From positions 3,472,001 to 3,536,000 of the forward strand of contig NZ_CP041692.1 in the NCBI RefSeq assembly GCF_007362775.1: 64,000 nucleotides of DNA, given 5' to 3'. Below the pieces are notes generated by a model. The model was not told the DNA's origin and made no database searches. It saw nothing but the letters and a program-made list of their open reading frames with translations. Origin of the DNA: Microlunatus elymi. GTDB lineage: Bacteria > Actinomycetota > Actinomycetes > Propionibacteriales > Propionibacteriaceae. The position numbers and the translations under genes are program-made. How positions within the stretch are numbered: position 1 is the first letter of the stretch; each line of letters begins with the position of its first letter. Positions 1 through 64,000 of this stretch are shown here, one piece after another.

Positions 1-800
1 AGCCGCACCGTCCGGGTGTCCGCGGCGTCCAGCTCGCGATAGACCACCCCGTCGATCCGCATCGCGGTACACGACCGCGGGATCAGGGCGACCCCGCGGC
101 CGGCCCGGACCAGCGCCAGCATGGTCGGGAACTGGGATGCGATCTCGGCACCGAGGAAGTCCTGCACCGCGATCAGCGCGGCGCAGACGTCGTACAGGTA
201 GCGAGACCCTTCCGGCGAGTAGCCGATGTAGTCGGCGGACACGTCCACCAGCCGGACCGGTTCGTCGCCGGCGGCCAGTTCATGAGCGACGGGGGCGGCC
301 AGTACCAGCTCCTCGGCGTGCACCGGCAGCGCGGACAGCCCGTCCGGTACCGGTGGCCGAACCAGGCAGAGATCGAGTCGGCCACTCCCCAGGGCGTTGA
401 ACTGCTCCTCGCTGACCAACTCCTGCAGATCGACCTCCACCCCGGGAAGTTGATCATGAATCAGCGACAGCATCGGACCGAGCACCGCGTAGGCACCGAT
501 CGCGGTGAAGCCGAGCCGCAGCGTGCCGACCTCACCGGCCGCCGCCCGGCGGGCCGATTCCGGCGCCGCCTCGGCCAACGCGAGCAGCCGGCGGGCGTCG
601 ACCAGGAACGCGGCCCCGGCCGGCGTCAACCTGACCTCCCGATCCCGGTCGAGCAGGCGGACTCCGATGCTCCGCTCCAGCGCCTGGATCTGCCGGGTCA
701 GCGGCGGCTGGGTCATCTGCAGCCGCCCGGCAGCCCTGCCGAAATGCAACTCGTCGGCGACCGCGACGAAGCCGCGAAGCTGAGCCAGCGAATACTCCAT
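1..800 (-). CDS. LysR-family transcriptional regulator (3' end beyond window)
   Basis: The minus-strand frame runs from an ATG at 800 off the left edge, giving about 266 residues with the C-terminus missing. The N-terminus (MEYSLAQLRGFVAVADELHF) is the LysR winged helix-turn-helix opening. The following residues, GRAAGRLQMTQPPLTRQIQ and LERSIGVRLLDRD, complete the HTH to about residue 60. The rest reads as the periplasmic-binding-like effector domain. It lies 72 bp from the divergent dehydrogenase operon, so by LysR custom it probably controls that operon in response to a pathway metabolite. A perfect 10-bp palindrome at 812-821 lies just upstream of its own start. Confidence 0.9.
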   Translation of the reverse strand, partial: MEYSLAQLRGFVAVADELHFGRAAGRLQMTQPPLTRQIQALERSIGVRLLDRDREVRLTPAGAAFLVDARRLLALAEAAPESARRAAAGEVGTLRLGFTAIGAYAVLGPMLSLIHDQLPGVEVDLQELVSEEQFNALGSGRLDLCLVRPPVPDGLSALPVHAEELVLAAPVAHELAAGDEPVRLVDVSADYIGYSPEGSRYLYDVCAALIAVQDFLGAEIASQFPTMLALVRAGRGVALIPRSCTAMRIDGVVYRELDAADTRTVR

Positions 801-872
801 GCCGTCACGGTATCGGCCGATGCCGGATCGGGCTTGGACGAGTATCGGGTTGATTGCGTACCGTTCGGTTCC
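801..872. promoter_or_regulatory. Divergent control region, LysR gene / dehydrogenase operon
   Basis: Short spacer between two divergent genes. It contains the palindrome ATCGGCCGAT (812-821), a plausible LysR contact site. No clear -10/-35 elements can be read. The assignment rests on gene layout. Confidence 0.4.
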
Positions 873-1865
873 GTGACCCGACTGCTGATGGCTCTGACGG
901 CGTCTCGTGCCGCGGATGTGTGCGACCCCGAGACCCGGTCCATGATCAACTCGCGCTTCGACGCGCAGTGGCTGGATGATCACGAGCAACTCGATCAAGC
1001 TCTGCTCCGCGAACGCCTGGCCGGCCAGGACGTGGTGCTGACGAGTTGGGGTACGCCGCCACTCCCGGCCGATCTGCTCGGTGCGGGCAACGGCGGTCCG
1101 ACCGTGGTGGCCCACGCCGCCGGCACGATCAAAAACCTGGTCCCGGCCGAGTCGCTGGACAAGATCAGCATCTTCTCGGCAGCACCGCGGATCGCCTGGT
1201 CGGTGGGCGAATACTGCCTGACCGCGTTGCTCACGCTGCTGCGCCGCCTTCCCGAGTACGACGACTGGGTCCGGCACGGTGGCTGGAAGACCGACTCGTT
1301 CCGCGGCCGTGAGCTGCGCGGGCTGACCGTCGGCATCGTCGGCGCATCGTCCACCGCGCGCGCCTTCATCGAGTTGCTCCGGCCGTTCGGGGTCGAGATC
1401 TGGGTGTACGACCCGTACCTGTCGGCCGAGCAGGCCGCACAGTTGGGCGTACGAAGCGTCTCGCTGGAACAGGTGGTCGGTTGCTCGGTGCTGTCGGTGC
1501 ACGTGCCGGCGACGCCGGCCACCGAGGGCCTGATCACCGCCGACCTGATCAGCCGAATTCCCGACGGCGGGATCGTGATCAACTCCTCCCGCGCAGCCGC
1601 AGTCGACACCGCAGCGTTGATCAACGAGACCGCGACCGGGCGGCTGCAGGCCGCTCTGGACGTGTATCCGTCGGAGCCGCCCGAGTTGCCCGAATCCGTA
1701 CTGGGCAACGGAAATCTGCTGCTCACCCCACACATCGCCGGCGACTCGGTCGACGGTCACCGGGCGCTGGTCCGCTACGTGCTGGACGACGTGATCGACT
1801 TCCTCGAGCACGATCGGCGCGGGCCTAGTTGGGTCGACCCGGCCAAGCTGTCGATCACCGCCTGA
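873..1865 (+). CDS. D-isomer-specific 2-hydroxyacid dehydrogenase
   Basis: A protein of 330 aa if the GTG at 873 is used; an ATG at 888 is also in frame and neither has a strong RBS. It should interconvert a 2-hydroxyacid and a 2-oxoacid with NAD(P)H in the cytoplasm. The Rossmann motif GIVGAS is at residues 154-159 (usual GxGxxG, here with Ser-Ser following), with an acidic residue at D180 suggesting NAD preference. The family catalytic Arg-Glu-His set is present as NSSR (R240), YPSEPP (E268) and LTPH (H287). It is first of three co-directional genes with the enolase-superfamily enzyme and sugar isomerase, consistent with sugar-acid metabolism. The open frame continues far upstream over the LysR gene, but that part is a shadow. 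Confidence 0.88.
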   Translation: MTRLLMALTASRAADVCDPETRSMINSRFDAQWLDDHEQLDQALLRERLAGQDVVLTSWGTPPLPADLLGAGNGGPTVVAHAAGTIKNLVPAESLDKISIFSAAPRIAWSVGEYCLTALLTLLRRLPEYDDWVRHGGWKTDSFRGRELRGLTVGIVGASSTARAFIELLRPFGVEIWVYDPYLSAEQAAQLGVRSVSLEQVVGCSVLSVHVPATPATEGLITADLISRIPDGGIVINSSRAAAVDTAALINETATGRLQAALDVYPSEPPELPESVLGNGNLLLTPHIAGDSVDGHRALVRYVLDDVIDFLEHDRRGPSWVDPAKLSITA

Positions 1866-1875
1866 GGAGCTGATC

Positions 1876-3018
1876 ATGCCCACTGCTCCTTCGACCGGCA
1901 ACGGTTCGGTGATCGACCGGCTAGAGGTCTTCTGCGTGCCCGTGCCCTTCCGGCACAAGTTCGTCCTCGGCAGCGGCGCTGTCGGCGATCGCACCCACAC
2001 CGGCGACGTGATCTTCGTCAAGCTCACCACCTCCGACGGCGTGGTCGGCTGGGGCGAGCAGCGCGCGCTGCCCAGCTGGAGCTACGAGACGCCGGAAACG
2101 ATCATGGTGGTGATCGAGAAGCATCTCGCGCCGCTGCTGATCGGACTGTCGCCGTACGACGTCGAGCTGTTTCACCGTCGCGCGGCCAAGGCGCTCAGTC
2201 CCTCGGTGTCCAACGGGTTCCCGTTCGCCCGGGCCGCGCTGGACATCGCGATGCACGATGCCGCCGGTCGGGCGGTCGGGTTGCCGGTGCATCAACTCCT
2301 CGGTGGCCGGTGCACCGACGAGATCGCTTTGTGCAGTGCGGTCGGCGTCGACGAGCCGGAGCGGGTGGCCGAACGGGTCACCGAGAGCGCTGCCTACCAC
2401 GCGTACAAGATCAAGATCTCCGGGCAGGCCGACGCCGATGCAGCCGCAGTCCGGGCCGCGGCGGACGTCGCCGCGGGCAAGCCGATCTGGTTGGACGCGA
2501 ACCAGTCCTACCGGCCGGCGGCGCTGCGTCAACTACTGGCCGCGGTACGAGATGTGCCGGGGCTGTTCTGCATCGAGCAGCCGGTGCCGAGCACCGACTG
2601 GGCCGGGATGCAGCGGCTGCGTGCCGATCTCGAGCTGCCGCTGGCCATCGACGAGGGCAGTTTCAGCGCAGCCGACCTGGCCCGGACCGCCGTGCTCGGC
2701 GGCGCCGACCTGGCGGTGATCAAGGTGTGCAAGTCCGGCGGCCTGCGGCAGGCTCAGCGCACCGCGGCGGTCGCCCAGGCGCACGGCATCGAGCTGCTGG
2801 CCAGCGGGCTCACCGACTGTGGTGTCGGCTTCGCCGCGGCCCTGCATCTCTTCTCTGCCATGGATCTCGCGCTGCCGGCCGAACTCAACGGGCCGGAGTT
2901 GCTGGACCACCTTTTCGTCGACGGCCTCACCATCCGCGATTCCGTCGCGACGGTGCCCACCGGCCCCGGGTTGGGCGTCGAGGTGGACGAAGAACGGATC
3001 CGGGGCACGGCACGATGA
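1876..3018 (+). CDS. Enolase-superfamily enzyme (muconate-lactonizing subgroup)
   Basis: A protein of 380 aa, ATG at 1876 with GAGGA seven bases upstream. It has an N-terminal capping domain, then a (beta/alpha)7 barrel. The visible catalytic set is KIK (K178, K180), metal ligands WLDAN (D207), IEQP (E234) and AIDEG (D259), and a Lys on the sixth strand in VIKVCKSGG (about 283-286). Lys on both faces is the MLE-subgroup pattern, which covers cycloisomerases, epimerases and some dehydratases acting through an enolate. The substrate cannot be told from sequence; neighbours favour a sugar-derived acid. It is translationally coupled to the next gene, sharing ATGA. Confidence 0.88.
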   Translation: MPTAPSTGNGSVIDRLEVFCVPVPFRHKFVLGSGAVGDRTHTGDVIFVKLTTSDGVVGWGEQRALPSWSYETPETIMVVIEKHLAPLLIGLSPYDVELFHRRAAKALSPSVSNGFPFARAALDIAMHDAAGRAVGLPVHQLLGGRCTDEIALCSAVGVDEPERVAERVTESAAYHAYKIKISGQADADAAAVRAAADVAAGKPIWLDANQSYRPAALRQLLAAVRDVPGLFCIEQPVPSTDWAGMQRLRADLELPLAIDEGSFSAADLARTAVLGGADLAVIKVCKSGGLRQAQRTAAVAQAHGIELLASGLTDCGVGFAAALHLFSAMDLALPAELNGPELLDHLFVDGLTIRDSVATVPTGPGLGVEVDEERIRGTAR

Positions 3019-3824
3019 TCACCGATCGGATGGACGACGTGAGCACAACGCTCGACCGGACCTGGGCCGTGTTCAGCAAACCGTGGGCGGAGCTGGCCGC
3101 CGCGCCGTTGGCAGCGCTGGTCGGCCGGCTCGGCTTCAACGCGGTCGAGTTGCCGGTCCGGCCGGGCGCCTTCGTCACCCCGGAACACGCCGAGGATCGA
3201 CTGCCCGAGTTCGCGAAAACCCTGCGTGGGTTGGGAATCGAACCGATCAGCATCGCGTCCGATCCGACGCCGGCCGTTCTCGACGCCTGCGCCGCGGCAG
3301 GCGTGCCGATGATCAGGATCATGGCGCCGATCGGCGATGACGGCTACCGGGCCTCGGTACGCAGGCTCCGCGGTGATCTCGAACGTCTGGCTCCCGAGTG
3401 CGAGCGCACCGGGATCCGGATCGGCATCCAGCCGCACCATGGCGCCTTCGTCAGCACGGTCCTCGGGGTGTGCGAACTGATCCGTGATCTGCCGCCGGAA
3501 TTCTGTCTGATCTGGGATGCCGGCCACGACGCGCTGGCCGGCGAGGATCCCGCGTACACGTTGGAGCAGTGCGGTGATCGGCTCGGCTTGGTCAACCTGA
3601 AGAACGCCGTCCACCGACCGATCGATGATCAACAGCCGGCCCGGTTCCGGACCTGGTTCGGTCCCGGTGATCAAGGACTGGCCGACTGGCCCGAGATCAT
3701 CGATCTGCTGCGGACGATCAACTACGACGGCCCGGTCTGCCTGACCGCGCAGTACACCGACACCACACCGGACGAGGCTGCCGACCTGGCCGCCGCCGAT
3801 CTCGCCTGGGCCCGCACCCTCTAG
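3015..3824 (+). CDS. Sugar phosphate isomerase/epimerase-like TIM-barrel protein
   Basis: A protein of 269 aa beginning at an ATG that overlaps the previous stop (ATGA, 3015-3018). The fold cues are those of the xylose-isomerase-like AP-endonuclease-2 superfamily: GFNAVELPVRPG near the start, IRIGIQPHHGAFV with a metal-binding His, LIWDAGH with an Asp-His pair, VNLKN, and a late LTAQYTD. These supply a metal site for isomerisation or epimerisation. Third gene of the dehydrogenase operon. Its TAG stop overlaps the stop of the convergent ABC gene by four bases (CTAG). Confidence 0.85.
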   Translation: MITDRMDDVSTTLDRTWAVFSKPWAELAAAPLAALVGRLGFNAVELPVRPGAFVTPEHAEDRLPEFAKTLRGLGIEPISIASDPTPAVLDACAAAGVPMIRIMAPIGDDGYRASVRRLRGDLERLAPECERTGIRIGIQPHHGAFVSTVLGVCELIRDLPPEFCLIWDAGHDALAGEDPAYTLEQCGDRLGLVNLKNAVHRPIDDQQPARFRTWFGPGDQGLADWPEIIDLLRTINYDGPVCLTAQYTDTTPDEAADLAAADLAWARTL

Positions 3825-4843
3825 GAATTCCGGCCGGCAGGGATCATCGAGTCGGCGCCGCGGCCGGCCTCCTCGGCGGCGACATGGCAGGCGACCTCGA
3901 TCCCGGGGGCCAGCTCCAGCAGCGGCGGCGTGGTGGTCCGACAGACGTCGCGGGCCAGCGGGCAGCGATCGGCGAACCGACACCCAGGCTTGGGATCGAT
4001 CACCTTCGGCGGTTCACCCTTGGCCATCTCGGCGGTCACCGCGAGTTCGGCCCGCGGGTCGGGCACGGCGGCCACCAACAACTGTGTGTACGGATGCCGG
4101 GGCGCGCCCAGCACGTCCTCGACCGGTCCGGACTCGACGATCCGACCGGCGTACATCACCATCATCCGGTCGGCGACGTAGCGGGCGCTGGCGATGTCAT
4201 GGGTGATGTAGAGCAGCGAGACGCCCTGCTCGTCCCGCAGCGAGGTCATCACGTTGAGCAGCCCGATCCGGATCGAGATGTCCAGCATCGACACCGGTTC
4301 GTCCGCCAGGATCACCTGCGGCCGATAGGCCAGCGCCTGCGCGAACCCGATCCGCTGCCGCTGCCCGCCGGACAACTCGTACGGGTAGCGGCCGACCACC
4401 TGCGAGGCCGGCGACAACCCGACCGCGGTCAGCACCCGTTCCGCCTCGTCCTGACGATCCTTGGCGGCCACGTCCGGCCGATGCAACTTGAGCCCGCGGA
4501 CGATCCCGTGCGCCACCGTGTAGGCGGGGTTCAGTGAGCTGAACGGATCCTGGAAGACCATCGGCACCGCGGCGCGGTAGCTCAGCACCTCGGCACGCGT
4601 CCGCAGCCCGGACAACGGCCTGCCGTCGAACATGATCTCACCGCGGCTCGGCGGATAGACCCTGGCCAGCAGCCGGGCGATGGTGCTCTTGCCGCTGCCG
4701 CTTTCCCCAACCAGGGCGACGATCTCGCCGGCATTGATCGCGAAGTCGGCCTCGTCCACGGCATGCAACTGGTGGCGGTTGCGCAGTCCGCCGACGCGGA
4801 AGACCCGGGTCAGTCCGCGAGCCTCCAACAGCGGCGCGGTCAT
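3821..4843 (-). CDS. Oligopeptide-type ABC transporter ATP-binding protein (OppF-like)
   Basis: A protein of 340 aa from an ATG at 4843 preceded by GGGAGGG. It is the second ATPase of the family-5 importer encoded upstream. Walker A is GESGSGKST (46-54), the signature YELSGGQRQR is near 155-164, and Walker B is VILADEP (177-183). The C-terminal oligopeptide/dipeptide extension carries Cys residues in GCRFADRCPLARDVC, which in OppD/F proteins bind an Fe-S cluster. The start overlaps the upstream ATPase gene by four bases. The longer open frame upstream of 4843 is an artefact. Confidence 0.95.
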   Translation of the reverse strand: MTAPLLEARGLTRVFRVGGLRNRHQLHAVDEADFAINAGEIVALVGESGSGKSTIARLLARVYPPSRGEIMFDGRPLSGLRTRAEVLSYRAAVPMVFQDPFSSLNPAYTVAHGIVRGLKLHRPDVAAKDRQDEAERVLTAVGLSPASQVVGRYPYELSGGQRQRIGFAQALAYRPQVILADEPVSMLDISIRIGLLNVMTSLRDEQGVSLLYITHDIASARYVADRMMVMYAGRIVESGPVEDVLGAPRHPYTQLLVAAVPDPRAELAVTAEMAKGEPPKVIDPKPGCRFADRCPLARDVCRTTTPPLLELAPGIEVACHVAAEEAGRGADSMIPAGRNS

Positions 4844-5832
4844 CGGTCCCTCCCCAACTCGGCCTTGTCCCGGTGATCCGGGTCGTGCAACAGACATCGA
4901 GCCTGGACGTCGGCCACCTGGTAGAGCGCCGGTTGGGTCACCGCGCAGGCGTCGAAGCGGAGCGGACAGCGCGGTTCGAACCGGCAGCCCGGCGGCATCG
5001 CGGTCAGGTTCGGCGGCGCCCCCGGGATCCCCTGCAGCGGGACCCGCGGTCCCCTGATCTGGGGGAAGGCATCCAGCAGGCCGCGGCTGTAGGGGTGGGC
5101 CGGCGAGTCGAAGACCTGCCGGGTCGGCCCGTACTCCATCTCCTGGGCCGCGTACATCACCATCAACCGGTCGGAGAAGTGACTGACCAGGCTCATGTCG
5201 TGGGTCACGAAGATCACCGCAAATCCCAACTGCTGCTGGAGTTCCTTGATCTGCAACATCAAGGAACGCTGCGCCACCACGTCCAGCGCCGAGGTCGGCT
5301 CGTCCATGATCACCAACTCCGGCGTGAACAGCAACGCCATCGCGATCATCGCGCGCTGCCGCATGCCGCCGGACAACTGATGCGGGAAACTGTTCAGGTG
5401 CACCCGGTCGATGCCGACCAGCTCCAGCACCTCCTCCGACCGCTGCCTGATCTCGATCTTGGAACGGATTCCGTGCGCCTTCATCGCGTCCGCGTACTGA
5501 GCTCGGATCCGTTTGACCGGGTTGAGCGCATTCATCGCGCTCTGCATCACCACCGACATGTTCCGCCACCGAATTGGGGCCAACTCGCCGGCGTTCATCG
5601 CGACCATGTTCTGACCGCGGAAGATCACCTCTCCCCCGGCCACCGACGCCGGCGGGGTCAGCAACTGCGCGATCGCGAACAGCAACGTCGACTTGCCGCA
5701 GCCGGACTCACCGACGATGCCCACGAACTCACCTGACTGCACATCGAGATCGACCTGATCAACAGCGGTCACCGGCCCGGACGACGTGTCGTAGGTGACC
5801 GACAGACCGGTCACCTGCAGTAGCTTGCTCAC
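4840..5832 (-). CDS. Oligopeptide-type ABC transporter ATP-binding protein (OppD-like)
   Basis: A protein of 330 aa from a GTG at 5832 (VSKLLQVTGLSVTY) that overlaps the permease stop as GTGA. It has Walker A GESGCGKST, signature HQLSGGMRQR, Walker B LVIMDEP, and a C-terminal Cys cluster (GCRFEPRCPLRFDAC) typical of the peptide/nickel ATPase family. It pairs with the next ATPase to power one importer. All junctions in this operon from the second permease to OppF are 4-bp overlaps, which implies coupled translation in fixed stoichiometry. Confidence 0.95.
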   Translation of the reverse strand: MSKLLQVTGLSVTYDTSSGPVTAVDQVDLDVQSGEFVGIVGESGCGKSTLLFAIAQLLTPPASVAGGEVIFRGQNMVAMNAGELAPIRWRNMSVVMQSAMNALNPVKRIRAQYADAMKAHGIRSKIEIRQRSEEVLELVGIDRVHLNSFPHQLSGGMRQRAMIAMALLFTPELVIMDEPTSALDVVAQRSLMLQIKELQQQLGFAVIFVTHDMSLVSHFSDRLMVMYAAQEMEYGPTRQVFDSPAHPYSRGLLDAFPQIRGPRVPLQGIPGAPPNLTAMPPGCRFEPRCPLRFDACAVTQPALYQVADVQARCLLHDPDHRDKAELGRDR

Positions 5833-6755
5833 CGGCGCACCTTCCTCCGCCGCACCGGTCGAAGCGCCGGATTGCCGATCTCGTCGAAGGCGTAGTTCAG
5901 CAGCGCAAAGGATGCGCCGAGCAGACCGATCGCCAGACCGGGCGCGATCACCCACCACTGCTGTCCGGTCTGCAACGCCTCGTTGGTCTGCGCCCAGTGC
6001 AGCATCGTTCCCCAGCTGTTCGCCGACGAGTTGCCCAGTCCGATGAACTGCAGTCCTGCCTCAGTCAGCAGTGCGTACAGCGCGATGCCGAGGAAGTTCG
6101 CCGCGATCAGCGACACCATCGTCGGCAGGATCTCGAACACGATCACGTACGAGGCCCGCTCACCCCGAACCCGCGCCGACTCCAGGAAATCCCTATTCCG
6201 CAAAGACATCGCCTGCGCCCGCAACTGCCGGGCCCCGTACGACCACCCGGTGATCACCAGGACTCCGATCAGCACCGGCATCTTGCCTCCGCCGGCGTAG
6301 GCGGCGATCACGATGATCAACGGCAGGGCCGGGATGACCAGGAAGACGTCGGTGAGCAAGGACAGCAGGTCCTCGCCCAGACCGCCCAGATAGGCCGCGG
6401 AGACGCCGATGATGATCGACACCACACTGGCCAGCACTCCGACCATCACGCAGACGAACAGGGACTGCCGGGTGCCGTAGACCAGTTGGGTCCAGATGTC
6501 CTGGCCGAAGGCGTTGGTGCCGAGCAGATGTCCCGATCCGGGCGGCAGCATCTGGGCGAACTGCTGGTTGGGATTGTGGATGGTGGTGAACAGTTGCGGC
6601 ACGATGGCGGCGATCACGAAGATCGCCAGCATGATCGCCCCGGCCAGCGCCTTCTTGTTGCCCACGACGGCACGCAGAACGCCGGCGCCGGGACGGATCC
6701 GGGTGGCCGGGGCCTCGACCGCGGTCTCGGCAGCGGTTGCGGTGACAGCACTCAT
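5829..6755 (-). CDS. ABC transporter permease (OppC-like)
   Basis: A protein of 308 aa. I chose the ATG at 6755 because GGAG sits five bases before it; a GTG directly upstream at 6758 is also possible. An N-terminal cytoplasmic segment leads to a first membrane span (ALAGAIMLAIFVIAAIVPQL). A loop with the OppC hallmark GTNAFGQDIWTQLVYGTRQS follows, then five further spans. The EAA-like coupling motif is around SLRNRDFLESARVRGE. It forms the heterodimeric channel with the upstream OppB-like permease. Confidence 0.94.
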   Translation of the reverse strand: MSAVTATAAETAVEAPATRIRPGAGVLRAVVGNKKALAGAIMLAIFVIAAIVPQLFTTIHNPNQQFAQMLPPGSGHLLGTNAFGQDIWTQLVYGTRQSLFVCVMVGVLASVVSIIIGVSAAYLGGLGEDLLSLLTDVFLVIPALPLIIVIAAYAGGGKMPVLIGVLVITGWSYGARQLRAQAMSLRNRDFLESARVRGERASYVIVFEILPTMVSLIAANFLGIALYALLTEAGLQFIGLGNSSANSWGTMLHWAQTNEALQTGQQWWVIAPGLAIGLLGASFALLNYAFDEIGNPALRPVRRRKVRR

Positions 6756-6767
6756 CACGTCTCCGTT

Positions 6768-7754
6768 TCAGCTCGCGGACCGGACGCGGGGATCGAGCAA
6801 GGCGGTGAGGAAGTCGCTGATCAACACCGCCACCAGCACGGTCACCGTGATCAACACGAACAGTGCCTGCATCAGCGGATAGTCCTCGTTGGTCACCGCG
6901 CTCAGCAGCATGTAACCGACCCCCGGGTAGTTGAAGGTGAACTCGACCAGGATCGCGCCGCTGACCACGAAGCCCAGCGAGATCGCGAATCCGGCCAGAT
7001 TGGGCAACACCGCGTTCCGGGCGGCGTAGTTGATCATGATCTTGCGATCCGCGATGCCCTTGGCCCGGGCCATCCGGATGTAGTCCTCGGCGACCGTGGT
7101 CACCACGTTGTTGCGCATGGTCAGGATCCAGCCGCCGATGGAGATGATCAAGATGCTCAGCGACGGCAGGATCGCATGTTTGATCACGTCGATGATGAAC
7201 TCCGCGTTCCAACCAGGGTTGAGAGTCTGGTCGTAACCGCCGTCGCTCGGCAACGCTCCGTTCGTACCGAGCGAGAACACCATGATCAAGATCAGTCCGA
7301 CCCAGAAGTACGGCAGCGCCGAGGTGATCACGAACACCGGCGGCAGCACGCTGTCCGCGATGCCGTTGCGTCGCCAGCCGCTGATCATCCCGATCCCGGT
7401 CCCGAGCAGGAAGGCGATCACCGTGGTGACGCCGACCAGTCCGAGGGTCCACGGCAGCGCCTGGGCGACGACCTCACTGACCGGCTGCGGGAAGAACGTC
7501 AACGACACCCCGAAGTGTCCGGTCACGGTGTTACCGAGATATTCCACGTACTGCACCAGGAGCGGCTTCTGGGTGTCCAGACCGAAGGCGACCTCCAACG
7601 CCTTCAACGCGTCCGGATTGATCCGGCCCTTGTACCGCGCCATCATCGCCTGGGCGGGATTCCCCGGCATCAGCCGCGGGATGAAGAAGTTCAGCGTCAA
7701 CGCCACCCAGAGGGTGATCAGGAAGAACCCCAGCCTGCGCACTATGAACCGCAT
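6768..7754 (-). CDS. ABC transporter permease (OppB-like)
   Basis: A protein of 328 aa from the ATG at 7754 with GGGAG six bases upstream. It opens with the classic OppB start (MRFIVRRLGFFLITLWVAL), then a periplasmic domain, then the binding-protein-dependent transport domain with five spans. The coupling motif is around VAEDYIRMARAKGIADRKI. It ends LLDPRVRSAS, as expected for this family. Second gene after the binding protein. Confidence 0.94.
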   Translation of the reverse strand: MRFIVRRLGFFLITLWVALTLNFFIPRLMPGNPAQAMMARYKGRINPDALKALEVAFGLDTQKPLLVQYVEYLGNTVTGHFGVSLTFFPQPVSEVVAQALPWTLGLVGVTTVIAFLLGTGIGMISGWRRNGIADSVLPPVFVITSALPYFWVGLILIMVFSLGTNGALPSDGGYDQTLNPGWNAEFIIDVIKHAILPSLSILIISIGGWILTMRNNVVTTVAEDYIRMARAKGIADRKIMINYAARNAVLPNLAGFAISLGFVVSGAILVEFTFNYPGVGYMLLSAVTNEDYPLMQALFVLITVTVLVAVLISDFLTALLDPRVRSAS

Positions 7755-7797
7755 CAGCCACTCCCGATGCCGTACGTGTTGATCATGCTGCCGTCAC

Positions 7798-9441
7798 TCA
7801 GCCCTTCGGCTTCAGGTGCAACAACACCTGCTCGTTGTCGGGCACCGCGTACGGTGCCGGCAGGGCGTACTGGTCCTGCTCGGTCGGCCAGCCGGTGATC
7901 TCCTTGGTGTTGTACTGGAACCAGCTCACGCTCTCCAGCACGGGGATGGTCGGCACGTCGGCCAGCATCACACCCTGCAGATCATTGACGATCGCGTGCT
8001 GCCGCTGATCGTCGGCCCCCGGATACTCGTTGAAGAGCGCATCGGTCTTCTTGCTGGAGTAGCGGGAATAGTTGCTGGACGCGTTCTGCCCGATCGGCGC
8101 GGTGTTGCCGCTGTACAGGTTCTGCCGCAACTCGTAGTACGGCGCCGGGCCACCGGTCTGCGATCCGTACGCCAGCTGGAAGTCGCCCTTGTACAGCTTG
8201 TTGTCGTAGGTCTGGCCGGCGATGTTCTGCACGTCCAGGTTGATGCCCAGGGGTTGCAGCTGATGCTTGATCTCCTGCAACTCCGCCTCCCAGTCGGTGT
8301 AGCCGGAGACGCTGATGATGGACAGGTTGAGCGGCTTGGCGGTGGAGTAGCCGGCCTTGGCCAGGTACTGCTTCACCTTCGCCGGATCCTGCTTGTAGCC
8401 GTACTTGTCGGCTGCCGCCTGGTCGTACCAGTCCTTGAAGGTCGGCAGCACGATGCCCGCCTGGTTGGACGACGGCAGCTGGCCGCCGACGCCGATCTTG
8501 GACACCTGGTCCTTGTCGATCGCGTAGGCCAACGCCTGTCGCACGGCCAGGTCGGCGGTTGGGCCCTGCTTGAGGTTCAGGAAGATCTGCACGTTGGCCA
8601 CCGGCGGGTACCAGTAATGGTTGTCGGTCTTGTCCCGGTCGACGTAGTACTTGTCGACGTTGGGAATGTACTGGCCGCCCCACTGCGCCTTGCCGGTCGC
8701 CAGGTCGAGGTTGGCCGGGCTGTTGTCGGTATAGGCCGGATAGTTGATCGTCTTGATCGCCGGCTTGCCCTTCTGCCAGAAGTTCGCGTTGGCCTGGTAG
8801 CGCACATTCTGCGGCTTGCAGTCCGAGACCGTGTACGGTCCGCTGCCGATCGGCTTGGCGTCGGTGAACTGAACCGGATTCTTGGCCGCCTCGCCGGTGC
8901 TCCAGATGTGCTTCGGCACGATCGGGGTCTGGTCGGCGATGTAGTAGAAGTACGGCTGCGACGGGGTGGAGAACTTCATCGTCACGGTGTTGCCGCTGGC
9001 CTCGACCGACTGCAGACCCGATGACCAGAGGGCGTTGAGATCCAAGCCCTTGTTGGCCTTCAGCAGGTTGAAGGTGAAGGCGACGTCGTCGGCGGTCAAC
9101 GGCTTGCCGTCGCTCCACTTGATGCCGTCGCGGATGGTGAAGGTGAGCGTTTTCTTGTCCGAACTCCACTTCGACGATTCGGCGATCATCGGGGTCTCTT
9201 TCGAGTTCTGCAAGGGATTGACGTAGACCAACGGCTCGTACACGAACCCGATGCTCAACCCGCTCACCGACGGGTTGAACGGGTTGAACCCACAGGTCCA
9301 GGTTGTACCGCCGACGTTGGCGATGGTCAACGATGTCGACTTCGACCCGTTGGTTCCGGATCCTGACGAGCCGCCGCCGGAACAGCCGGCGATCAGCCCG
9401 AGTATGGCGAGCAACACCACGATCAGCGCGCTTCGCTTCAT
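7798..9441 (-). CDS. ABC transporter substrate-binding lipoprotein (SBP family 5)
   Basis: A protein of 547 aa. The ATG at 9441 lies eight bases after GGAGG; an in-frame ATG two codons earlier is too close to it. It carries a lipoprotein signal (MKRSALIVVLLAILGL then LIAGC). The mature part shows the family-5 features FTIRDGIKWSDGKPLTADDV and IGSGPYTV. Members bind oligopeptides, but many actinobacterial ones bind oligosaccharides or other solutes. The ROK regulator upstream and the sugar-acid-like operon downstream make a carbohydrate-derived ligand worth testing. First gene of the importer operon. Confidence 0.93.
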   Translation of the reverse strand: MKRSALIVVLLAILGLIAGCSGGGSSGSGTNGSKSTSLTIANVGGTTWTCGFNPFNPSVSGLSIGFVYEPLVYVNPLQNSKETPMIAESSKWSSDKKTLTFTIRDGIKWSDGKPLTADDVAFTFNLLKANKGLDLNALWSSGLQSVEASGNTVTMKFSTPSQPYFYYIADQTPIVPKHIWSTGEAAKNPVQFTDAKPIGSGPYTVSDCKPQNVRYQANANFWQKGKPAIKTINYPAYTDNSPANLDLATGKAQWGGQYIPNVDKYYVDRDKTDNHYWYPPVANVQIFLNLKQGPTADLAVRQALAYAIDKDQVSKIGVGGQLPSSNQAGIVLPTFKDWYDQAAADKYGYKQDPAKVKQYLAKAGYSTAKPLNLSIISVSGYTDWEAELQEIKHQLQPLGINLDVQNIAGQTYDNKLYKGDFQLAYGSQTGGPAPYYELRQNLYSGNTAPIGQNASSNYSRYSSKKTDALFNEYPGADDQRQHAIVNDLQGVMLADVPTIPVLESVSWFQYNTKEITGWPTEQDQYALPAPYAVPDNEQVLLHLKPKG

Positions 9442-9493
9442 GATCATTTCCTCCCGTTGGCGAGAGCCCGCCATCTGTTGGCCGGCTGCCGGA

Positions 9494-10645
9494 TCATCCG
9501 AAGACTGCTTCCTGTAATTGCCGGACCGCGGCATCGACTGCGCCGTGCCGGACCGCATGATCACGACCTGTGCCAGGCCTGACCTCAGGCCGATGAGCCA
9601 CCATCCGATGGAGGCGATCAGCCACCCGGTCCGCCAGCCGGTCTCCCCCGGCGACACCGATGTCGCCGGCCAAGATCACCAACTGCGGATCGAGCAAGGA
9701 CACTCCGATCACCACTGATCGGGCAATTCGGGTGGCAAGATCACCCAGAAATCCCTCAGGATCTCCGGGCGAGCTGCCGCGTACGGCCGACGCGGCGACC
9801 GCTCGGCGAACCGCCGTCGAGGCCCGGCTGGCGCCGATGCCGTGTCGTTGCGCCAGCGCGAGCACGCCCCGGGCGTCGATCAGGTCGGACAGCTGGTGGC
9901 CGTCGGGATCGATCGGAGCGCGGTCGATCTCGCCGGCCCCGCCGCGGGAACCGCGATGCAGCCGGCCGTCGATGATCACCGCCGCCGCCACCCCACGACT
10001 CATCCAGACCAGCACCGCGTCGCGATAGCCGCGGGCACAGCCGTGCAGCAATTCGTCCACGGCCACCAGATTGACGTCGTTCTCCACCGTCACGGTGATC
10101 CCCAGCGCCTCGGTCAGCCGGGCGGGCACGTCGAAGCCCAACCACCGCGGCATGTGGTCGGCGTAGCCGAGCCGGCCGGTCACCGGGTCGATGGAGCCGG
10201 AGATGCCGACGACCGCGTGCCCGAGGTCCGCTAGTCGCAGGCCGGCGGCGCGGCCGGCGTCCACCACCGCGCGGCGTAGCGCCGGCAGCGGATCCGGGCC
10301 GGTTCCCCGGCTGGCGATCCTGCGCTCGCCGATCACCGTGCCGGCCAGGTTGGCGACGGCGACGTCGAAACCGGTCGCGGTGATGTCGGCACCGACCGCG
10401 TGGCCGGCCTGCTCGTTGACGGTCCACAGGCGGGCGTTGGGGCCCGGGCCGGGACTGGTCCGGTGGCCGTCCTGGCGGACCAGCTCGGCTTCCTCCAGCC
10501 GCCGCAACAACTCGGCGGCGGCCGGCTTGGACAGCCCGATCTCCTGCTCCAGTTCGATTCTGGACATCGGCCCCCGCCGGACCAGGGCATGCAGCGCGGC
10601 ACGATCGTTCATCGCGCGGAGCGCGCGCGGACCGCCAACTCGCAC
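9494..10645 (-). CDS. ROK-family transcriptional regulator
   Basis: A protein of 383 aa using the GTG at 10645, which has a strong RBS (GGAGGG, seven-base spacer); a GTG at 10678 would add 11 residues with no RBS. The N-terminal winged HTH (about residues 12-70, ALHALVRRGPMSRIELEQEI then LSKPAAAELLRRLEEA) precedes an ASKHA sugar-kinase-like domain. That domain contains GADITATGFDVAVANLAG, VGISGSID and TVENDVNLVAVDE. The CxCGxxGC zinc motif of many ROK proteins is absent, so binding may be altered. It probably regulates the importer 52 bp downstream according to a sugar signal. Confidence 0.9.
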   Translation of the reverse strand: MRVGGPRALRAMNDRAALHALVRRGPMSRIELEQEIGLSKPAAAELLRRLEEAELVRQDGHRTSPGPGPNARLWTVNEQAGHAVGADITATGFDVAVANLAGTVIGERRIASRGTGPDPLPALRRAVVDAGRAAGLRLADLGHAVVGISGSIDPVTGRLGYADHMPRWLGFDVPARLTEALGITVTVENDVNLVAVDELLHGCARGYRDAVLVWMSRGVAAAVIIDGRLHRGSRGGAGEIDRAPIDPDGHQLSDLIDARGVLALAQRHGIGASRASTAVRRAVAASAVRGSSPGDPEGFLGDLATRIARSVVIGVSLLDPQLVILAGDIGVAGGDRLADRVADRLHRMVAHRPEVRPGTGRDHAVRHGAVDAAVRQLQEAVFG

Positions 10646-10702
10646 CGATCGTCCCTCCGTCGGGAGCACCCGGGGCACGGCAGCCCGCCGAACCAGGAAT
10701 GG

Positions 10703-10719
10703 TCTGGAAAGTTCCCAGA
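10703..10719. promoter_or_regulatory. Candidate operator upstream of the ROK regulator
   Basis: The 17-bp sequence TCTGGAAAGTTCCCAGA is an imperfect inverted repeat (7 of 8 arm pairs). It lies 58 bp upstream of the ROK gene, in the spacer to the divergent GyrI-like gene. The AT-containing core stands out from its GC-rich surroundings. Assignment to the ROK protein is inference from position only. Confidence 0.4.
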
Positions 10720-10818
10720 TGAACAGAGCTTGGACCAGACGCCGCCCGGCGTCAAGGCCGGTAACCGGATCGTCACCGGAGGATCTCAGATCAGTCGCAG
10801 CTGCTAGGTTCGGCGCTC

Positions 10819-11292
10819 ATGGTTGACTATCGGGTTGAGGTCGTATCCGCCGCTCCGTCCCCCTGTGCCGTGGTGCGCGAGCGGACCACCTGGAGCGCGT
10901 TCGACTGGAAGTCGATGCTCGACCAGGTCTGGGCCTATCTGCGGTCCCGGCCCGAGATCAGTCCGGGCCACAACGTGATGATCTATCACCTCCTGCCGGA
11001 GTCGGACGAGGACGACGTCGAGGTCGAGGTCGGCGTCGAGATCGCGGCCGGCGTCGAGGTGCCCGCGGCGGTCGAACCGGAGGGTCGCCTCGTCGGGTCC
11101 GAACTGCCGGCCGGGCGGGCGGCTACCGTACTGCACCTCGGTGGCCCGGCGAGTCTGGACGACGCCTATCAAGCGCTGACCCAGTGGTGCACCGAACACG
11201 GCGAGATCCGGTCGGATACCCACTGGGAGGTCTACGGCGATCCCGACGCCGCCGGCAACTACCCGATCCGGCTGTGCTGGCTGCTGCGCTGA
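10819..11292 (+). CDS. GyrI-like small-molecule-binding domain protein
   Basis: A protein of 157 aa, ATG at 10819, with no HTH. It resembles the stand-alone effector-binding domain shared by GyrI/SbmC and AraC/MerR regulators. The cues are GHNVMIYHL, EVEVGVEIAAGVEVP, the LPAGRAATVLHLGG strand, ALTQWCTEHG, and a terminal WEVYGDP before the last strand. Such proteins bind or hydrolyse small amphipathic compounds. Nothing in the surroundings indicates its ligand. Confidence 0.8.
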   Translation: MVDYRVEVVSAAPSPCAVVRERTTWSAFDWKSMLDQVWAYLRSRPEISPGHNVMIYHLLPESDEDDVEVEVGVEIAAGVEVPAAVEPEGRLVGSELPAGRAATVLHLGGPASLDDAYQALTQWCTEHGEIRSDTHWEVYGDPDAAGNYPIRLCWLLR

Positions 11293-11557
11293 TCAACTTC
11301 TGCCACCCCGGACCTCGCTGACCGTTCGGAGCCGTACCCGCCCTGTCCCGTGGTGCGCGTTCAGGTTCCAACCGGAGTCGGATTCGGTCGGGGCCGTCGG
11401 CACCGGCTTTGTACGTTTCCCAACCGGTGACGAGTTCGACCAGAGTCCCGGCCCATACCCGCGTTCGTTTCCCAACCAAACACGAGTTCGGTCGGCCGAT
11501 CCGCCCGCCCGGATAGCCCGCCATGTCGACTCCTCCGCTGACAATTCGGGGCCGCTG
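11293..11557. other. Intergenic region with degenerate direct repeats
   Basis: No credible gene. Two clear copies of a 28-bp element (11414-11441 and 11466-11493, consensus CGTTTCCCAACC-N5-CGAGTTCG) lie 52 bp apart. A third, weaker copy is near 11366-11393. The stretch separates the convergent GyrI-like and AEC genes. Confidence 0.6.
11414..11493. repeat. Direct repeat pair, 28 bp
   Basis: Unit one is at 11414-11441 and unit two at 11466-11493. Both begin CGTTTCCCAACC and contain ACGAGTTCG; they differ mainly in the five central bases and at the 3' end. Function unknown. Confidence 0.6.
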
Positions 11558-12493
11558 TCACGGGGACAGGAGGGCGGCGATGCCCACCAGCACCGGCAGC
11601 GACAGCACGGTGGTGACGAAGATCGAATCCCGCGCCAGGATCACGCCGCGGTCGTAACGAACCGCATGGGTGAAGACGTTCTGGGCGGTCGGCAGCGCGG
11701 CGACCACGGTGACCGCGAGCACCGCCTCGGCCGGCAGACCCAGCACGAACTCGGCCATCAGGTAGCCGACCAGCGGCTGGACGATCAGCTTGAGCAGCAC
11801 GATGTAGCCGATCTGGACCTTCGGCTCCCCACGTCCGGGCAACGGGCCGAGCCGCAGCGAGATCCCGTACGCGATCAGCATCGCCGGCACCGCCATGTCG
11901 CCGATCATGTGCAGCGGGTCGTTGACCCAGCGCGGCAACTGGACTGAGAAGATCGACAGCAGCAGCCCGACCAGTGACCCGATCATCAGCGGGTTGCGGA
12001 ACGGCTGGCTGATCAGCCGGAGCCAGCGAGCGCGGCCGGTGGCCTGAGCGTTGGTGGTCAGGTCGAGGATCGCCAGCCCCAGCGGTTGCAGCAAGATCAT
12101 CTGCGTCAGCAACATCGGCACGATCCAGGAGGCGCTGCCCAACACGTACGCGGCCATCGGCAGACCGAGATTGCCGGCGTTGACGTACGCGGAGCAGAAG
12201 GTGCCGATCACGGTGTCGGGGGCGCTGCGTCGGAAGATCAGCCGGGCGGCCAGTACGTACAGGGTCGCACTGACCGCAACGCAGCTGATCGAGGCGATCA
12301 GGTTGGTGGAGAAGATCTGCCGGACGTCGGTCTCGGACAGCACCGTGACCATCAGCGCCGGGCTGGCCACGAAGAACGCCAGCCGGGCCAGCACGGTCTG
12401 GGCGTTGGCGCCGGCGATCTTCAGATGGGCGATCAGGAAGCCGACCCCGATCACGATCACGATCGTGAGGAAGCCCTGCAGGACTCCGCCCAC
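11558..12493 (-). CDS. AEC-family (auxin efflux carrier-like) transporter
   Basis: A protein of 311 aa from a GTG at 12493 with GGGGAG upstream. It has about ten hydrophobic segments in two halves, the usual AEC layout. The conserved CSAYVNAGNLGLPMAAYVLG of the first half and ALPTAQNVFTHAVRYDRGV of the second are the family substrate-site crossover motifs. Bacterial members export or import small carboxylates such as malate or malonate. No coupled metabolic gene is adjacent, so the substrate is open. Confidence 0.9.
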   Translation of the reverse strand: MGGVLQGFLTIVIVIGVGFLIAHLKIAGANAQTVLARLAFFVASPALMVTVLSETDVRQIFSTNLIASISCVAVSATLYVLAARLIFRRSAPDTVIGTFCSAYVNAGNLGLPMAAYVLGSASWIVPMLLTQMILLQPLGLAILDLTTNAQATGRARWLRLISQPFRNPLMIGSLVGLLLSIFSVQLPRWVNDPLHMIGDMAVPAMLIAYGISLRLGPLPGRGEPKVQIGYIVLLKLIVQPLVGYLMAEFVLGLPAEAVLAVTVVAALPTAQNVFTHAVRYDRGVILARDSIFVTTVLSLPVLVGIAALLSP

Positions 12494-12645
12494 GCGTCTC
12501 TCCCCTTCGCCCGACCGACGGCCGAGTCAATCCTGACCCATGGTCGGCCCCGCACCGCAATCGGTTGCCAAGTTTGCCAGAACCGGCCGGTTCGGTCGGT
12601 GGCGGGTGCGCGCGGGACCTCGACCTGCCACGGAGATCCGCGACC

Positions 12646-12996
12646 TCAGAAGGACGGGCGCGGGAGTTCGTTGGCGCTGACACCGACGATGATCGCGATC
12701 ACGGCGATCAGGGCGGCGCCGATCCAGAACCACCGCGGAGGCACCGAGACCAGGTTCCAGACCAGCCAGACGATCTCGGTCAGGGCGAAGATGACCACCG
12801 TGATCGTGGCCGCGATCGCCGGCCCGAAGGTCGTAGTATGCCGGGTCGCCATCCCACCCGACCCGTTCACCGGTGGCAGGTAATAGGTCAGCTGGATGCC
12901 CGAGGCCGCGATCAATGCGCCCAACAGGCAGATCAAGATCAACACCACCGAGCCGGCAATCCGCAACGGCAGGTGTGGTCGGGCGCTGCTGGTCAC
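12646..12996 (-). CDS. Small membrane protein of unknown function
   Basis: A protein of 116 aa with three hydrophobic segments (roughly residues 11-34, 58-80 and 89-107). It starts MTSSARPHLPLRIAGSVVLI and ends with the short tail NELPRPSF. I do not recognise a family. It stands alone between the AEC transporter and a small divergent gene. Confidence 0.65.
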   Translation of the reverse strand: MTSSARPHLPLRIAGSVVLILICLLGALIAASGIQLTYYLPPVNGSGGMATRHTTTFGPAIAATITVVIFALTEIVWLVWNLVSVPPRWFWIGAALIAVIAIIVGVSANELPRPSF

Positions 12997-13147
12997 CGGC
13001 CTCCTTCGCTGGGCGCCGAGTGGCGCCGGCCAAGGCTACCGAGACCCGGGGTCATCGCGGCAAACCGACTGGCTGCTGTGCACCCTGGCTGCCGGAGGGC
13101 GCGCGATCGCGTACAGTGCTGTCTCTCCCCCGTGCATAGAGGCACCG

Positions 13148-13336
13148 ATGATTTTTCTCTGTATCGCGATCGCCTGGATCGTGCTGCTGGCTCTTTTCGT
13201 GATCGTGTGGGCCCGCTTCGCGGCGCGCCGGCGTGCTCTTGCCGACGCCCTGGAACGGGACCGGCTTCGCTCCCGGCCGCCACACCTGGTCGAGAACGAC
13301 ACCGACGGCCGGCGGAACTCCGGCGGCGCTGCCTGA
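13148..13336 (+). CDS. Predicted single-pass small membrane protein
   Basis: A protein of 62 aa: an N-terminal hydrophobic helix (MIFLCIAIAWIVLLALFVIV) followed by an Arg-rich cytoplasmic segment and a polar tail. GAGG lies a few bases before the ATG. No recognised domain. It ends 16 bp before the convergent nrdJ stop. The transmembrane-plus-basic pattern supports it as real, but there is no homology evidence. Confidence 0.5.
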   Translation: MIFLCIAIAWIVLLALFVIVWARFAARRRALADALERDRLRSRPPHLVENDTDGRRNSGGAA

Positions 13337-13352
13337 CCGCACAGCGGGCGGT

Positions 13353-16271
13353 TCAGCTGCAGCCGCTGGTCGAGCCGCAGCCCTCACAGACGTAGCAGCT
13401 GCCGCTCGGGCGCATCTTCGTCCCGCAGGTGAAGCACAACGGGGCGTCGACGCTCAACCCGGAGATCGACTCCATCAGCTCAGCGGTGGTGTGCGCCGCC
13501 TTCGGCGCGACGCTCGGCGCCACCGGCTCGGCTTCGGTCACCTTGGTCTGCGCCGCCACCGGTTCCGCCTTCGCCCCTGCGCTCAGTGACTCGGCCTTCA
13601 GCGACTCGGCCTCACTGGCCTCGTCGTCCTCCGGCTCGGGCGGCAGGTAGGACCCGGTCTCCACCTGACGGGCCCGCTCGGTCGCGGTGTAGATGCCCAG
13701 CTCCGAGCGCTGCTCGAAGGTCAGGTAGTCCAGCGCCAGCCGACGGAAGATGTAGTCCATGATCGACTGCGCCATCCGGACGTCCGGGTCGTCGGTCAGA
13801 CCGGCCGGCTCGAACTTCAGGTTGGTGAACTTCTCCACGAACGTCTGCAGCGGCACACCGTACTGCAGCCCGATCGAGACCGCGATCGAGAACGCGTCCA
13901 TCACGCCGGCCAGGGTCGAACCCTGCTTGCCCAGTTTGAGGAAGACCTCGCCCAGACCGTCGTCCGGGTAGGAACCGGAGGTCATGTAGCCCTCGGCGCC
14001 GCCGACCGAGAAGGACGTCGTCCGACTCGGCCGCGACTTCGGCAGCCGCTTGCGGGTCGGCCGGTACTCGACCTTGACCGCCTCGGTCTTCTGCTCCGGC
14101 TCGACCAAGGTGTCCTTGGACTTGGCCTTGCCGTCGCTGAGCGGCTGACCGACCTTGCAGTTGTCGCGGTAGACGGCCAGCGCCTTCAGCCCGAGCTTCC
14201 AACCCTCGCGGTAGACCTCGGCGATGTCCTCCACGGTCGCCGCCTCCGGCAGGTTGACCGTCTTGGAGATCGCACCGGACAGGAATGGCTGGGTGGCCGC
14301 CATCATCCGGACGTGGCCCATCGGTTTGATGGAACGCTGACCCATCGCGCAGTCGAAGACCTCGTAGTGCTCCGGTTTCAGTCCGGGAGCGTCGATCACA
14401 TGACCGTTCTCGGCGATGTACTCGACGATCGCCTCGCTGGTCTCACCGGTGTAGCCGAGCATCTTCAGGGCCCGCGGGATGGTCTGGTTGACGATCTGCA
14501 TCGAACCGCCGCCGACCAGCTTCTTGAACTTGACCAGCGAGAAGTCCGGCTCGATGCCGGTGGTGTCGCAGTCCATCATGAAGCCGATGGTGCCGGTCGG
14601 AGCCAGCAGTGAGGCCTGCGCGTTGCGGAAGCCGTTCTGCTGGCCGAGCTTGATCACCTGTGCCCATTCCTTGCCGGCCAGTTTGTGGATGTCGCCGTCG
14701 AAGGAGGACAGCGTCCGCAGCTCGTCGTTCGCCGCCTGATGCTTGCGCATCACCCGTTGGTGCGCGTCCGCGTTGCGGGCGTAGCCGGCGTACGGACCGA
14801 CCACCGCGGCCAACTCCGCCGATCGACGGTAGGCGACGCCGGTCATCAGCGAGGTGATGGCGGCGGCGACCGCGCGGCCGCCCTCGGAGTCGTACCCGTG
14901 GCCGGTGGCCATCAGCAGCGCGCCCAGGTTGGCGTAGCCGATGCCGAGCTGCCGATAGTCCTTGGTGGTCTTGGTGATGGCCTCGGTCGGGAAGTCGGCG
15001 AAGCTGATCGAGATGTCCATCGCGGTGATGATCAGCTCGACCGCCTTGCTGAACAGCCCGGCGTCGAACGTGTCGTCGTCCCGCAGGAACTTGAGCAGGT
15101 TCAGGCTGGCCAGGTTGCAGGAGCTGTTGTCCAGGCTCATGTACTCCGAGCACGGGTTGGACGCGGTGATCCGGCCGGTCTCGGGGTTGGTGTGCCAGTC
15201 GTTGATGGTGTCGTCGTACTGCAGGCCGGGATCGGCGCACTCCCAGGCGGCCTGGGCGATCTTGGCGAACAGCTCGCGGGCGTCGACGGTCTCGATCACC
15301 TCGCCGGTGTGCCGGGCGCGCAGCCCGAACTCGGCGCCGTCCTCGACCGCCCGCATGAACTCATCGGTGACCCGGACCGAGTTGTTCGCGTTCTGGTACT
15401 GGACGGAGGCGATGTCCTTGCCGCCGAGATCCATGTCGAAGCCGGCGTCCCGCAGCGCGCGGATCTTGTCCTCCTCGCGCGCCTTGGTCTCGACGAACTC
15501 CTCGATGTCGGGGTGATCGACGTCGAGGACCACCATCTTGGCTGCTCGCCGGGTGGCGCCGCCGGACTTGATGGTGCCGGCCGACGCGTCCGCACCGCGC
15601 ATGAACGACACCGGACCCGAGGCGGTGCCGCCGGAGCTCAGCAGCTCCTTGGAGGAACGGATCCTCGACAGGTTCAGACCGGCACCCGAGCCGCCCTTGA
15701 AGATGAACCCCTCTTCCTTGTACCAGTTCAGGATCGAGTCCATCGAGTCGTCGACACTGAGGATGAAACAGGCGCTGACCTGTTGCGGGGCGTTAGTGCC
15801 GACGTTGAACCAGACCGGCGAGTTGAAGCTGAAGAACTGGTGCAGCAGCATCCAGGTCAGCTCGTGCTCGAAGATGTCGGCGTCGGCGGTGGTGGCGAAA
15901 TAGCCGCTCTCCTCGCCGGACTTGCGGTAGGTCCGCACCACCCGGTTGATCAGCTGCTTCAGGCTGTGCTCGCGGGCATCGGTGCCGACCGCGCCGCGGA
16001 AGTACTTGGTGGTGACGATGGTGGAGGCGTTCACGCTCCAGAAGTCGGGGAACTCCGCGCCCTTCTGCTCGAAGACGGTCTCGCCGGTCTTCCAGTTGGT
16101 CTGGACGACGTCTCGCGGTTCCCAGCTGACCTCGTCGTACGGATGGACGCCCTCGGTGGTGAAGACGCGCTCGATCCGCAGACCGCGCTGCTGCGCACTG
16201 CCGGCCAGCTTCTTGCCGGTCTGTTCCTTACCGGCTTGGGACTTCTGGTCCGATCGGGTCGTTTCGGACAT
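13353..16271 (-). CDS. nrdJ: Vitamin B12-dependent (class II) ribonucleotide reductase
   Basis: A protein of 972 aa from the ATG at 16271. It reduces ribonucleoside diphosphates to deoxy forms using adenosylcobalamin, independently of oxygen. Recognisable parts are the FNSPVWFNVG and QVSACFILSVDDSMDSI region with the first active-site Cys, the catalytic loop NPCSEYMSLDNSSCNLASLN, LAPTGTIGFMMDCDTTGIEP in the barrel, and PDDGLGEVFLKLGKQGSTLAG near the end. The C-terminus carries a Cys-rich zinc-ribbon-like tail (CFTCGTKM ... CYVCEGCG) that delivers reducing equivalents. It is downstream of nrdR in a probable operon. Confidence 0.97.
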   Translation of the reverse strand: MSETTRSDQKSQAGKEQTGKKLAGSAQQRGLRIERVFTTEGVHPYDEVSWEPRDVVQTNWKTGETVFEQKGAEFPDFWSVNASTIVTTKYFRGAVGTDAREHSLKQLINRVVRTYRKSGEESGYFATTADADIFEHELTWMLLHQFFSFNSPVWFNVGTNAPQQVSACFILSVDDSMDSILNWYKEEGFIFKGGSGAGLNLSRIRSSKELLSSGGTASGPVSFMRGADASAGTIKSGGATRRAAKMVVLDVDHPDIEEFVETKAREEDKIRALRDAGFDMDLGGKDIASVQYQNANNSVRVTDEFMRAVEDGAEFGLRARHTGEVIETVDARELFAKIAQAAWECADPGLQYDDTINDWHTNPETGRITASNPCSEYMSLDNSSCNLASLNLLKFLRDDDTFDAGLFSKAVELIITAMDISISFADFPTEAITKTTKDYRQLGIGYANLGALLMATGHGYDSEGGRAVAAAITSLMTGVAYRRSAELAAVVGPYAGYARNADAHQRVMRKHQAANDELRTLSSFDGDIHKLAGKEWAQVIKLGQQNGFRNAQASLLAPTGTIGFMMDCDTTGIEPDFSLVKFKKLVGGGSMQIVNQTIPRALKMLGYTGETSEAIVEYIAENGHVIDAPGLKPEHYEVFDCAMGQRSIKPMGHVRMMAATQPFLSGAISKTVNLPEAATVEDIAEVYREGWKLGLKALAVYRDNCKVGQPLSDGKAKSKDTLVEPEQKTEAVKVEYRPTRKRLPKSRPSRTTSFSVGGAEGYMTSGSYPDDGLGEVFLKLGKQGSTLAGVMDAFSIAVSIGLQYGVPLQTFVEKFTNLKFEPAGLTDDPDVRMAQSIMDYIFRRLALDYLTFEQRSELGIYTATERARQVETGSYLPPEPEDDEASEAESLKAESLSAGAKAEPVAAQTKVTEAEPVAPSVAPKAAHTTAELMESISGLSVDAPLCFTCGTKMRPSGSCYVCEGCGSTSGCS

Positions 16272-16414
16272 TGGTGGCTGCCTCTCTCCCTGTCCGCCCA
16301 TCTCTGGACGCCTAGGTCTCGTCGGACTGCTGAATCTCGGGTCTTGCTGATGTCTGATGTTGGCCGGGACGGACCCATGCACCCTTCCCCAGGTGCCTGA
16401 GCCCGTCCCGGGGC

Positions 16415-17017
16415 TCAGGTCGGTCCCTTTCGGGTCCGGGGTGCCGCGGGTCTGCTGACCGCGGCCGTCTTGCCGGCGTTGGGCCGGCTGCGCGCCGACT
16501 TGGTCGAGCGGGACGCCGGGCGAACCGGGCCGGACGCCAACTCGGGGATCAGCGGTTCGATACCCAGCGGTTCCTGTTCCACCCGGAGCATGGCGATCTC
16601 GGCCTCGAAGTCGTCGACCGAACCGAACTGCCGGTAGACACTGGCGAATCGCAGGTAGGCGACCTGGTCGAGTTTGCGCAGCGGTCCGAGGATGGCTACG
16701 CCTACCTCGTCGGCCGGCACTTCGGGCTTGCCCGAGCCGCGGAGCGCGTCCTCGACCTCCTGGCCGAGCTTGGCGAGTTCGTCCTCGTTCACCGGCCGGC
16801 CCTTGCAGGCCTTCCGGACACCGCCGACGACCTTGTCGCGGTTGAACGGTTCGACCACACCCGAGCGCTTGATCACGGCCAGTTGCATCTGCTCGATCGT
16901 GGTGAACCGGCTCTCGCACTCGGGGCACTGACGACGGCGGCGAATGCTGCTGCCGTCCTCGGCGACCCTCGAATCCAGCACCCGGGTATCGGTGTGCCGG
17001 CAGTACGGGCAGTGCAC
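16415..17017 (-). CDS. nrdR: Transcriptional repressor NrdR
   Basis: A protein of 200 aa using the GTG at 17017 (VHCPYCRH), preceded by AAGG. An N-terminal zinc ribbon (CPYC near 3-6 and CPEC near 31-34) is followed by an ATP-cone domain ([20 protein letters not shown]) that senses ATP/dATP. Typical NrdR is about 150-160 aa; this one has a basic Ser/Arg/Pro-rich C-terminal extension of some 40 residues. It should repress nrdJ and itself when dATP is high. Confidence 0.96.
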
Positions 17018-17311
17018 GACGAGCCTTCTCTCCACGTTCGAGCTGGAATCAAGCTGTTGGATCTGAAACAAACCCGGTGCCCGACTGGGGACAACTCTGG
17101 GGATGACTTGTGGGTGGCGATGTGGACGGCGTGTGGATAGCGACCACTAACTGTGGAGGAAACACACCCGTGTAACTACTAGATATGGATCTTAGGCCGC
17201 TCCAGCGGAGACGTCAACCGTCCTGTGCCGGACTTCGCGAGTCGGTCAGCGGAGCCGGTCGCCCGGGCGGCCCGTTGGCCTGCAGGGCACCAACGGCGCG
17301 ACGCGAACCGG
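17018..17311. promoter_or_regulatory. nrdR-nrdJ control region with TGTGGA cluster
   Basis: About 290 bp without a gene. It holds several DnaA-box-like or TGTGGA words on the plus strand (starting near 17109, 17121, 17132 and 17152). A rare AT-richer stretch (17164-17186, containing ACTACTAGATATGG) could hold promoter elements or an NrdR box. I cannot confirm the box against a matrix. Confidence 0.4.
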
Positions 17312-17794
17312 TCAGAGGAGATTGCGAAGAACCGCGTAGAGCACCGCGGCAGCCGCGGCGACGCAGATCCAGGACCAGCCCGGAACGCGGTGGATCGGAT
17401 CCGCGAGCCGGCGCGGTAGCCGCAACGTCGGTCCGCCCACAGCAGCCACCGTCCACGCCACTGCGGACAGTGCCAGCACGACGAGTGCGATGAACACGCC
17501 GGGGTTGTAGCCGAATGCGGCAGGAAGGTCGCCACGCAACAACTCGGCGCCCATCCTGGTGGCGCCACACAACGGGCATTGCCAGCCGGTGACAGCGCGG
17601 AACGGGCACGGAATGCCGAGCCCCGTGGTCCGGTAGACGAGGCTGAGGGCCAGCCCGCCGGCCAGGAAGGCGCCGACACCGACCGGGCCCCGAGCCCGGC
17701 GGGCCGTCGGATGCGGGACCGAGCCGGCACCGTACGTCGTTGGGTCGGAGGCCGCCTTCGAATGCTTGGGACCGGCAGCTGACACGAGACCCAT
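17312..17794 (-). CDS. DUF2752 membrane protein
   Basis: A protein of 160 aa from the ATG at 17794. The family hallmark GIPCPFRAVTGWQCPLCGAT is present, with three Cys residues, between the first two of about three membrane segments. The function of DUF2752 is not known. It sits between the lexA divergent gene and nrdR, an accessory place in the conserved lexA-nrdR neighbourhood. Confidence 0.85.
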   Translation of the reverse strand: MGLVSAAGPKHSKAASDPTTYGAGSVPHPTARRARGPVGVGAFLAGGLALSLVYRTTGLGIPCPFRAVTGWQCPLCGATRMGAELLRGDLPAAFGYNPGVFIALVVLALSAVAWTVAAVGGPTLRLPRRLADPIHRVPGWSWICVAAAAAVLYAVLRNLL

Positions 17795-17833
17795 TCTTCA
17801 CCCCGGCGATGCGCATGGCACCCGCCGGCCGCG

Positions 17834-18214
17834 TCAGCGGTTACCGAGGGCGGACTGGGAGGGAATGTAGTTGTCCGACGTCACCGTGATCGCCGTCGCG
17901 GTGATCACGGTGATCGCGGCAGCCACCAGCACGGCCCCGGTGATCAGGACGACCGCGATCCCCCGACTCGTCAGCCGCCAGCCGGCCGACCCGGCGGCGA
18001 CAGCCGTACGACGCACAGGCGCCGTGCTGCAGCCACGAACCTCAGCGGATCCGGCCGGCGACCGGCGCAGCGACGGAGCGTCGAGGCCGGTCACCGACCG
18101 GGTCGCCGGACGGCCGGCTCGACCGCTGCCACGGCTGGGCCGCGGCCGCCGAGCCCTGGTCGGCCGGTCGACCGAGCTCCGCACCGCTGAGGTTTCGATC
18201 GTTGTCGCACTCAT
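17834..18214 (-). CDS. Small SOS-boxed membrane protein divergent from lexA
   Basis: A protein of 126 aa from the ATG at 18214. The N-terminal 75-80 residues are Ser/Arg/Pro-rich and low complexity. One transmembrane helix follows (GIAVVLITGAVLVAAAITVI), then a short external tail ending SDNYIPSQSALGNR. Two LexA boxes lie 16-48 bp upstream. In other actinobacteria this slot holds SOS-induced cell-division inhibitors such as mycobacterial ChiZ or corynebacterial DivS, often with LysM. Here no LysM domain is present. A division-inhibitor role is inference from position and regulation. Confidence 0.75.
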   Translation of the reverse strand: MSATTIETSAVRSSVDRPTRARRPRPSRGSGRAGRPATRSVTGLDAPSLRRSPAGSAEVRGCSTAPVRRTAVAAGSAGWRLTSRGIAVVLITGAVLVAAAITVITATAITVTSDNYIPSQSALGNR

Positions 18215-18230
18215 CTTGCATCCCCTGACC

Positions 18231-18246
18231 TCGAACGCATGTTCGA
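18231..18246. promoter_or_regulatory. LexA box (perfect)
   Basis: TCGAACGCATGTTCGA matches the actinobacterial SOS consensus TCGAAC-N4-GTTCGA at all twelve fixed positions. It lies 16 bp upstream of the small membrane protein start. Confidence 0.93.
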
Positions 18247-18262
18247 TAGAACGTCTGTTTGA
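18247..18262. promoter_or_regulatory. Second LexA box abutting the first
   Basis: TAGAACGTCTGTTTGA directly follows the perfect box with no spacer. It matches 10 of 12 consensus positions. Tandem sites would allow cooperative LexA binding. Confidence 0.65.
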
Positions 18263-18456
18263 TTCTTAACCCATGACCGTGCGATCCGCAAGACCATTCG
18301 CACAGCCGTTCTCATTCGTTATCTGCCCTGCACCGGCCCTCCGACAGTTCTTCGGCGACCGGAGAAGCAGCCGTGACGATCACAACAGAGGCCACTGACA
18401 GTTCTTCCGAAAGGCGCCCTGCGGCGGCGCCGGTCAGAGACACGCCGGGCGACACA

Positions 18457-18472
18457 TCGAACAATTGTTTGA
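18457..18472. promoter_or_regulatory. LexA box upstream of lexA
   Basis: TCGAACAATTGTTTGA matches 11 of 12 fixed positions of the SOS consensus. It lies 31 bp upstream of the lexA ATG, as expected for autoregulation. Confidence 0.9.
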
Positions 18473-18503
18473 TTCTGTCGGCGGTCTTCTCTACGGTGAG
18501 CAC

Positions 18504-19403
18504 ATGGCCGATTCGAAGAAGAGTTCTCCCAGCTCGGGCCGCAGGGCGGCAGCGAAGAAGACCACCGCGCGGGCGAGATCCACTCCGCCCGCACCGGTGC
18601 AGACGCTCCGCCGTGGTCGGCCGAAGAATTCCGACGTCGAGGCGCAGATCGAGGCCGCCCGGGCCCGGTCGGCCGAGTTGGCGCAGCATGCCACCGTGAC
18701 ACCACTGCCGGACGGACCGGCCGACGCCAGCGGGCTCACCCCGCGACAGCGTCGGGTGCTCGAGGTGATCAAGGAAGCGGTGGACACCCGCGGCTATCCG
18801 CCGAGCATTCGCGAGCTCGGCGAGGAGGTCGGCCTGGCCAGTTCGTCCAGCGTGGCCCACCAGCTGAAGGTGCTGGAGCAGAAGGGATTCCTGCGTCGCG
18901 ACCCGAATCGGCCGCGGGCGATGGAGGTGATCCTGCCGCAGGACTTCGGTGCGGACTCGGCCGCGGTTCGGTCGCTGCCGGGCACGGCGAGCACGACCGA
19001 CGAGACGGCCATCAACGATGCCTTCCCAGCGCCGGTTCATGTCCCGGTGCTGGGCAGGATCGCCGCCGGTGGTCCGATCCTGGCCGAGGAGCGCTTCGAG
19101 GACGTGTTCGCGCTACCCAAGCAGGTGGTCGGCGAGGGTGAACTCTTCCTGCTCGAGGTTCGTGGCGACTCCATGATCGAGGCCGCGATCTGCGACGGCG
19201 ACTGGGTGGTGGTCCGCAAGGAGCAGACTGCGGAGAACGGCGACATCGTCGCAGCGCTGCTCGACGACGAGGCGACCGTGAAGACGTTCAAGCGGACCCG
19301 CGGCCACGTCTGGCTGATGCCACACAACCCCGCCTACGATCCGATCGACGGCGATCACGCCTCGATCCTCGGCAAGGTGGTCGCCGTCCTGCGCCGGCTC
19401 TGA
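18504..19403 (+). CDS. lexA: LexA repressor
   Basis: A protein of 299 aa from the ATG at 18504 (GGTGAG seven bases upstream). It represses the SOS regulon and cleaves itself when RecA is activated. The winged HTH is at about 77-140 ([30 protein letters not shown]). The cleavage bond is in GRIAAGGP (A188-G189) and the Ser/Lys dyad is S223 in RGDSM and K260 in EATVKTF. An N-terminal extension of about 75 residues, rich in Lys, Ala and Arg, precedes the HTH and is longer than in most LexA proteins. An in-frame ATG at 18465 overlaps the LexA box and is unlikely. Confidence 0.97.
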
Positions 19404-19436
19404 CCTGGCTGGTCGCGTTGCCCTCGAGCAGATGGG

Positions 19437-20462
19437 TCAGCCGTTGACCGATTTCGACAGCGCCTTCAGATAGCCGTCGATCCCCCACGGCAGCGACAGC
19501 ACGGTCGGCGGGGACACGGCGGCCACGAACGCCGGCCCGACTACCGGAGCGACGTGGCCGGCCTTCACCTGCTGCATCGACTTCGCGTACGGCTTGGACA
19601 AGAACGTGTCGATGCCCTTCTGGTCGTCGGCGTACACGACCAGCACGTCACTGGTCAGCGAACTGGTCTTCTCATAGCTCAACGTGTAGTAGAAGTTCTC
19701 GTCGTCGGGTGCGAGCCGATCGACGCTGGGCGCATTCACCAGCCCGAGGTCGGTCAGGAACTGCACCCGCGGATCGCTGTCCTTGTAGACGTAGAAGGTT
19801 CCGCCGACATCCCAGACGGCGGCGACGGTCTTGCCCTTGAGTTGAGGGTAGGCGGCGGCCTTGTCCTTGATCGTCCGGTCCGTGTCGGCGACCAGCTTCT
19901 CGGCCTCTGCCGATTGGCCCAGCGCTTCGCCGACTGTGGTCACCACGTCACGCCACGGAGTTGCCCAGGGTTTGTCGGGGTAGGCGACGGTCGGCGCGAT
20001 CTTGCTCAACGTTTCGTACTGCTGCTTGGTGATACCGGAGTAGTTGGCCAGGATCAGGTCCGGCCGCGCCCTGGTGATCTCCTCGAACGGCACGTCGTCG
20101 GAACCGCTGGGATTGGGCAGGATCGCCGGCGTCTTGGCGTTCAACTGGGTCAGCTTCTGCTTGATCCACGGCAACAGGCCCTCCTTGTCGGCGCCGTAGG
20201 TCTGCTGCGGGATCGCCACCGGTACGACGCCGAGCGCGAGCGCGGCGTCGGTGCTGCCGAAGCCCCAGGTGACGACCCGGGTCGGCTTCTTCTCGATCGT
20301 CGTCGCCCCGAACGCGTGCTGGATGGTGACCGGGAAAGCCGAGGAACCACCGGACCCGGCGGACTGGCCGGCTTGCGGAGTGGCGCTGGATTGGCAGGCC
20401 GCCAACACGATCAGTCCCAGCACGCTCACCAGGGCCACCAGCGCCCGGACGGGTTTGATCAC
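19437..20462 (-). CDS. Iron-siderophore ABC transporter substrate-binding lipoprotein
   Basis: A protein of 341 aa from a GTG at 20462 with AAGGAG upstream. The lipobox is LAAC (about residues 20-23). The mature protein follows the FepB/FhuD class III pattern: RVVTWGFGSTDAALALGVVPVAI near the start, then RPDLILANYSGITKQQYETL and YPDKPWATPWRDVV. It should capture a ferric siderophore outside the membrane. No permease or ATPase gene is adjacent, so it must share a transporter encoded elsewhere. A DtxR/IdeR-type box upstream implies iron repression. Confidence 0.92.
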   Translation of the reverse strand: MIKPVRALVALVSVLGLIVLAACQSSATPQAGQSAGSGGSSAFPVTIQHAFGATTIEKKPTRVVTWGFGSTDAALALGVVPVAIPQQTYGADKEGLLPWIKQKLTQLNAKTPAILPNPSGSDDVPFEEITRARPDLILANYSGITKQQYETLSKIAPTVAYPDKPWATPWRDVVTTVGEALGQSAEAEKLVADTDRTIKDKAAAYPQLKGKTVAAVWDVGGTFYVYKDSDPRVQFLTDLGLVNAPSVDRLAPDDENFYYTLSYEKTSSLTSDVLVVYADDQKGIDTFLSKPYAKSMQQVKAGHVAPVVGPAFVAAVSPPTVLSLPWGIDGYLKALSKSVNG

Positions 20463-20481
20463 AGCAACGACTCCTTGTGAA

Positions 20482-20500
20482 TTAGGTTAGGTAAACCTCA
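20482..20500. promoter_or_regulatory. DtxR/IdeR-type iron box
   Basis: TTAGGTTAGGTAAACCTCA matches 16 of 19 positions of the actinobacterial iron-box consensus TTAGGTTAGSCTAACCTAA. It lies 20 bp upstream of the siderophore-binding lipoprotein start, suited to iron-dependent repression. Confidence 0.88.
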
Positions 20501-20652
20501 CAAAGGTTAGCCCAGCGCCGCTCGCCGCGCCATCCGCCGGCCATCGATGAGACGACGATCACCCGCCGAGCCGCCTCCGCGGGAGGCTGCCGTGAACCGT
20601 ACGAACCGTAGCGTCTGCTCGCTGGCCCGAACCCGAGAGCGGAGTACGCCCC

Positions 20653-20961
20653 ATGAAGAAGATCCTCGTCACCATTGCTGGAGCCGGCCTTGCCGCGGCC
20701 ACGTTGCTGCTGAGCGCCTGCGGCACCCTGACCGTCTCCCAGGCCGATGTCGAGAATCAGATCAGCACCCAGCTGCAGAAGCAGGTCGGCCAGAAGCCCG
20801 ACGACGTGACCTGCCCCGGCGATCTGCAGGGCAAGGTCGGCACCACCATGCGCTGCACGCTGACCGCCGGCGACTCCAAGTACGGCGTGAACGTCAAGGT
20901 CACCTCGGTCGAGGGCAACAAGGTCCTGTTCAACATCAAGGTCGACGACCAGGCCAGCTGA
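20653..20961 (+). CDS. DUF4333 lipoprotein
   Basis: A protein of 102 aa with a lipoprotein signal (MKKILVTIAGAGLAAATLLL then LSAC). The mature part matches DUF4333, with VTCPGDLQGKVGTTMRCTLT holding two Cys that probably form a disulphide, and a closing beta strand VLFNIKVDD. Function unknown; these are small exported actinobacterial proteins. Confidence 0.87.
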   Translation: MKKILVTIAGAGLAAATLLLSACGTLTVSQADVENQISTQLQKQVGQKPDDVTCPGDLQGKVGTTMRCTLTAGDSKYGVNVKVTSVEGNKVLFNIKVDDQAS

Positions 20962-20973
20962 TCGGCCCCCATG

Positions 20974-21009
20974 ACCCGATCGTGCCCGGTGACCCGATCG
21001 AGCCCGGTG
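20974..21009. repeat. 18-bp tandem duplication
   Basis: ACCCGATCGTGCCCGGTG (20974-20991) is followed at once by ACCCGATCGAGCCCGGTG (20992-21009), one mismatch. It lies in the spacer before the PLP enzyme gene and probably arose by slippage. Confidence 0.7.
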
Positions 21010-21043
21010 ACATCGCCGGCAGAGCACCAGGGATGATCATCCG

Positions 21044-22180
21044 GTGAACCGTGAGCTCCTCGATGTCTTCGGCCTCGACCCGGAAGTCCTGCACCTCAAC
21101 CACGGCGCCTTCGGCTGTGCCCCGATCGCGGTCCGCCGTGCCGCCGAGGACTGGCGCAACCGGGCCGAACGCAATCCGCATCATTTCAACGGCCACCAGT
21201 TGCCGGGCCTGATCGCCGGGGCCCGGCATCGGGTCGCCGACTTCCTGCAGGTGGACGCCGAGGCCGTCGGTTTCGTCCGCAACGTGTCCGAGGGCGTGTC
21301 GTCGGTCTTCGGCTCACTCGACCTGCGGCCGGGCGACGAGATCGTGGTCTGCAATCACGGCTACGGCGCCGTCACCATGGCGGCTCAGAACTGGGCCGAC
21401 CGGCGCGGCGCCGCGATCCGGACGGCCGCGTTCGGGGTGGGCGCCGATGACGAGACGATCGTCGCCGCGTACGCCGGCGAGTGCGGACCGAGGACCCGGC
21501 TGGTGATCGTCGATCAGATCACCTCGCCGACGGCGATGGTGCTGCCGGTCGCGGCAATCGCGAACGCGGTCGACGCGCCGGTGCTCGCCGACGCCGCTCA
21601 TGTGCCGGGAACTCTGCCTGTCGACATCGCCGGACTCGGCGTCGCCCACTGGGTGGGAAACCTGCACAAGTGGTGTTACACGCCGCGCGGCACCGCGGTG
21701 CTGTGGACCGTGGCCGGCTATCGCGACCGGACCTATCCGGCGACGATGAATTGGCAGCTCAATGACGGATATGCGGCGAGCTTCGACTACCCCGGCACCT
21801 GGGACTACTCCGGCTGGCTGTCGGCGGGCGACGGCCTGGACTTCTGGTCCGGGCTCGGCGGCTGGCAGCAGATCGATCGCCAGGCGGCGATGCTGGCCGA
21901 GGCTCAGGAACGGGTTGCCGCGCGGTTCGGCAGCTCGCTGCAGGGTCTGCCGCAGCGTCCGGCCGCGACCATGCGTCTGGTGCCGCTGCCGGAGAGTCAC
22001 GCCGGCGACCGGGCGCGGGAACTTTCGGGGGCCCTGAGCGAGGAGTACAGCATCCAGGTGCCGGTGACGTCGCACGACGGCCGGTCCTACTTGCGGATCG
22101 CGGCGGCGCCGTACAACACCCCGGACGACTACGACCGGCTGGCCGACGCGGTGCTGGAGCTCACCGAGGGATGTGACTGA
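21044..22180 (+). CDS. Class V aminotransferase-fold PLP enzyme (isopenicillin-N-epimerase-like)
   Basis: A protein of 378 aa from the GTG at 21044. It starts MNRELLDVFGLDPEVLHLNH with the family LNHGAFG motif. The PLP site is seen in VIVDQITSPTAMVLPV (cofactor Asp), LADAAHVPG and WVGNLHKWCYTPRG, whose Lys is the likely Schiff-base residue. Relatives include isopenicillin N epimerases, cysteine desulphurases and ergothioneine lyases, so the reaction is not fixed. It ends 7 bp from the convergent PurO-like gene. Confidence 0.88.
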   Translation: MNRELLDVFGLDPEVLHLNHGAFGCAPIAVRRAAEDWRNRAERNPHHFNGHQLPGLIAGARHRVADFLQVDAEAVGFVRNVSEGVSSVFGSLDLRPGDEIVVCNHGYGAVTMAAQNWADRRGAAIRTAAFGVGADDETIVAAYAGECGPRTRLVIVDQITSPTAMVLPVAAIANAVDAPVLADAAHVPGTLPVDIAGLGVAHWVGNLHKWCYTPRGTAVLWTVAGYRDRTYPATMNWQLNDGYAASFDYPGTWDYSGWLSAGDGLDFWSGLGGWQQIDRQAAMLAEAQERVAARFGSSLQGLPQRPAATMRLVPLPESHAGDRARELSGALSEEYSIQVPVTSHDGRSYLRIAAAPYNTPDDYDRLADAVLELTEGCD

Positions 22181-22187
22181 TTGCCGA

Positions 22188-22886
22188 TCAGCCTGCGCTG
22201 TCCGCGGCGTTGAGCAACACCGGATCGGCCAGATGATCACCGGGGACGAAGCCGGCAGCCAGCACCCGGCGTTCGGTGTCGAGCGCAGCCCACAGCTGTT
22301 CGGCCAGTTCGCGGTGGGTGGCGGCAGTGCTGGTGATCGGCACCGGGCCGGTGTTGGTGATCGGGTCCGCGACCGGACCGCGATAGGTGGACAGCAACAT
22401 GCCCTCACCGGCCGCCAGCGCCCCGACTCGGGTCACGCTGGTGTCGGAGGATGCTCGATCTGCCGAGCCACGGTGGGCCGCGCCGAGCCAGACCTGATCG
22501 TCGTCGGACACGACGGCGGTGATGCGCGGGGTGAAGATCGGCGGGTCGCCCTCGTACTCCAGGTCCTCCAGCGCGACTGCGGCCGGTTCACCGGCGGCCA
22601 GCCGGTCGGCCACCGGATCGGTCTGGGTTCCGTTGCTGAAGACGAAGAACCGGTCGGTACGGCGGACGGCCCGGTAGTGCCGCAGCGGATCGTCGGCGTC
22701 GCCGACGGTCGGCTCCACTCTCAGATCGCCGTCGTCCGTCAGCCGGATCCGGCGCTGCCGAGACGCTTCGCTCCGGCCGGTGGCGGCGTACGCACACGCC
22801 AGCCCGGCTGGGGTCCGAGCAACGATCACCACTCGCCCGGGGTACGGGCGATCGGCCAGCACCGCAGCAAGATCATCGGCTGCCAT
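22188..22886 (-). CDS. IMP cyclohydrolase-like (PurO-family) protein
   Basis: A protein of 232 aa from the ATG at 22886 (GGAAGG nine bases upstream; an in-frame TTG lies two codons earlier). The signature stretches of the archaeal PurO fold are present in order: YPGRVVIVARTPAGLACAYA, DPLRHYRAVR, FVFSNGTQTDPVADRL, LEYEGDPPIFTPRITAVV and WLGAAHR. Archaeal PurO closes FAICAR to IMP. Actinobacteria normally use PurH for this, so the bacterial homologue may have another role. No purine gene is adjacent. Confidence 0.82.
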   Translation of the reverse strand: MAADDLAAVLADRPYPGRVVIVARTPAGLACAYAATGRSEASRQRRIRLTDDGDLRVEPTVGDADDPLRHYRAVRRTDRFFVFSNGTQTDPVADRLAAGEPAAVALEDLEYEGDPPIFTPRITAVVSDDDQVWLGAAHRGSADRASSDTSVTRVGALAAGEGMLLSTYRGPVADPITNTGPVPITSTAATHRELAEQLWAALDTERRVLAAGFVPGDHLADPVLLNAADSAG

Positions 22887-23019
22887 GATCAACTTCCTTC
22901 CGCTCCGGCCCGTCCCGAGCCGTGATCAGCCCGCCGGTCCTGCGGGCGCATCGCCAACCCTCTCACGGTCATTCCCTGCCCCGAACAGCGGACACCGGCT
23001 GACCGGAGGTGTCCGTATC

Positions 23020-24150
23020 GTGCCGATCATGACCACTCCGGCGATCGAACCCTTCCGCATCGACATCCCCGCCGCCGACGTTGCCGACCTGCGGGCCAGG
23101 CTGGCCGCGGTCCGCTGGCCGGATGAACTGGAGGACGCCGGCTGGTCGTACGGGATTCCGGCGCGTCGTCTGCGGCCGTTGGTGGAGCGTTGGCGGACCG
23201 GCTTCGACTGGCAGCAACAGCAGGCCGACCTGAACCGCCTCGATCAGTTCGTCACCGAGATCGACGGCCGGCGACTGCACTTCAATCACCTTCGGTCGCC
23301 GCGTCCCGACGCAATGCCGCTGGTGCTGGTGCACGGCTGGCCGTTCGCCGACTTCCGATCGCTGATCGAGCCACTCACCGAGCCGGCGTCATCCGACGAC
23401 GTCCCGGGTCTGCCGTTCGACCTGGTGATCCCGACGCTGCCGGGCTTCGGATTCTCCGGGCCGACCCACAGGGCCGGAGAATCCGACACCAGCCGCTCCG
23501 CGGAGTTGATCAAGGAACTGATGGCCCGCCTGGGATATCAGGCCTACGGCGTGCACGGCGGAGACGCCGGTGGCTTCGTCGCGACCCAACTCGGCCGGAT
23601 CGACGCCGAACACGTCGTCGGCGTGCATCTGAACGGCCCGATCACCATCCCGTCGCCGGGCGAGGACGCCAGCGGCTTCGACGAACGTGACCGCAGAATG
23701 CTGGCGAGCCTGCAGGACTGGAGCCGACGCGACACCAGCTCGTACGCGGCCGTTCACAGCACCCGGCCGCAGACCCTCGCCTACGCGCTGAACGATTCGC
23801 CGGTCGGGCAGCTGGCCTGGGTCGCCGACGTCGTCAACAGCTACGCCCACGAGCCCATTGACGACGACGCCCTGCTGACCCAGGTCAGCATCGGCTGGTT
23901 CACCGGCACCATCGGCTCATCCTTCTTGCTGTACAAGGAATCCGGCCAGTGGGGCGCGCAGTCCGAACGCTCCGGCGTGCCGACGGCCGTCGCGATCTTC
24001 CCCGGCGACAGCACCATCCGCGCCATCGCCGAACGCCGGCACAACCTTGTCCGGTGGACCATCCACGACCGCGGCGGGCACTTTCCCGCGCTTGAGGCGC
24101 CGGACTTGTTGATCAAGGATCTGCGCGAGTTCTTCGGTGGGCTGCGGTAG
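23020..24150 (+). CDS. Epoxide hydrolase (EHN-domain alpha/beta hydrolase)
   Basis: A protein of 376 aa from the GTG at 23020, which has GGAGGT nine bases upstream; the ATG at 23029 would be 18 bases from it. An N-terminal EHN domain (FRIDIPAADVADLRARLAAV) precedes the hydrolase core. Visible are LVHGWPFADF (oxyanion HGWP), the nucleophile elbow HGGDAGG (Asp) and the catalytic His in DRGGHFPALEAPD. Such enzymes open epoxides to diols. Single-gene unit. Confidence 0.92.
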   Translation: MPIMTTPAIEPFRIDIPAADVADLRARLAAVRWPDELEDAGWSYGIPARRLRPLVERWRTGFDWQQQQADLNRLDQFVTEIDGRRLHFNHLRSPRPDAMPLVLVHGWPFADFRSLIEPLTEPASSDDVPGLPFDLVIPTLPGFGFSGPTHRAGESDTSRSAELIKELMARLGYQAYGVHGGDAGGFVATQLGRIDAEHVVGVHLNGPITIPSPGEDASGFDERDRRMLASLQDWSRRDTSSYAAVHSTRPQTLAYALNDSPVGQLAWVADVVNSYAHEPIDDDALLTQVSIGWFTGTIGSSFLLYKESGQWGAQSERSGVPTAVAIFPGDSTIRAIAERRHNLVRWTIHDRGGHFPALEAPDLLIKDLREFFGGLR

Positions 24151-24163
24151 TCCTGCCACGAGC

Positions 24164-26323
24164 TCAGTTCAGCCGGCGCAGCGCGCCGATCACCAGCTCG
24201 CGATCGCTGGTCGGCCACATGTCCGGCATCGAGGACCGCAGGAAGCCGCCGTAGCGGGCGGTGGCCAGCCGGGGGTCCAGCACCGCGACCACGCCTCGGT
24301 CGCTCCCCCGCCGGATCAACCTTCCGGCGCCCTGGGCCAACAGTAATGCGGCATGCGTGGCGGCAACCGACATGAACCCGTTGCCGCCGGCCTCGGTGAC
24401 CGCCCGCTGCCGCGCCACGGTCAGCGGTTCGTCCGGCCGCGGGAACGGGATCCGGTCGATGATCACCAGCTGGCAGGTGTCGCCCGGCACATCGACGCCC
24501 TGCCACAGCGACAGGGTGCCGAACAAGCTGGCCTCCGGGTTCTCGATGAAGCGCTTGGTCAGGTCGGACAGCTGCGCGTCCCCCTGGCAGAGGATCGTCA
24601 TCTTGGGCAGTTGTTTGCGTACGTAGACCGCCGCCGCCTCGGCCGCGCGGCGGGAGGAGAACAGCCCGAGCGTCCGCCCGCCGGCCGCCCAGACCAACTC
24701 GGCGATCTCGGCCATCGCCTCCTCGCTCAGCCCGTCCCGGCCCGGCCGGGGCATGTTGCGGGCGACGTACATGATGCCCTGCCGACGGTAGTCGAACGGC
24801 GAGCCGACGTCGAGTCCGCGCCAGGTCAGCGGACCCTCTGCCCGCGGCGCCGGACCTTGATCAACATCGGTGTCCAACTCAAGATCATCCTCGATACCCT
24901 CTTCAAGATCATCGTGGGCACCCGCATGCTCACCGGCCCGGACCGATGCCTGGCGCGATGCCGCCTGCTGATCGGACGAGACGGGTTGATCATCACGCTC
25001 GCTGCCACGCAGTCCGACGGAGGCGGCGACACCGGTGAAATCCCCGCCCAGCTTGAGAGTTGCCGAGGTCATCACCACGGTCCGGTCGCTGAACACCCGG
25101 TCCCGCATCAGTCCGGCCACGGTCAGCGGCGCGACCCGGACGTCGCGACCGGTCCGATCGGAGTCGGCCACCCAGATCACGTCGTGCTCGTCGAGCTTGC
25201 AGATCCGCTCGGCGACGTCGAAGATCTCCTTCACCGCGGCCGCCGCCTGCTTGCGGTCGTTGTCGTCCTTGTCCCGGTTGGTCAGCTCGCTCACCACCCG
25301 GCGCGCCGCGGCCCGGATGGTCTGCGCGGCGTCGATCACCGGCGACTGCGGATCCTCGATCCGCTCCGGCACGACACCGTCCAGGGCGTTGCGCAGCGCG
25401 TCGGCCGACTCCAGGAAGTCCAGAGCAAGATCATCTTCGAGGTAGTTGAGCGCTCGCCGGCCGACTCGCTCGATGCTGGTCGGATGCAACTCCGCCGAAG
25501 CCGCCCCGGTGACCCGAGAGACCAGCTCGTGTGCCTCGTCGATGATGATCATGGAATGCTCGGGCAGCGCGGTCCGGCCGTGCATGGCGTCGATCGCCAG
25601 CAGCGCGTGGTTGGTTACCACGAGGTCGGCGGCGCGGGCCTTCTCCCGCGACCGCTCGACGAAGCAGGAGTCGCCGAACGGGCAGGCCTGGATGCCCAGG
25701 CACTCACGGACCGGGATGGAGACCTGTTGCCACGCCCGCTCGGTGTGGGACGGGGCGTCGTCGCGATCGGCCAGGCCCCGCCGCTCATGCTCGGTCTCGG
25801 CCCACTCGCGCAACGCCAGCACCTCGACACCGAGCGCCGAGCCGGCCGCCGCGTCGTCGGCGGGCTCGGGTTGACCGGCCATCGTGGCCCGCAGGCTCTC
25901 GGCCAATTCGGCGGCGTCGATCAACGAGCCCTGCGCACTCTCGGCACCGCCGTTGACCCGGAGCCGGCAGGCGTAGTTGGTGCGCCCCTTCAGGATGGAC
26001 GCGGTCGGCCGCCGATCGGTCACCGCTTCGACCGCGTCCAGCGCCGCTGGGATGTCCTTGCTGGCCAACTGCGCTTGCAGCGCCAGGGTGGCGGTGGCGA
26101 CGACCACCCGATCGGTACGACCGGCGGCCACCTCGATCAAGGCAGGTGCCAGATAGCCGAGCGACTTGCCGGTGCCGGTGCCGGCCTGCACCAGCAGATG
26201 CCGGCCGCTGTGGAAGGACTCGGTGATCGCCTCGGCCATCGCAGCCTGTCCCGGCCGGTGCTGTCCGTTGATCTTGGCGACCGCGGCATCGAGAACGTCC
26301 TGAGCGGTCGGTTGCGGCTTCAC
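24164..26323 (-). CDS. DinG/Rad3-type ATP-dependent DNA helicase
   Basis: A protein of 719 aa from a GTG at 26323 that overlaps the hflX stop (GTGA). Superfamily 2 motifs: Walker A QAGTGTGKSLGYLAPAL, IIDEAHEL (DEAH box), and LFSSRRAAEAAAVYVRKQLP and LSLWQGVDVPGD with IIDRIPFPRPDEP at the C-terminus. Four Cys in the region YACRLR / LGIQACPFGDSCF fit the Fe-S domain of this family. A probable insertion of about 60 residues, acidic and Gln/Asp-rich (DNA about 24830-25020), separates VAASVGLRG from TWRGLDVGSPFDYRRQG. Confidence 0.93.
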   Translation of the reverse strand: MKPQPTAQDVLDAAVAKINGQHRPGQAAMAEAITESFHSGRHLLVQAGTGTGKSLGYLAPALIEVAAGRTDRVVVATATLALQAQLASKDIPAALDAVEAVTDRRPTASILKGRTNYACRLRVNGGAESAQGSLIDAAELAESLRATMAGQPEPADDAAAGSALGVEVLALREWAETEHERRGLADRDDAPSHTERAWQQVSIPVRECLGIQACPFGDSCFVERSREKARAADLVVTNHALLAIDAMHGRTALPEHSMIIIDEAHELVSRVTGAASAELHPTSIERVGRRALNYLEDDLALDFLESADALRNALDGVVPERIEDPQSPVIDAAQTIRAAARRVVSELTNRDKDDNDRKQAAAAVKEIFDVAERICKLDEHDVIWVADSDRTGRDVRVAPLTVAGLMRDRVFSDRTVVMTSATLKLGGDFTGVAASVGLRGSERDDQPVSSDQQAASRQASVRAGEHAGAHDDLEEGIEDDLELDTDVDQGPAPRAEGPLTWRGLDVGSPFDYRRQGIMYVARNMPRPGRDGLSEEAMAEIAELVWAAGGRTLGLFSSRRAAEAAAVYVRKQLPKMTILCQGDAQLSDLTKRFIENPEASLFGTLSLWQGVDVPGDTCQLVIIDRIPFPRPDEPLTVARQRAVTEAGGNGFMSVAATHAALLLAQGAGRLIRRGSDRGVVAVLDPRLATARYGGFLRSSMPDMWPTSDRELVIGALRRLN

Positions 26324-27795
26324 CGCACCAAACTATCGGCGCCTTCCGACAATCGGTACGAGGCCAGCTCAGCGGCGAGTCCGGCGTTCACCCGGACGAT
26401 CACCAGGGTGCCGTGCTCGGTGTGCTCCAGGGTGTCGATCTCGCCCTCGCGGTGGATCCGGTTGATCAGGTCGCCACGCTCGTACGGCACCAGGGCGCGG
26501 ACCTCGACGCCGGGATGCGGCAGCCGATCCTCCACCCGGGTCCGTAGTTCGTCGATGCCGCGGCCAGTCCGGGCCGACACCACCAGCGCGTCCGGGAACT
26601 GGTGCCGCAACACGGTCAGCGTGTCCGGGTCGGCGGCATCGGCCTTGTTGATCACCAGTTGCTCGGGCACCTGAGCGGCGCCGATGTCGCGCAACACCGT
26701 ACGCACGGCCTCGATCTGTCCCTGCGGGTCCTTGTCCGAGCCGTCCACCACGTGCAGCAGCAGATCGGCCCGCACCGACTCCTCCAGCGTGGACGCGAAG
26801 GCCTCGACCAGGTCGTGCGGCAGGTGCCGGACGAAGCCGACGGTGTCGGTCAGCGTGTAGTCGCGGCTGTCGGCGGTCTGGGTCCGGCGCGTGGTCGGGT
26901 CGAGGGTGGCGAACAGCGCGTCCTCGACCAGCACCCCGGCTCCGGTCAGCCGGTTCAGCAGCGAGGACTTGCCGGCGTTGGTGTAGCCGACGATCGCCAC
27001 CGACGGCACCTCGTGCCGGCGGCGCTCGGCCCGCTTGGTCTCCCGGGTGGAGTCCATCTCCCGCAGTTCGCGGCGGAGCTTCGCGATCCTGCTGTTGATC
27101 CGCCGTCGATCGGTCTCCAGCTTGGTCTCGCCGGGGCCACGGCCGCCGATGCCGGCGCCGCCGCTGGTCCGTCCACCGGCCTGCCGGGACAGGTTGCCGC
27201 CCCAGCCACGGAGTCGTTGCTTGAGATATTGCAGCTGCGCCAACTCGACCTGGGCCTTGCCCTCGGCGCTCTTGGCGTGCTGGGCGAAGATGTCCAGGAT
27301 CAGGGCGGTCCGGTCGATCACCTTGACCTTGACCTTGTCCTCCAGGTTGCGCAGCTGAGCCGGTGCCAGCTCGCCGTCGCAGATCACCGTGTCGGCGCCG
27401 GTGGCCACCACCACCTCGCGGACCTCGGCGACCTTGCCCCGCCCGATGTAGGTGGCCGGATCAGGACGGTCGCGCCGCTGGATCAACCCTTCCAGCACCT
27501 GCGAGCCGGCGGTCTCGGCCAGCAGCTTCAGCTCGGCGAGCGCATTCTCGGCGTCGGTCTGCGTGCCGGAGGTCCAGACGCTGACCAGGACCACCCTCTC
27601 CAGCAGCAGCTGCCGATACTCGACCTCGGTGATGTCGGTAAGTTCGGTGGACATGCCGGCCACCCGCCGGAGCGAGATGCGATCGGCAAGGTCGAACTGG
27701 TCGCCGTCGTAGTTGACCTCGGCGTCAAGGTCGGCGTCACGACCGGGTCGCGCGGGCGACGGGTCGAAATGGTCGGTGGAAGTGTGGTCAGCCAA
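26320..27795 (-). CDS. hflX: GTPase HflX
   Basis: A protein of 491 aa if the TTG at 27795 is used (AAGGA ten bases upstream); a GTG at 27849 or the internal ATG at 27652 are alternatives. The family block STELTDITEVEYRQLLLERV is near the start of the conserved part. It is followed by the glycine-rich linker RTSGGAGIGGRGPGETKLE and the G domain (GYTNAGKSSL, DTVGFVRHLP, NKAD). HflX splits stalled or hibernating ribosomes. It is coupled to the downstream helicase by a 4-bp overlap, an order conserved in actinobacteria. Confidence 0.95.
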   Translation of the reverse strand: MADHTSTDHFDPSPARPGRDADLDAEVNYDGDQFDLADRISLRRVAGMSTELTDITEVEYRQLLLERVVLVSVWTSGTQTDAENALAELKLLAETAGSQVLEGLIQRRDRPDPATYIGRGKVAEVREVVVATGADTVICDGELAPAQLRNLEDKVKVKVIDRTALILDIFAQHAKSAEGKAQVELAQLQYLKQRLRGWGGNLSRQAGGRTSGGAGIGGRGPGETKLETDRRRINSRIAKLRRELREMDSTRETKRAERRRHEVPSVAIVGYTNAGKSSLLNRLTGAGVLVEDALFATLDPTTRRTQTADSRDYTLTDTVGFVRHLPHDLVEAFASTLEESVRADLLLHVVDGSDKDPQGQIEAVRTVLRDIGAAQVPEQLVINKADAADPDTLTVLRHQFPDALVVSARTGRGIDELRTRVEDRLPHPGVEVRALVPYERGDLINRIHREGEIDTLEHTEHGTLVIVRVNAGLAAELASYRLSEGADSLVR

Positions 27796-27894
27796 GCGAA
27801 AATCGTCCTTGATGAGTGATGGTCCTGCGTTCGCCGCCCAGCTTGTCACGCGCCACCAACAACGGCCAGCGGATTAGGCCTCGATCGCCGAACC

Positions 27895-28341
27895 TCAGCT
27901 GCCGAACGTGGTCACGGTCACCACGATCAGCACGACGATGACGACCAGCACGACGGCGGCGATGGACGCCAGCAGCGCGATCATCGCGGTCTTCCCGCCG
28001 AATGGCTGTTCGGCGGTCCCGATCCGGCCGGCGGCGTTCCTCCACAGCGGCGGGCTGTAGTGGAGGTCGAGCTGCTGACCGGACGTGATCGACAGGTCAC
28101 CGGCTGCGCCGCCGTAGACGGTTCGGCCGTTGCGGACCGCCAGTTCGAGCCGCGCGTCGCCGGCCGGGAGCTGCAGGTCGTTGCGTCCCCAGCCGACCTC
28201 AACCGGTCTGCCGTCGATCTCCGCCTGCGGCTGCGCGCTCTTCGGCACCCCGAAGATGCCGTCCTTCGCGCGCAGGTGCAGGACGAGCCGGCCGGTCGGT
28301 GCGGGGACAGCCGACGGAGTCGAGAAGGACGGGTTCGCCAT
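27895..28341 (-). CDS. Tail-anchored membrane protein of unknown function
   Basis: A protein of 148 aa from the ATG at 28341 with GAGGA upstream. A beta-rich N-terminal domain (GRLVLHLRAKDGIFGVPKSA, VEVGWGRNDLQLPAGDARLE) is followed by a strongly hydrophobic C-terminal helix (MIALLASIAAVVLVVIVVLI). The globular part resembles domains that measure a physical layer in the cytosol, but I cannot name the family. It lies between hflX and dapF. Confidence 0.75.
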   Translation of the reverse strand: MANPSFSTPSAVPAPTGRLVLHLRAKDGIFGVPKSAQPQAEIDGRPVEVGWGRNDLQLPAGDARLELAVRNGRTVYGGAAGDLSITSGQQLDLHYSPPLWRNAAGRIGTAEQPFGGKTAMIALLASIAAVVLVVIVVLIVVTVTTFGS

Positions 28342-28514
28342 GGGTGTCCTCGCGGTCGACGGGTGGGGACGCCTCATTCTGGCAGTCGCCGGGTCAGTCG
28401 GCCGCAGGCCTTCGTGAACGGAATCGCCCCCGCATTCGCCGTGAACGGCGGTTCCAGCGCTGGGACCTGCAGTGCGCGGGTGATTGTGTTCGCGGTGCCG
28501 CGGATCGGCCCAGG

Positions 28515-29348
28515 TCAGATCCGATCGAGATCGAGTTGGCCGACGGCGACAATGACCGCCGGACCGGTGAGAAAGCTCTGTCGATCCCGCAACTCCACCT
28601 CGACACTGCCGCCGGGGACATCGACCCGATAGGTCAACGGGCGCTGGGGCTGGCCGGCTGCGACGGCGGCCGCGGCCGCCACCGCGACCGTGCCGGTGCC
28701 GCAGGACCGGGTCTCCCCCGATCCACGTTCGAAGACCCGCATGGAAACGTGGTGCGGACCCAGGCGTCGGACGAACTCGACATTCACGCCGTCCGGAAAA
28801 CGATCTTGATGCGTCCACCGGGGCGCATGCCACAGCTCGAGTTCCTCAAGGTCGTCCACGAACGCCACCGCATGCGGATTCCCTACCTGCACGGGGAATG
28901 CCACCACTTCGGCTGTCAGACCGCCGACCGTGACGCCGATCTGCTCGGAGTCGACCGTGACCGGCCCCATGGCGACCCGATACCGGTCATCACCGAGCAC
29001 CTCGGTCGGGCGCAGTCCGGCCCGGGTCGCGATGTTGATCACCAGCGGAGCAGCAAGATCATTTTCGATCAGGTAGTGAGCAAAGACGCGTACGCCGTTG
29101 CCGCACATCTCGGCGATCGAGCCGTCGGCGTTGCGGTAGTCCATGAACCACAGCTCGGGATCGCCCTGCCATTCGGGCACGTGCTGCGATCGCACCACCC
29201 GCAGGATGCCGTCGGCGCCGATGCCGGCGTGCCGGTCGCAGATGGCCGCGACCCGGTCGGCGGTCAGGGTCAGCTTGCCGTCGGGGTCGGGGATGATCAC
29301 GAAATCGTTCTCGGTGCCGTGCCCCTTGGCGAAGTCGATCCGGTTCAC
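28515..29348 (-). CDS. dapF: Diaminopimelate epimerase
   Basis: A protein of 277 aa from the GTG at 29348 (AGGA seven bases upstream). It converts LL- to meso-diaminopimelate for lysine and peptidoglycan. The two catalytic Cys are in EMCGNGVRVFAHYL and TRSCGTGTVAVA; substrate contacts include GHGTENDFVI, VGNPHAV and NVEFVRR. Downstream of miaA in the conserved miaB-miaA-dapF-hflX order, although accessory genes intervene here. Confidence 0.96.
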   Translation of the reverse strand: MNRIDFAKGHGTENDFVIIPDPDGKLTLTADRVAAICDRHAGIGADGILRVVRSQHVPEWQGDPELWFMDYRNADGSIAEMCGNGVRVFAHYLIENDLAAPLVINIATRAGLRPTEVLGDDRYRVAMGPVTVDSEQIGVTVGGLTAEVVAFPVQVGNPHAVAFVDDLEELELWHAPRWTHQDRFPDGVNVEFVRRLGPHHVSMRVFERGSGETRSCGTGTVAVAAAAAVAAGQPQRPLTYRVDVPGGSVEVELRDRQSFLTGPAVIVAVGQLDLDRI

Positions 29349-29350
29349 GC

Positions 29351-29384
29351 GTCGATCCTGTTCACGAGTCGATCCTGTTCGGGG
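29351..29384. repeat. 17-bp tandem duplication at the dapF start
   Basis: GTCGATCCTGTTCACGA (29351-29367) is followed by GTCGATCCTGTTCGGGG. The duplicated part includes the AGGA used as dapF RBS (minus strand), so a spare RBS copy lies one unit upstream. Confidence 0.65.
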
Positions 29385-29422
29385 CAAGTCTGCCAGTCGC
29401 CGGCCGCGGACCCTCCGCGATA

Positions 29423-30700
29423 TCAGGTCGGCGGATCCGCGATGGCCTTGCCGATGTCGACCTCGTTGCCTTCGGGATCGGCGATCGTGCCGCCGTCGTC
29501 GCGGGTGTATCGGCCGCCGGCCGCGAGTGCCGCCTGTCTGCGGGCAGCGACCTGGTCGTCGGGCACGTACACGTCGAGATGGATCCGGTTGCGTTGCTCA
29601 CGCCGGGCGGTGTCGTTGGGGTCCATCTGCTGGAAGATCATCGGACGATTGAGTCGCCGTGGGTCGTAGATGTCGGTGACGAACCCTCGCGGATCGTTCC
29701 GGTAGCCGAGCACCGCCCGCCAGAATTCGCGGACCGGCGCGATGTCGACGGCATCGATGCAGACCTGGACGAACCGCAGCCGATTCGGGTCAGCGGTCAG
29801 ACCCTTGTCCTGGGCGGTCTGCTGGACACGGCGGGCGGTCTCACCGAATCGCGCGTCCTCCCATTGATCCTTGCCCGTGTCGATCATGACTCCCGCGGGG
29901 CGGAGGTCGATCATCAACGGCAGACCGATCTCGTCGGCCACTGCTGCGACCTCCTCGGCGAGGTCGACGGACTGCTCGAAGTTCCTCGTCGGGTAGAAGA
30001 CCATCCCGCCGAATGGCAGTCGCCAGTCGGCCGTCTCGAGTCCGTCGTCCACACCGTCGGCTGGGACGTAGTCGACCTCGTTGCCTTCGGCATCGGTCAG
30101 CAGCACTTCGCCGTCTGCCGGCGCCCAGTGCCCGTTCCCGCCGAAGCGCCGCGCGACAGCGACCCGCTGTTCGGCGATCTCGGCAGGTACGGAAACATCG
30201 AAGTGGATCCGATCGCGCAGCGGCCGCGGCGTGGCCGGGTAGAACCAGACACGGGGATCGCGTCGCAGCGGATCGAGCAGGTCGTCGTACTCGGTGTCCT
30301 CGTATCCCAGCAGAGCTTGCCAGAACGGCAACAAGGTCGTCTTGTCGTCGGTGTCGATGCCCCACTCCAGGTTCTGGGGCACCGACGGATCCGGCGTCAG
30401 CGCCAACTCGCGCGCGACCGCAGAAATGGCCTGTGCCAAGGCGAGGTCGGCCGTGGTCCATCTGCGGGTGTCGGGGACCGGGATCCAGACCTGCACGCCG
30501 CTCCCGCGAAGATCGACGTTCGGTTGCATGCTGCCGGCCACCTGATCGTCGGCACGCAGGCCGACGATCCGGCGAAGCAACGCCGCACCGTCACGATGGG
30601 ACGTCGCCGCGAACCAGCTGCCGACACCGGAGGTGCTGAGCACTCGCCAGTCCTTCGCTGCGTCCTGGAACTCCCAACCCCGAATCGGTTCTGGTGGCAT
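29423..30700 (-). CDS. Fusion: pterin-carbinolamine-dehydratase-like domain plus two VOC domains
   Basis: A protein of 425 aa from the ATG at 30700. Residues about 1-115 resemble 4a-hydroxytetrahydrobiopterin dehydratase (WRVLSTSGVGSWFAAT, LALAQAISAVARELAL). Two glyoxalase/VOC repeats follow; each ends with the matched motif AEGNEVDYVP or PEGNEVDIG and contains RIHFDVSVP or RIHLDVYVP. Such fusions are known in actinobacteria, mostly as uncharacterised proteins. The VOC fold suggests metal-dependent chemistry or ligand binding. It stands alone, convergent with dapF's accessory surroundings. Confidence 0.82.
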   Translation of the reverse strand: MPPEPIRGWEFQDAAKDWRVLSTSGVGSWFAATSHRDGAALLRRIVGLRADDQVAGSMQPNVDLRGSGVQVWIPVPDTRRWTTADLALAQAISAVARELALTPDPSVPQNLEWGIDTDDKTTLLPFWQALLGYEDTEYDDLLDPLRRDPRVWFYPATPRPLRDRIHFDVSVPAEIAEQRVAVARRFGGNGHWAPADGEVLLTDAEGNEVDYVPADGVDDGLETADWRLPFGGMVFYPTRNFEQSVDLAEEVAAVADEIGLPLMIDLRPAGVMIDTGKDQWEDARFGETARRVQQTAQDKGLTADPNRLRFVQVCIDAVDIAPVREFWRAVLGYRNDPRGFVTDIYDPRRLNRPMIFQQMDPNDTARREQRNRIHLDVYVPDDQVAARRQAALAAGGRYTRDDGGTIADPEGNEVDIGKAIADPPT

Positions 30701-30771
30701 GGCTGTCAGCCTGCCAGAGGCCGCCCCGGACATGTCGAACCCGGCTGGATCGCCATGGTGGAATGGGGCGA

Positions 30772-31212
30772 ATGCAGCACCACACCGATCCTCAGCTGCG
30801 GCCGGCCGTCCCGAACGATGCCGACGAACTTTTCCGGATGGCCCAACTGCTGGCCACATCGGCCACGCCGCAACGGCAGACGTTCGACCACCTCCTCACC
30901 GAGATCCTCGCCGACCCACACCAATATCTGCTGGTCGCCGCAGCGCCGACCGGGCTGAGCGGCTACCTGTACGGCCTGATCCACCCCGCCTTCCACGCCA
31001 ACGGCAAGATTGCTTGGGCCGAAGAACTCTTCGTCGATCCCGACCTACGCGGCGCCGGCCTCGGCCGCAAACTCATGACCGACTTCGAGGACTGGGCCAA
31101 GCAAGTCGGCCACGCTCAGTACATCGCGGTGGCAACACGCCGAGCTCACGACTTCTATGACGCCATCGGCTTCGCCGAATCCGCCACGTACTTCAAGAAG
31201 ACACTGACCTGA
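30772..31212 (+). CDS. GNAT-family N-acetyltransferase
   Basis: A protein of 146 aa from the ATG at 30772 (GGGGCGA before it). The acetyl-CoA-binding motif A is seen as EELFVDPDLRGAGLGRKLMT (RGAGLG loop), followed by FYDAIGF, a GNAT motif B. Substrate not predictable. Convergent with miaA. Confidence 0.85.
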   Translation: MQHHTDPQLRPAVPNDADELFRMAQLLATSATPQRQTFDHLLTEILADPHQYLLVAAAPTGLSGYLYGLIHPAFHANGKIAWAEELFVDPDLRGAGLGRKLMTDFEDWAKQVGHAQYIAVATRRAHDFYDAIGFAESATYFKKTLT

Positions 31213-31272
31213 GGAACGAGGCGGCCCCGAATTCCGGGATCGTCAGTCTGGTGCGGGCAGCAGAGCAACCGT

Positions 31273-32217
31273 TCAGCACATTCCTACGGCTCGGTCGAGG
31301 AGGTCGGCTGACTCGGCGTCCAGCCAGTGGATTCGCCGGTCGCGACGGAACCAGCCGTCCTGCCGGCGGGCGAACTTCCGGGTCTGGGTGATGGTGCGCT
31401 GCTCGGCCTGCTGTTCGTCGAACTCGCCGTCCAGGAACTGCAGGATCTGGCGATAGCCGAGCGCTCGGCAGGCTGTCTTTCCCTCCCGAAGCCCGCAGTC
31501 GATCAGACCGCGGACCTCGTCCACGAAGCCGTCGGCCCACATCTGCTTCACCCGGGCGGCGATCCGCCCGTCGAGCGCCGGCCGCGGCAGCGCCAGACCG
31601 ATCTGGACCACCGGATCCAGCGCGTACTCGTGTTCGGGCAGGTCGGCGCTGAACGGCCGCCCGGTCAGCTCGATCACCTCCAGGGCGCGGACGATCCGGC
31701 GTCCGTTGCCGGGCAGGATGGACGCCGCCGCGTCCGGATCCTGCTCCGTCAGCCGCCGATGCAGGGCGTCCGGCCCCACCCGCTCCAGTTCGGCCTCCAG
31801 CCGGCTCCGGACGGCGGGATCGGTGCCGGGGAACTCGAACCGATCGATGATCGCCCGCACGTACAGCGCCGAACCGCCGACCAGGATCGGCGTCACCCCG
31901 CGGCCCCGGCAGTCCTCGATCGCCTGCCGGGCCAACTGCTGGAACTCCGCGACCGATGCGGTCTCGGTGACGTCCAGGATGTCGATCAGGTGATGCGGTA
32001 CGCCGCCCCGTTCGGCCGGGGTCGGCTTGGCCGTGCCGATGTCCATGCCGCGGTAGACCAGCATCGAATCGGCGTTGACGATCTCCGCCGGACGTCCGCT
32101 CCCGGCCAGCCGCTGCGCCAGCCGCACCGCCAGCGACGACTTCCCGGACGCGGTCGCGCCGATCAGCACCACCAGGGGCGGACGAGTCGGCGGTGTTACG
32201 GGTTCGGGCGGCGGCAC
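31273..32217 (-). CDS. miaA: tRNA dimethylallyltransferase
   Basis: A protein of 314 aa from the GTG at 32217 (VPPPEPV), chosen because it precedes the domain closely; the open frame extends further without a better start. It adds dimethylallyl to A37 of tRNAs reading U-starting codons. The P-loop is LIGATASGKSSLAVRLA, with INAD-equivalent VNADSMLVYRGMDIGTAKPT and GGSALYVRAIIDRFEFPG. It acts before MiaB, encoded 1 kb upstream. Confidence 0.95.
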   Translation of the reverse strand: MPPPEPVTPPTRPPLVVLIGATASGKSSLAVRLAQRLAGSGRPAEIVNADSMLVYRGMDIGTAKPTPAERGGVPHHLIDILDVTETASVAEFQQLARQAIEDCRGRGVTPILVGGSALYVRAIIDRFEFPGTDPAVRSRLEAELERVGPDALHRRLTEQDPDAAASILPGNGRRIVRALEVIELTGRPFSADLPEHEYALDPVVQIGLALPRPALDGRIAARVKQMWADGFVDEVRGLIDCGLREGKTACRALGYRQILQFLDGEFDEQQAEQRTITQTRKFARRQDGWFRRDRRIHWLDAESADLLDRAVGMC

Positions 32218-32356
32218 CCGGTCATGATCCCGCACCGCACGACCGCGCGCCCAACCGCGGTCGCGCCACACTCTCGCCTTGTGGCCGGATCTTCGGCAGA
32301 ATGCGAAGCGTCAGGGCCGTCGACGCGACGGTCGACCCAGACGAAGGAGAAGTCCG

Positions 32357-32542
32357 ATGGGAATCTTCGACAAGGCGAAGGATCTGCTCTCCGACAACAA
32401 GGACAAGGTCGCCGACGGCATCGACAAGGCAGCCGACATGGCGGACCAGAAGACCGGCGGCGAATACAGCGAGAAGATCGATCAGGGCGCGGAGGCCGCC
32501 AAGGAGAAGGCCGACGACCTGCTCGACCAGGACGGCCAGTAG
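32357..32542 (+). CDS. MT0933-like antitoxin-family small protein
   Basis: A protein of 61 aa with an ideal RBS (AAGGAG) before the ATG at 32357. It is highly charged and helical (MGIFDKAKDLLSDNKDKVAD opening, KEKADDLLD near the end). This matches the MT0933/Rv0909-type antitoxin family. No toxin gene (Rv0910-like SRPBCC protein) is adjacent, so an antitoxin role here is doubtful; it may be a stress-related CsbD-like protein. Confidence 0.78.
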   Translation: MGIFDKAKDLLSDNKDKVADGIDKAADMADQKTGGEYSEKIDQGAEAAKEKADDLLDQDGQ

Positions 32543-32569
32543 CCGACTTCTGTCCGGCCCGGCGCCGGT

Positions 32570-33100
32570 TCAGGCGCCGGCGCCGGCCTGCGGCGGTGCC
32601 GTCGGATCGTTCTCCGGCCCACTCTGTTCACGCAGGATGTAGTCCTCGATCGCCTCGATGTTCTCCCGCGATCGGGAGACGACGTTGAGCAGGTCGCTCA
32701 TCGTGGCGACCTCCTCCACCTGCTCCTTGATGAACCACTGCATGAACTGATCGGAGGCGAAGTCGGACTCGTCCCGGGCGATCTTGGTCAGCTGATTGAT
32801 CTGCTCGGTGACCCGTTTCTCCTGCTCCAGCGCCAATTGCACCGGCGCCACCACGTCGGCGAACTCGGTGACCGGCGCATCGACACCCGGAATCACCACC
32901 TGCGCCCCCTGGTCGACCAGGTACTTGATCATCATCATCGCGTGGCCGCGCTCCTCCAGCGCCTGCCGGTAGAAGAATCCCGCCAGCTGCGGCATGGTGC
33001 GGTCCTCGTAGTGGACCGCGCAGGCCAGATATTGCTGGTGGGCAGCGAATTCGTGGCCGATCTGCTCGTTCAGCTGGGTGACGAAACGCTCTGCCGGCAT
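32570..33100 (-). CDS. Ferritin
   Basis: A protein of 176 aa from the ATG at 33100 with AGGAG six bases upstream. A four-helix ferritin fold with ferroxidase ligands in HEFAAHQQYLACAVHYED, ALEERGHAMMMIKYLVDQGA and EQEKRVTEQINQL plus QWFIKEQVEEV. There is no haem-ligand Met pattern, so it reads as Ftn rather than bacterioferritin. It stores iron. It sits between miaA and miaB, 29 bp from the miaB end, and could be co-transcribed with miaB. Confidence 0.92.
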   Translation of the reverse strand: MPAERFVTQLNEQIGHEFAAHQQYLACAVHYEDRTMPQLAGFFYRQALEERGHAMMMIKYLVDQGAQVVIPGVDAPVTEFADVVAPVQLALEQEKRVTEQINQLTKIARDESDFASDQFMQWFIKEQVEEVATMSDLLNVVSRSRENIEAIEDYILREQSGPENDPTAPPQAGAGA

Positions 33101-33129
33101 GGCGGGCTCCTATCCGATGATGATCATGG

Positions 33130-34704
33130 TCAGTGGACCTGGCAGGAATTCTGCAGCACCGGCAACGGATCCGGTACGCCGATCCGTGGCATGCCGAGCG
33201 TCACCGCGGTGGCGGCCGGCGCATTGTCGGCGTCACGGCGCGCCTGCCACGCGTCACCACCGCGGGTACGCCGCGGGTTGAGCAGCGCGGAGCCGCCGTC
33301 GGGAGCATCGGCGTTGAGGTGATGCGGGGCGGCGTGAGTGATCACCGCTTCGGCGATGTCGCCCGGTCGCGGACGAAGATCAACATCCTCGCCGACCGCG
33401 ACGTGCACCAGCCGGTTGTCCCGGGCCCGGCCGCTCATCCGGTGGGTGGCGGCGTCCTTGCGCCCCTCGCCGTCGGCGAACATCACCTCGACCCGCTCGC
33501 CCTCCAGCTTGCGGTTCTCCTGCCAGCTGATCTCGTTGACCAACTCGACCAGGCGCTCGTAACGATCTTGAACGACCTCGGCCGGCACCCGATCAGGCAT
33601 GGTCGCCGCCGGGGTCCCGGGGCGAATCGAGTACTGGAAGGTGAAGGCGCCGGCGAAGCGGGACCGCCGGACAACCTCCATGGTGTCCTGGAAGTCCTGC
33701 TCGGTCTCACCCGGGAAGCCGACGATGATGTCGGTGGTGATCGCTGCGGTCGGCATCGCCTCCCGAACATCGGAGATGATCTTGAGATAGCGCTCGCTGC
33801 GATAGGAGCGGCGCATCGACTTCAAGATCGAATCCGAACCGGACTGCAACGGCATGTGCAGCTGCGGCATCACGTTGGGCGTCTCGGCCATCGCCGCGAT
33901 CACGTCGGCGGTGAAGTCCTTCGGATGCGGCGAGGTGAAGCGAACCCGTTCCAGGCCGTCGATGTCGCCGCAGGCGCGGAGCAGTTTGGCGAACGCGCCG
34001 CGATCACGGAACTCCACTCCGTACGCGTTGACGTTCTGGCCCAGCAGGGTGATCTCCTGCACTCCTTGATCAACCAGCATCTTGATCTCGGCCAGGATGT
34101 CGCCCGGCCGGCGGTCGGTCTCCTTGCCGCGCAACGCGGGCACGATGCAGAACGTGCAGGTGTTGTTGCAGCCGACGCTGATCGACACCCAGGCCGCGTA
34201 CGCCGAATCGCGCCGGGTGGGCAGCGTGGACGGGAAGCGTTCCAGGGACTCGGCGATCTCGACCTGAGCTTCCTGCTCGATCCGGGCCCGTTCCAGCAGC
34301 CGCGGCAGCTGGCCGATGTTGTGGGTGCCGAACACCACGTCGACCCAGGGCGCCTTCTCGGTGATCTTGCCGCGGTCCTTCTGCGCCAGGCAGCCGCCGA
34401 CGGCGATCTGCATGCCCGGGTGCGCCTTCTTGATCGGCAACAGTTGACCGAGGTTGCCGTAGAGCCGGTTGTCGGCGTTCTTCCGGACCGCACAGGTGTT
34501 GAAGACCACCACGTCAGCGTTAGTGGAGTCGTCGTCGGCAGCGCGTCGGTAGCCGGCGTCCTCCAGCAGACCGGCGAGCCGCTCGGAGTCGTGCACGTTC
34601 ATCTGGCAGCCGTGGGTGCGGATCGCATAGGTACGTGGTTCGGTCCCGGCGGGTTCGGTCCGGGGCACCGGCTGAAGACTCGTGAGCTGACTATCCACCG
34701 ACAT
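33130..34704 (-). CDS. miaB: tRNA-2-methylthio-N6-dimethylallyladenosine synthase
   Basis: A protein of 524 aa from the ATG at 34704. A radical-SAM methylthiotransferase acting on i6A37 made by MiaA. The N-terminal MTTase domain has Cys in THGCQMN, FNTCAVR and VGGCLAQ; the radical-SAM cluster is CNNTCTFC; a TRAM domain follows. The last 60-70 residues after TRAM ([20 protein letters not shown] onward) are a Pro/Ala-rich tail typical of actinobacterial MiaB. Confidence 0.96.
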
Positions 34705-34765
34705 GATCGCTCAGCGTAATCGGTGGCTGTCCGGACGCGGAAAAGCGCCGATAGAGTTCGGTGTC

Positions 34766-35683
34766 ATGACTGCGAGCGTCGCCACCAGCCCCACCGGACA
34801 TCAGTACGAGATCTCCTCCGGCAGCTACCGGGCGGTGGTGACCGAGCTCGGCGCCACCCTGCGCCGGCTCCAGGTCGATGGCCGCGACCTCATCGCCGGT
34901 TTCGGAGCCGGCGATCGGGTCGCCGGCGGACGCGGCCAGCAGCTGATGCCGTGGCCGAACCGGATCCGGGACGGCCGTTACAGCTTCGGCGGCGAGGATC
35001 ACGAGCTGCCGCTGAGCGAACCCGAACGGCACAACGCGATCCACGGCCTGGTCCGCTGGGTCGGCTGGGAGCTGGTCAGCCACACCGCCGACACGGTCAC
35101 CCAGCAGGTCACGGTCTTTCCGCAGAAGGGCTGGGACAGCACCATCCGCTGCACGCTGACCCACCAACTCTCCGATCGCGGACTGACGGTGACCGTCGGC
35201 TGCGACAACGTCGGCGATCGGGCGGTCCCCTTCGGTTACGCCGCCCACCCCTACTTCACCCTCGGTGAGCAGAGCGTCGACGAGATCGAGATCACCGCCC
35301 CGGCCGGGCAGTATCTGAAGGTCGACGATCGGCTGCTGCCGGTCTCGCTGGAATCTGTCGACGGCCTGGACGAGGATCTGCGGACTGCCGCGCCGCTGGG
35401 ATCGCGCAACTTCGACACCGCGTTCACCGAGCTGGCAGGAGACGAGCAGGGTCGCTGGCGGATCCGGCTGGCCCGCAGCGACCGGGAGACCTACATCTGG
35501 GCCGACCAACACCACCGCTGGACTCAGATCTACACCGGGGACGACCGCCGCGATATCGGCCTGGCGGTCGAACCGATGACCTGCGGCCCGGACGCGTTCA
35601 ACTCCGAGCTCACCGCCGACGGCCTGGTGATCCTGGAGCCTGGTGCCTCCTATCACGGCGTCTGGGGCATCTACGGCCGCTGA
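34766..35683 (+). CDS. Aldose 1-epimerase family protein
   Basis: A protein of 305 aa from the ATG at 34766. It interconverts alpha and beta anomers of an aldose. The galactose mutarotase-like catalytic residues are present: His in ERHNAIHGLVRW, His in GYAAHPYFTLG and Glu in GLAVEPMTCGPDAFN. Divergent from miaB (61 bp). Its 3' end overlaps the convergent gamma-glutamyltransferase gene by 13 bp. Confidence 0.92.
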   Translation: MTASVATSPTGHQYEISSGSYRAVVTELGATLRRLQVDGRDLIAGFGAGDRVAGGRGQQLMPWPNRIRDGRYSFGGEDHELPLSEPERHNAIHGLVRWVGWELVSHTADTVTQQVTVFPQKGWDSTIRCTLTHQLSDRGLTVTVGCDNVGDRAVPFGYAAHPYFTLGEQSVDEIEITAPAGQYLKVDDRLLPVSLESVDGLDEDLRTAAPLGSRNFDTAFTELAGDEQGRWRIRLARSDRETYIWADQHHRWTQIYTGDDRRDIGLAVEPMTCGPDAFNSELTADGLVILEPGASYHGVWGIYGR

Positions 35684-37506
35684 GGGCGCACCACTCGGGC
35701 GCTGCCGCCGTGCGCACGATCGGTCTCGGCTGCCGCGGTGAGTTCGCGTCGGCCGACGTCGATGCCGGAGGCGTTGCCGATCTCCGGGCCGTCGACCAGC
35801 TTGTGGCCGAGCGCGGTCAGGCCGGCGCCGGTGGCCGAGTCGGCCAACCCCTGATCGGTGGCCTCGGTGCTGCTGTTGCGCGAGCTCAGCCGGGGTGCCT
35901 TGATCGCGTCCACCAGCGGCAGGCCGCGCTCGAGGTGGCCGAGGATGATCTGCGCCACCGAGGTGATGATGGTTGCTCCGCCTGGAGTGCCGCAGACCAG
36001 TTCCGGCCGGCCGTGCCGGGTGATGATGGTCGGGCTCATCGAGGACCGCGGCTGCTTGCCCGGACCGGGCAGGTTGGGATCGGGTACGCCTGCGGTCAGC
36101 GGCACGAAGTCGAAGTCGGTGAGTTCGTTGTTGAGCAGGAAGCCGTAGCCCGGAACGGTGATCCCGGACCCGCCGATCTGCTCGATCGTCAACGTGTACG
36201 CGACCGCGTTGCCCCACCGGTCGACCACGTTCAGGTGGGTGGTGTTGGGGCCCTCGTACGGCTCCGGCTGGCCAACGCGGTGCCCGGAATGGTGCCCGCC
36301 TCGCGGAAAACCGAACGGGATCGGCCGCGGCTGGGCGTGCTCGGGGTCGAACAGCCCTGCCCGTTCGCGGGCGAACCGCGTACTCAGCAGCTCGCGGATC
36401 GGCACGCCCGGCACGTCGCCGACCCATCGGTTCCGGTCGGCGAACGCGGTGGCGCTGGCCTCGGAGAAGCGGTGCAGGTAGTCCACCTCGGACAGCTGTG
36501 CCAGCGAGATCCCGGTGCTCGCCTGGTAGGCCTGGATCAGGTTCAGGATCTCGCCCACCGCGATCCCGCCCGAACTGGGCAGGCTCATCCCGTACACCGT
36601 CCGGTCTCGTAATCCACTGCGGGTCGGCGGCTTGACCTCGGCCCGGTAGCGACGGATGTCGCCCATGGTGAGCTGTCCGGCGTACACGTCCACGCCGGGC
36701 GCCGTCGGTGGACGCCCGGCCGCCTCGGCGACGGCCCGGCCGATCGGCCCGTCGTAGAACTCGCCGGTTCCGCGCCGGCGCAGCAGCCGGTAGGTGTCGG
36801 CCAGGTCCGGGTTGCGGAACCCGTCGCCGATGCTCGGCACCGCGCCGCCGGGTAGGAACAAGGCGGCGCTGGCGGGAAACTTGGCGAACCGGTCGGCATT
36901 GCTTTCGATGTACTCCTGGAAGTGTGCGTCGACCACGAATCCGCGGCGGGCCAGCTCCTCGGCCGGCTCCAGCAGGTCGCCGAGCCGGCGGGTGCCGAAC
37001 CAGCGGGCTGCGGTCGCCCAGGTGGCCAGCGTGCCGGGCACCCCGATCGACAGGCCGGAGGTGACCACGTCGCCGAAGGCGAGCGCGTTGCCGTCCCCGT
37101 CGGTGAAGACGTCCTCGGTGAACGTACGCGGTGCGTTCTCCCGTCCGTTGATCGTCCACACCCGGCCGCTGCGTGCGTCCCGGTAGACGAAGAATCCGCC
37201 GCCGCCGATGCCGCTGGAGAACGGCTCGGTGACGCCCAGCGCAGCCGCTGTCGCGACCGCCGCATCGACGGCGTTGCCACCGGCGCGCAGCACCCGGACG
37301 CCGATGTCACTGGCGTACGGGTCCACCGAGGCGACCGCGCCGCCCCGCCCGATCGCCTCCGGCACCTTGATCGGTTCGGGCACGGTGCGATCGTCGGCGT
37401 GCGCAGTGACCGGCGTACGCACGGTGGCTGCTGCCACGCCGACGGCTGCGCCGGCCGCCAGGAACGCGCGGCGGGAAGAACGGGAGGTGGGAAGCGACGG
37501 CTGCAT
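35671..37506 (-). CDS. ggt: Gamma-glutamyltransferase (Tat-exported)
   Basis: A protein of 611 aa from the ATG at 37506. A Tat signal (SRRAFLAAG, R12-R13) ends near the Ala-rich stretch before ADDRT. The Ntn-hydrolase precursor should self-cleave before T422 in the NTTHLNVVD motif; further signatures are GIGGGGFFVY, SSGGIAVGEI and TPGGATIITSV. It transfers or hydrolyses gamma-glutamyl groups of glutathione-like compounds outside the cell. gluABCD (glutamate import) begins 207 bp away on the other strand, so released glutamate could be taken up. Confidence 0.94.
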   Translation of the reverse strand: MQPSLPTSRSSRRAFLAAGAAVGVAAATVRTPVTAHADDRTVPEPIKVPEAIGRGGAVASVDPYASDIGVRVLRAGGNAVDAAVATAAALGVTEPFSSGIGGGGFFVYRDARSGRVWTINGRENAPRTFTEDVFTDGDGNALAFGDVVTSGLSIGVPGTLATWATAARWFGTRRLGDLLEPAEELARRGFVVDAHFQEYIESNADRFAKFPASAALFLPGGAVPSIGDGFRNPDLADTYRLLRRRGTGEFYDGPIGRAVAEAAGRPPTAPGVDVYAGQLTMGDIRRYRAEVKPPTRSGLRDRTVYGMSLPSSGGIAVGEILNLIQAYQASTGISLAQLSEVDYLHRFSEASATAFADRNRWVGDVPGVPIRELLSTRFARERAGLFDPEHAQPRPIPFGFPRGGHHSGHRVGQPEPYEGPNTTHLNVVDRWGNAVAYTLTIEQIGGSGITVPGYGFLLNNELTDFDFVPLTAGVPDPNLPGPGKQPRSSMSPTIITRHGRPELVCGTPGGATIITSVAQIILGHLERGLPLVDAIKAPRLSSRNSSTEATDQGLADSATGAGLTALGHKLVDGPEIGNASGIDVGRRELTAAAETDRAHGGSARVVRPQRP

Positions 37507-37713
37507 GCAGAACTCCTTCGTCCGGCTCGGCCGTCGAAGCAGCCGAACCTGCTCGTCAGTGATTGCCCATGGTGCCTACTGATCACGGCGTGCTGTCAAG
37601 CATGCGGTCGAACGCCGGCCCGCAGCCTGACCGGCGAAATCGGTTCCGGACCGTAACCGAATCTCAATACCTCCTGGCGATGTGCGCGATCAGGTTCGTT
37701 TAAGGTCCTCCCT

Positions 37714-38535
37714 ATGACCGGATCCCCCAACTCCTCCGCGTCGGGTTCGGCCGACGGGCCGCAGCTGGCACCTGCAGCGCCCGCGTCGGTCGCCGTCGGC
37801 GAGCCGTTGGTCGTACTGACCGATGTGCAGAAGTACTTCGGCGACCTGCACGTGCTCAAGGACATCAACCTGTCCGTCGGCCGCGGCGAAGTGGTGGTGG
37901 TGATCGGTCCGTCGGGTTCGGGCAAGTCGACGCTGTGCCGCTCCATCAACCGGTTGGAGACGATCGAGTCCGGCTCGATCACGATCGACGGGGTGCCGCT
38001 GCCCAGCGAGGGCAAGGAACTGGCCAAGCTGCGTTCCGACGTCGGCATGGTGTTCCAGCAGTTCAACCTGTTCGCGCACAAGACGATCTTGGAGAACGTG
38101 ACGCTGGGCCCGATCAAGGTCCGGAAGAAGGGCAAGGCCGAGGCCAACCAGCGCGGCATGGAGTTGCTCGACCGGGTCGGCGTCGGCAGCCAGGCCCAGA
38201 AGTATCCGGCCCAATTGTCCGGCGGCCAGCAGCAGCGGGTGGCGATCGCCCGAGCGCTGGCGATGGATCCGAAGGTGATCTTGTTCGACGAGCCCACCTC
38301 GGCGCTCGACCCGGAGATGATCAACGAGGTGCTGGACGTGATGATCCAGCTCGCCGAACAGGGCATGACCATGATCGTGGTCACCCACGAGATGGGGTTT
38401 GCTCGGACGGCGGCGAATCGGGTCGCGTTCATGGCCGAGGGCCAGATCCTCGAGGAAGCCGATCCGGAGCAGTTCTTCACCAACCCGAGCACCGCCCGGG
38501 CGAAGGACTTCCTGAGCAAGATCCTCACCCATTGA
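37714..38535 (+). CDS. gluA: Glutamate ABC transporter ATP-binding protein
   Basis: A protein of 273 aa from the ATG at 37714. Polar amino-acid ATPase: Walker [11 protein letters not shown]-loop [18 protein letters not shown], signature [18 protein letters not shown], Walker [13 protein letters not shown]. About 30 extra residues, Ser/Ala/Pro-rich, precede the domain. First gene of a four-gene ATPase/binding protein/permease/permease operon, the same order as corynebacterial gluABCD, which also lies near recA. Confidence 0.94.
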
Positions 38536-38571
38536 TCAACAACCGACGTGCATTGATCAACAACTGACGTT
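38530..38571. repeat. 21-bp tandem repeat across the gluA stop
   Basis: CATTGATCAACAACCGACGTG (38530-38550) is followed at once by CATTGATCAACAACTGACGTT. The first copy contains the gluA His codon and TGA stop; the second repeats the same reading after the stop. Confidence 0.75.
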
Positions 38572-38596
38572 TGCAACTCGAAGGGACAACACTCCA

Positions 38597-39445
38597 ATGC
38601 GTTTCACGAAGAAGATCGCCGCAGTCGGCGCAGCCTCCGTGCTCGCTCTCGGCATGGCCGCGTGTGCCAGCGACGACAACGGCAACGGCGGCTCGGGATC
38701 GGGCGACAACGCCTCGAAGTCGATCACCATCGGGATCAAGTTCGACCAGCCGAACGTGGGCATGAAGGTCGGCTCGGACTACCAGGGCTTCGACGTCGAT
38801 GTGGCTCGGTACGTGGCCAAGGAGCTCGGCTACGACAACATCACCTTCAAGGAGGCGAAGTCGGCCGACCGGGAGACGCTGATCCAGTCCGGCCAGGTGA
38901 AGATGATCTTCGCCAGCTACACCATCAATGAGGAGCGGCAGCAGAAGGTGTCGTTCGCCGGCCCGTACCTGATGGCGGGGCAGGATCTGCTGGTCCGCAG
39001 CGCCGACAATTCGATCACCGGTCCGGACAGTCTGAACGGCAAGAAGCTCTGCTCGGTGACCGGCTCCACCTCGGCGCAGAACGTGAAGAAGGACTTCGCC
39101 AACAAGGTGCAGTTGCAGGAGTACGACTCCTACTCCAAGTGCCTGCCGGCGTTGATCTCGGGCAACATCGACGCGCTGACCACCGATGACGACATCCTCG
39201 CCGGTTACGCAGCTCAGCCGCAGTACAAGGGCAAGTTGAAGCTGGTCGGCAAGCCGTTCAGCGAGGAGCCGTACGGCGTCGGCATCAAGAAGGGCGACAC
39301 CGAACTCTGCAAGAAGATCGACACCGCACTGACCAAGATGCAGAGCAGTGGCGAATGGCAGAAGGCGTTGGACAAGAACTTCGGTGACGCCGGTTACAAG
39401 CCGGACCCGTCGAAGAACCCGCCGCAGCAGATCCCCTGCTCCTGA
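38597..39445 (+). CDS. gluB: Glutamate ABC transporter substrate-binding lipoprotein
   Basis: A protein of 282 aa with a lipoprotein signal ([20 protein letters not shown] then AACAS). Family-3 binding protein: [37 protein letters not shown] and [12 protein letters not shown]. Two Cys (CSVTG and KCLPAL) may form a disulphide. It presents glutamate or a related amino acid to GluC/GluD. Confidence 0.94.
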
Positions 39446-39453
39446 GCCGACAG

Positions 39454-39481
39454 GGCCCGGGCGGTGCCGACCGCCCGGGCC
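39454..39481 (+). promoter_or_regulatory. Hairpin between gluB and gluC
   Basis: A perfect 12-bp inverted repeat GGCCCGGGCGGT / ACCGCCCGGGCC around a GCCG loop, eight bases after the gluB stop. No U-run follows. Such hairpins after binding-protein genes commonly protect the upstream mRNA or attenuate read-through, giving excess binding protein. Confidence 0.75.
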
Positions 39482-39510
39482 TCTCGTCCATCAATCGTTG
39501 AGGAGGCCGC

Positions 39511-40200
39511 GTGGGCGACCTGCTGTCGTTGATCAAGGAATTCCATTTCCTGGCAGCGTTCTGGATGACGATCAAGCTGACCGTGGTCGGCGCGATCGGA
39601 TCGTTGATCCTGGGCACGATCATCGCGATCTTCCGGGTCTCCCCGGTCCCGGTGCTGCGAGCCATCGGCACCGGATACGTGACCTTGATCAGGAATACTC
39701 CGCTGACCTTGATCGCGTTCGTCTGCTCGGTCGCCCTGCTGGGCACTCTCGGTCTGTCGCTGGCGAGCCCGCACGCCACCGATGACGTTGTGCAGAACGG
39801 ATTCCGCTGGGGCGTGATCGCCATCGCGGTCTACCACGCGACGTTCGTCGCCGAGGCCCTGCGCAGCGGCGTCAACACGGTTCCGCAGGGTCAGGCGGAG
39901 GCGGCTCGGGCGATCGGCCTCAACTTCGGCCAGTCGCTGTCCTCGATCATCCTGCCGCAGGCCTTCCGGGGCTCGATCGCACCGTTGGGCAACACCTTGA
40001 TCGCGCTGACCAAGAACACCACCGTGCTGTCCACCGTCGGCGTCGCGGAGATGTCGTACGCGATGAAGAACATGATCGAGGCCCGCGCTTCCCTGCTCTA
40101 CATGATCTTCCTGCTGGTGGCCGCGGCGTTCGTGATCTTGACCCTGCCGGTCGGCGCTTTCTTCACCAGCCTGTCCAAGCGGATGGCGGTACGTCGATGA
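39511..40200 (+). CDS. gluC: Glutamate ABC transporter permease
   Basis: A protein of 229 aa from the GTG at 39511, preceded by AGGAGG. HisMQ-type permease with about five membrane segments and the coupling motif EALRSGVNTVPQGQAEAARA. Ends with the gluD ATG overlapping its stop (ATGA). Confidence 0.93.
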   Translation: MGDLLSLIKEFHFLAAFWMTIKLTVVGAIGSLILGTIIAIFRVSPVPVLRAIGTGYVTLIRNTPLTLIAFVCSVALLGTLGLSLASPHATDDVVQNGFRWGVIAIAVYHATFVAEALRSGVNTVPQGQAEAARAIGLNFGQSLSSIILPQAFRGSIAPLGNTLIALTKNTTVLSTVGVAEMSYAMKNMIEARASLLYMIFLLVAAAFVILTLPVGAFFTSLSKRMAVRR

Positions 40201-41111
40201 GCGATCAAACCACCGTCCTGTTCGATGCGCCGGGCCCGAAGGCTCGCCGCCGGCACCTGATCATCGGCGTTGTCGCCGGTCTGCTGTTCCTGCTGGCTCT
40301 GTTCTTGATCATCCGCGGGCTGGCCAACCCGAAGAACAATCAGTTCACCGCGGCGATGTGGAAGCCGTTCCTGGACGCCAGCACCTGGCTGGACTATCTG
40401 CTGCCCGGGTTGGCGTCCACGCTGCTGGCAGCCGTGATCGCGATCGTGCTCAGCATCATCCTGGGCGTGCTGCTCGGACTTGGCCGGCTGGCGCAGAACA
40501 GAATCGTTCGCGGCGCTTGCGGTGTGATCGTCGAATTCTTCCGGGCCGTGCCGGTGCTGGTCGGGATGCTGTTCTCCTACTACTTCGCGCTGTTCGTGCT
40601 GCATCTGCCGAATCGGCAGGCGTTCTTCGGCGTGATCGTCGGTCTGACCCTCTACAACATGGCCGTGATCGCCGAGCTGATCCGCTCCGGCGTGCACTCG
40701 CTGCCGGGCGGACAGCGGGAAGCCGGTCTGGCCATCGGGCTGACCGAGAGTCAGAGCCAGTGGGCGATCCTGCTGCCGCAGGCGATCACCGCGATGCTGC
40801 CGTCGCTGGTCAGCCAACTGGTGGTGATCTTGAAGGACACCGCGCTGGGCGCGATCATCGGCTACCCGGATCTGCTGCAGAGCGGCTATACGATGTCCAA
40901 CCTGTACGGGAACCTGATCCCGACCGTGATCGTGGTGGCCGCGATGTACATCATCATCAACTACAGCCTGACCCGGGTGGCGCGCTGGCTGGAACGACGG
41001 ATGGCCCGCCGTGGCCGCAGCGCCGGCAAGCCGCCGCAGGACACCATGATCGACAACCCGGCCGCCTCGGCCAACGCCGCCGCCTCCACCGTCGGGGTCG
41101 GCAGCCTCTGA
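40197..41111 (+). CDS. gluD: Glutamate ABC transporter permease
   Basis: A protein of 304 aa, ATG at 40197 overlapping gluC. An N-terminal segment with one span (HLIIGVVAGLLFLLALFLII) precedes the HisMQ permease core. The coupling motif is IRSGVHSLPGGQREAGLA. The last 45 residues form a polar cytoplasmic tail, as in corynebacterial GluD. Last gene of the operon; a very long hairpin follows immediately. Confidence 0.93.
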   Translation: MSDQTTVLFDAPGPKARRRHLIIGVVAGLLFLLALFLIIRGLANPKNNQFTAAMWKPFLDASTWLDYLLPGLASTLLAAVIAIVLSIILGVLLGLGRLAQNRIVRGACGVIVEFFRAVPVLVGMLFSYYFALFVLHLPNRQAFFGVIVGLTLYNMAVIAELIRSGVHSLPGGQREAGLAIGLTESQSQWAILLPQAITAMLPSLVSQLVVILKDTALGAIIGYPDLLQSGYTMSNLYGNLIPTVIVVAAMYIIINYSLTRVARWLERRMARRGRSAGKPPQDTMIDNPAASANAAASTVGVGSL

Positions 41112-41208
41112 CCCCGCGGCCCCCACTCCCGCACCAGCAGCAGCACCCCGCACCGGGTGCAGCCAGTGCGGGGTGCTGCAGCTGGTGCGGGAGTGGGGGG
41201 CCGCGGGG
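41112..41208. terminator. 43-bp hairpin between convergent gluD and rny
   Basis: The left arm 41112-41153 and right arm 41166-41208 are complementary over 42-43 bp with one mismatch and one extra C/G, around a 12-nt loop. It begins at the gluD stop and ends 14 bp before the rny stop, so it can end both transcripts. It is far longer than a normal terminator and could be a palindromic repeat element. Confidence 0.75.
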
Positions 41209-41222
41209 TTGAGAATCAAAAT

Positions 41223-42836
41223 TCAGCGGGCGGTTTCGACCGCGCGGGACTCGCGGATCACGCTGACCTTGATCTGGCCGGGATAGGTCAACTCCTCCTC
41301 GACCTGCTTGGCGATGTCGCGGGCCAGCACCTGGGCCTCGATGTCGTCGATCACGTCGGGGGCGACCATCACCCGTACCTCGCGGCCGGCCTGCATGGCG
41401 AATACCTTCTCCACGCCGTCGTGGGCCAGCGCGATCTCCTCCAGCCGCTCCAGCCGCTTGACGTAGGCCTCCAGACTCTCCCGGCGAGCACCCGGCCGGC
41501 CGCCGCTGATCGCATCGGCGGCCTGGGTCAGCACGGCCTCGACGGTCTGCGGCTCGACCTCGTTGTGGTGTGCCTCGATGGCGTGCACGATGTCGGGATG
41601 CTCGCCGAACTTGCGGGCCAGGTCGGCGCCGATCAGCGCGTGCGAGCCCTCCACCTCGTGAGTGAGCGCCTTGCCGATGTCGTGCAGGAACGCCGCCCGT
41701 TTGCAGGTGGCCACGTCCAGATGCAGTTCGGCGGCCATCAGGCCGGCGATGTGAGCGGACTCGACCAGGTGCTTGAGCACGTTCTGCCCGTACGACGTTC
41801 GGTAGCGCAGCGCGCCGATCACCGGCACCAGATCCGGATGGACGTCGGAGATGCCGACCTCGGCCATCGCGTCCTCGGCGGCCCGGAGCACCCGCTCGTT
41901 GATCTTGGCCTTGCTCCGTTCGTGCACCTCCTCGATCCGGGCGGGGTGGATCCGGCCGTCGGCGATCAGCTCGACCAGGGTGATCCGGGCGGTCTCCCGG
42001 CGGACCGGGTCGAAGCTGGACAGCAGCACGCTCTCCGGGGTGTCGTCGATCAGCACGTTGACCCCGGTGACCTGCTCGAAGGAGCGGATGTTGCGCCCCT
42101 CGCGGCCGATGATCCGGCCCTTCATGTCGTCGCCGGGCAGGTGTACCGCGGTCACCACGGACTCCGAGGTCTGGTCGGAGGCGATCCGCTGGATGGCGCC
42201 GACGACGATGTCCCGGGCCCGGTCCTCGGCGTCCCGGCGGGCCGCGCTCTCGATGTCCCGGGCGACCAGCACGGCCTGCCGCTTGGCTTCGTGTTCCACG
42301 GTGGCAACGAGTTCGGTCTTCGCCTGATCTTGCGTCAGCCCGGCGACCCGTTCCAGCTCCTGGGTGTGGGCCGCCTCGGCGACCGACAGTTCGTCGGATC
42401 TGGCGGCGAGGTCGGATTCCAGCTCATCGAGCCGCTGGGCCCGTTCGTGCATGTTGCGGCTCTCGTCGTCCAGCCGGGTCTCGCGTTCGGTGATCCGCTG
42501 CTCGCGACGATCCAGCTCCTGCCGCGCCGACCTGAGCTCTCCGCGGCGAGCCCGGACCTCCTCGTCGGCCTGGTTGCGGGTTGCCTGAGCTTCCCGCAGC
42601 AGCTCGTCGGCCCGGCCGCGAGTGTCGCGCTGGTAGGTGTCGGCGTCGGCGCGTAGTTGTTCGGCGTCGGTCCGCAACTGCTGGGCGTCGCGTTCGGCGC
42701 CGGCGACGACTTCCTGACCGGCGTGGGCGGCTTCGATGCCGGACTGGCGACGACGGAACGCCGCTACGGCGACGAGCCCGATGAGGACGACCAGTGCGAT
42801 CAGAATCAGCACCTCGACCCAGCTGATGTCCAACAC
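41223..42836 (-). CDS. rny: Ribonuclease Y
   Basis: A protein of 537 aa from the GTG at 42836, with GGAGG upstream. An N-terminal membrane anchor (VEVLILIALVVLIGLVAVAA) leads into a long charged coiled coil (about residues 30-200). A KH domain follows (GDDMKGRIIGREGRNIRSFE), then an HD phosphohydrolase domain (AAFLHDIGKALTHE). It starts mRNA decay at the membrane. Located between recX and miaB in the conserved block. Confidence 0.96.
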   Translation of the reverse strand: MLDISWVEVLILIALVVLIGLVAVAAFRRRQSGIEAAHAGQEVVAGAERDAQQLRTDAEQLRADADTYQRDTRGRADELLREAQATRNQADEEVRARRGELRSARQELDRREQRITERETRLDDESRNMHERAQRLDELESDLAARSDELSVAEAAHTQELERVAGLTQDQAKTELVATVEHEAKRQAVLVARDIESAARRDAEDRARDIVVGAIQRIASDQTSESVVTAVHLPGDDMKGRIIGREGRNIRSFEQVTGVNVLIDDTPESVLLSSFDPVRRETARITLVELIADGRIHPARIEEVHERSKAKINERVLRAAEDAMAEVGISDVHPDLVPVIGALRYRTSYGQNVLKHLVESAHIAGLMAAELHLDVATCKRAAFLHDIGKALTHEVEGSHALIGADLARKFGEHPDIVHAIEAHHNEVEPQTVEAVLTQAADAISGGRPGARRESLEAYVKRLERLEEIALAHDGVEKVFAMQAGREVRVMVAPDVIDDIEAQVLARDIAKQVEEELTYPGQIKVSVIRESRAVETAR

Positions 42837-43152
42837 TCGTCGCTCCTCCCAGGTCCGGGCGCGCCTGATGCGTGCCCCAGGTAAGAGGGTTCGACGAATC
42901 ACTCGCGCAGCCCGCGAAGGGCTGACCGCGATCCAGCTACGTCATGCCGCGTACTCGGTGTCCGCTCACTTTCGGTTGAGACGGCGGTGGTGGTTATATC
43001 AACGGCCCTTCGGCCGCCGTGCGTTATCTCGCTTCAGCTGCACCCGCCGGGGCGAGTGCCGTCAAGTTCCCTCTTGACCCGAAGACTAGATCTGGGCCCA
43101 ACACGGGTCAAGGTCCACGCGCCGCCACCGAACGTCCGGCCGGCGGTGCGGA
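42837..43152. other. Intergenic region upstream of rny
   Basis: About 316 bp. No credible gene. It contains a small hairpin CGGCC-CTTC-GGCCG near 43003 and should hold the rny promoter; no element can be assigned with confidence. Confidence 0.5.
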
Positions 43153-44148
43153 TCAGCCGGCCGCGTTCAGCTCAACGATCCGTTTCTCCAATTCGGCCAG
43201 TGTCGGCAGCCGACTGCCGACATTGCCGACCGCGTTCCGGGCGAAGTCGTGCTGCTCGGGATAGTCCGGGTTCAGCAGCAATTCCGACTGAACCCCGAGG
43301 AAGTTCAACTGAACCGCGACCGAGGTGGCCAGATCGTCCGGTTCGGTGATCCCGGCGGGGCCGTCGGCCCGCCGGTACGCCCGGTAGAGCTCGAGCCCGC
43401 GGTCGCCGTTCCCGCGCACCATGCTGCCGAGCTCCTGCCGCGGCACCAGCGGACCGGAATTCTCCCAGTCGATCAGCCACGGCCCGTCCGACCGCCAGAT
43501 CAGGTTGTCCGCGCCGACGTCGGTGTGGCACCAGACGGCTCCCCGCTGCGGGGCTCCATTGACCACGGCGGTGAGCTCCAGCAGGTCGGTTCGGCGGAGC
43601 CGGAGCTGCTCGGCGACCTCCGGCATGGACCCGGCCAGCCGCGCGGCCAGATCGTCCCATTGGTAGTCGACGCGGACGAACCACGGGTCGATCGGCTGCC
43701 CGCCGGCGTCCTCGGCCAGCCGATGTATCGCGGCCAGCCAGCGGGCCATCGGTTCGACGGTGTCCGAGTCATCGGTGCTGCCCACCCTGCCATCGAGCCA
43801 GTCCAGCACCCGATACTGGGTGCTGGCTTCGGACTGATCGTCGAGGGTGAGGACGAAGCCATCGCCGTCGATCCGCTCGATCGACCGCGGTCCCGATACC
43901 CCGACGGCCCGGCACTCCTCGGTGAACTCGACCTCGCGCCGGATGGCTTCCTCGGTGTAGTGGCCCCAGTACGACCGCTTCACCGTCCAGCATCGACGCC
44001 GACCGGCCAGCTCGGAGGTGATCTTGTTGACGGCGCCCATCGCACCCCGAGCCACGAACGCGGTCTCGATCGGCGCACCCAACCCGTACGCATCACAGAC
44101 GGCGGCCAGCGAGGCGGTCGGCAGAGTGTCATCGGGACTGAACGACAT
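43153..44148 (-). CDS. Aminoglycoside-phosphotransferase-fold kinase
   Basis: A protein of 331 aa from the ATG at 44148. APH/choline-kinase fold: GAVNKIT and WTVKRSYW (ATP-binding Lys), catalytic loop VWCHTDVGADNLIW (HxDxxxxN) and LIDWENSG (metal DFG-like Asp). Most chromosomal members phosphorylate small metabolites or are unassigned; this is not evidence of antibiotic resistance. Confidence 0.85.
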   Translation of the reverse strand: MSFSPDDTLPTASLAAVCDAYGLGAPIETAFVARGAMGAVNKITSELAGRRRCWTVKRSYWGHYTEEAIRREVEFTEECRAVGVSGPRSIERIDGDGFVLTLDDQSEASTQYRVLDWLDGRVGSTDDSDTVEPMARWLAAIHRLAEDAGGQPIDPWFVRVDYQWDDLAARLAGSMPEVAEQLRLRRTDLLELTAVVNGAPQRGAVWCHTDVGADNLIWRSDGPWLIDWENSGPLVPRQELGSMVRGNGDRGLELYRAYRRADGPAGITEPDDLATSVAVQLNFLGVQSELLLNPDYPEQHDFARNAVGNVGSRLPTLAELEKRIVELNAAG

Positions 44149-44520
44149 TCGCCGCAACCTACCGGCAGGCGCGAGCCGCCCGGGACTGGTTTTCTGTACG
44201 CGTTTGACTTCAGGTACGGGTTGGCGCCTTCTGTACGGGTTGGCACCGTGGAGCCTGTGCGATGCGATGAATGCGGCCGTTGTGCCCTCGGCTGTCCATT
44301 GGCCGCGGCCCGGGTCGACTCGGCGGATCGGAGCGGTTGTCGGTCCCTTCGACGGGCTCAGAACCTGGTTCGGGTTCGGGGATCTTGTCCGAGCTTCCGC
44401 CAACTTGTCCGAGCTTGCGTGCCCTCTCAAGGCCCGAAATGTCTTGCAAGCTCGTAGAAAGCTGCAGACCCTCGGACAACTCCGCAGAACCTCGGAGAAG
44501 CTCTCTCAACCAGGGCACCC
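44149..44520. other. Repeat-bearing intergenic region
   Basis: About 370 bp with no convincing gene. It contains a pair of TACGGGTTGGC words (near 44216 and 44234), a copy of the GGTCC-TTCGAC-GGCTCAG-ACC repeat (44342-44365) and a 13-bp direct repeat CTTGTCCGAGCTT (44384-44396, 44404-44416). Confidence 0.55.
44342..44365. repeat. Short interspersed repeat, intergenic copy
   Basis: GGTCCCTTCGACGGGCTCAG followed by AACC. Same family as the two copies inside recX. The outer bases are self-complementary, so it can form a small hairpin. Confidence 0.6.
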
Positions 44521-45207
44521 TCACCGCGCGACGCCGTCCGGAGGCGCCTGATCCCGATCATGCATTTGATCTTGGTCATGCAGCTGATGTTGGCCATGCG
44601 GCTGATCTTGCCCGTGCACCCACTCGTGCGGCAGTGCGGCGAACCACATGACGTCACAGCGTTCGCCGTGCCAGACGCTGTGCGAGCGCATGGTTCCCTC
44701 GTACACGAAGCCGGCTCGGCGGGCCACCGCGACCGAGCCGTCGTTCCCGGCCAGGATCGTCAAGAAGACCCGGGCCGCACCGAGTTCGAACAGCCACCGG
44801 GTGAGCAGGACGACCGCTCGGGTGGCGTACCCGCGTCCTCTGGCCTCGGGCGCGACCCAGTAGCCGAACTGCGCGACGTCCTCGCCGGTCCAGTCGTCGA
44901 CTCCACAGCAGCCGACCAACTCACCGGAGTCCGCGTCGGTGATCGCGAACGCAACTCCCGAAGGGGTTCCGGTTGTCGCGAACGCACTCCAGCCGCGGAG
45001 GAACTCGTCGATGACCTGTTCGGCATCACGGATCGTCGGCGGCGGAGCCGGGCGTCCCTGCCGGTCGTGGCTGCCGTTGTAGCGCCGGATCGCCGGGTCG
45101 GCACTGGCCTGCGCCACGAACGGAGCATCGGCTCTCGACCACGGTCGGAGCGTGACCACACCATCGGAAAGAGTTGGCGAGAGACCGCCGGCACCAGCAT
45201 CACTCAC
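44521..45207 (-). CDS. GNAT acetyltransferase with His-rich hexapeptide tail
   Basis: A protein of 228 aa from a GTG at 45207 with GAGG five bases upstream. RimJ/RimL-type GNAT: VTLRPWSRADAPFVAQ opening, FGYWVAPEARGRGYATRAV (acetyl-CoA loop) and AVARRAGFVYEGTMRSH. After LPHEW the protein continues with four hexapeptides of pattern x-H-(G/D)-(Q/R)-(D/H)-Q, then a short basic end. The tail is not part of the GNAT fold and is encoded by an 18-bp minisatellite. Confidence 0.85.
   Translation of the reverse strand: MSDAGAGGLSPTLSDGVVTLRPWSRADAPFVAQASADPAIRRYNGSHDRQGRPAPPPTIRDAEQVIDEFLRGWSAFATTGTPSGVAFAITDADSGELVGCCGVDDWTGEDVAQFGYWVAPEARGRGYATRAVVLLTRWLFELGAARVFLTILAGNDGSVAVARRAGFVYEGTMRSHSVWHGERCDVMWFAALPHEWVHGQDQPHGQHQLHDQDQMHDRDQAPPDGVAR
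44550..44621. repeat. 18-bp minisatellite, four units, in the GNAT gene
   Basis: Units at 44550-44567, 44568-44585, 44586-44603 and 44604-44621 share GAT(C/G)-N5-(A/G)TGCA-like spacing and keep the reading frame (18 = 6 codons). Copy number may vary between strains. Confidence 0.8.
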
Positions 45208-45276
45208 GTCTACCTCGGCTCCTCGGACAACTTGCCGTGCGCATGCGGGGGCACGCGCTTGTTCAGACGGGAAGGC

Positions 45277-45864
45277 TCAGTCAACCTGCCACGACGGCAC
45301 ATAGAGCAGATCCTCGTACGTCTCGCCGGTGGCTTTCACAAAGCTGTCGCGCGTGCCGACGCATCGGTATCCGCTCTTCTCAGCTACCCGCCGTGAAGCG
45401 GCGTTGGATGGGTCGATCACCAGTTCGTAGCGCCGCGACGCATCCTGATCTTGCGCTGCCCGTGTCAAGCTGGTCAACATCTCGGTCGCAAGTCCGCGAC
45501 CACGCCACGCCGGAGCGATACCGTAGACGATCTCCACGATGTCAGGTCCGTGCTTCTGGGCGCCGATCATCCCGATGATCGCGTCCGATTCCTTCAGGAC
45601 GGCAAGATGAACGAGACCGAAGTCGCCGGCTGCCCCCTTCACGAACTCCTGCACCACGTCGTGAGCTCTCTGGGGTGGTGAGGATGCAGCGATCCCGATC
45701 CAGCTGGGATCGGGACCACGTCCGTACTCGGCGATCGCTGCCTCATCGGCCCAGCTCGCGGGTCGCAGCCGCCACCAGGTCCCTCCGATTTCCGACCAGT
45801 CCACGGCGCGAGCATCGCATTGTGCTGTCAGCGGCACCACCGAGAATCCGTCGGCCCAAAGCAC
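45277..45864 (-). CDS. GNAT-family N-acetyltransferase (RimJ/RimL type)
   Basis: A protein of 195 aa if it starts at the GTG at 45864, next to the TetR gene stop. The conserved part begins at WWRLRPASWADEAAIAEYG, so a later GTG is possible. Motif A is IVYGIAPAWRGRGLATEML and motif B is PSNAASRRVAEKSGYRCVG. It probably acetylates an amine or protein N-terminus. Possibly co-transcribed with tetR upstream and the GNAT downstream. Confidence 0.82.
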   Translation of the reverse strand: MLWADGFSVVPLTAQCDARAVDWSEIGGTWWRLRPASWADEAAIAEYGRGPDPSWIGIAASSPPQRAHDVVQEFVKGAAGDFGLVHLAVLKESDAIIGMIGAQKHGPDIVEIVYGIAPAWRGRGLATEMLTSLTRAAQDQDASRRYELVIDPSNAASRRVAEKSGYRCVGTRDSFVKATGETYEDLLYVPSWQVD

Positions 45865-46521
45865 CTACCGAGACCGCGGAGCTTTGTCGTGGCTCCGCGT
45901 CTTGTCCTGGCCCCGTGCCGCGATGAGGTCTTGGATGAGCGTCAGCGAGAGCCGGCCGGCATCCGAACCGCCGGGGGCGTTCAGGGCACGGTCGAGGGCC
46001 CACCGGTCCAGCACGCCGAGCACGGCGATGGTCAGTTCGACGACAAGGTCGGCGGGAATGTCGCGCCGCACCAGCCCGAGCGCCAGGCCTCGACGTACGG
46101 CCCGATTGAGCCAGTCGGCGACATCGGTTCGCAACTTCTGCAGGGCGCTGTCGGGATCGGCCGAGTCGTCTCGGTGATACATCAGGCCGAGGTTCCGCGT
46201 CTCCGGATGTTCGGAGGCCGCGCGGGCGAGCTGATCGAGGATCTCGGCCATCGCGGGCCAGAAGTCGGTGGCGGTGAGATCCGCCAGCTTCGGCATGGTG
46301 AGCCCATCACCGAGCCGTCTGCGCAGGACGGTCACGACGTGATCGTGAAGTCCCAGCTTGTTGTCGAAGTAGTGGTAGAGCGAGCTCTTCGCCCAACCTG
46401 CGGCTTCCAGGATCTCGTTCAGCGACGCGGCCTGGTAGCCGTCGCGGGCGAAGGTCTGCGCGGCCGCAACCAGCAGATCCTGCTCGCTGTTCGGGTCCAC
46501 GGGGCGGGCTGGTCGGGCCAT
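45865..46521 (-). CDS. TetR-family transcriptional regulator
   Basis: A protein of 218 aa from the ATG at 46521. The HTH is at about residues 12-58 (DLLVAAAQTFARDGYQAASL, GWAKSSLYHYFDNK). The C-terminal ligand domain is helical. It diverges from the NmrA/UbiX/UbiD genes; the spacer holds a 24-bp direct repeat that could be its operator. It probably derepresses the decarboxylase cluster in response to an aromatic-like ligand (inference). Confidence 0.9.
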   Translation of the reverse strand: MARPARPVDPNSEQDLLVAAAQTFARDGYQAASLNEILEAAGWAKSSLYHYFDNKLGLHDHVVTVLRRRLGDGLTMPKLADLTATDFWPAMAEILDQLARAASEHPETRNLGLMYHRDDSADPDSALQKLRTDVADWLNRAVRRGLALGLVRRDIPADLVVELTIAVLGVLDRWALDRALNAPGGSDAGRLSLTLIQDLIAARGQDKTRSHDKAPRSR

Positions 46522-46535
46522 GCGGACGAGCGTAC

Positions 46536-46582
46536 CAAATTCGTGTACTCACCGGTCCACAAATCGTGTACCGTGTGGTCCA
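46536..46582. promoter_or_regulatory. Candidate TetR operator (24-bp direct repeat)
   Basis: CAAATTCGTGTACTCACCGG plus TCCA (46536-46559) is repeated as CAAATCGTGTACCGTGTGG plus TCCA (46560-46582). The pair fills the core of the tetR/NmrA intergenic region, 14 bp from tetR and 68 bp from the NmrA-like gene. Confidence 0.5.
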
Positions 46583-46650
46583 AGAACTCCGGTGCCGGGT
46601 CGTGTCAACCCGGCGCCGGGCACGGCTCGCGACGGAAGAAGCACGAAATC

Positions 46651-47586
46651 ATGACCACAGATCCTCACCACGAAGCGCGTCCGAGCATGCCCGGCAAGCG
46701 CGTGCTCGTTGCCGGAGCGACCGGCTATCTCGGCCGGCACCTCGTACAGGCGCTGATCGATGCGGGTTGTCGCGTACGGGTTCTGGTGCGGCGACCGGAG
46801 CAGGCTGCCGGCTTCCCCGCCGGGGTTGACGCCTTCGTCGGGCAGGTGACGGATCCGGCAACTCTGGCCGGCGTCACCGATGGCGTCGAGCTGGTGTTCT
46901 CGGCGCTCGGCATCACCCGCCAGCGAGACGGCGTCGGTTACCTGGATGTCGACTACCGCGGCAACCTGGCCCTGCTGCGGCTGGCAGAGAGCGCAGGCGT
47001 CGCGCGGTTCATGTACGTGTCCGTGCTGCACGGGCGCGAACTTCGTCGAACCGTGCGGCTGGCCGCGGCGAAGGAGAAGTTCGTCGACGCGTTGACCGCC
47101 TCCCCCGTCTCCTCGGTGGTGGTGCGCCCGACGGGCTACTTCTCCGACATGGACGAGTTCCTGGCCATGGCCGGCCGCGGCGTCGTGTCACTGATCGGTG
47201 ACGGACAGCTGAGGATCAACCCGATCTCCGGTCGCGATGTGGCCGACGCTTGCCTCGAGGCCGCGAGGTCGGACGCGACGGACGTGCCGGTCGGCGGTCC
47301 CGACGTACTGAGCTATCAGGACATCGCCCGTGCCGCCTTCGCCGCGCACCGGACCGAACCACGGATCCGTCACCTCCCCCGCGTCCTGGTCGTCGCCGCG
47401 GTATGGGTGCTCTCACGGTGTACTCCCGAGCGCGTCCACGGACCGCTGCAGTTCCTGACCGCGGTGATGACCAACGACATGACCGCACCGCCGACCGGAT
47501 CGGATCACCTTGCCGACTACTTCGCCCGACAATCCGTCGGCGTCGGTGCGCCGACGACCGCGCCCGATGCTCCCGGTGCCGGATAG
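46651..47586 (+). CDS. NmrA-like NAD(P)-binding (atypical SDR) protein
   Basis: A protein of 311 aa from the ATG at 46651. The glycine motif is VLVAGATGYLGRHLVQALID. Further features are LVFSALGITRQRDG, a VRPTGYFSDM segment near the active-site region and INPISGRDVADACLEAA. The YxxxK motif is degenerate, as in NmrA/complex I NDUFA9-like members, which act as redox sensors or reductases. The C-terminus has a hydrophobic helix (LVVAAVWVLS). First gene of the UbiX/UbiD run. Confidence 0.86.
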   Translation: MTTDPHHEARPSMPGKRVLVAGATGYLGRHLVQALIDAGCRVRVLVRRPEQAAGFPAGVDAFVGQVTDPATLAGVTDGVELVFSALGITRQRDGVGYLDVDYRGNLALLRLAESAGVARFMYVSVLHGRELRRTVRLAAAKEKFVDALTASPVSSVVVRPTGYFSDMDEFLAMAGRGVVSLIGDGQLRINPISGRDVADACLEAARSDATDVPVGGPDVLSYQDIARAAFAAHRTEPRIRHLPRVLVVAAVWVLSRCTPERVHGPLQFLTAVMTNDMTAPPTGSDHLADYFARQSVGVGAPTTAPDAPGAG

Positions 47587-47600
47587 GTGCGGAGTCATCG

Positions 47601-48242
47601 ATGCGCATCGACGGCCATCCAGCCCCGCCTAGGCTGGTGGTAGGGATCAGCGGAGCCACCGGCATCGGCTACGGGATCGCGGTGCTGGAGCTGGCCCATA
47701 AGGCAGGGTGGGAGACCCATCTTGTGGTGAGTGCGGCGGGCCAGCAGACACGGGCGTACGAGACGGACCTGTCGGCGGCCGAGCTGGCCGCCATGGCCGA
47801 CGTCGTCTATCGGCCAGCCGACGTGGGAGCAGCGATCGCATCCGGATCGTTCCGCACCGACGGGATGATCGTCGCACCCTGTTCGATCCGAACGCTTTCG
47901 GCCATCGCATATGCGCTCAGCGACAACCTGCTGACCCGGGCGGCCGACGTCACGCTGAAGGAGCGACGGCCCCTGGTGCTGATGGTGCGCGAGGCGCCGT
48001 TGACTCTCGGCCATCTGCGGGCGATGACTGCGGTCACCGAGGCGGGCGCGATCGTCATGCCACCTGTGCCCGCTTGGTACCTGCGCCCGACAAACGTCCC
48101 GGACATTCTCGAACACTCGGCCGCACGAGCCCTCGACCTGCTCGGTGTGGAAGTCCCCGATCTGCCCCGTTGGGGCGAAGACCTTGCAGAGGAGAAGCAT
48201 GAGACATATCCGCGATCTACGCGAGTTCGTCGCCGAGCTTGA
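47601..48242 (+). CDS. UbiX-family flavin prenyltransferase
   Basis: A protein of 213 aa from the ATG at 47601, GGAG six bases upstream. It should prenylate FMN to make the cofactor of UbiD enzymes. Signatures are LVVGISGATGIGYGIAVLEL (flavin loop), APCSIRTLSAIAYALSDNLL, RAADVTLKERRPLVLMVREA and IVMPPVPAWYLRP. The 3' end overlaps the UbiD gene by 44 bp, so the pair is coupled. Confidence 0.93.
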   Translation: MRIDGHPAPPRLVVGISGATGIGYGIAVLELAHKAGWETHLVVSAAGQQTRAYETDLSAAELAAMADVVYRPADVGAAIASGSFRTDGMIVAPCSIRTLSAIAYALSDNLLTRAADVTLKERRPLVLMVREAPLTLGHLRAMTAVTEAGAIVMPPVPAWYLRPTNVPDILEHSAARALDLLGVEVPDLPRWGEDLAEEKHETYPRSTRVRRRA

Positions 48243-49686
48243 CAAGATCGGCGAGATTCAGCACATCGAAAGAGAGGTGGACTGGAATCTTGAACTGGGT
48301 GCGGTGGCCCGGCGGTCCTATGAACTGCGCGCACCGGCGCCGTTGTTCGAGAACATCAGCGGGATCGGCGACGGCTTCCGGGTGCTGGCCGCGCCGGGCG
48401 GGTTGTCGTCGCAAGCCGGACTCGCCTACGCTCGGATCGCGATCGCGCTCGGCCTGCCGCCGGACGCAAGCGGCGCCGACATCGTCACCGCGCTTGCCGA
48501 TGCCCGGCGACGCGACCCGATCCCACCCAGGCTGCTCGACACCGGGCCGTGCAAACAGAACGTGATGCGCGGCGACGACATCGATCTGTTGCGGTTCCCG
48601 ACACCACTCATCCACGACGGTGACGGCGGACGCTACCTGCAGACGTACGGACTCAACATCGCCAAGACCCCGGACGGTTCCTGGACGAACTGGTCGATCA
48701 ACCGGATGATGCTGCTGGACCGGAACCGGCTCGCCTGCCTGATTCCGCCGCCGCAGCATCTGGGGATCATCAAGGCACAGTGGGAAAAGCGCGGCGAGCC
48801 GATGCCGATCGCGGTGGCGTTGGGCGTGGAGCCCGGACTGCCGTACGTCGGTGGGATGCCGCTGCCCGAGGGTGCGGACGAGTCTCACTACCTCGGCGCC
48901 TACTTTGGCGAGCCGCTCGATGTCGTCGCTGCCGAGACCGTGGATCTGCTCGTGCCGGCAACCGCGGAGATCGTCATCGAGGGATATGTGTCGCACACCG
49001 ACGTCGCGGACGAGGGCCCGATGGGCGAGTATCCCGGCTACCTCGATCGCAGCGCTGCGTTGCCGCGTCCCGTACTGCAGGTGACCGCGGTGACCTACCG
49101 TGACCAGGCGATCCTTCCGGTGGCCGTAGCCGGAGCGCCGGTCGAGGAGGACCATACGGGCTGGGGTATGCCGCACGCTGCAGAAATGGTCCACATCCTG
49201 CGTCGGGCCGAGCTGCCGGTCGCTGCCTGTTGGGGAGTGCTCGAGTCTGCGAACCACTGGTGGGTCGTTGCCGTGCGGCCGGACTGGCACGAACAGACGG
49301 GGCTGTCCTCGAAGCAGCTTGCCGAACAGATCGGTCGTACCGTGTTCGGCGCCGGCAAACTCGCGTTCGGGATACCCAAGCTGCTGCTGGTCGAGAACGA
49401 CATCGACATCGCGGACCCGAGGCAGGTGATCTGGGCCTTCGCCAGCCGTGCCCATCCCGAGCACGGGGAGATCCACTTCGCCAATGAATCGCAGAACATC
49501 CTGCCGATCTACCTCGACGCCCACGAACGGCTCAGCTACCACGCCACAAAAGTTGTTCACAACTGCCTGATCGCCGACCGGTTCGAGCCAGACGAACGCC
49601 CGACTCCCTCGGACCTGGCGCATGCCTGGCCCGCCGACATCCGTCGACACGTGATCGACAACTGGCACGCCTACGGATATCGCTGA
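48199..49686 (+). CDS. UbiD-family (de)carboxylase
   Basis: A protein of 495 aa from the ATG at 48199 with GAGGAG-like RBS inside ubiX. It uses prenylated FMN to decarboxylate (or carboxylate) aromatic or unsaturated acids. Signatures are WNLELGAVARRSYEL, INRMMLLDRNRL (Arg), the acidic motif EGPMGEYPGYLDR and NESQNILPIY at the C-terminus. The class covers UbiD, phenolic-acid, vanillate and anhydromevalonate-phosphate decarboxylases, and the substrate is open. There is no VdcD/BsdD-type small subunit next to it. Confidence 0.93.
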   Translation: MRHIRDLREFVAELDKIGEIQHIEREVDWNLELGAVARRSYELRAPAPLFENISGIGDGFRVLAAPGGLSSQAGLAYARIAIALGLPPDASGADIVTALADARRRDPIPPRLLDTGPCKQNVMRGDDIDLLRFPTPLIHDGDGGRYLQTYGLNIAKTPDGSWTNWSINRMMLLDRNRLACLIPPPQHLGIIKAQWEKRGEPMPIAVALGVEPGLPYVGGMPLPEGADESHYLGAYFGEPLDVVAAETVDLLVPATAEIVIEGYVSHTDVADEGPMGEYPGYLDRSAALPRPVLQVTAVTYRDQAILPVAVAGAPVEEDHTGWGMPHAAEMVHILRRAELPVAACWGVLESANHWWVVAVRPDWHEQTGLSSKQLAEQIGRTVFGAGKLAFGIPKLLLVENDIDIADPRQVIWAFASRAHPEHGEIHFANESQNILPIYLDAHERLSYHATKVVHNCLIADRFEPDERPTPSDLAHAWPADIRRHVIDNWHAYGYR

Positions 49687-49708
49687 GCTTGACCGCAGCC
49701 TGCCGACA

Positions 49709-49990
49709 TTGCCGCTTTCGGACTCCTCTTCACCCGTGCTGGTCATCGGGCGTCGACCAGACTGCGACGTCGTCCTGCGCGACGAGGCAACCTCCCGCGT
49801 ACACGCCGTCCTGATGCTGTACGCGAGACGTTGGTATGTCATCGATCGCGAATCGACCAACGGCACCTTCGTCAACGAACGCCGCATCTGGGGAACAGCA
49901 GCCGTCCGTCCGGGAGATCGCCTCAGCCTTGGCCCAATCACCTTCCGGCTCGCGAATCCCGGAGTTCCTGATCTCGTGAGTACACGGTGA
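49709..49990 (+). CDS. Small stand-alone FHA-domain protein
   Basis: A protein of 93 aa if it starts at the TTG at 49709; a GTG at 49736 would begin exactly at the domain (VLVIGRR). The fold-defining residues are present: GRRPDCDVVL, the phosphothreonine-contact SRVHA, and STNGTFVNERRI. The FHA domain thus covers nearly the entire protein. The frame is open upstream over the UbiD end without ATG or GTG, so it may be a truncated remnant. Co-directional, 22 bp after ubiD. Confidence 0.65.
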   Translation: MPLSDSSSPVLVIGRRPDCDVVLRDEATSRVHAVLMLYARRWYVIDRESTNGTFVNERRIWGTAAVRPGDRLSLGPITFRLANPGVPDLVSTR

Positions 49991-50106
49991 ATGCCGGAGT
50001 CGGATGGCGACCGTCGTCGGCATGGGCTGCTGAGCGTCGTCCGCGGTCCTGCACTGGCGACACGGTCATGATCATGTCGCCGGATGGGACCGCTGAGATC
50101 TTGGAT

Positions 50107-50889
50107 TCAGCTGCGACCGCGGCGTCTGCGGGTGTAGTCGCGGACAGCGCGGAGTAAATCGACTTCGCGGAAGGCGGGCCAGTAGGCGTCGCAGAAGTAG
50201 TAGTCGGCGTGGCTGCCCTGCCAGATCAGGAAGTTGGACGAGCGCTGTTCACCGCTGGTGCGAATGATGATGTCGGGTAGCGGCAGGCCGGGCTGGTAGA
50301 GGTGCCGGTCGATGTCGGTTGCCTCGAAGGTGTGGGCCAGGTCGTCCAGCGTCTCGGTGGTGGCTGTGTGCTCGTCAAGGTACGCGATGAACGCGTCCAC
50401 GATCTCCTGCCGACCTCCGTATCCGACGGCCAACGTGAGGTGGCGTCCGGTGTGGATGGCGTCGGTCCGATTGCACAGCTCCTTCAAGGAGGTCGCCGTG
50501 CTGTCGGGCAGGACATCCGGATTGCCGGCCATGTGGACCCGCCAGGACCGGCCCGGCCGGGTAAGAATCCGGCTGATCGTGGTCTCGATGACGTTCATCA
50601 GGAAGGACACTTCCCCGGCTGCGCGTCGATCGAGGTTCTCGGTGGAGCAGACGAACACGGTGACATGGTTGATGTCGAGGCGTTGGCACCAGTGGAGCAG
50701 ATCTTCCAGGTGCTCGGCGCCGTACTGATGCCCGATGCTGGGGTTGTCGAACCCGGCCCGTCTGGCCCACCGACGATTGCCGTCCATGATCACGCCGATG
50801 TGATCGGGCAGCCACGACTGAGCGGCAAGGTGACGTCGCAGACGGTACGCGTACAGCCACTCGACGGTTCGACGAAGACGTAACACCAT
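50107..50889 (-). CDS. Cis-prenyltransferase (isoprenyl transferase, UppS-like)
   Basis: A protein of 260 aa from the ATG at 50889. It condenses isopentenyl diphosphate in Z configuration. The first motif HIGVIMDGNRRWARR holds the catalytic Asp (D36), with VCSTENLDRR and the late pyrophosphate-binding motif RTSGEQRSSNFLIWQ. Actinobacteria often carry two such enzymes (Z-FPP and decaprenyl-PP synthases); which one this is cannot be told. The C-terminus is basic (RDYTRRRRGRS). Confidence 0.92.
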   Translation of the reverse strand: MVLRLRRTVEWLYAYRLRRHLAAQSWLPDHIGVIMDGNRRWARRAGFDNPSIGHQYGAEHLEDLLHWCQRLDINHVTVFVCSTENLDRRAAGEVSFLMNVIETTISRILTRPGRSWRVHMAGNPDVLPDSTATSLKELCNRTDAIHTGRHLTLAVGYGGRQEIVDAFIAYLDEHTATTETLDDLAHTFEATDIDRHLYQPGLPLPDIIIRTSGEQRSSNFLIWQGSHADYYFCDAYWPAFREVDLLRAVRDYTRRRRGRS

Positions 50890-50948
50890 TCAGACAGCAT
50901 CCACCCGAACCGTTCACCGAGACACGTCGCGGGCCAGCTAGGCCAAGG

Positions 50949-51575
50949 CTAGACCGCGTCGGCGGGGCGCAGGTCGCGGGCGGCATCGGTCGCGTCTTGG
51001 TTGAGCCAGGCGAGTGCGATGCGAGCCACGTCAGTGGGTGCCAGGTCGTGGGTGTCGAGGCGCAGATGCGGATGGCGGGCGAGGAACGCGTCGGCGGGAG
51101 TCGTTGTGGATCCGGTCGGATCCGTGTTCAGCTGATGGGACTCCATGCGGCGGACGTTGTCGTCGGACCACTCGACATCCCGCTTGGTCGGTTTGGCAGC
51201 CAGCCGGCTCTCGCCCCGATTGCGTACCAGCCGTGTTGCAAGATCAGCGGCGAGTTCTAGCACCCAGACCTCGCCTCCGGCCTGATCGAAAGGCGCGACG
51301 AGCTCTTCGACATAGCCGGCATCAGCCGGGTCCTGCAGGCCCCACACGAAGGTGAAGATCAGATCCAACTTGTTGCGCGCTGCTTCCTGAATCACTCGCC
51401 GGCGGAACTCGGCATTCAGGACGTTGAAAGGCTCGGTGCCGTAGCCGAAGACCTCGACCAACGGCTCGATGGTGTGGTGATTGTGGAATAGCCGGAAGTC
51501 GCTTTGTGCGGCGATCTCTCGGCCCACTGTCATCTTGCCGACGGCGGGAGGTCCGATGATCAGAAGCAGCCTCAT
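50949..51575 (-). CDS. P-loop kinase/AAA-like ATPase
   Basis: A protein of 208 aa from the ATG at 51575. The P-loop GPPAVGKM (residues 8-15) is at the N-terminus with Met in place of the usual Ser/Thr after Lys and a Thr one further on. A His-rich LFHNHHTIEPLVE follows. The layout resembles shikimate/nucleotide-kinase-like proteins of unknown substrate. Between uppS and recX on the same strand. Confidence 0.8.
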   Translation of the reverse strand: MRLLLIIGPPAVGKMTVGREIAAQSDFRLFHNHHTIEPLVEVFGYGTEPFNVLNAEFRRRVIQEAARNKLDLIFTFVWGLQDPADAGYVEELVAPFDQAGGEVWVLELAADLATRLVRNRGESRLAAKPTKRDVEWSDDNVRRMESHQLNTDPTGSTTTPADAFLARHPHLRLDTHDLAPTDVARIALAWLNQDATDAARDLRPADAV

Positions 51576-51651
51576 GGTCGGCAACGGTCCCAGACTGCTG
51601 GCCCGACCTGCAACCGAGTTCGCTTTGCTGCCGCGAGCCCGGTTGAACACA

Positions 51652-52452
51652 TCAGGTGTCCGGATCGGCCCGATCCCCCAACACGGACGACAGCACCTGC
51701 GATGTGAGGCCCGGGGAGAATCCGCGGCGCGCCAAGGCGCCGGCGAGACGTCGATACTTCACCTGCCGGTCGAGACCGCTCATCGTACGGAGCTTCTTCT
51801 CGGCCAGCGCGGTGGCGGCCGCGAGTTCGTCGTCCGGCTCCACCGTCGCGAGGGCGTTGTCGATGTCGTCGCGATCGACTCCCTTGCGGACCAACTCGTG
51901 CCGCAGCGCCTTGCGGGACAGGCCGCGCCGCGACTGCCGGGACTGGACCCACGACTCGGCGAACGCCGCGTCGTCGACCAGCCCGACCTCCTCCATCCGG
52001 TCCAGCACCACGTCCGCCGCGTCGTCGGGGACGTCGCGCTCCTTCAGCGCCTTGGCCAGCTCACTGCGCGATCTCTGCTGCGCGGTCAGCTTGCGCAGCA
52101 CGATCTCGCGCGCCACCGACTCCGGGTCCGCCTCCGGCCCGGGCTGCCGATCGGAATCGGTGTCGGCAACCTTGCGGCGTCGGGTTCGGACACCCTCGCG
52201 ACGCCCTCGGACGTCGCGAGGATCGGGTTGCTGCTGCTCCTGCTGTCGGGCCGACCGTCGCGGCGCCGGTTGCCGGACCGCCTGCTCCGCCTCGGCCAGT
52301 GCGGCTGCCGCGATCTGCTGGCGTTCGTCACGGGAGCGAGCGCCCGGATCCAACGCGAGTCCCGGTCCTTCGACAGACTCGGGACCCTTGTTGACTCCGT
52401 CGGTCACCGGAGCCGGTCCTTCGACAGGCTCAGGACCCTTGTCGGAGGTCAT
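51652..52452 (-). CDS. recX: RecX regulatory protein with repeat-derived N-terminus
   Basis: A protein of 266 aa from the ATG at 52452, four bases after the recA stop. It modulates RecA filaments. The three-helix RecX repeats occupy roughly residues 105-260 (RSRSELAKALKERDVPDDAA, WVQSRQSRRGLSRKALRHEL). The first 40 residues contain two related octapeptides, GPEPVEGP and GPESVEGP, encoded by two copies of an interspersed DNA repeat. The next 60 residues are low complexity and charged. Typical RecX is 150-200 aa. Confidence 0.94.
   Translation of the reverse strand: MTSDKGPEPVEGPAPVTDGVNKGPESVEGPGLALDPGARSRDERQQIAAAALAEAEQAVRQPAPRRSARQQEQQQPDPRDVRGRREGVRTRRRKVADTDSDRQPGPEADPESVAREIVLRKLTAQQRSRSELAKALKERDVPDDAADVVLDRMEEVGLVDDAAFAESWVQSRQSRRGLSRKALRHELVRKGVDRDDIDNALATVEPDDELAAATALAEKKLRTMSGLDRQVKYRRLAGALARRGFSPGLTSQVLSSVLGDRADPDT
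52364..52387. repeat. Short interspersed repeat, recX copy 1
   Basis: GGTCCTTCGACAGACTCGGG plus ACCC. It encodes part of GPESVEGP in RecX on the minus strand. Same family as 52415-52438 and 44342-44365. Confidence 0.75.
52415..52438. repeat. Short interspersed repeat, recX copy 2
   Basis: GGTCCTTCGACAGGCTCAGG plus ACCC. It encodes part of GPEPVEGP near the RecX N-terminus. The end bases GGTCCT and AGGACC are complementary. Confidence 0.78.
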
Positions 52453-52456
52453 CGGC

Positions 52457-53503
52457 TCAGAACTCGACCTCGCCGGTCACCGGGTCGACGCCCTCGGGGA
52501 CGTCGGACGCCGGGCCGATGCCGAGCTTCTCCTTGATCTTGGCCTCCAGCTCGTTGGCCACCTCGGGGTTGTTGCGCAGGTAGTTGCGGGCATTCTCCTT
52601 GCCCTGGCCGAGCTGGTCGGCGTCATAGGTGAACCAGGCGCCGGCCTTGCGGATGATGCCGGTCTCCACGCCCATGTCGATCAGGCTGCCCTCGCGGCTG
52701 ATGCCCTGCCCGTACAGGATGTCGAACTCGGCCTGCTTGAACGGCGGAGCGACCTTGTTCTTCACGACTTTGACCCGCGTCCGGTTGCCGACCATCTCCT
52801 GGCCGTCCTTCAGGGTCTCGATCCGGCGCACGTCCAGCCGCACCGACGAGTAGAACTTCAGCGCCTTGCCACCGGTGGTCGTCTCCGGCGAACCGAACAT
52901 GACGCCGATCTTCTCCCGCAGCTGGTTGATGAAGATGGCGGTGGTGTTGGCGGCGTTGAGTGCACTGGTCATCTTGCGCAGCGCCTGCGACATCAGCCGG
53001 GCCTGCAGGCCGACGTGACTGTCGCCCATCTCGCCCTCGATCTCGGCGCGCGGCGTCAGCGCGGCGACCGAGTCGATCACGAGCAGATCCAGCGCACCGG
53101 AACGGACCAACATGTCGGCGATCTCCAGCGCCTGCTCGCCGTTGTCCGGCTGGCTGACCAGCAGGGCGTCGGTGTCGACTCCCAACTTCTCGGCATACAC
53201 CGGATCGAGTGCGTGCTCGGCGTCGATGAAGGCGCAGATGCCGCCCGCGGCCTGAGCGTTGGCGACCGCGTGCAGCGCGACGGTCGTCTTACCACTGGAC
53301 TCCGGTCCGTAGATCTCCACCACTCGGCCACGCGGCAGCCCGCCGATGCCCAGCGCCAGGTCCAGGGCGACCGAACCGGTCGGAATGAAACCGATCGGCT
53401 GCCGCGTCTCGTCGCCGAGCCGCATGATGGAGCCCTTGCCGTACTGCTTGTCGATCTGTGCCAGCGCCGTGTCCAGCGCCTTCTCCCGGTCGGTTACGGC
53501 CAT
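52457..53503 (-). CDS. recA: Recombinase RecA
   Basis: A protein of 348 aa from the ATG at 53503. It starts [20 protein letters not shown]. The Walker A is GPESSGKTT, with [20 protein letters not shown] (Walker B) and the L2 loop around [22 protein letters not shown]. It catalyses strand exchange and triggers LexA self-cleavage. No intein is present, unlike some mycobacteria. A LexA box lies 132 bp upstream. Confidence 0.98.
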
Positions 53504-53634
53504 TGCGGTGTCCTCTCGAATCTTTGCTTCTCGTCAGTCACCAAGACACTAAGCGCGGGCACTGACATTTGTTCGGTACTCCCCGGCACCTGTGGATGAC
53601 GCTGCGAAGTCCTCTTCCTGCGGTGGATAACTTA

Positions 53635-53650
53635 CCGAACACTTGTTCGA
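53635..53650. promoter_or_regulatory. LexA box upstream of recA
   Basis: CCGAACACTTGTTCGA matches 11 of 12 fixed positions of the SOS consensus and overlaps a second half-site (GTTCGAAC). Position fits damage-induced recA transcription. Confidence 0.9.
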
Positions 53651-53826
53651 ACATCCAGCGGGACACGCCCGGGATCTCCACACCTCGACTGGCAATCGCA
53701 GCCGAGACCGCGTACGGTCCTCAGACCTATGAGCGACCTGGGGCTGATCACGTCCGCCCTCGCTGTGCGATCAGCGAGCGGCGCGAGCGTCCCGACGCGT
53801 CGTTGTGTAAGGTCAGTCAGAAGCAG

Positions 53827-53838
53827 ATTGTCAACAAA
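53827..53838. promoter_or_regulatory. Candidate GntR box upstream of the MFS gene (weak)
   Basis: ATTGTCAACAAA followed by CCTACGA. It matches 10 of 12 positions of ATTGTCGACAAT and shares the CCTACGA tail with the box at the GntR gene. It is 190 bp upstream of the transporter start. Confidence 0.5.
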
Positions 53839-54028
53839 CCTACGATCTCTTCGGGCAGAGTACTTCCTGCCCAGCCGTTGACCGACGGGACTCTCGGCTC
53901 CGGGCCCTCTGGCCCGCCGGTCCTGTGACCTTGTACGCCCATCGAGAAGGCCAATTCAATACGACGTCGAGCCGTCCTGTCGCCGCCATTGCGACGGCGG
54001 GCTCGCGCCCGATGAGGAGGAAGACCAG

Positions 54029-55384
54029 ATGAGCACGACCAGTACGACGAGCGCGAAGGAGCCGTCACCGAGCGTCCTTCGCCGGGCCATTGCGGCCTCC
54101 GCGATCGGAAACGCCACCGAATGGTTCGACTACGGCGTCTACGGTGCAGCAACGATCTACATCACCAACCACATCACCGGCGGCAGCATCATCGTTACGC
54201 TGCTCGGATTCGCGGTCTCCTTCGTGCTCCGGCCGCTCGGCGGATTCATCTGGGGTCCGCTCGGTGACCGGATCGGCCGCCGCGCCGTGCTGTCGATGAC
54301 GATCATCCTGATGTCCGGCGCGACGTTCCTGCTGGCCTTCATTCCCACCTACGCGACTATCGGCGTCGCCGCGCCGATCATCCTGGTCGCCCTGCGCGTC
54401 ATCCAAGGGTTCTCGACCGGTGGTGAGTACGGAGGCGCGGCCACCTTCATGGCCGAGTACGCGCCGGACAAGAAGCGCGGCTTCTACGGCAGCTTCCTCG
54501 AATTCGGCACCCTGTCCGGCCTGGCCGGCGGCGCGTTGCTGATGTTGCTGCTGCAGGTCGCCACACCTGACTCGTTCATGAACAGCTGGGGCTGGCGGAT
54601 CCCGTTCATGGTCGCAGCGCCGCTCGGTCTGGTCGGCCTGTATCTGCGGACCCGGCTGGAGGACACCCCGGTCTTTCGTGAGTTGGAGGAGAAGGGCGAG
54701 AAGGAGGAGAAGGCCAGCGCTGCGCTGGGCGAGGTGATCCGCAACCACTGGCGGACGATCCTGGTCCTGATGGGTCTGGTGGTCGCCCTCAACGTGGTCA
54801 ACTACACCCTGCTGTCGTACATGCCGACCTATCTGCAGGACACCATCCACCTGAGTGCCAACAAGGCGTTGCTGTTGCCGATCATCGGCGAAGTGGTGAT
54901 GATGATCTTCATCCCGTTCGCGGGCAGGCTGTCCGATCACATCGGTCGCAAGCCGGTGTGGCTGATCTCGATGGTCGGCCTGTTCGTCCTCGCCATCCCG
55001 GCCTACATGTTGATGGGAGCGAACTTCGGCCTGGCGATCCTCGCCTTCGTCGTGCTCGGCCTGCTCTACATCCTGCAGTTGGGCACCATCTCGGCGACCT
55101 TCCCGGCGATGTTCCCGGCGACCGTGCGTTATGCGGGCTTCGCGATCGGCTACAACGTCTCCACGGCCCTGTTCGGAGGTACGTCGTCGCTGGTCAACGA
55201 GTGGATGATCGGCGTGACCGGGAGCAACATCTTCCCGGCGTACTACATGATGGGCGCTTGCGCGATCGGCATCATCGCCTGGTTCTTCATGAAGGAGACC
55301 GCCGGTGCGTCGATCCGTGGCACCAAGGTGCCCGAGGCGGCACGGACCGCGACCGGCAAGTTCATCCGGCCGAGCGCGGTGTGA
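54029..55384 (+). CDS. MFS transporter, metabolite:H+ symporter (MHS/ProP) family
   Basis: A protein of 451 aa, ATG at 54029 after GAGGAGGAAG. Twelve membrane segments. MHS marks are AIGNATEWFDYGVYGAATIY in helix 1, the loop motif GPLGDRIGRRAVL, RVIQGFSTGGEYGGAATFMA and a cytoplasmic charged loop (RELEEKGEKEEKAS). Relatives move betaines, dicarboxylates, shikimate and related solutes by proton symport. The adjoining gabT/gabD pair and a shared regulator box suggest an amino-acid-like substrate. Confidence 0.93.
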   Translation: MSTTSTTSAKEPSPSVLRRAIAASAIGNATEWFDYGVYGAATIYITNHITGGSIIVTLLGFAVSFVLRPLGGFIWGPLGDRIGRRAVLSMTIILMSGATFLLAFIPTYATIGVAAPIILVALRVIQGFSTGGEYGGAATFMAEYAPDKKRGFYGSFLEFGTLSGLAGGALLMLLLQVATPDSFMNSWGWRIPFMVAAPLGLVGLYLRTRLEDTPVFRELEEKGEKEEKASAALGEVIRNHWRTILVLMGLVVALNVVNYTLLSYMPTYLQDTIHLSANKALLLPIIGEVVMMIFIPFAGRLSDHIGRKPVWLISMVGLFVLAIPAYMLMGANFGLAILAFVVLGLLYILQLGTISATFPAMFPATVRYAGFAIGYNVSTALFGGTSSLVNEWMIGVTGSNIFPAYYMMGACAIGIIAWFFMKETAGASIRGTKVPEAARTATGKFIRPSAV

Positions 55385-55416
55385 TCAACGTGAGTTGACC
55401 TTCGTCAGCGAATGAT

Positions 55417-55454
55417 CATCGGGCCCCCGTCGACAGTTCGACGGGGGCCCGATG
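55417..55454. terminator. Bidirectional hairpin terminator, MFS gene / gabT
   Basis: A perfect 17-bp inverted repeat (CATCGGGCCCCCGTCGA and its complement) with a CAGT loop lies in the convergent gap between the MFS and gabT stops. No long U-run follows on either side, as is common in GC-rich actinobacteria. Confidence 0.85.
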
Positions 55455-55483
55455 TGCTGCTACCCGTGATCATCATCGGATGA

Positions 55484-56743
55484 TCACCGAGCGAGTACGG
55501 CGTGCACCGCGTCGGACCAGATCCCGGCGGCTTCGTCGATCTCCTCGGCGTTCACCACCAGGGCAGGGATGAAGCGGACCACCTGACTCCACGCACCACA
55601 GGTCAACAACAACAGTCCGCGCCGGGCGGCCTCCTGCTGCACGGCGGCGGCTGTGGTGGTGTCCGGATTTCCTTCCGAGTCGCGGAATTCGGCCCCGATC
55701 ATCAGGCCCAGACCTCGTACATCGGTGAGCTGATCATGATCATCGGCGATCTTGATCAACGCTGTCTTCAGTTGATCACCACGATCGGCGGCGTTCTGCA
55801 CCAGCTTCTCGTCCTCGATCACGTCCAGCGTCGCCAGTGCCGCCGCACAGGCGACCGCATTGGCGCCGTAGGTGCCGCCCTGGCTGCCCGGCCAGGCCTT
55901 GGCCATCAGCTCGTCGGAGGCGGCGATGGCCGACAGCGGGAAGCCGGATGCCAACCCCTTCGCGGTCACCAGCACATCCGGTCGGACGTCGAAATGATCT
56001 TCGCCCCAGAATCTCCCGGTCCGGCCGAAGCCGGTCTGCACCTCGTCGATCACCAGCTGGATGCCGTACCGGTCGGCCCGCTCCCGCAGTCCGGCGAAGA
56101 ATCGGGCGTTACCGGGCACGTAGCCACCCTCCCCCAGCACCGGCTCGACGAAGAACGCCGCGGTCTCCTCCGGCTGGGTCAGCGTCTGCAGCACATAGTC
56201 CAACTGCTTGAGGGCGAAGTCGGTGGATTCCTCAATGCTCCAACCGAAGTAGGTCGGATCCGGGAACGGTGCGACGTGCACACCCGACATCAACGGGGAG
56301 AAGCCGCCCTTGAACTTCGTACCCGAGGTCGTCATCGATGCGGCGGCGACGGTCCGGCCGTGAAACCCGCCGTGGAAGACGATCACGTTCGGCCGCCGCG
56401 TGGCCTGTCGAGCGAGCCGTAGCGCCGCCTCGATCGCCTCCGAACCCGAGTTGGCGAAGAACATCCGATTCAGCCCGGTCGGCAGCACCTCCCCCAGCCG
56501 GTCGACCAGGCTCAGCAGCGGTCGATGCATCACCGTCGTGTACTGCGCGTGGATCAGGGTGGCGACCTGCCGCTGAGCCGCCTCGACCACCCGCGGATGG
56601 CAGTGGCCGGTACTGGTCACCCCGATGCCGGCGGTGAAGTCCAGGTAGCGGCGGTCCTGTTCGTCGTAGAGACAGACGCCCTCGCCACGTGCGGCCAGCA
56701 CGCCGGTCGCCTGCTTCAGGATCTGTGAGAGTTCAGCCATCAT
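55484..56743 (-). CDS. gabT: 4-aminobutyrate aminotransferase-like class III aminotransferase
   Basis: A protein of 419 aa from the ATG at 56743 (a second ATG follows directly). It should transfer the terminal amine of GABA or a similar omega-amino acid to 2-oxoglutarate. Class III marks are FANSGSEAIEAALRLARQAT, HGGFHGRT, VIDEVQTGFGRTG and TAKGLASGFPL with the PLP Lys; GGTYGANAVACAAALA matches GabT enzymes. Divergent from gabD, with a palindromic operator between. Confidence 0.9.
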   Translation of the reverse strand: MMAELSQILKQATGVLAARGEGVCLYDEQDRRYLDFTAGIGVTSTGHCHPRVVEAAQRQVATLIHAQYTTVMHRPLLSLVDRLGEVLPTGLNRMFFANSGSEAIEAALRLARQATRRPNVIVFHGGFHGRTVAAASMTTSGTKFKGGFSPLMSGVHVAPFPDPTYFGWSIEESTDFALKQLDYVLQTLTQPEETAAFFVEPVLGEGGYVPGNARFFAGLRERADRYGIQLVIDEVQTGFGRTGRFWGEDHFDVRPDVLVTAKGLASGFPLSAIAASDELMAKAWPGSQGGTYGANAVACAAALATLDVIEDEKLVQNAADRGDQLKTALIKIADDHDQLTDVRGLGLMIGAEFRDSEGNPDTTTAAAVQQEAARRGLLLLTCGAWSQVVRFIPALVVNAEEIDEAAGIWSDAVHAVLAR

Positions 56744-56762
56744 TACCGTCCGATCATTGTCT

Positions 56763-56776
56763 GATTGTCGACAATC
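56763..56776. promoter_or_regulatory. GntR-type operator between gabT and gabD
   Basis: GATTGTCGACAATC is a perfect 14-bp palindrome in the 59-bp divergent spacer. It shares ATTGTCGAC-N-ATCCT with the site at the GntR/FCD gene 4.5 kb away. Confidence 0.75.
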
Positions 56777-56802
56777 CTGGTTTCGGTCCTATGCTGCCAT
56801 AC

Positions 56803-58266
56803 ATGAACGCCGCAGCAGAAGCAGCCGTGATCAACGCCGTACCCAAGCAACTCTTCATCGGTGGTTCGTGGAGTGATGCCACCGACGGCGCCACCCTCGA
56901 CGTGCGGGATCCGGCCACCGGGCAGACGCTCTGTTCGGTTGCCGACGCCTCACCGGCGGACGGAATGGCAGCGCTGGATGCCGCCGTGAAGACCCAACCG
57001 GAAATGGCAGCGCTGTCGCCGCGGGAACGAGCCGACATCCTGACCACGGCCTTCGAGTTGCTGCATGAACGCATTGATGATCTTGCGCTGTTGATGACGC
57101 TGGAGATGGGCAAGCCGGTCGCCGAGGCCAAGGGAGAGATCACTTATGCGGCCGAGTTCTTCCGGCATTTCGCCTCCGAGGCCGTACGGATCGACGGCGG
57201 CTATCAGACCGCGCCGGCCGGCGGCTCCAGGTTCTTGATCACCAAGCAACCGGTCGGGCCGTCGATCTTGATCACGCCGTGGAATTTCCCGATGGCGATG
57301 GGCACCCGCAAGCTCGGGCCGGCGATCGCGGCGGGCTGCACCAGCGTGATCAAACCGGCCGAGCAGACACCGCTGTCGATGCTGGCATTGGCTGCAATCC
57401 TTGCTGAGGCAGGGCTTCCGGCTGGTGCTGTCAACGTGATCACCTGCACCGACGCCGGTGCCGTGATGGAGCCGATGATCAAGTCCGGGTTGGCCCGCAA
57501 GCTGTCCTTCACCGGATCCACCAAGATCGGCAAGCTGTTGCTCGAGCAGTGCGCGGACAAGGTGTTGCGGACCTCGATGGAGCTCGGCGGCAACGCGCCC
57601 TTCATCGTCTTCGACGACGCTGATCTTGACGAGGCGGTCAGCGGGGCGATGGCGGCCAAGATGCGCAATATGGGTGAGGCCTGTACGGCGGCGAACCGGA
57701 TCTACGTGCACGCCGACGTGATCGACGAGTTCGCAGCGTTGCTCGCGGAGCGGATGGGCGGGCTGCGGGTCGGACGCGGCACCGAGGACGGCGTCGACGT
57801 CGGTCCGCTGATCGACCAGGCAACGCTGGACAAGGTGACGCGGCTGGTCGCCGACGCGGTCGATCGGGGGGCGCGGGTGGTCACCGGCGGTTCGGCGCCG
57901 GACGGCGACGGCTACTTCTACACTCCGACGGTGCTGACCGGCGTGGCCAGGGACGCGGCGATGAACTCGGAGGAGATCTTCGGTCCGGTGGCGCCGCTGA
58001 CCCCGTTCACCGAGGAGGACGAGGTGGTCGGGCTGGCCAACGCCACTCGCTGGGGGCTGGTCGGTTACGTCTACACCAACGACCTGCGCCGGGCGATCCG
58101 GGTCAGCGAGGCGCTGGAGTTCGGCATGGTCGGGCTGAATCAGGGCGTGGTGTCCAACCCGTACGCGCCGTTCGGCGGGGTGAAGGAGTCCGGCCTGGGC
58201 CGCGAGGGCGGCTCGATCGGCATCGACGAATTCCTGGAGACGAAGTACATCGGCATCACCGTGTGA
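56803..58266 (+). CDS. gabD: Succinate-semialdehyde dehydrogenase-like aldehyde dehydrogenase
   Basis: A protein of 487 aa from the ATG at 56803 (ATG at 56791 also in frame; neither has an RBS). Oxidises the semialdehyde made by GabT to the acid with NAD(P)+. Marks are FIGGSWSDATDGATLDVRDP, the cofactor/active-site stretch SILITPWNFPMAMGTRK, FTGSTKIGKLL, MELGGNAPFIVFDDAD (Glu) and GEACTAANR with the catalytic Cys. It overlaps the DUF2461 gene by 11 bp at the 3' end. Confidence 0.92.
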   Translation: MNAAAEAAVINAVPKQLFIGGSWSDATDGATLDVRDPATGQTLCSVADASPADGMAALDAAVKTQPEMAALSPRERADILTTAFELLHERIDDLALLMTLEMGKPVAEAKGEITYAAEFFRHFASEAVRIDGGYQTAPAGGSRFLITKQPVGPSILITPWNFPMAMGTRKLGPAIAAGCTSVIKPAEQTPLSMLALAAILAEAGLPAGAVNVITCTDAGAVMEPMIKSGLARKLSFTGSTKIGKLLLEQCADKVLRTSMELGGNAPFIVFDDADLDEAVSGAMAAKMRNMGEACTAANRIYVHADVIDEFAALLAERMGGLRVGRGTEDGVDVGPLIDQATLDKVTRLVADAVDRGARVVTGGSAPDGDGYFYTPTVLTGVARDAAMNSEEIFGPVAPLTPFTEEDEVVGLANATRWGLVGYVYTNDLRRAIRVSEALEFGMVGLNQGVVSNPYAPFGGVKESGLGREGGSIGIDEFLETKYIGITV

Positions 58267-58912
58267 GGTGCACCGTGGTGCCGCTGACCTGACCGGACAC
58301 CCACTCCACCAGCGGCCTGACCTGGCGCCAGTCCCTCTTGATCTTGGTCGCCAGCTCGGCGGAGTGGATGATCGGCTCGAAGCCGTACGACTTGTGCACG
58401 GTCAGCGATCGGTGCCGCAACAGCTCGATCCTCGGGTGATCAAGATCAAAACCGCGCGGAGCGGTCTTCAACCGGTCTCCCCCGGTCTCCCAATGTGACC
58501 TGCTGAGCTTGGCCAGCAAGCGCTCCAGCTCCGGACCGCGCACGTCGTCGGCAACTGCGCGGCGAAAGCGGGCCAGCGCGTCCGGGCCGGCGTGATAAAA
58601 GCCGCCCGCCACCATCACGCCACGGGCGCTCAATTCGACATACCAACCCGTCGCCTCCGCGGTGGCGACAAACGCTCCCTGATGGGTCTTGTAGGGCGTC
58701 TTGTCCTTGGCGAAACGGACGTCGCGGTAGGGCCGGAAGATCTTCGCCGGCCCGAACTCTCGTTCCAGCCCGGCCAGCAGCGCCTCCATCGGCCCGCGTA
58801 CGTGGTCTTGGTAGACCTGCTTGTGCGCGTCCCAGAACGCCTTGGAGTTGTCGACCTCGAGGTCGTCGTAGAAGTCCAGGGCCTCGGTGGTGAATCCGGC
58901 GAAGTTCGACAC
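58256..58912 (-). CDS. DUF2461 (TIGR02453) family protein
   Basis: A protein of 218 aa from a GTG at 58912 with AGGA upstream. The family motifs FYDDLEVDNSKAFWDAHKQV, RPYRDVRFAKDKTPYKTHQG and GFYHAGPDALARFRRAV are clear. Function unknown. Convergent with gabD and overlapping it by 11 bp. Confidence 0.9.
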   Translation of the reverse strand: MSNFAGFTTEALDFYDDLEVDNSKAFWDAHKQVYQDHVRGPMEALLAGLEREFGPAKIFRPYRDVRFAKDKTPYKTHQGAFVATAEATGWYVELSARGVMVAGGFYHAGPDALARFRRAVADDVRGPELERLLAKLSRSHWETGGDRLKTAPRGFDLDHPRIELLRHRSLTVHKSYGFEPIIHSAELATKIKRDWRQVRPLVEWVSGQVSGTTVHLTR

Positions 58913-59061
58913 GGGCGATCCTAATCGCCGGGGCGCCGGCTGCGAACGAGAGCCCCGACGTCGTGTTGGCTCGAAATACGCGGATTTCCCGGGGCCACCC
59001 CGCAGCGAAGCTGCCCCGACTGTTGTCGCGAGTGCGGGTTGCTCGGCGGGCATCGGCCGGG

Positions 59062-59970
59062 TCAGCGGATCGGTTCCGAGGCGCCGGCGGTGGCGAAGTC
59101 TGCTGCCCGTTTGATCACGTCGGCGTCCCGGAGGATGCGTTGGTGGCCCAGTCCGTCGGTGCTCACGAATTCGGCGTTCGGCCAGGCGACGGCAAGGTCT
59201 ACGGCATCGGCGTACGGCGCCTCCTTGTCCCGCTGATCGTGGATGATCATCGTCGGCACGCGATCGGCGAGATCGGGCATCGTCCGCAGATCGAACTCGG
59301 CCAGCGGGCCGCCGACCAGCTGCTCGATCCGAGCGTTCAGCCGGGCCGTTGTGCGCGGGCCGAAGCCGAAGATCGTGCCGACCAGCTCCAGATAGCCGGA
59401 CTGCTGGACGTTCGGGGCGATCATCAGCAACCGGCCGACGTCGAGACCGTCTCGGATGGCGACCGCGGCAGTGGCGCAGCCGAAGGAGTGGGCGATCACG
59501 GCTTCCGGTCTGCCGTGCACGGCCGCCACCGCCGTCAACGCCTGAGCGAATTCGAGCCCGTTGCCGCGCCCCTTGCCCATCAGCCCGGGGTCGGAGTCGC
59601 CGTGGCTGGGAGCATCGAACGCGACCACCCGGTGGCCAGCTTCCAGCAGCGGTCCGACGAAGGCGCCGAGTTGCCCGCGCCAGCCACCCCAGCCGTGCAT
59701 CAGGTAGATCGGGCTGCCGGTGCCCCAGGTCTCCACGGCAATCGCGCGACCGTTCATGATCACGGCAGAGCGCTGTCCCGGTTTGGGTCGCTCATCGCGG
59801 CGGCGGCCGGCGTTGCCCGGCAACGTGCACCACAGGTCGAGCGCCCACCGCGACAGCGGACCCGGCGCTACCCGATCCCCGAGCAGGAAGATCCTCCTGG
59901 TGACCGCCAACCGCGCGGCTTGAATTCGTACGGTCGTGCTTTTCTTTGATCGGTTGTCTCTCGTGCTCAC
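59062..59970 (-). CDS. Alpha/beta-fold hydrolase
   Basis: A protein of 302 aa from a GTG at 59970 (GAGGA seven bases upstream). Core motifs are YLMHGWGGWRGQ (oxyanion loop), AHSFGCA (nucleophile Ser), IIHDQRDKEAPY (Asp) and DGLGHQRIL (His). About 70 extra residues, basic at the start, precede the fold. It is encoded 12 bp after a TetR gene and is probably its regulated partner. Confidence 0.88.
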   Translation of the reverse strand: MSTRDNRSKKSTTVRIQAARLAVTRRIFLLGDRVAPGPLSRWALDLWCTLPGNAGRRRDERPKPGQRSAVIMNGRAIAVETWGTGSPIYLMHGWGGWRGQLGAFVGPLLEAGHRVVAFDAPSHGDSDPGLMGKGRGNGLEFAQALTAVAAVHGRPEAVIAHSFGCATAAVAIRDGLDVGRLLMIAPNVQQSGYLELVGTIFGFGPRTTARLNARIEQLVGGPLAEFDLRTMPDLADRVPTMIIHDQRDKEAPYADAVDLAVAWPNAEFVSTDGLGHQRILRDADVIKRAADFATAGASEPIR

Positions 59971-59982
59971 GGCAGAGTCCTC

Positions 59983-60570
59983 TCAGCTGCGTACGGCGTC
60001 CAGCAGCGCCTCGAAGGCGCGCCGGGATCGAGCTTCGGTTTCGGTGGCCCCGTAGACGGGCAGCCAGTGGTAGCCGGCGAACATCACGCCGTCCAGCGCG
60101 AAGGCGAACTGCATCGGATCCGCGTCGTCGCGGAAGTGCCCCTCGGTGATGCCGGTCCGGAAGATCTGGGCGATGCTGTCGTAGAGATCGCGATGATCTT
60201 GGATCAGTTGATCATGAACGGGACCGCTCTGCTCCTCGAATTCCGTGATGGCCTTGACGAACAGGCAGCATCCGGGAGCACGTCGAAGTCCTCGATCGGC
60301 CCAGCGGGCGAAGAGTTCGCGGACGCGCGGTTCGCCGCGCGGTGCGGCGACCGCGGGCCGGATGACCGAGTCGGTGAACTCTTCTCGAGCGCGTCCCAGG
60401 ACCTCCAACTGCAGCGACTGGATGGATCCGAAGTGTGCGTAGAGTCCGCTCTTGCTGAGGCCGGTGCTGCGGGCGAGCTCGCCGATGGTCAGCCGGCCGA
60501 GGCCGACTCGGTACGCCGTCTCCACACCGTGATGCAGGATCGCACTCTTGGTCTCGGCACCCTTGGACAC
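59983..60570 (-). CDS. TetR-family transcriptional regulator
   Basis: A protein of 195 aa from the GTG at 60570 (VSKGAETKSAIL); no RBS is visible, so a leaderless start is possible. The HTH is at about 15-55 (LTIGELARSTGLSKSGLYAH). The C-terminal half fits the TetR_C_33-like type with GCCLFVKAITEFEEQSGPV. Same strand as the hydrolase gene that follows. Confidence 0.9.
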   Translation of the reverse strand: MSKGAETKSAILHHGVETAYRVGLGRLTIGELARSTGLSKSGLYAHFGSIQSLQLEVLGRAREEFTDSVIRPAVAAPRGEPRVRELFARWADRGLRRAPGCCLFVKAITEFEEQSGPVHDQLIQDHRDLYDSIAQIFRTGITEGHFRDDADPMQFAFALDGVMFAGYHWLPVYGATETEARSRRAFEALLDAVRS

Positions 60571-60610
60571 CGAGACAAAATAGCACGACCGTACTGGTCG
60601 CGGCCAGGGG

Positions 60611-61267
60611 TTACTCCTCCACGACCAGCCGGGCGAGCGCGTCATCCATGTGTTCGAGCATCAGTCGGTCGGCCTGTTGCGGGTCGGCCGCACGGATCGC
60701 ATCGGCGATCGCCTGGTGCTCGGCAACCCGGTCGTCGGACAGCGCGTAGCTCTCGGCCAGCGCGTTGATGCACATCCGGGTCTCGGTGATCAGGGTCCGG
60801 TGCAGCCGCTTCAGCCGCGGACTCCGAGACAGATCGACGAGTTCTTCGTGAAACGCGATGTCGGCCTCGGAACGCCCCGCCACACTGGTCGCGGTGGCCA
60901 TCCGAGTGCAGATGTCGGACAGGCTCGCGCCGGCTCCGGCCGGGTCGCGCTTGATGATCAGGCCGATCGCCGCGCGCTCGATCGCACTGCGGACCGCGTA
61001 CATGTCGCGGACGTTGTCGGGGGTCATCTCGATCACGAACACGCCGCGATTGCGGATCGAGACCAGCAAACCTTCCTGGGTGAGCCGCTGCAGACCCTCA
61101 CGGAGCGGCCCACGGCTGACCCCGAGCGTGCGGGCCAGCTCCGCCTCGTAGAGTTGTGCGCCGGCGGCGATGTCGCCGTGCCCGATCGCGTCGCGGACCT
61201 TGTCGGCGATGATGCTCGGCGTCGACTCACGGACGAGCGGTTCGAGGTAGCGGCTGGTGTTGTTCAT
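60611..61267 (-). CDS. GntR-family (FCD subclass) transcriptional regulator
   Basis: A protein of 218 aa from the ATG at 61267. The winged HTH spans about residues 15-80 (IADKVRDAIGHGDIAAGAQL, LARTLGVSRGPLREGLQRLT). The all-helical FCD effector domain follows, with metal-binding residues in FHEELVDLSRSPRLKRLHRT and AEHQAIADAIRAAD (His). FCD regulators sense carboxylic acids. The palindrome over its start codon indicates autoregulation; the same box is found between gabT and gabD. Confidence 0.92.
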   Translation of the reverse strand: MNNTSRYLEPLVRESTPSIIADKVRDAIGHGDIAAGAQLYEAELARTLGVSRGPLREGLQRLTQEGLLVSIRNRGVFVIEMTPDNVRDMYAVRSAIERAAIGLIIKRDPAGAGASLSDICTRMATATSVAGRSEADIAFHEELVDLSRSPRLKRLHRTLITETRMCINALAESYALSDDRVAEHQAIADAIRAADPQQADRLMLEHMDDALARLVVEE

Positions 61268-61277
61268 TGTCGACGAT
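61266..61277. promoter_or_regulatory. GntR operator at the GntR gene start
   Basis: ATTGTCGACGAT, 11 of 12 identical with the gabT/gabD palindrome and followed by the same CCT. It overlaps the start codon of the GntR gene and fills the 11-bp gap to the racemase-like gene. Confidence 0.7.
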
Positions 61278-61278
61278 C

Positions 61279-62028
61279 CTACGACCTCGGGGTGGGTCCG
61301 GTGGGGAGGTCCTCCGAGCCGGCGAACAACCGCCCGAGGCCGGATGCGGATCGTGGCGCGTCGAGCAGCCGCAGGCCTTCCCAGACGGTGACCTGGTTGG
61401 CTGTCAGCACCGGTTTGCCGACGGCGGCTTCCAGGTCGTCGACGAGGGCGAGGGTGTGCATGGCCGTATCGGGCACAAGGATCGCGTCGGCCTCGTCGAG
61501 ATCCGCGGCGCGGGTCAACTCGATCACCTGATCGGGCGTGAGGTGGCCGACGTCGGACGCGTGGAGGATGTCGGAGACGCCGAAGCCGGCCACCGAGATC
61601 CCTGCCTGACCGAGGAAATCGACGAACAGCCGGGCCACGTCATCGGGGTACGAGGCCGCGACGGCGACACGGCGCAGGTCAAGATCGTCGGCGGCACGGG
61701 CGAAGGCGAGCGAGGTCGACGACACCGGTAGCCCGCGGCGCCGGGACAACTCCTCGGCCTGCCGCTGGGCACCCGCCCAGCCGAACACGAAACTGCCGCT
61801 GGTGCAGGCCCAGATGATCGCGTCCGGCCGGTCCGGGCTCAGCGCCGCGGCGCCGAGCTCCAGCGCATCGGCGCTCCCCCAGGCCCGCAACTCCTCGGGC
61901 CGGTGAGCGTCGCTGTCCATTGCGGTGTGCACCAACGGCAACCGCAGGTCGGGGTGGAAACGCTGCTCGGCAACGGCGAAGTCGTCCTCGGCGCTGTGAC
62001 CGGGGTAGAGCAGCCCGATGGTGATCAT
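61279..62028 (-). CDS. Asp/Glu racemase-superfamily protein (maleate isomerase/AMDase-like)
   Basis: A protein of 249 aa from the ATG at 62028, which overlaps the M20 gene stop (ATGA). It opens MITIGLLYPGHSAEDDFAVA. The first catalytic Cys is in IIWACTSGSFVFGWAG. At the second position, where racemases and maleate isomerases have Cys, it reads AILVPDTAMHTLALVDDLE with Asp-Thr instead. One-Cys members include arylmalonate-decarboxylase-like enzymes. A decarboxylase or isomerase of a dicarboxylate is possible. Confidence 0.85.
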   Translation of the reverse strand: MITIGLLYPGHSAEDDFAVAEQRFHPDLRLPLVHTAMDSDAHRPEELRAWGSADALELGAAALSPDRPDAIIWACTSGSFVFGWAGAQRQAEELSRRRGLPVSSTSLAFARAADDLDLRRVAVAASYPDDVARLFVDFLGQAGISVAGFGVSDILHASDVGHLTPDQVIELTRAADLDEADAILVPDTAMHTLALVDDLEAAVGKPVLTANQVTVWEGLRLLDAPRSASGLGRLFAGSEDLPTGPTPRS

Positions 62029-63269
62029 GAAATGCCCAACGTACGTTGGATGATCAGCGCGTAGCCGCGCGCCGCGGTCAACAGGTCCCGGATCGGCACC
62101 GACTCGTCGGCCTGATGCGCCTGTTCGGTCACCGACCCGGGCCCGAACACCACCACGTCCAATCCGGCGTCGCGGGCCAGGAAGCCGCCGTCGCAGGCAG
62201 CCGACCAACCGCCGGGCGGCAGCTCGGGCGCTCCGGCAGCGATGCAGGAATCATGAACCACGGTTGCGATCGTGCTGTCGTTCGCCGTCTCGAACCCGGG
62301 CATGTCCAAGATCAACTCCGTCTCGATCCGCAGATCGTCGGGCAGGTCCAGGCGGCCGATTCGGCGGCGAAGTTGATCAAGAACCATCGGCCCGGTCTCC
62401 GTCGGCAGCAGCCGCCGATCGGCGATCAGCCGGCACTCTGCCGGCACGATCGACGGCCCGGTGCCGCCACTGATCGTCCCCACACTGACCGTGGCCGGAC
62501 CGGTCAGCGGATGACCGCTGCCGGCCAACTCTGCATGCCAGCAACGAAGATCGTCGATGATTTCGGCCGCACCGTAGATCGCGTTGGTTCCTTCGTCAGG
62601 AGAGCCGGCGTGGGCGGCCCGACCGGTGATCTTGATCTCCAGGTACGCGTCGCCACGGGCAGCGATCACGGTCTGCAGCCCGGTCGGCTCGCCGACCACG
62701 CAGCCGGCGAAGCCTCGGCCATGGCCGCTCGTGAGGTAGTGGCGCACCCCCAGCGCGGCATCCTCCTCGTCGATGGTGACCGCCAGCTCCACGGGTCCTC
62801 GTAGCGGCACCCCGGCCCGGCGCATCGCACCCAGCGCGACCAGCATCGCGGCCAAGCCGCCTTTCATGTCGGCCGAGCCGCGCCCGTACAGGCGTCCGTC
62901 GCGAACGAGGCCACGATGAGGATGCATCGACCAGCCGTCACCGGCCGGAACCACATCGGAATGCCCCAGGAACAGCAATCCTGGACCGTCACCGCCGGCG
63001 AGCCGGGCCCGCAGGTTGGGCCGGCCCGGCCGGACCGGGTCGATCTCGTGATCGAGTCCCCGCTGGTCGCAGGCCCGGGCCAGCACCTCGACGGTTGCCT
63101 GTTCCTGGCCGGGCGGATTCTCCCCCGGAGCCACCACCAGAGCGGCCGCCAGCGACGTGATCTCCTCGGTGCCGATCAAGTCCAGTACTGCGGCCTCCGC
63201 CGCCGTTGCGGCACTCGGCGGCGCGAGGCCCAACGGGCTCACCTCAGGCCCGAGGTGCCGCTCAGGCAT
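62025..63269 (-). CDS. M20-family metallopeptidase/deacylase
   Basis: A protein of 414 aa from the ATG at 63269. Dinuclear zinc ligands are in LFLGHSDVVPAGDGW (His), YGRGSADMKGGLAAM (Asp), IDEEDAALG (Glu-Glu), CVVGEPTGLQTV (Glu) and a late His (EQAHQADESVP). The dimerisation lid lies between GRAAHAGSPDEG and ISGGTGPSIVPAEC. It resembles ArgE/DapE deacylases and could release an amino acid from an N-acyl or carbamoyl conjugate. Overlaps both neighbours by 4 and 8 bp. Confidence 0.9.
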   Translation of the reverse strand: MPERHLGPEVSPLGLAPPSAATAAEAAVLDLIGTEEITSLAAALVVAPGENPPGQEQATVEVLARACDQRGLDHEIDPVRPGRPNLRARLAGGDGPGLLFLGHSDVVPAGDGWSMHPHRGLVRDGRLYGRGSADMKGGLAAMLVALGAMRRAGVPLRGPVELAVTIDEEDAALGVRHYLTSGHGRGFAGCVVGEPTGLQTVIAARGDAYLEIKITGRAAHAGSPDEGTNAIYGAAEIIDDLRCWHAELAGSGHPLTGPATVSVGTISGGTGPSIVPAECRLIADRRLLPTETGPMVLDQLRRRIGRLDLPDDLRIETELILDMPGFETANDSTIATVVHDSCIAAGAPELPPGGWSAACDGGFLARDAGLDVVVFGPGSVTEQAHQADESVPIRDLLTAARGYALIIQRTLGIS

Positions 63270-64000
63270 CGAGCGCTCGACGCAGCCTGGCCACGCCCTC
63301 GACGATCCGGTCCGGCGGCGTCGAGGCGAAACACAACCGCAGCGCATCCGGGTAGCGGCCGGTCGGCGAGAACGCAGGACCGGGGATGTACGCGACGCCC
63401 TCGGCCAACGCAGCGGCGAACAGCCGCTGGGTGTCGACCCCGGGAATCGTTACCCACAAGAAGAATCCGCCGTCGGGATCGGTCCAGGTCGCCCGCGACC
63501 CGAATTGGTCGGCCAATGCCGTCTGCATGGCCGTCCTGCGTTCGCGATAACGTTCCCGCTGCGTGCGCAGATGTTGATCAAGACCACCTTCGGCCAGGAA
63601 GGCGGCCACCAGCCGCTGTCCCGGCAGATTGGTGCAGGTGTCCATCGCCTGTTTGGCGTTGATGATCAACTGCTGATGCTGCGGAGCGGTGTCCACCCAA
63701 CCCACCCGCAGCCCGGGAGCGATGATCTTGGAGAAGGTGCGCACCGCGAACACCAGCGGATCACCGTCGGACAGGGATCGCAGCGAACCGATGTCGTCAC
63801 CGCCGAACCGGAGCAGACCGTACGGATCGTCGTCGATGATCATCGAACCCCAACGGCGGGCCAACTCGATCAACCGCTGCCGGCGTTCCAGGCTCAGTGT
63901 GGTGCCGGAAGGATTCTGAAAGCTGGGGATGACGTAGATCGCCTTCGGCGCTCGACCGGCCCGGTCGACGACCTCGATCAACTCGTCGATGATCATGCCG
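63262..64000 (-). CDS. PLP-dependent class I/II aminotransferase (5' end beyond window)
   Basis: The last 246 residues of an aminotransferase of the 2-aminoadipate/LysN or MocR-like type. Visible are AIYVIPSFQNPSGTTLSLER, MIIDDDPYGLLRF (PLP Asp), VRTFSKIIAPGLRVGW with the Schiff-base Lys, and GFFLWVTIPG. Whether an N-terminal GntR HTH (MocR type) exists cannot be seen. It is the most upstream visible gene of the operon running M20, racemase-like. Confidence 0.88.
   Translation of the reverse strand, partial: GMIIDELIEVVDRAGRAPKAIYVIPSFQNPSGTTLSLERRQRLIELARRWGSMIIDDDPYGLLRFGGDDIGSLRSLSDGDPLVFAVRTFSKIIAPGLRVGWVDTAPQHQQLIINAKQAMDTCTNLPGQRLVAAFLAEGGLDQHLRTQRERYRERRTAMQTALADQFGSRATWTDPDGGFFLWVTIPGVDTQRLFAAALAEGVAYIPGPAFSPTGRYPDALRLCFASTPPDRIVEGVARLRRALDA

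Follow-up and report, generated by a model that had tools for sequence, protein, structure and literature searches.

The genome of Microlunatus elymi contains, within a 64,000-nucleotide stretch (the window; contig NZ_CP041692.1, positions 3,472,001 to 3,536,000), a GntR-type regulator gene accompanied by genes for a transporter, a transaminase, an aldehyde dehydrogenase and a racemase-like/M20/aminotransferase operon, with three similar palindromes among them. This arrangement raises the question of whether the palindromes mark one regulon and, if so, which compound its genes handle. The original prediction was of a single three-site switch for import, transamination and semialdehyde oxidation, with the racemase-like genes as a side operon. 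The boxes, their positions and conservation and the gene content were computed directly, and the three boxes lie where they had been reported. In window numbering, the features are as follows.

53827-53838: box 1, ATTGTCAACAAA, upstream of the MFS gene, matching the perfect palindrome at 10 of 12 positions
54029..55384, + strand: MFS transporter, MHS/ProP-like, putative importer (Pfam MFS_1, 134.7 bits; best NCBIfam match ProP, 393 bits, cut-off 544)
55484..56743, - strand: class III aminotransferase 'GabT', proposed diaminobutyrate transaminase (Pfam Aminotran_3, 395 bits)
56764-56775: box 2, ATTGTCGACAAT, between gabT and gabD, a perfect palindrome (12 of 12)
56803..58266, + strand: aldehyde dehydrogenase 'GabD', proposed aspartate-semialdehyde dehydrogenase (Pfam Aldedh, 514.7 bits)
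60611..61267, - strand: GntR-family regulator with an FCD domain (Pfam GntR, 56.2 bits, cut-off 27; FCD, 77.5 bits, cut-off 24.3)
61266-61277: box 3, ATTGTCGACGAT, covering bases one and two of the GntR start codon, matching at 11 of 12 positions
61279..62028, - strand: EutA1, EutA-like, Asp/Glu racemase / arylmalonate decarboxylase fold (Pfam Amdase, 91 bits; EutA model, 90.7 bits, cut-off 318); its first Cys is kept and the second replaced by Asp in 7 of 7 sequences
62025..63269, - strand: M20-family deacylase, start codon uncertain, proposed acetyl-diaminobutyrate deacetylase (Pfam Peptidase_M20, 120.5 bits)
63262..64000, running to 64434, - strand: AT1, class I/II aminotransferase (Pfam Aminotran_1_2, 85 bits for the in-window part)
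66380-66391, past the window end: fourth site, ATTGTTGACAAT, without CCT after it

Chance is ruled out as the origin of the boxes by the whole-genome count, by permuted palindromes and by position. Across the 5.12-Mb genome, just three sites differ from ATTGTCGACAAT at no more than one position: boxes 2 and 3 and the fourth site past the window end. All fall within 9.6 kb at this locus rather than being scattered at random; by arithmetic, three sites placed at random in 5.12 Mb would come to lie inside 16 kb with a probability of about 1e-5. The window alone holds 23 matches at up to three mismatches against 11.9 expected, a number reached by 0 of 100 shuffles, and this is weaker support than the genome count and would not by itself have settled the question. 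At up to two mismatches there are 79 sites genome-wide, and the MFS box, with two, is by itself not special by count; it sits, however, in a 22-bp stretch, GATTGTCAACAAACCTACGATC, identical letter for letter in the relative G107, where the surrounding DNA has diverged. Box 2 sits inside GATTGTCGACAATC (56763-56776) and is retained in G107, G125 and others, and in Microlunatus speluncae an exact box stands ahead of the MFS gene.

As had been noticed, CCT follows each of the three boxes in the window, extended to CCTACGA in two cases. The fourth site has no CCT after it, so the triplet does not belong to the box in general, and CCT/CCTACGA is ruled out as a general operator element: strong conservation over 96 boxes is confined to the first flanking base (C in 78%). 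The CCTA at the GntR gene is complementary to the -10-like TAGGAT of that gene. With Kribbella left out, no single fixed -10 spacing was found for all promoters: TAnnnT occurs 15-16 bases past the box in 12 of 39 HADH and 4 of 5 EhuB cases and at 12 bases in five further HADH cases, and no common offset reaches the listing threshold for gabT, EutA2 or M24.

The fourth site is flanked by a EutA-like gene and a hydroxyacid dehydrogenase-amidase-DUF3830 operon, and the cluster past the window comprises an M24 hydrolase, a second EutA-like protein and the products of that operon. The regulon thus comprises no fewer than four sites and some twelve genes. The proposal that one FCD-GntR regulon joins the transporter, transaminase, aldehyde dehydrogenase and racemase-like/M20/aminotransferase operon is upheld by comparative genomics, while its restriction to three sites is not, and what had been called a side operon appears instead to be the core of the pathway, continuing beyond the window.

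The box is conserved in relatives. Among 80 loci chosen by their M24 gene only, 56 carry exact ATTGTYRACAAT, with 133 occurrences in all, while 19 permuted palindromes gave one match altogether in the same loci; outside Kribbella, all of the 96 boxes stand immediately ahead of a cluster gene. The eight cluster genomes of the family hold 20 exact boxes, 17 of them inside the cluster, and the reversed pattern is found 0 times in 14 genomes. Operator and regulator are tied to the ectoine-hydrolase homologue (the M24 protein) under 23 of 32 genus labels. The enzyme set is nevertheless not bound to this regulator, as 23 of the 80 M24 loci carry neither box nor GntR orthologue. Conversely, G056 has the box, GntR, HADH, gabT, gabD and AT1 with the M24 gene absent, and in G144 a GntR orthologue lies at a contig edge without an exact box.

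The regulator is composed of an N-terminal GntR winged helix and a C-terminal FCD domain, both above Pfam cut-offs, and its domain scan contained no aminotransferase domain. Residues D136, H140, H184 and H206, which we take to be the conserved Asp/His metal site of the FCD domain, are invariant in 9 of 9 orthologues. We infer that this protein binds the boxes from co-occurrence and position: where the orthologue is encoded, 44 of 45 loci have an exact box, against 12 of 35 where it is not, and GTCGTAGGATnGTCGACAATGAACAA at the GntR start is kept in G107 and G125, so that the gene carries a box over its own start in three species. Another FCD-type regulator of the genome, or several, might occupy the boxes instead, given that 14 of 20 scored candidates in the genome match the GntR protein, that in G059 the 12-mer lies by an amidase and another GntR of FCD type, that Kribbella genomes hold 16 to 33 boxes each, and that a Pseudomonas aeruginosa regulator uses the same 12-mer. 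Set against the box on this gene's own start, its co-occurrence with the orthologue and the absence of any further site within one mismatch in the genome, such an arrangement is very improbable.

The Pseudomonas regulator is PrpR, which we assume to be the protein of PDB entry 7xp0. PrpR (PA0797) is described as an FCD GntR repressor that binds upstream of prpR in EMSA, and its predicted operator is the identical 12-mer ATTGTCGACAAT; it differs in controlling the 2-methylcitrate cycle (PMC9765439). None of the prp genes of that cycle was found among the scanned cluster proteins here. One 12-mer thus serves FCD repressors of unrelated pathways, and therefore the motif alone names no regulon.

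A GABA or other omega-amino-acid regulon, in which M24 and M20 would act on N-acylated precursors, is suggested by the names GabT and GabD, by the two genes standing back to back on a perfect box and by GABA transaminases being the nearest solved relatives of 'GabT'. Both enzymes, however, fall under the GABA-pathway cut-offs ('GabT' 359.4 bits against 506.65 for the GABA transaminase model; 'GabD' 572.4 against 646.35 for the SSADH model), and identical boxes precede M24 and EhuB in relatives. On these grounds a GABA or beta-alanine regulon is not preferred, and we would give the GABA-type reading scarcely any weight; the gene set instead resembles a catabolic cluster of ectoine type.

Ectoines, compatible solutes rich in nitrogen, protect against salt. 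Homology and gene content make ectoine or hydroxyectoine the most likely substrate. Along its entire length the M24 protein aligns with the solved hydrolase DoeA at 42% identity (160 of 378 residues), scoring 318 bits against DoeA structures, with the next family at 67 bits. Of 124 invariant M24 columns, 93 are common to DoeA, and Glu255, presumably the catalytic residue of ectoine hydrolase, is kept; a GGDYPAI-like motif is present in just 39 of 80 M24 proteins. In the relative L053, EhuB, C, D and A all exceed the curated ectoine cut-offs, as does EhuB in 7 of 7 further relatives' clusters (8 of 8 tested in total), and in 7 of 9 distinct regions EhuB has a box no more than 500 bp away. EhuB above cut-off is found in 4 of the 8 cluster genomes, with none in this genome, G125, G107 or G056, and it falls inside the examined stretch of just 6 of the 80 M24 loci. 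No ectoine synthase was found in this genome, as would be expected of a scavenger.

An alternative possibility is that the regulon is right and the substrate another, such as a related cyclic amidine or an N-acylated diamino acid, with a DoeA-like enzyme that drifted in specificity; the true core would then consist of the amidase, hydroxyacid dehydrogenase, DUF3830 and the pair of EutA-like enzymes. The M24 protein reaches only 397 bits with the DoeA model, well under the cut-off of 613, which 0 of 8 family genomes reach. The DoeB/EutE deacetylase (TIGR02994) is absent from all 8 genomes, the M20 enzyme occupying the cluster instead (214.0 bits for the ArgE/DapE family, cut-off 217.6). EutB is above cut-off in 0 of 8, with weaker homologues in all 8 (the best in this genome, 263.7 bits, lies outside the cluster), and the EutC model, applied to the cyclodeaminase-like genes that G107 and G125 carry, gives 63.6 and 73.6 bits against a cut-off of 471.65. 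The amidase, DUF3830 and hydroxyacid dehydrogenase, which stand under the same boxes, have no place in the described ectoine route, and this genome lacks EhuB. Against the shared invariant columns, including Glu255, and the EhuB scores in all tested clusters of the same type, another substrate is unlikely.

Taken together, these observations indicate that one FCD-type GntR repressor (61267-60611), with the boxes as operators, probably governs a cluster, inducible by its substrate, through which ectoine and/or 5-hydroxyectoine are taken up and degraded. Binding, repression, the inducer, the substrate and every enzyme step are what we infer. When the substrate is absent, a GntR dimer on GATTGTYRACAATC would cover the -35 element or transcription start and block RNA polymerase; binding of a pathway intermediate to the FCD domain would free the operators, the inducer being, by analogy with EnuR, perhaps N-alpha-acetyl-diaminobutyrate or diaminobutyrate. 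Import would proceed through the ProP-like MFS protein, or EhuABCD in some relatives, after which the M24 ectoine-hydrolase homologue would open the ring, the M20 enzyme would remove the acetyl group, 'GabT' would carry out the transamination and 'GabD' would oxidise the product to aspartate. AT1, the two EutA-like proteins, the D-2-hydroxyacid dehydrogenase, the amidase and DUF3830 may form a side branch, perhaps for hydroxyectoine.

The EnuR/EutR regulon of Proteobacteria, as described, likewise places an ectoine hydrolase homologue, a class III transaminase, an SSADH-like dehydrogenase and a EutA-like protein under one repressor, and EhuABCD too, a likeness shared only by relatives of this cluster (PMC5924519, PMC5320631, PMC8739950). 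EnuR/EutR is, however, a MocR-type regulator with a GntR winged helix and an aminotransferase domain, whereas the regulator here is of FCD type; EutE is absent here, EutB is not above cut-off, and M20, amidase, DUF3830 and D-2-hydroxyacid dehydrogenase are added. It is tempting, if still more doubtful than not, to see in this an own actinobacterial ectoine/hydroxyectoine pathway and switch, with FCD-GntR and GATTGTYRACAATC standing in for EnuR, M20 for EutE, and a EutBC-independent hydroxyectoine branch (amidase, DUF3830, D-2-hydroxyacid dehydrogenase(s), class I transaminase and two EutA-like proteins). If true, this would give the DUF3830 family a function; its one solved relative, 3kop, is named just 'uncharacterized protein', and a literature search with the term 'DUF3830' found no paper.

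A 2018 review placed ectoine consumers in Proteobacteria only (PMC5924519), and ectoine catabolism in Actinomycetota, Bacillota and Archaea has since been proposed from EutD homologues (PMC13188858, AEM, April 2026). Such clusters in Actinomycetota are thus already known as a proposal, as is the 12-mer as the P. aeruginosa PrpR operator (PMC9765439). The clusters of PMC13188858 were found via EutD and EutB, and those of Bacillota carry PucR; in its main text 'gntr', 'amidase', 'm20' and 'hydroxyacid' have 0 occurrences, and overlap in gene content with its Fig. 7 and supplements is possible. The regulon described here ties an ectoine-hydrolase homologue and, in some relatives, an ectoine importer to a defined operator and regulator, and this conserved switch most likely turns on genes for ectoine uptake and breakdown in many actinobacteria. 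It also sets bounds to the list of genes, in that those standing under the box should be part of the pathway; DUF3830 and the odd pair of EutA-like enzymes thereby gain a biochemical context. Extra boxes also occur on contig 35 of G014, where the ten neighbouring proteins scanned are amidohydrolases, a two-component system, transporters and an aldehyde dehydrogenase.

The palindromic 12-mer that we call the box, the putative operator of the FCD-type GntR regulator encoded at 60611..61267 on the minus strand, had been predicted at three sites, and a scan of the window found all three in their predicted places. That observation was even understated: the 5,121,194-base genome of Microlunatus elymi contains three sites that differ from ATTGTCGACAAT at no more than one position, all in the GntR locus and one of them past the window (positions above 64000 continue its numbering).

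Boxes with at most one mismatch in the whole-genome scan
Box 2, 56764, between gabT (class III aminotransferase) and gabD (aldehyde dehydrogenase)
Box 3, 61266, at the GntR start
Box 4, 66380-66391, 2.4 kb beyond the window end

The remaining box, upstream of the MFS gene, has two mismatches. With 79 genome sites at that level or better, the case for it comes from conservation: a related genome (G107) has the identical 22 bases, GATTGTCAACAAACCTACGATC, ahead of its MFS orthologue within DNA that has otherwise diverged, and Microlunatus speluncae (locus L095) has an exact box ahead of its MFS gene. The gene cluster likewise extends past the window.

Cluster genes beyond the window end
Past the window end, minus strand, remainder of AT1 (class I/II aminotransferase)
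64439-65623, minus strand, M24 enzyme
65620-66354 (start uncertain), minus strand, second EutA-like protein (EutA2)
66420-67427, plus strand, HADH (D-2-hydroxyacid dehydrogenase)
67424-68836, plus strand, amidase
68839-69369, plus strand, DUF3830
After DUF3830, plus strand, LacI-type gene

Between gabD and the GntR gene, the DUF2461, alpha/beta-hydrolase and TetR genes are without a box at up to one mismatch; all three are found in genome G125, G107 has them minus DUF2461, and in Nakamurella (L081) gabD adjoins the GntR gene directly. Elsewhere in the window, two neighbouring plus-strand reading frames (47250-49686) resemble, by eye, a putative UbiX/UbiD decarboxylase pair.

Conservation was examined in loci found with a seven-protein M24 alignment as query, with no use of the box; the best 80 of a longer match list comprised 79 actinobacterial loci and one from Mesobacillus. 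There are 133 exact copies of ATTGTYRACAAT, spread over 56 of these 80 loci and 23 of 32 genus labels, while the 19 other palindromes made by permuting its letters give one match in total. The consensus widens to GATTGTYRACAATC (outer G/C 78%), the 14-mer of the original prediction. Where tblastn detects a GntR orthologue (100 bits or more, identity 38% or more), 44 of 45 loci have a box, vs 12 of 35 in its absence; five of those 12 (L083, L089, L093, L118, L132) are on stretches truncated at a contig end. The P value from Fisher's test, 2e-10, is descriptive because the loci are related. Of the 133 boxes, 117 precede a cluster gene, 12 fall within such a gene and four are elsewhere. All 16 that are not upstream belong to Kribbella, and with this genus left out 96/96 are upstream. 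Three scanned Kribbella genomes (G538-G540) hold 16, 33 and 24 boxes, far above the other genera scanned (one to six in nine other box genomes), and the motif may serve several FCD regulators there. Kribbella loci L082, L084, L085, L086, L087 and L090 belong to this pattern, with several boxes lying within a few kb of one another and the 12 just mentioned inside cluster genes. The genomes of L126 and L149, with M24 and no GntR match in the stretch examined, have no boxes. Stretches of the 45 GntR loci contain M24 (45), AT1 (43), the M20 deacylase (41), gabD (40), HADH (38), gabT (34), MFS (26), EutA1 and EutA2 (22 each), amidase and DUF3830 (21 each) and EhuB (5). Across the class the distribution of M24 is patchy, with matches at E <=1e-60 in 10 of 394 genomes.

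Within Propionibacteriaceae (147 genomes including M. elymi), nine stretches were taken around the relatives' best GntR matches, and seven carry boxes with no more than one mismatch beside cluster genes. Gene order among the seven is shuffled, with boxes retained before HADH/gabT, amidase/EutA1, EutA2/HADH, gabT/gabD, GntR or EhuB. In the other two, the GntR orthologue lies at a contig edge (G144) or the match is 37% identical with no cluster genes adjoining (G077). A scan of 14 genomes for exact ATTGTYRACAAT found 20 sites across the eight genomes that have the cluster (17 within it, three elsewhere in G014) and two in the remaining six (G041, G059); the reversed pattern was absent from all 14. 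The G014 sites (L072, contig 35; 6246, 16250 and 18283) lie outside the ectoine-type cluster and have genes for amidohydrolases and for ABC and MFS transporters close by. In G059 (L077, 5500-7313) the 12-mer lies between an amidase and another FCD-type GntR gene, a case in which paralogous regulators may share the operator.

Judged from these sequences, the boxes are very probably operators of the locus-encoded GntR protein. The predicted single switch appears to be right, given that sites with up to one mismatch lie only in this locus and the boxes are conserved across relatives. The regulator combines a GntR winged helix with an FCD domain in which D136, H140, H184 and H206 are invariant, as in those FCD proteins that bind a carboxylate ligand through a metal. 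ATTGTTGACAAT includes the -35 hexamer TTGACA, box 4 is followed after 16 bases by TAGGGT and six bases further by the HADH GTG start, and the box at the GntR gene overlaps that gene's start codon immediately after TAGGAT. TAnnnT 15-16 bases past the box is not general (12/39 HADH and 4/5 EhuB cases, 80 loci minus Kribbella). Since boxes overlap -35-like elements or the GntR start, the simplest model is that bound GntR would occlude RNA polymerase and regulate its own gene. Neither operator nor regulator is new in kind: the same 12-mer has been published as the predicted motif of Pseudomonas aeruginosa PrpR, an FCD-domain GntR repressor for which EMSA showed binding upstream of prpR (PMC9765439). 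The two systems are alike in operator and regulator type, but the M. elymi regulon is not prp.

The pathway, left open in the original prediction, is most likely ectoine-type catabolism. The best solved relatives of M24 are ectoine hydrolase DoeA entries (318 bits, full length; next family 67 bits), with 160 of 378 aligned residues identical (42.3%). Of 124 columns invariant in seven M24 sequences, 93 are unchanged in DoeA; E249 of M24 is the counterpart of DoeA E255, which we take to be the catalytic glutamate. DoeA-shared motifs recur in the 80 loci: E...YHxPx(A/S)RT in 75, PHLTW in 69, YPPDWGER in 67 and GGDYPAI-like in 39. DoeA is also the best NCBIfam model, with a score of 397 bits that falls short of the cut-off, 613. 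The M20 deacylase, class III transaminase and aldehyde dehydrogenase are compatible with conversion of ectoine to aspartate; ectoine synthase is absent from the M. elymi genome and present in two of 12 genomes scanned. We regard ectoine or hydroxyectoine as the likely substrate, and the whole statement, GntR operators controlling an ectoine/hydroxyectoine catabolic regulon, as probable to a slightly lesser degree. In Proteobacteria, MocR-type EnuR/EutR and AsnC/DoeX control ectoine catabolism (PMC5924519, PMC5320631), a 2018 review confines consumers to that phylum (PMC5924519), and an April 2026 paper describes putative clusters in Actinomycetota (PMC13188858). Among the papers listed by a literature search covering few subscription journals, none connects ectoine with either this operator or a GntR regulator of the FCD type.

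In some relatives the cluster also encodes an ABC importer, EhuABCD. In L053, EhuB, C, D and A each score above the curated ectoine cut-off, as do all seven further EhuB proteins scored (L154 left out). A box lies within 500 bp upstream of EhuB in 8/10 rows, or 7/9 distinct regions with L073 and L111 counted as the same Enemella region. The L053 EhuB is 44% identical to solved chain 2q88, presumably S. meliloti EhuB. No EhuB exceeds the cut-off in the genomes of M. elymi, G125, G107 or G056, and there the MFS protein (best NCBIfam model ProP, 393 bits vs cut-off 544) would have to act as the importer.

The cluster departs from the canonical Doe/Eut set. Among the eight cluster genomes EutE is absent, and EutB is not found over its cut-off, with weaker homologues in all eight (the best in M. 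elymi, 263.7 bits, outside the cluster). The EutA-like proteins reach 91 and 93 bits vs a cut-off of 318; the second Cys is present in 7/7 EutA2 and replaced by Asp in 7/7 EutA1. Amidase, DUF3830 and HADH stand under the same boxes as the ectoine-type genes, and so does, in 42 of 56 box loci, a FAD/Fe-S protein (best model D-2-hydroxyglutarate dehydrogenase YdiJ, 455 bits vs cut-off 1350) that is absent from the stretches fetched from Propionibacteriaceae. G056 (L054) keeps the box, GntR, HADH, gabT, gabD and AT1 and has no M24 match anywhere in its genome, which may reflect either decay or another substrate. These misfits, the added enzymes and the M24-less G056 prompt our guess that the extra enzymes form an additional branch, perhaps for hydroxyectoine; a distinct hydroxyectoine branch is a tentative idea, and somewhat doubtful.

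The FAD/Fe-S D-2-hydroxyacid dehydrogenase-like protein (L104, 4618-7695, and the 41 further box loci) has about 1,000 residues and is frequently encoded between gabT and gabD. An ornithine-cyclodeaminase-like gene is divergent from GntR in G107 (L049, 10410-11369) and G125 (L048, 8735-9673), scoring 63.6 and 73.6 bits, respectively, with the EutC model vs a cut-off of 471.65. The M20 gene of G107 (L049, 14575-15743) is apparently in two pieces.
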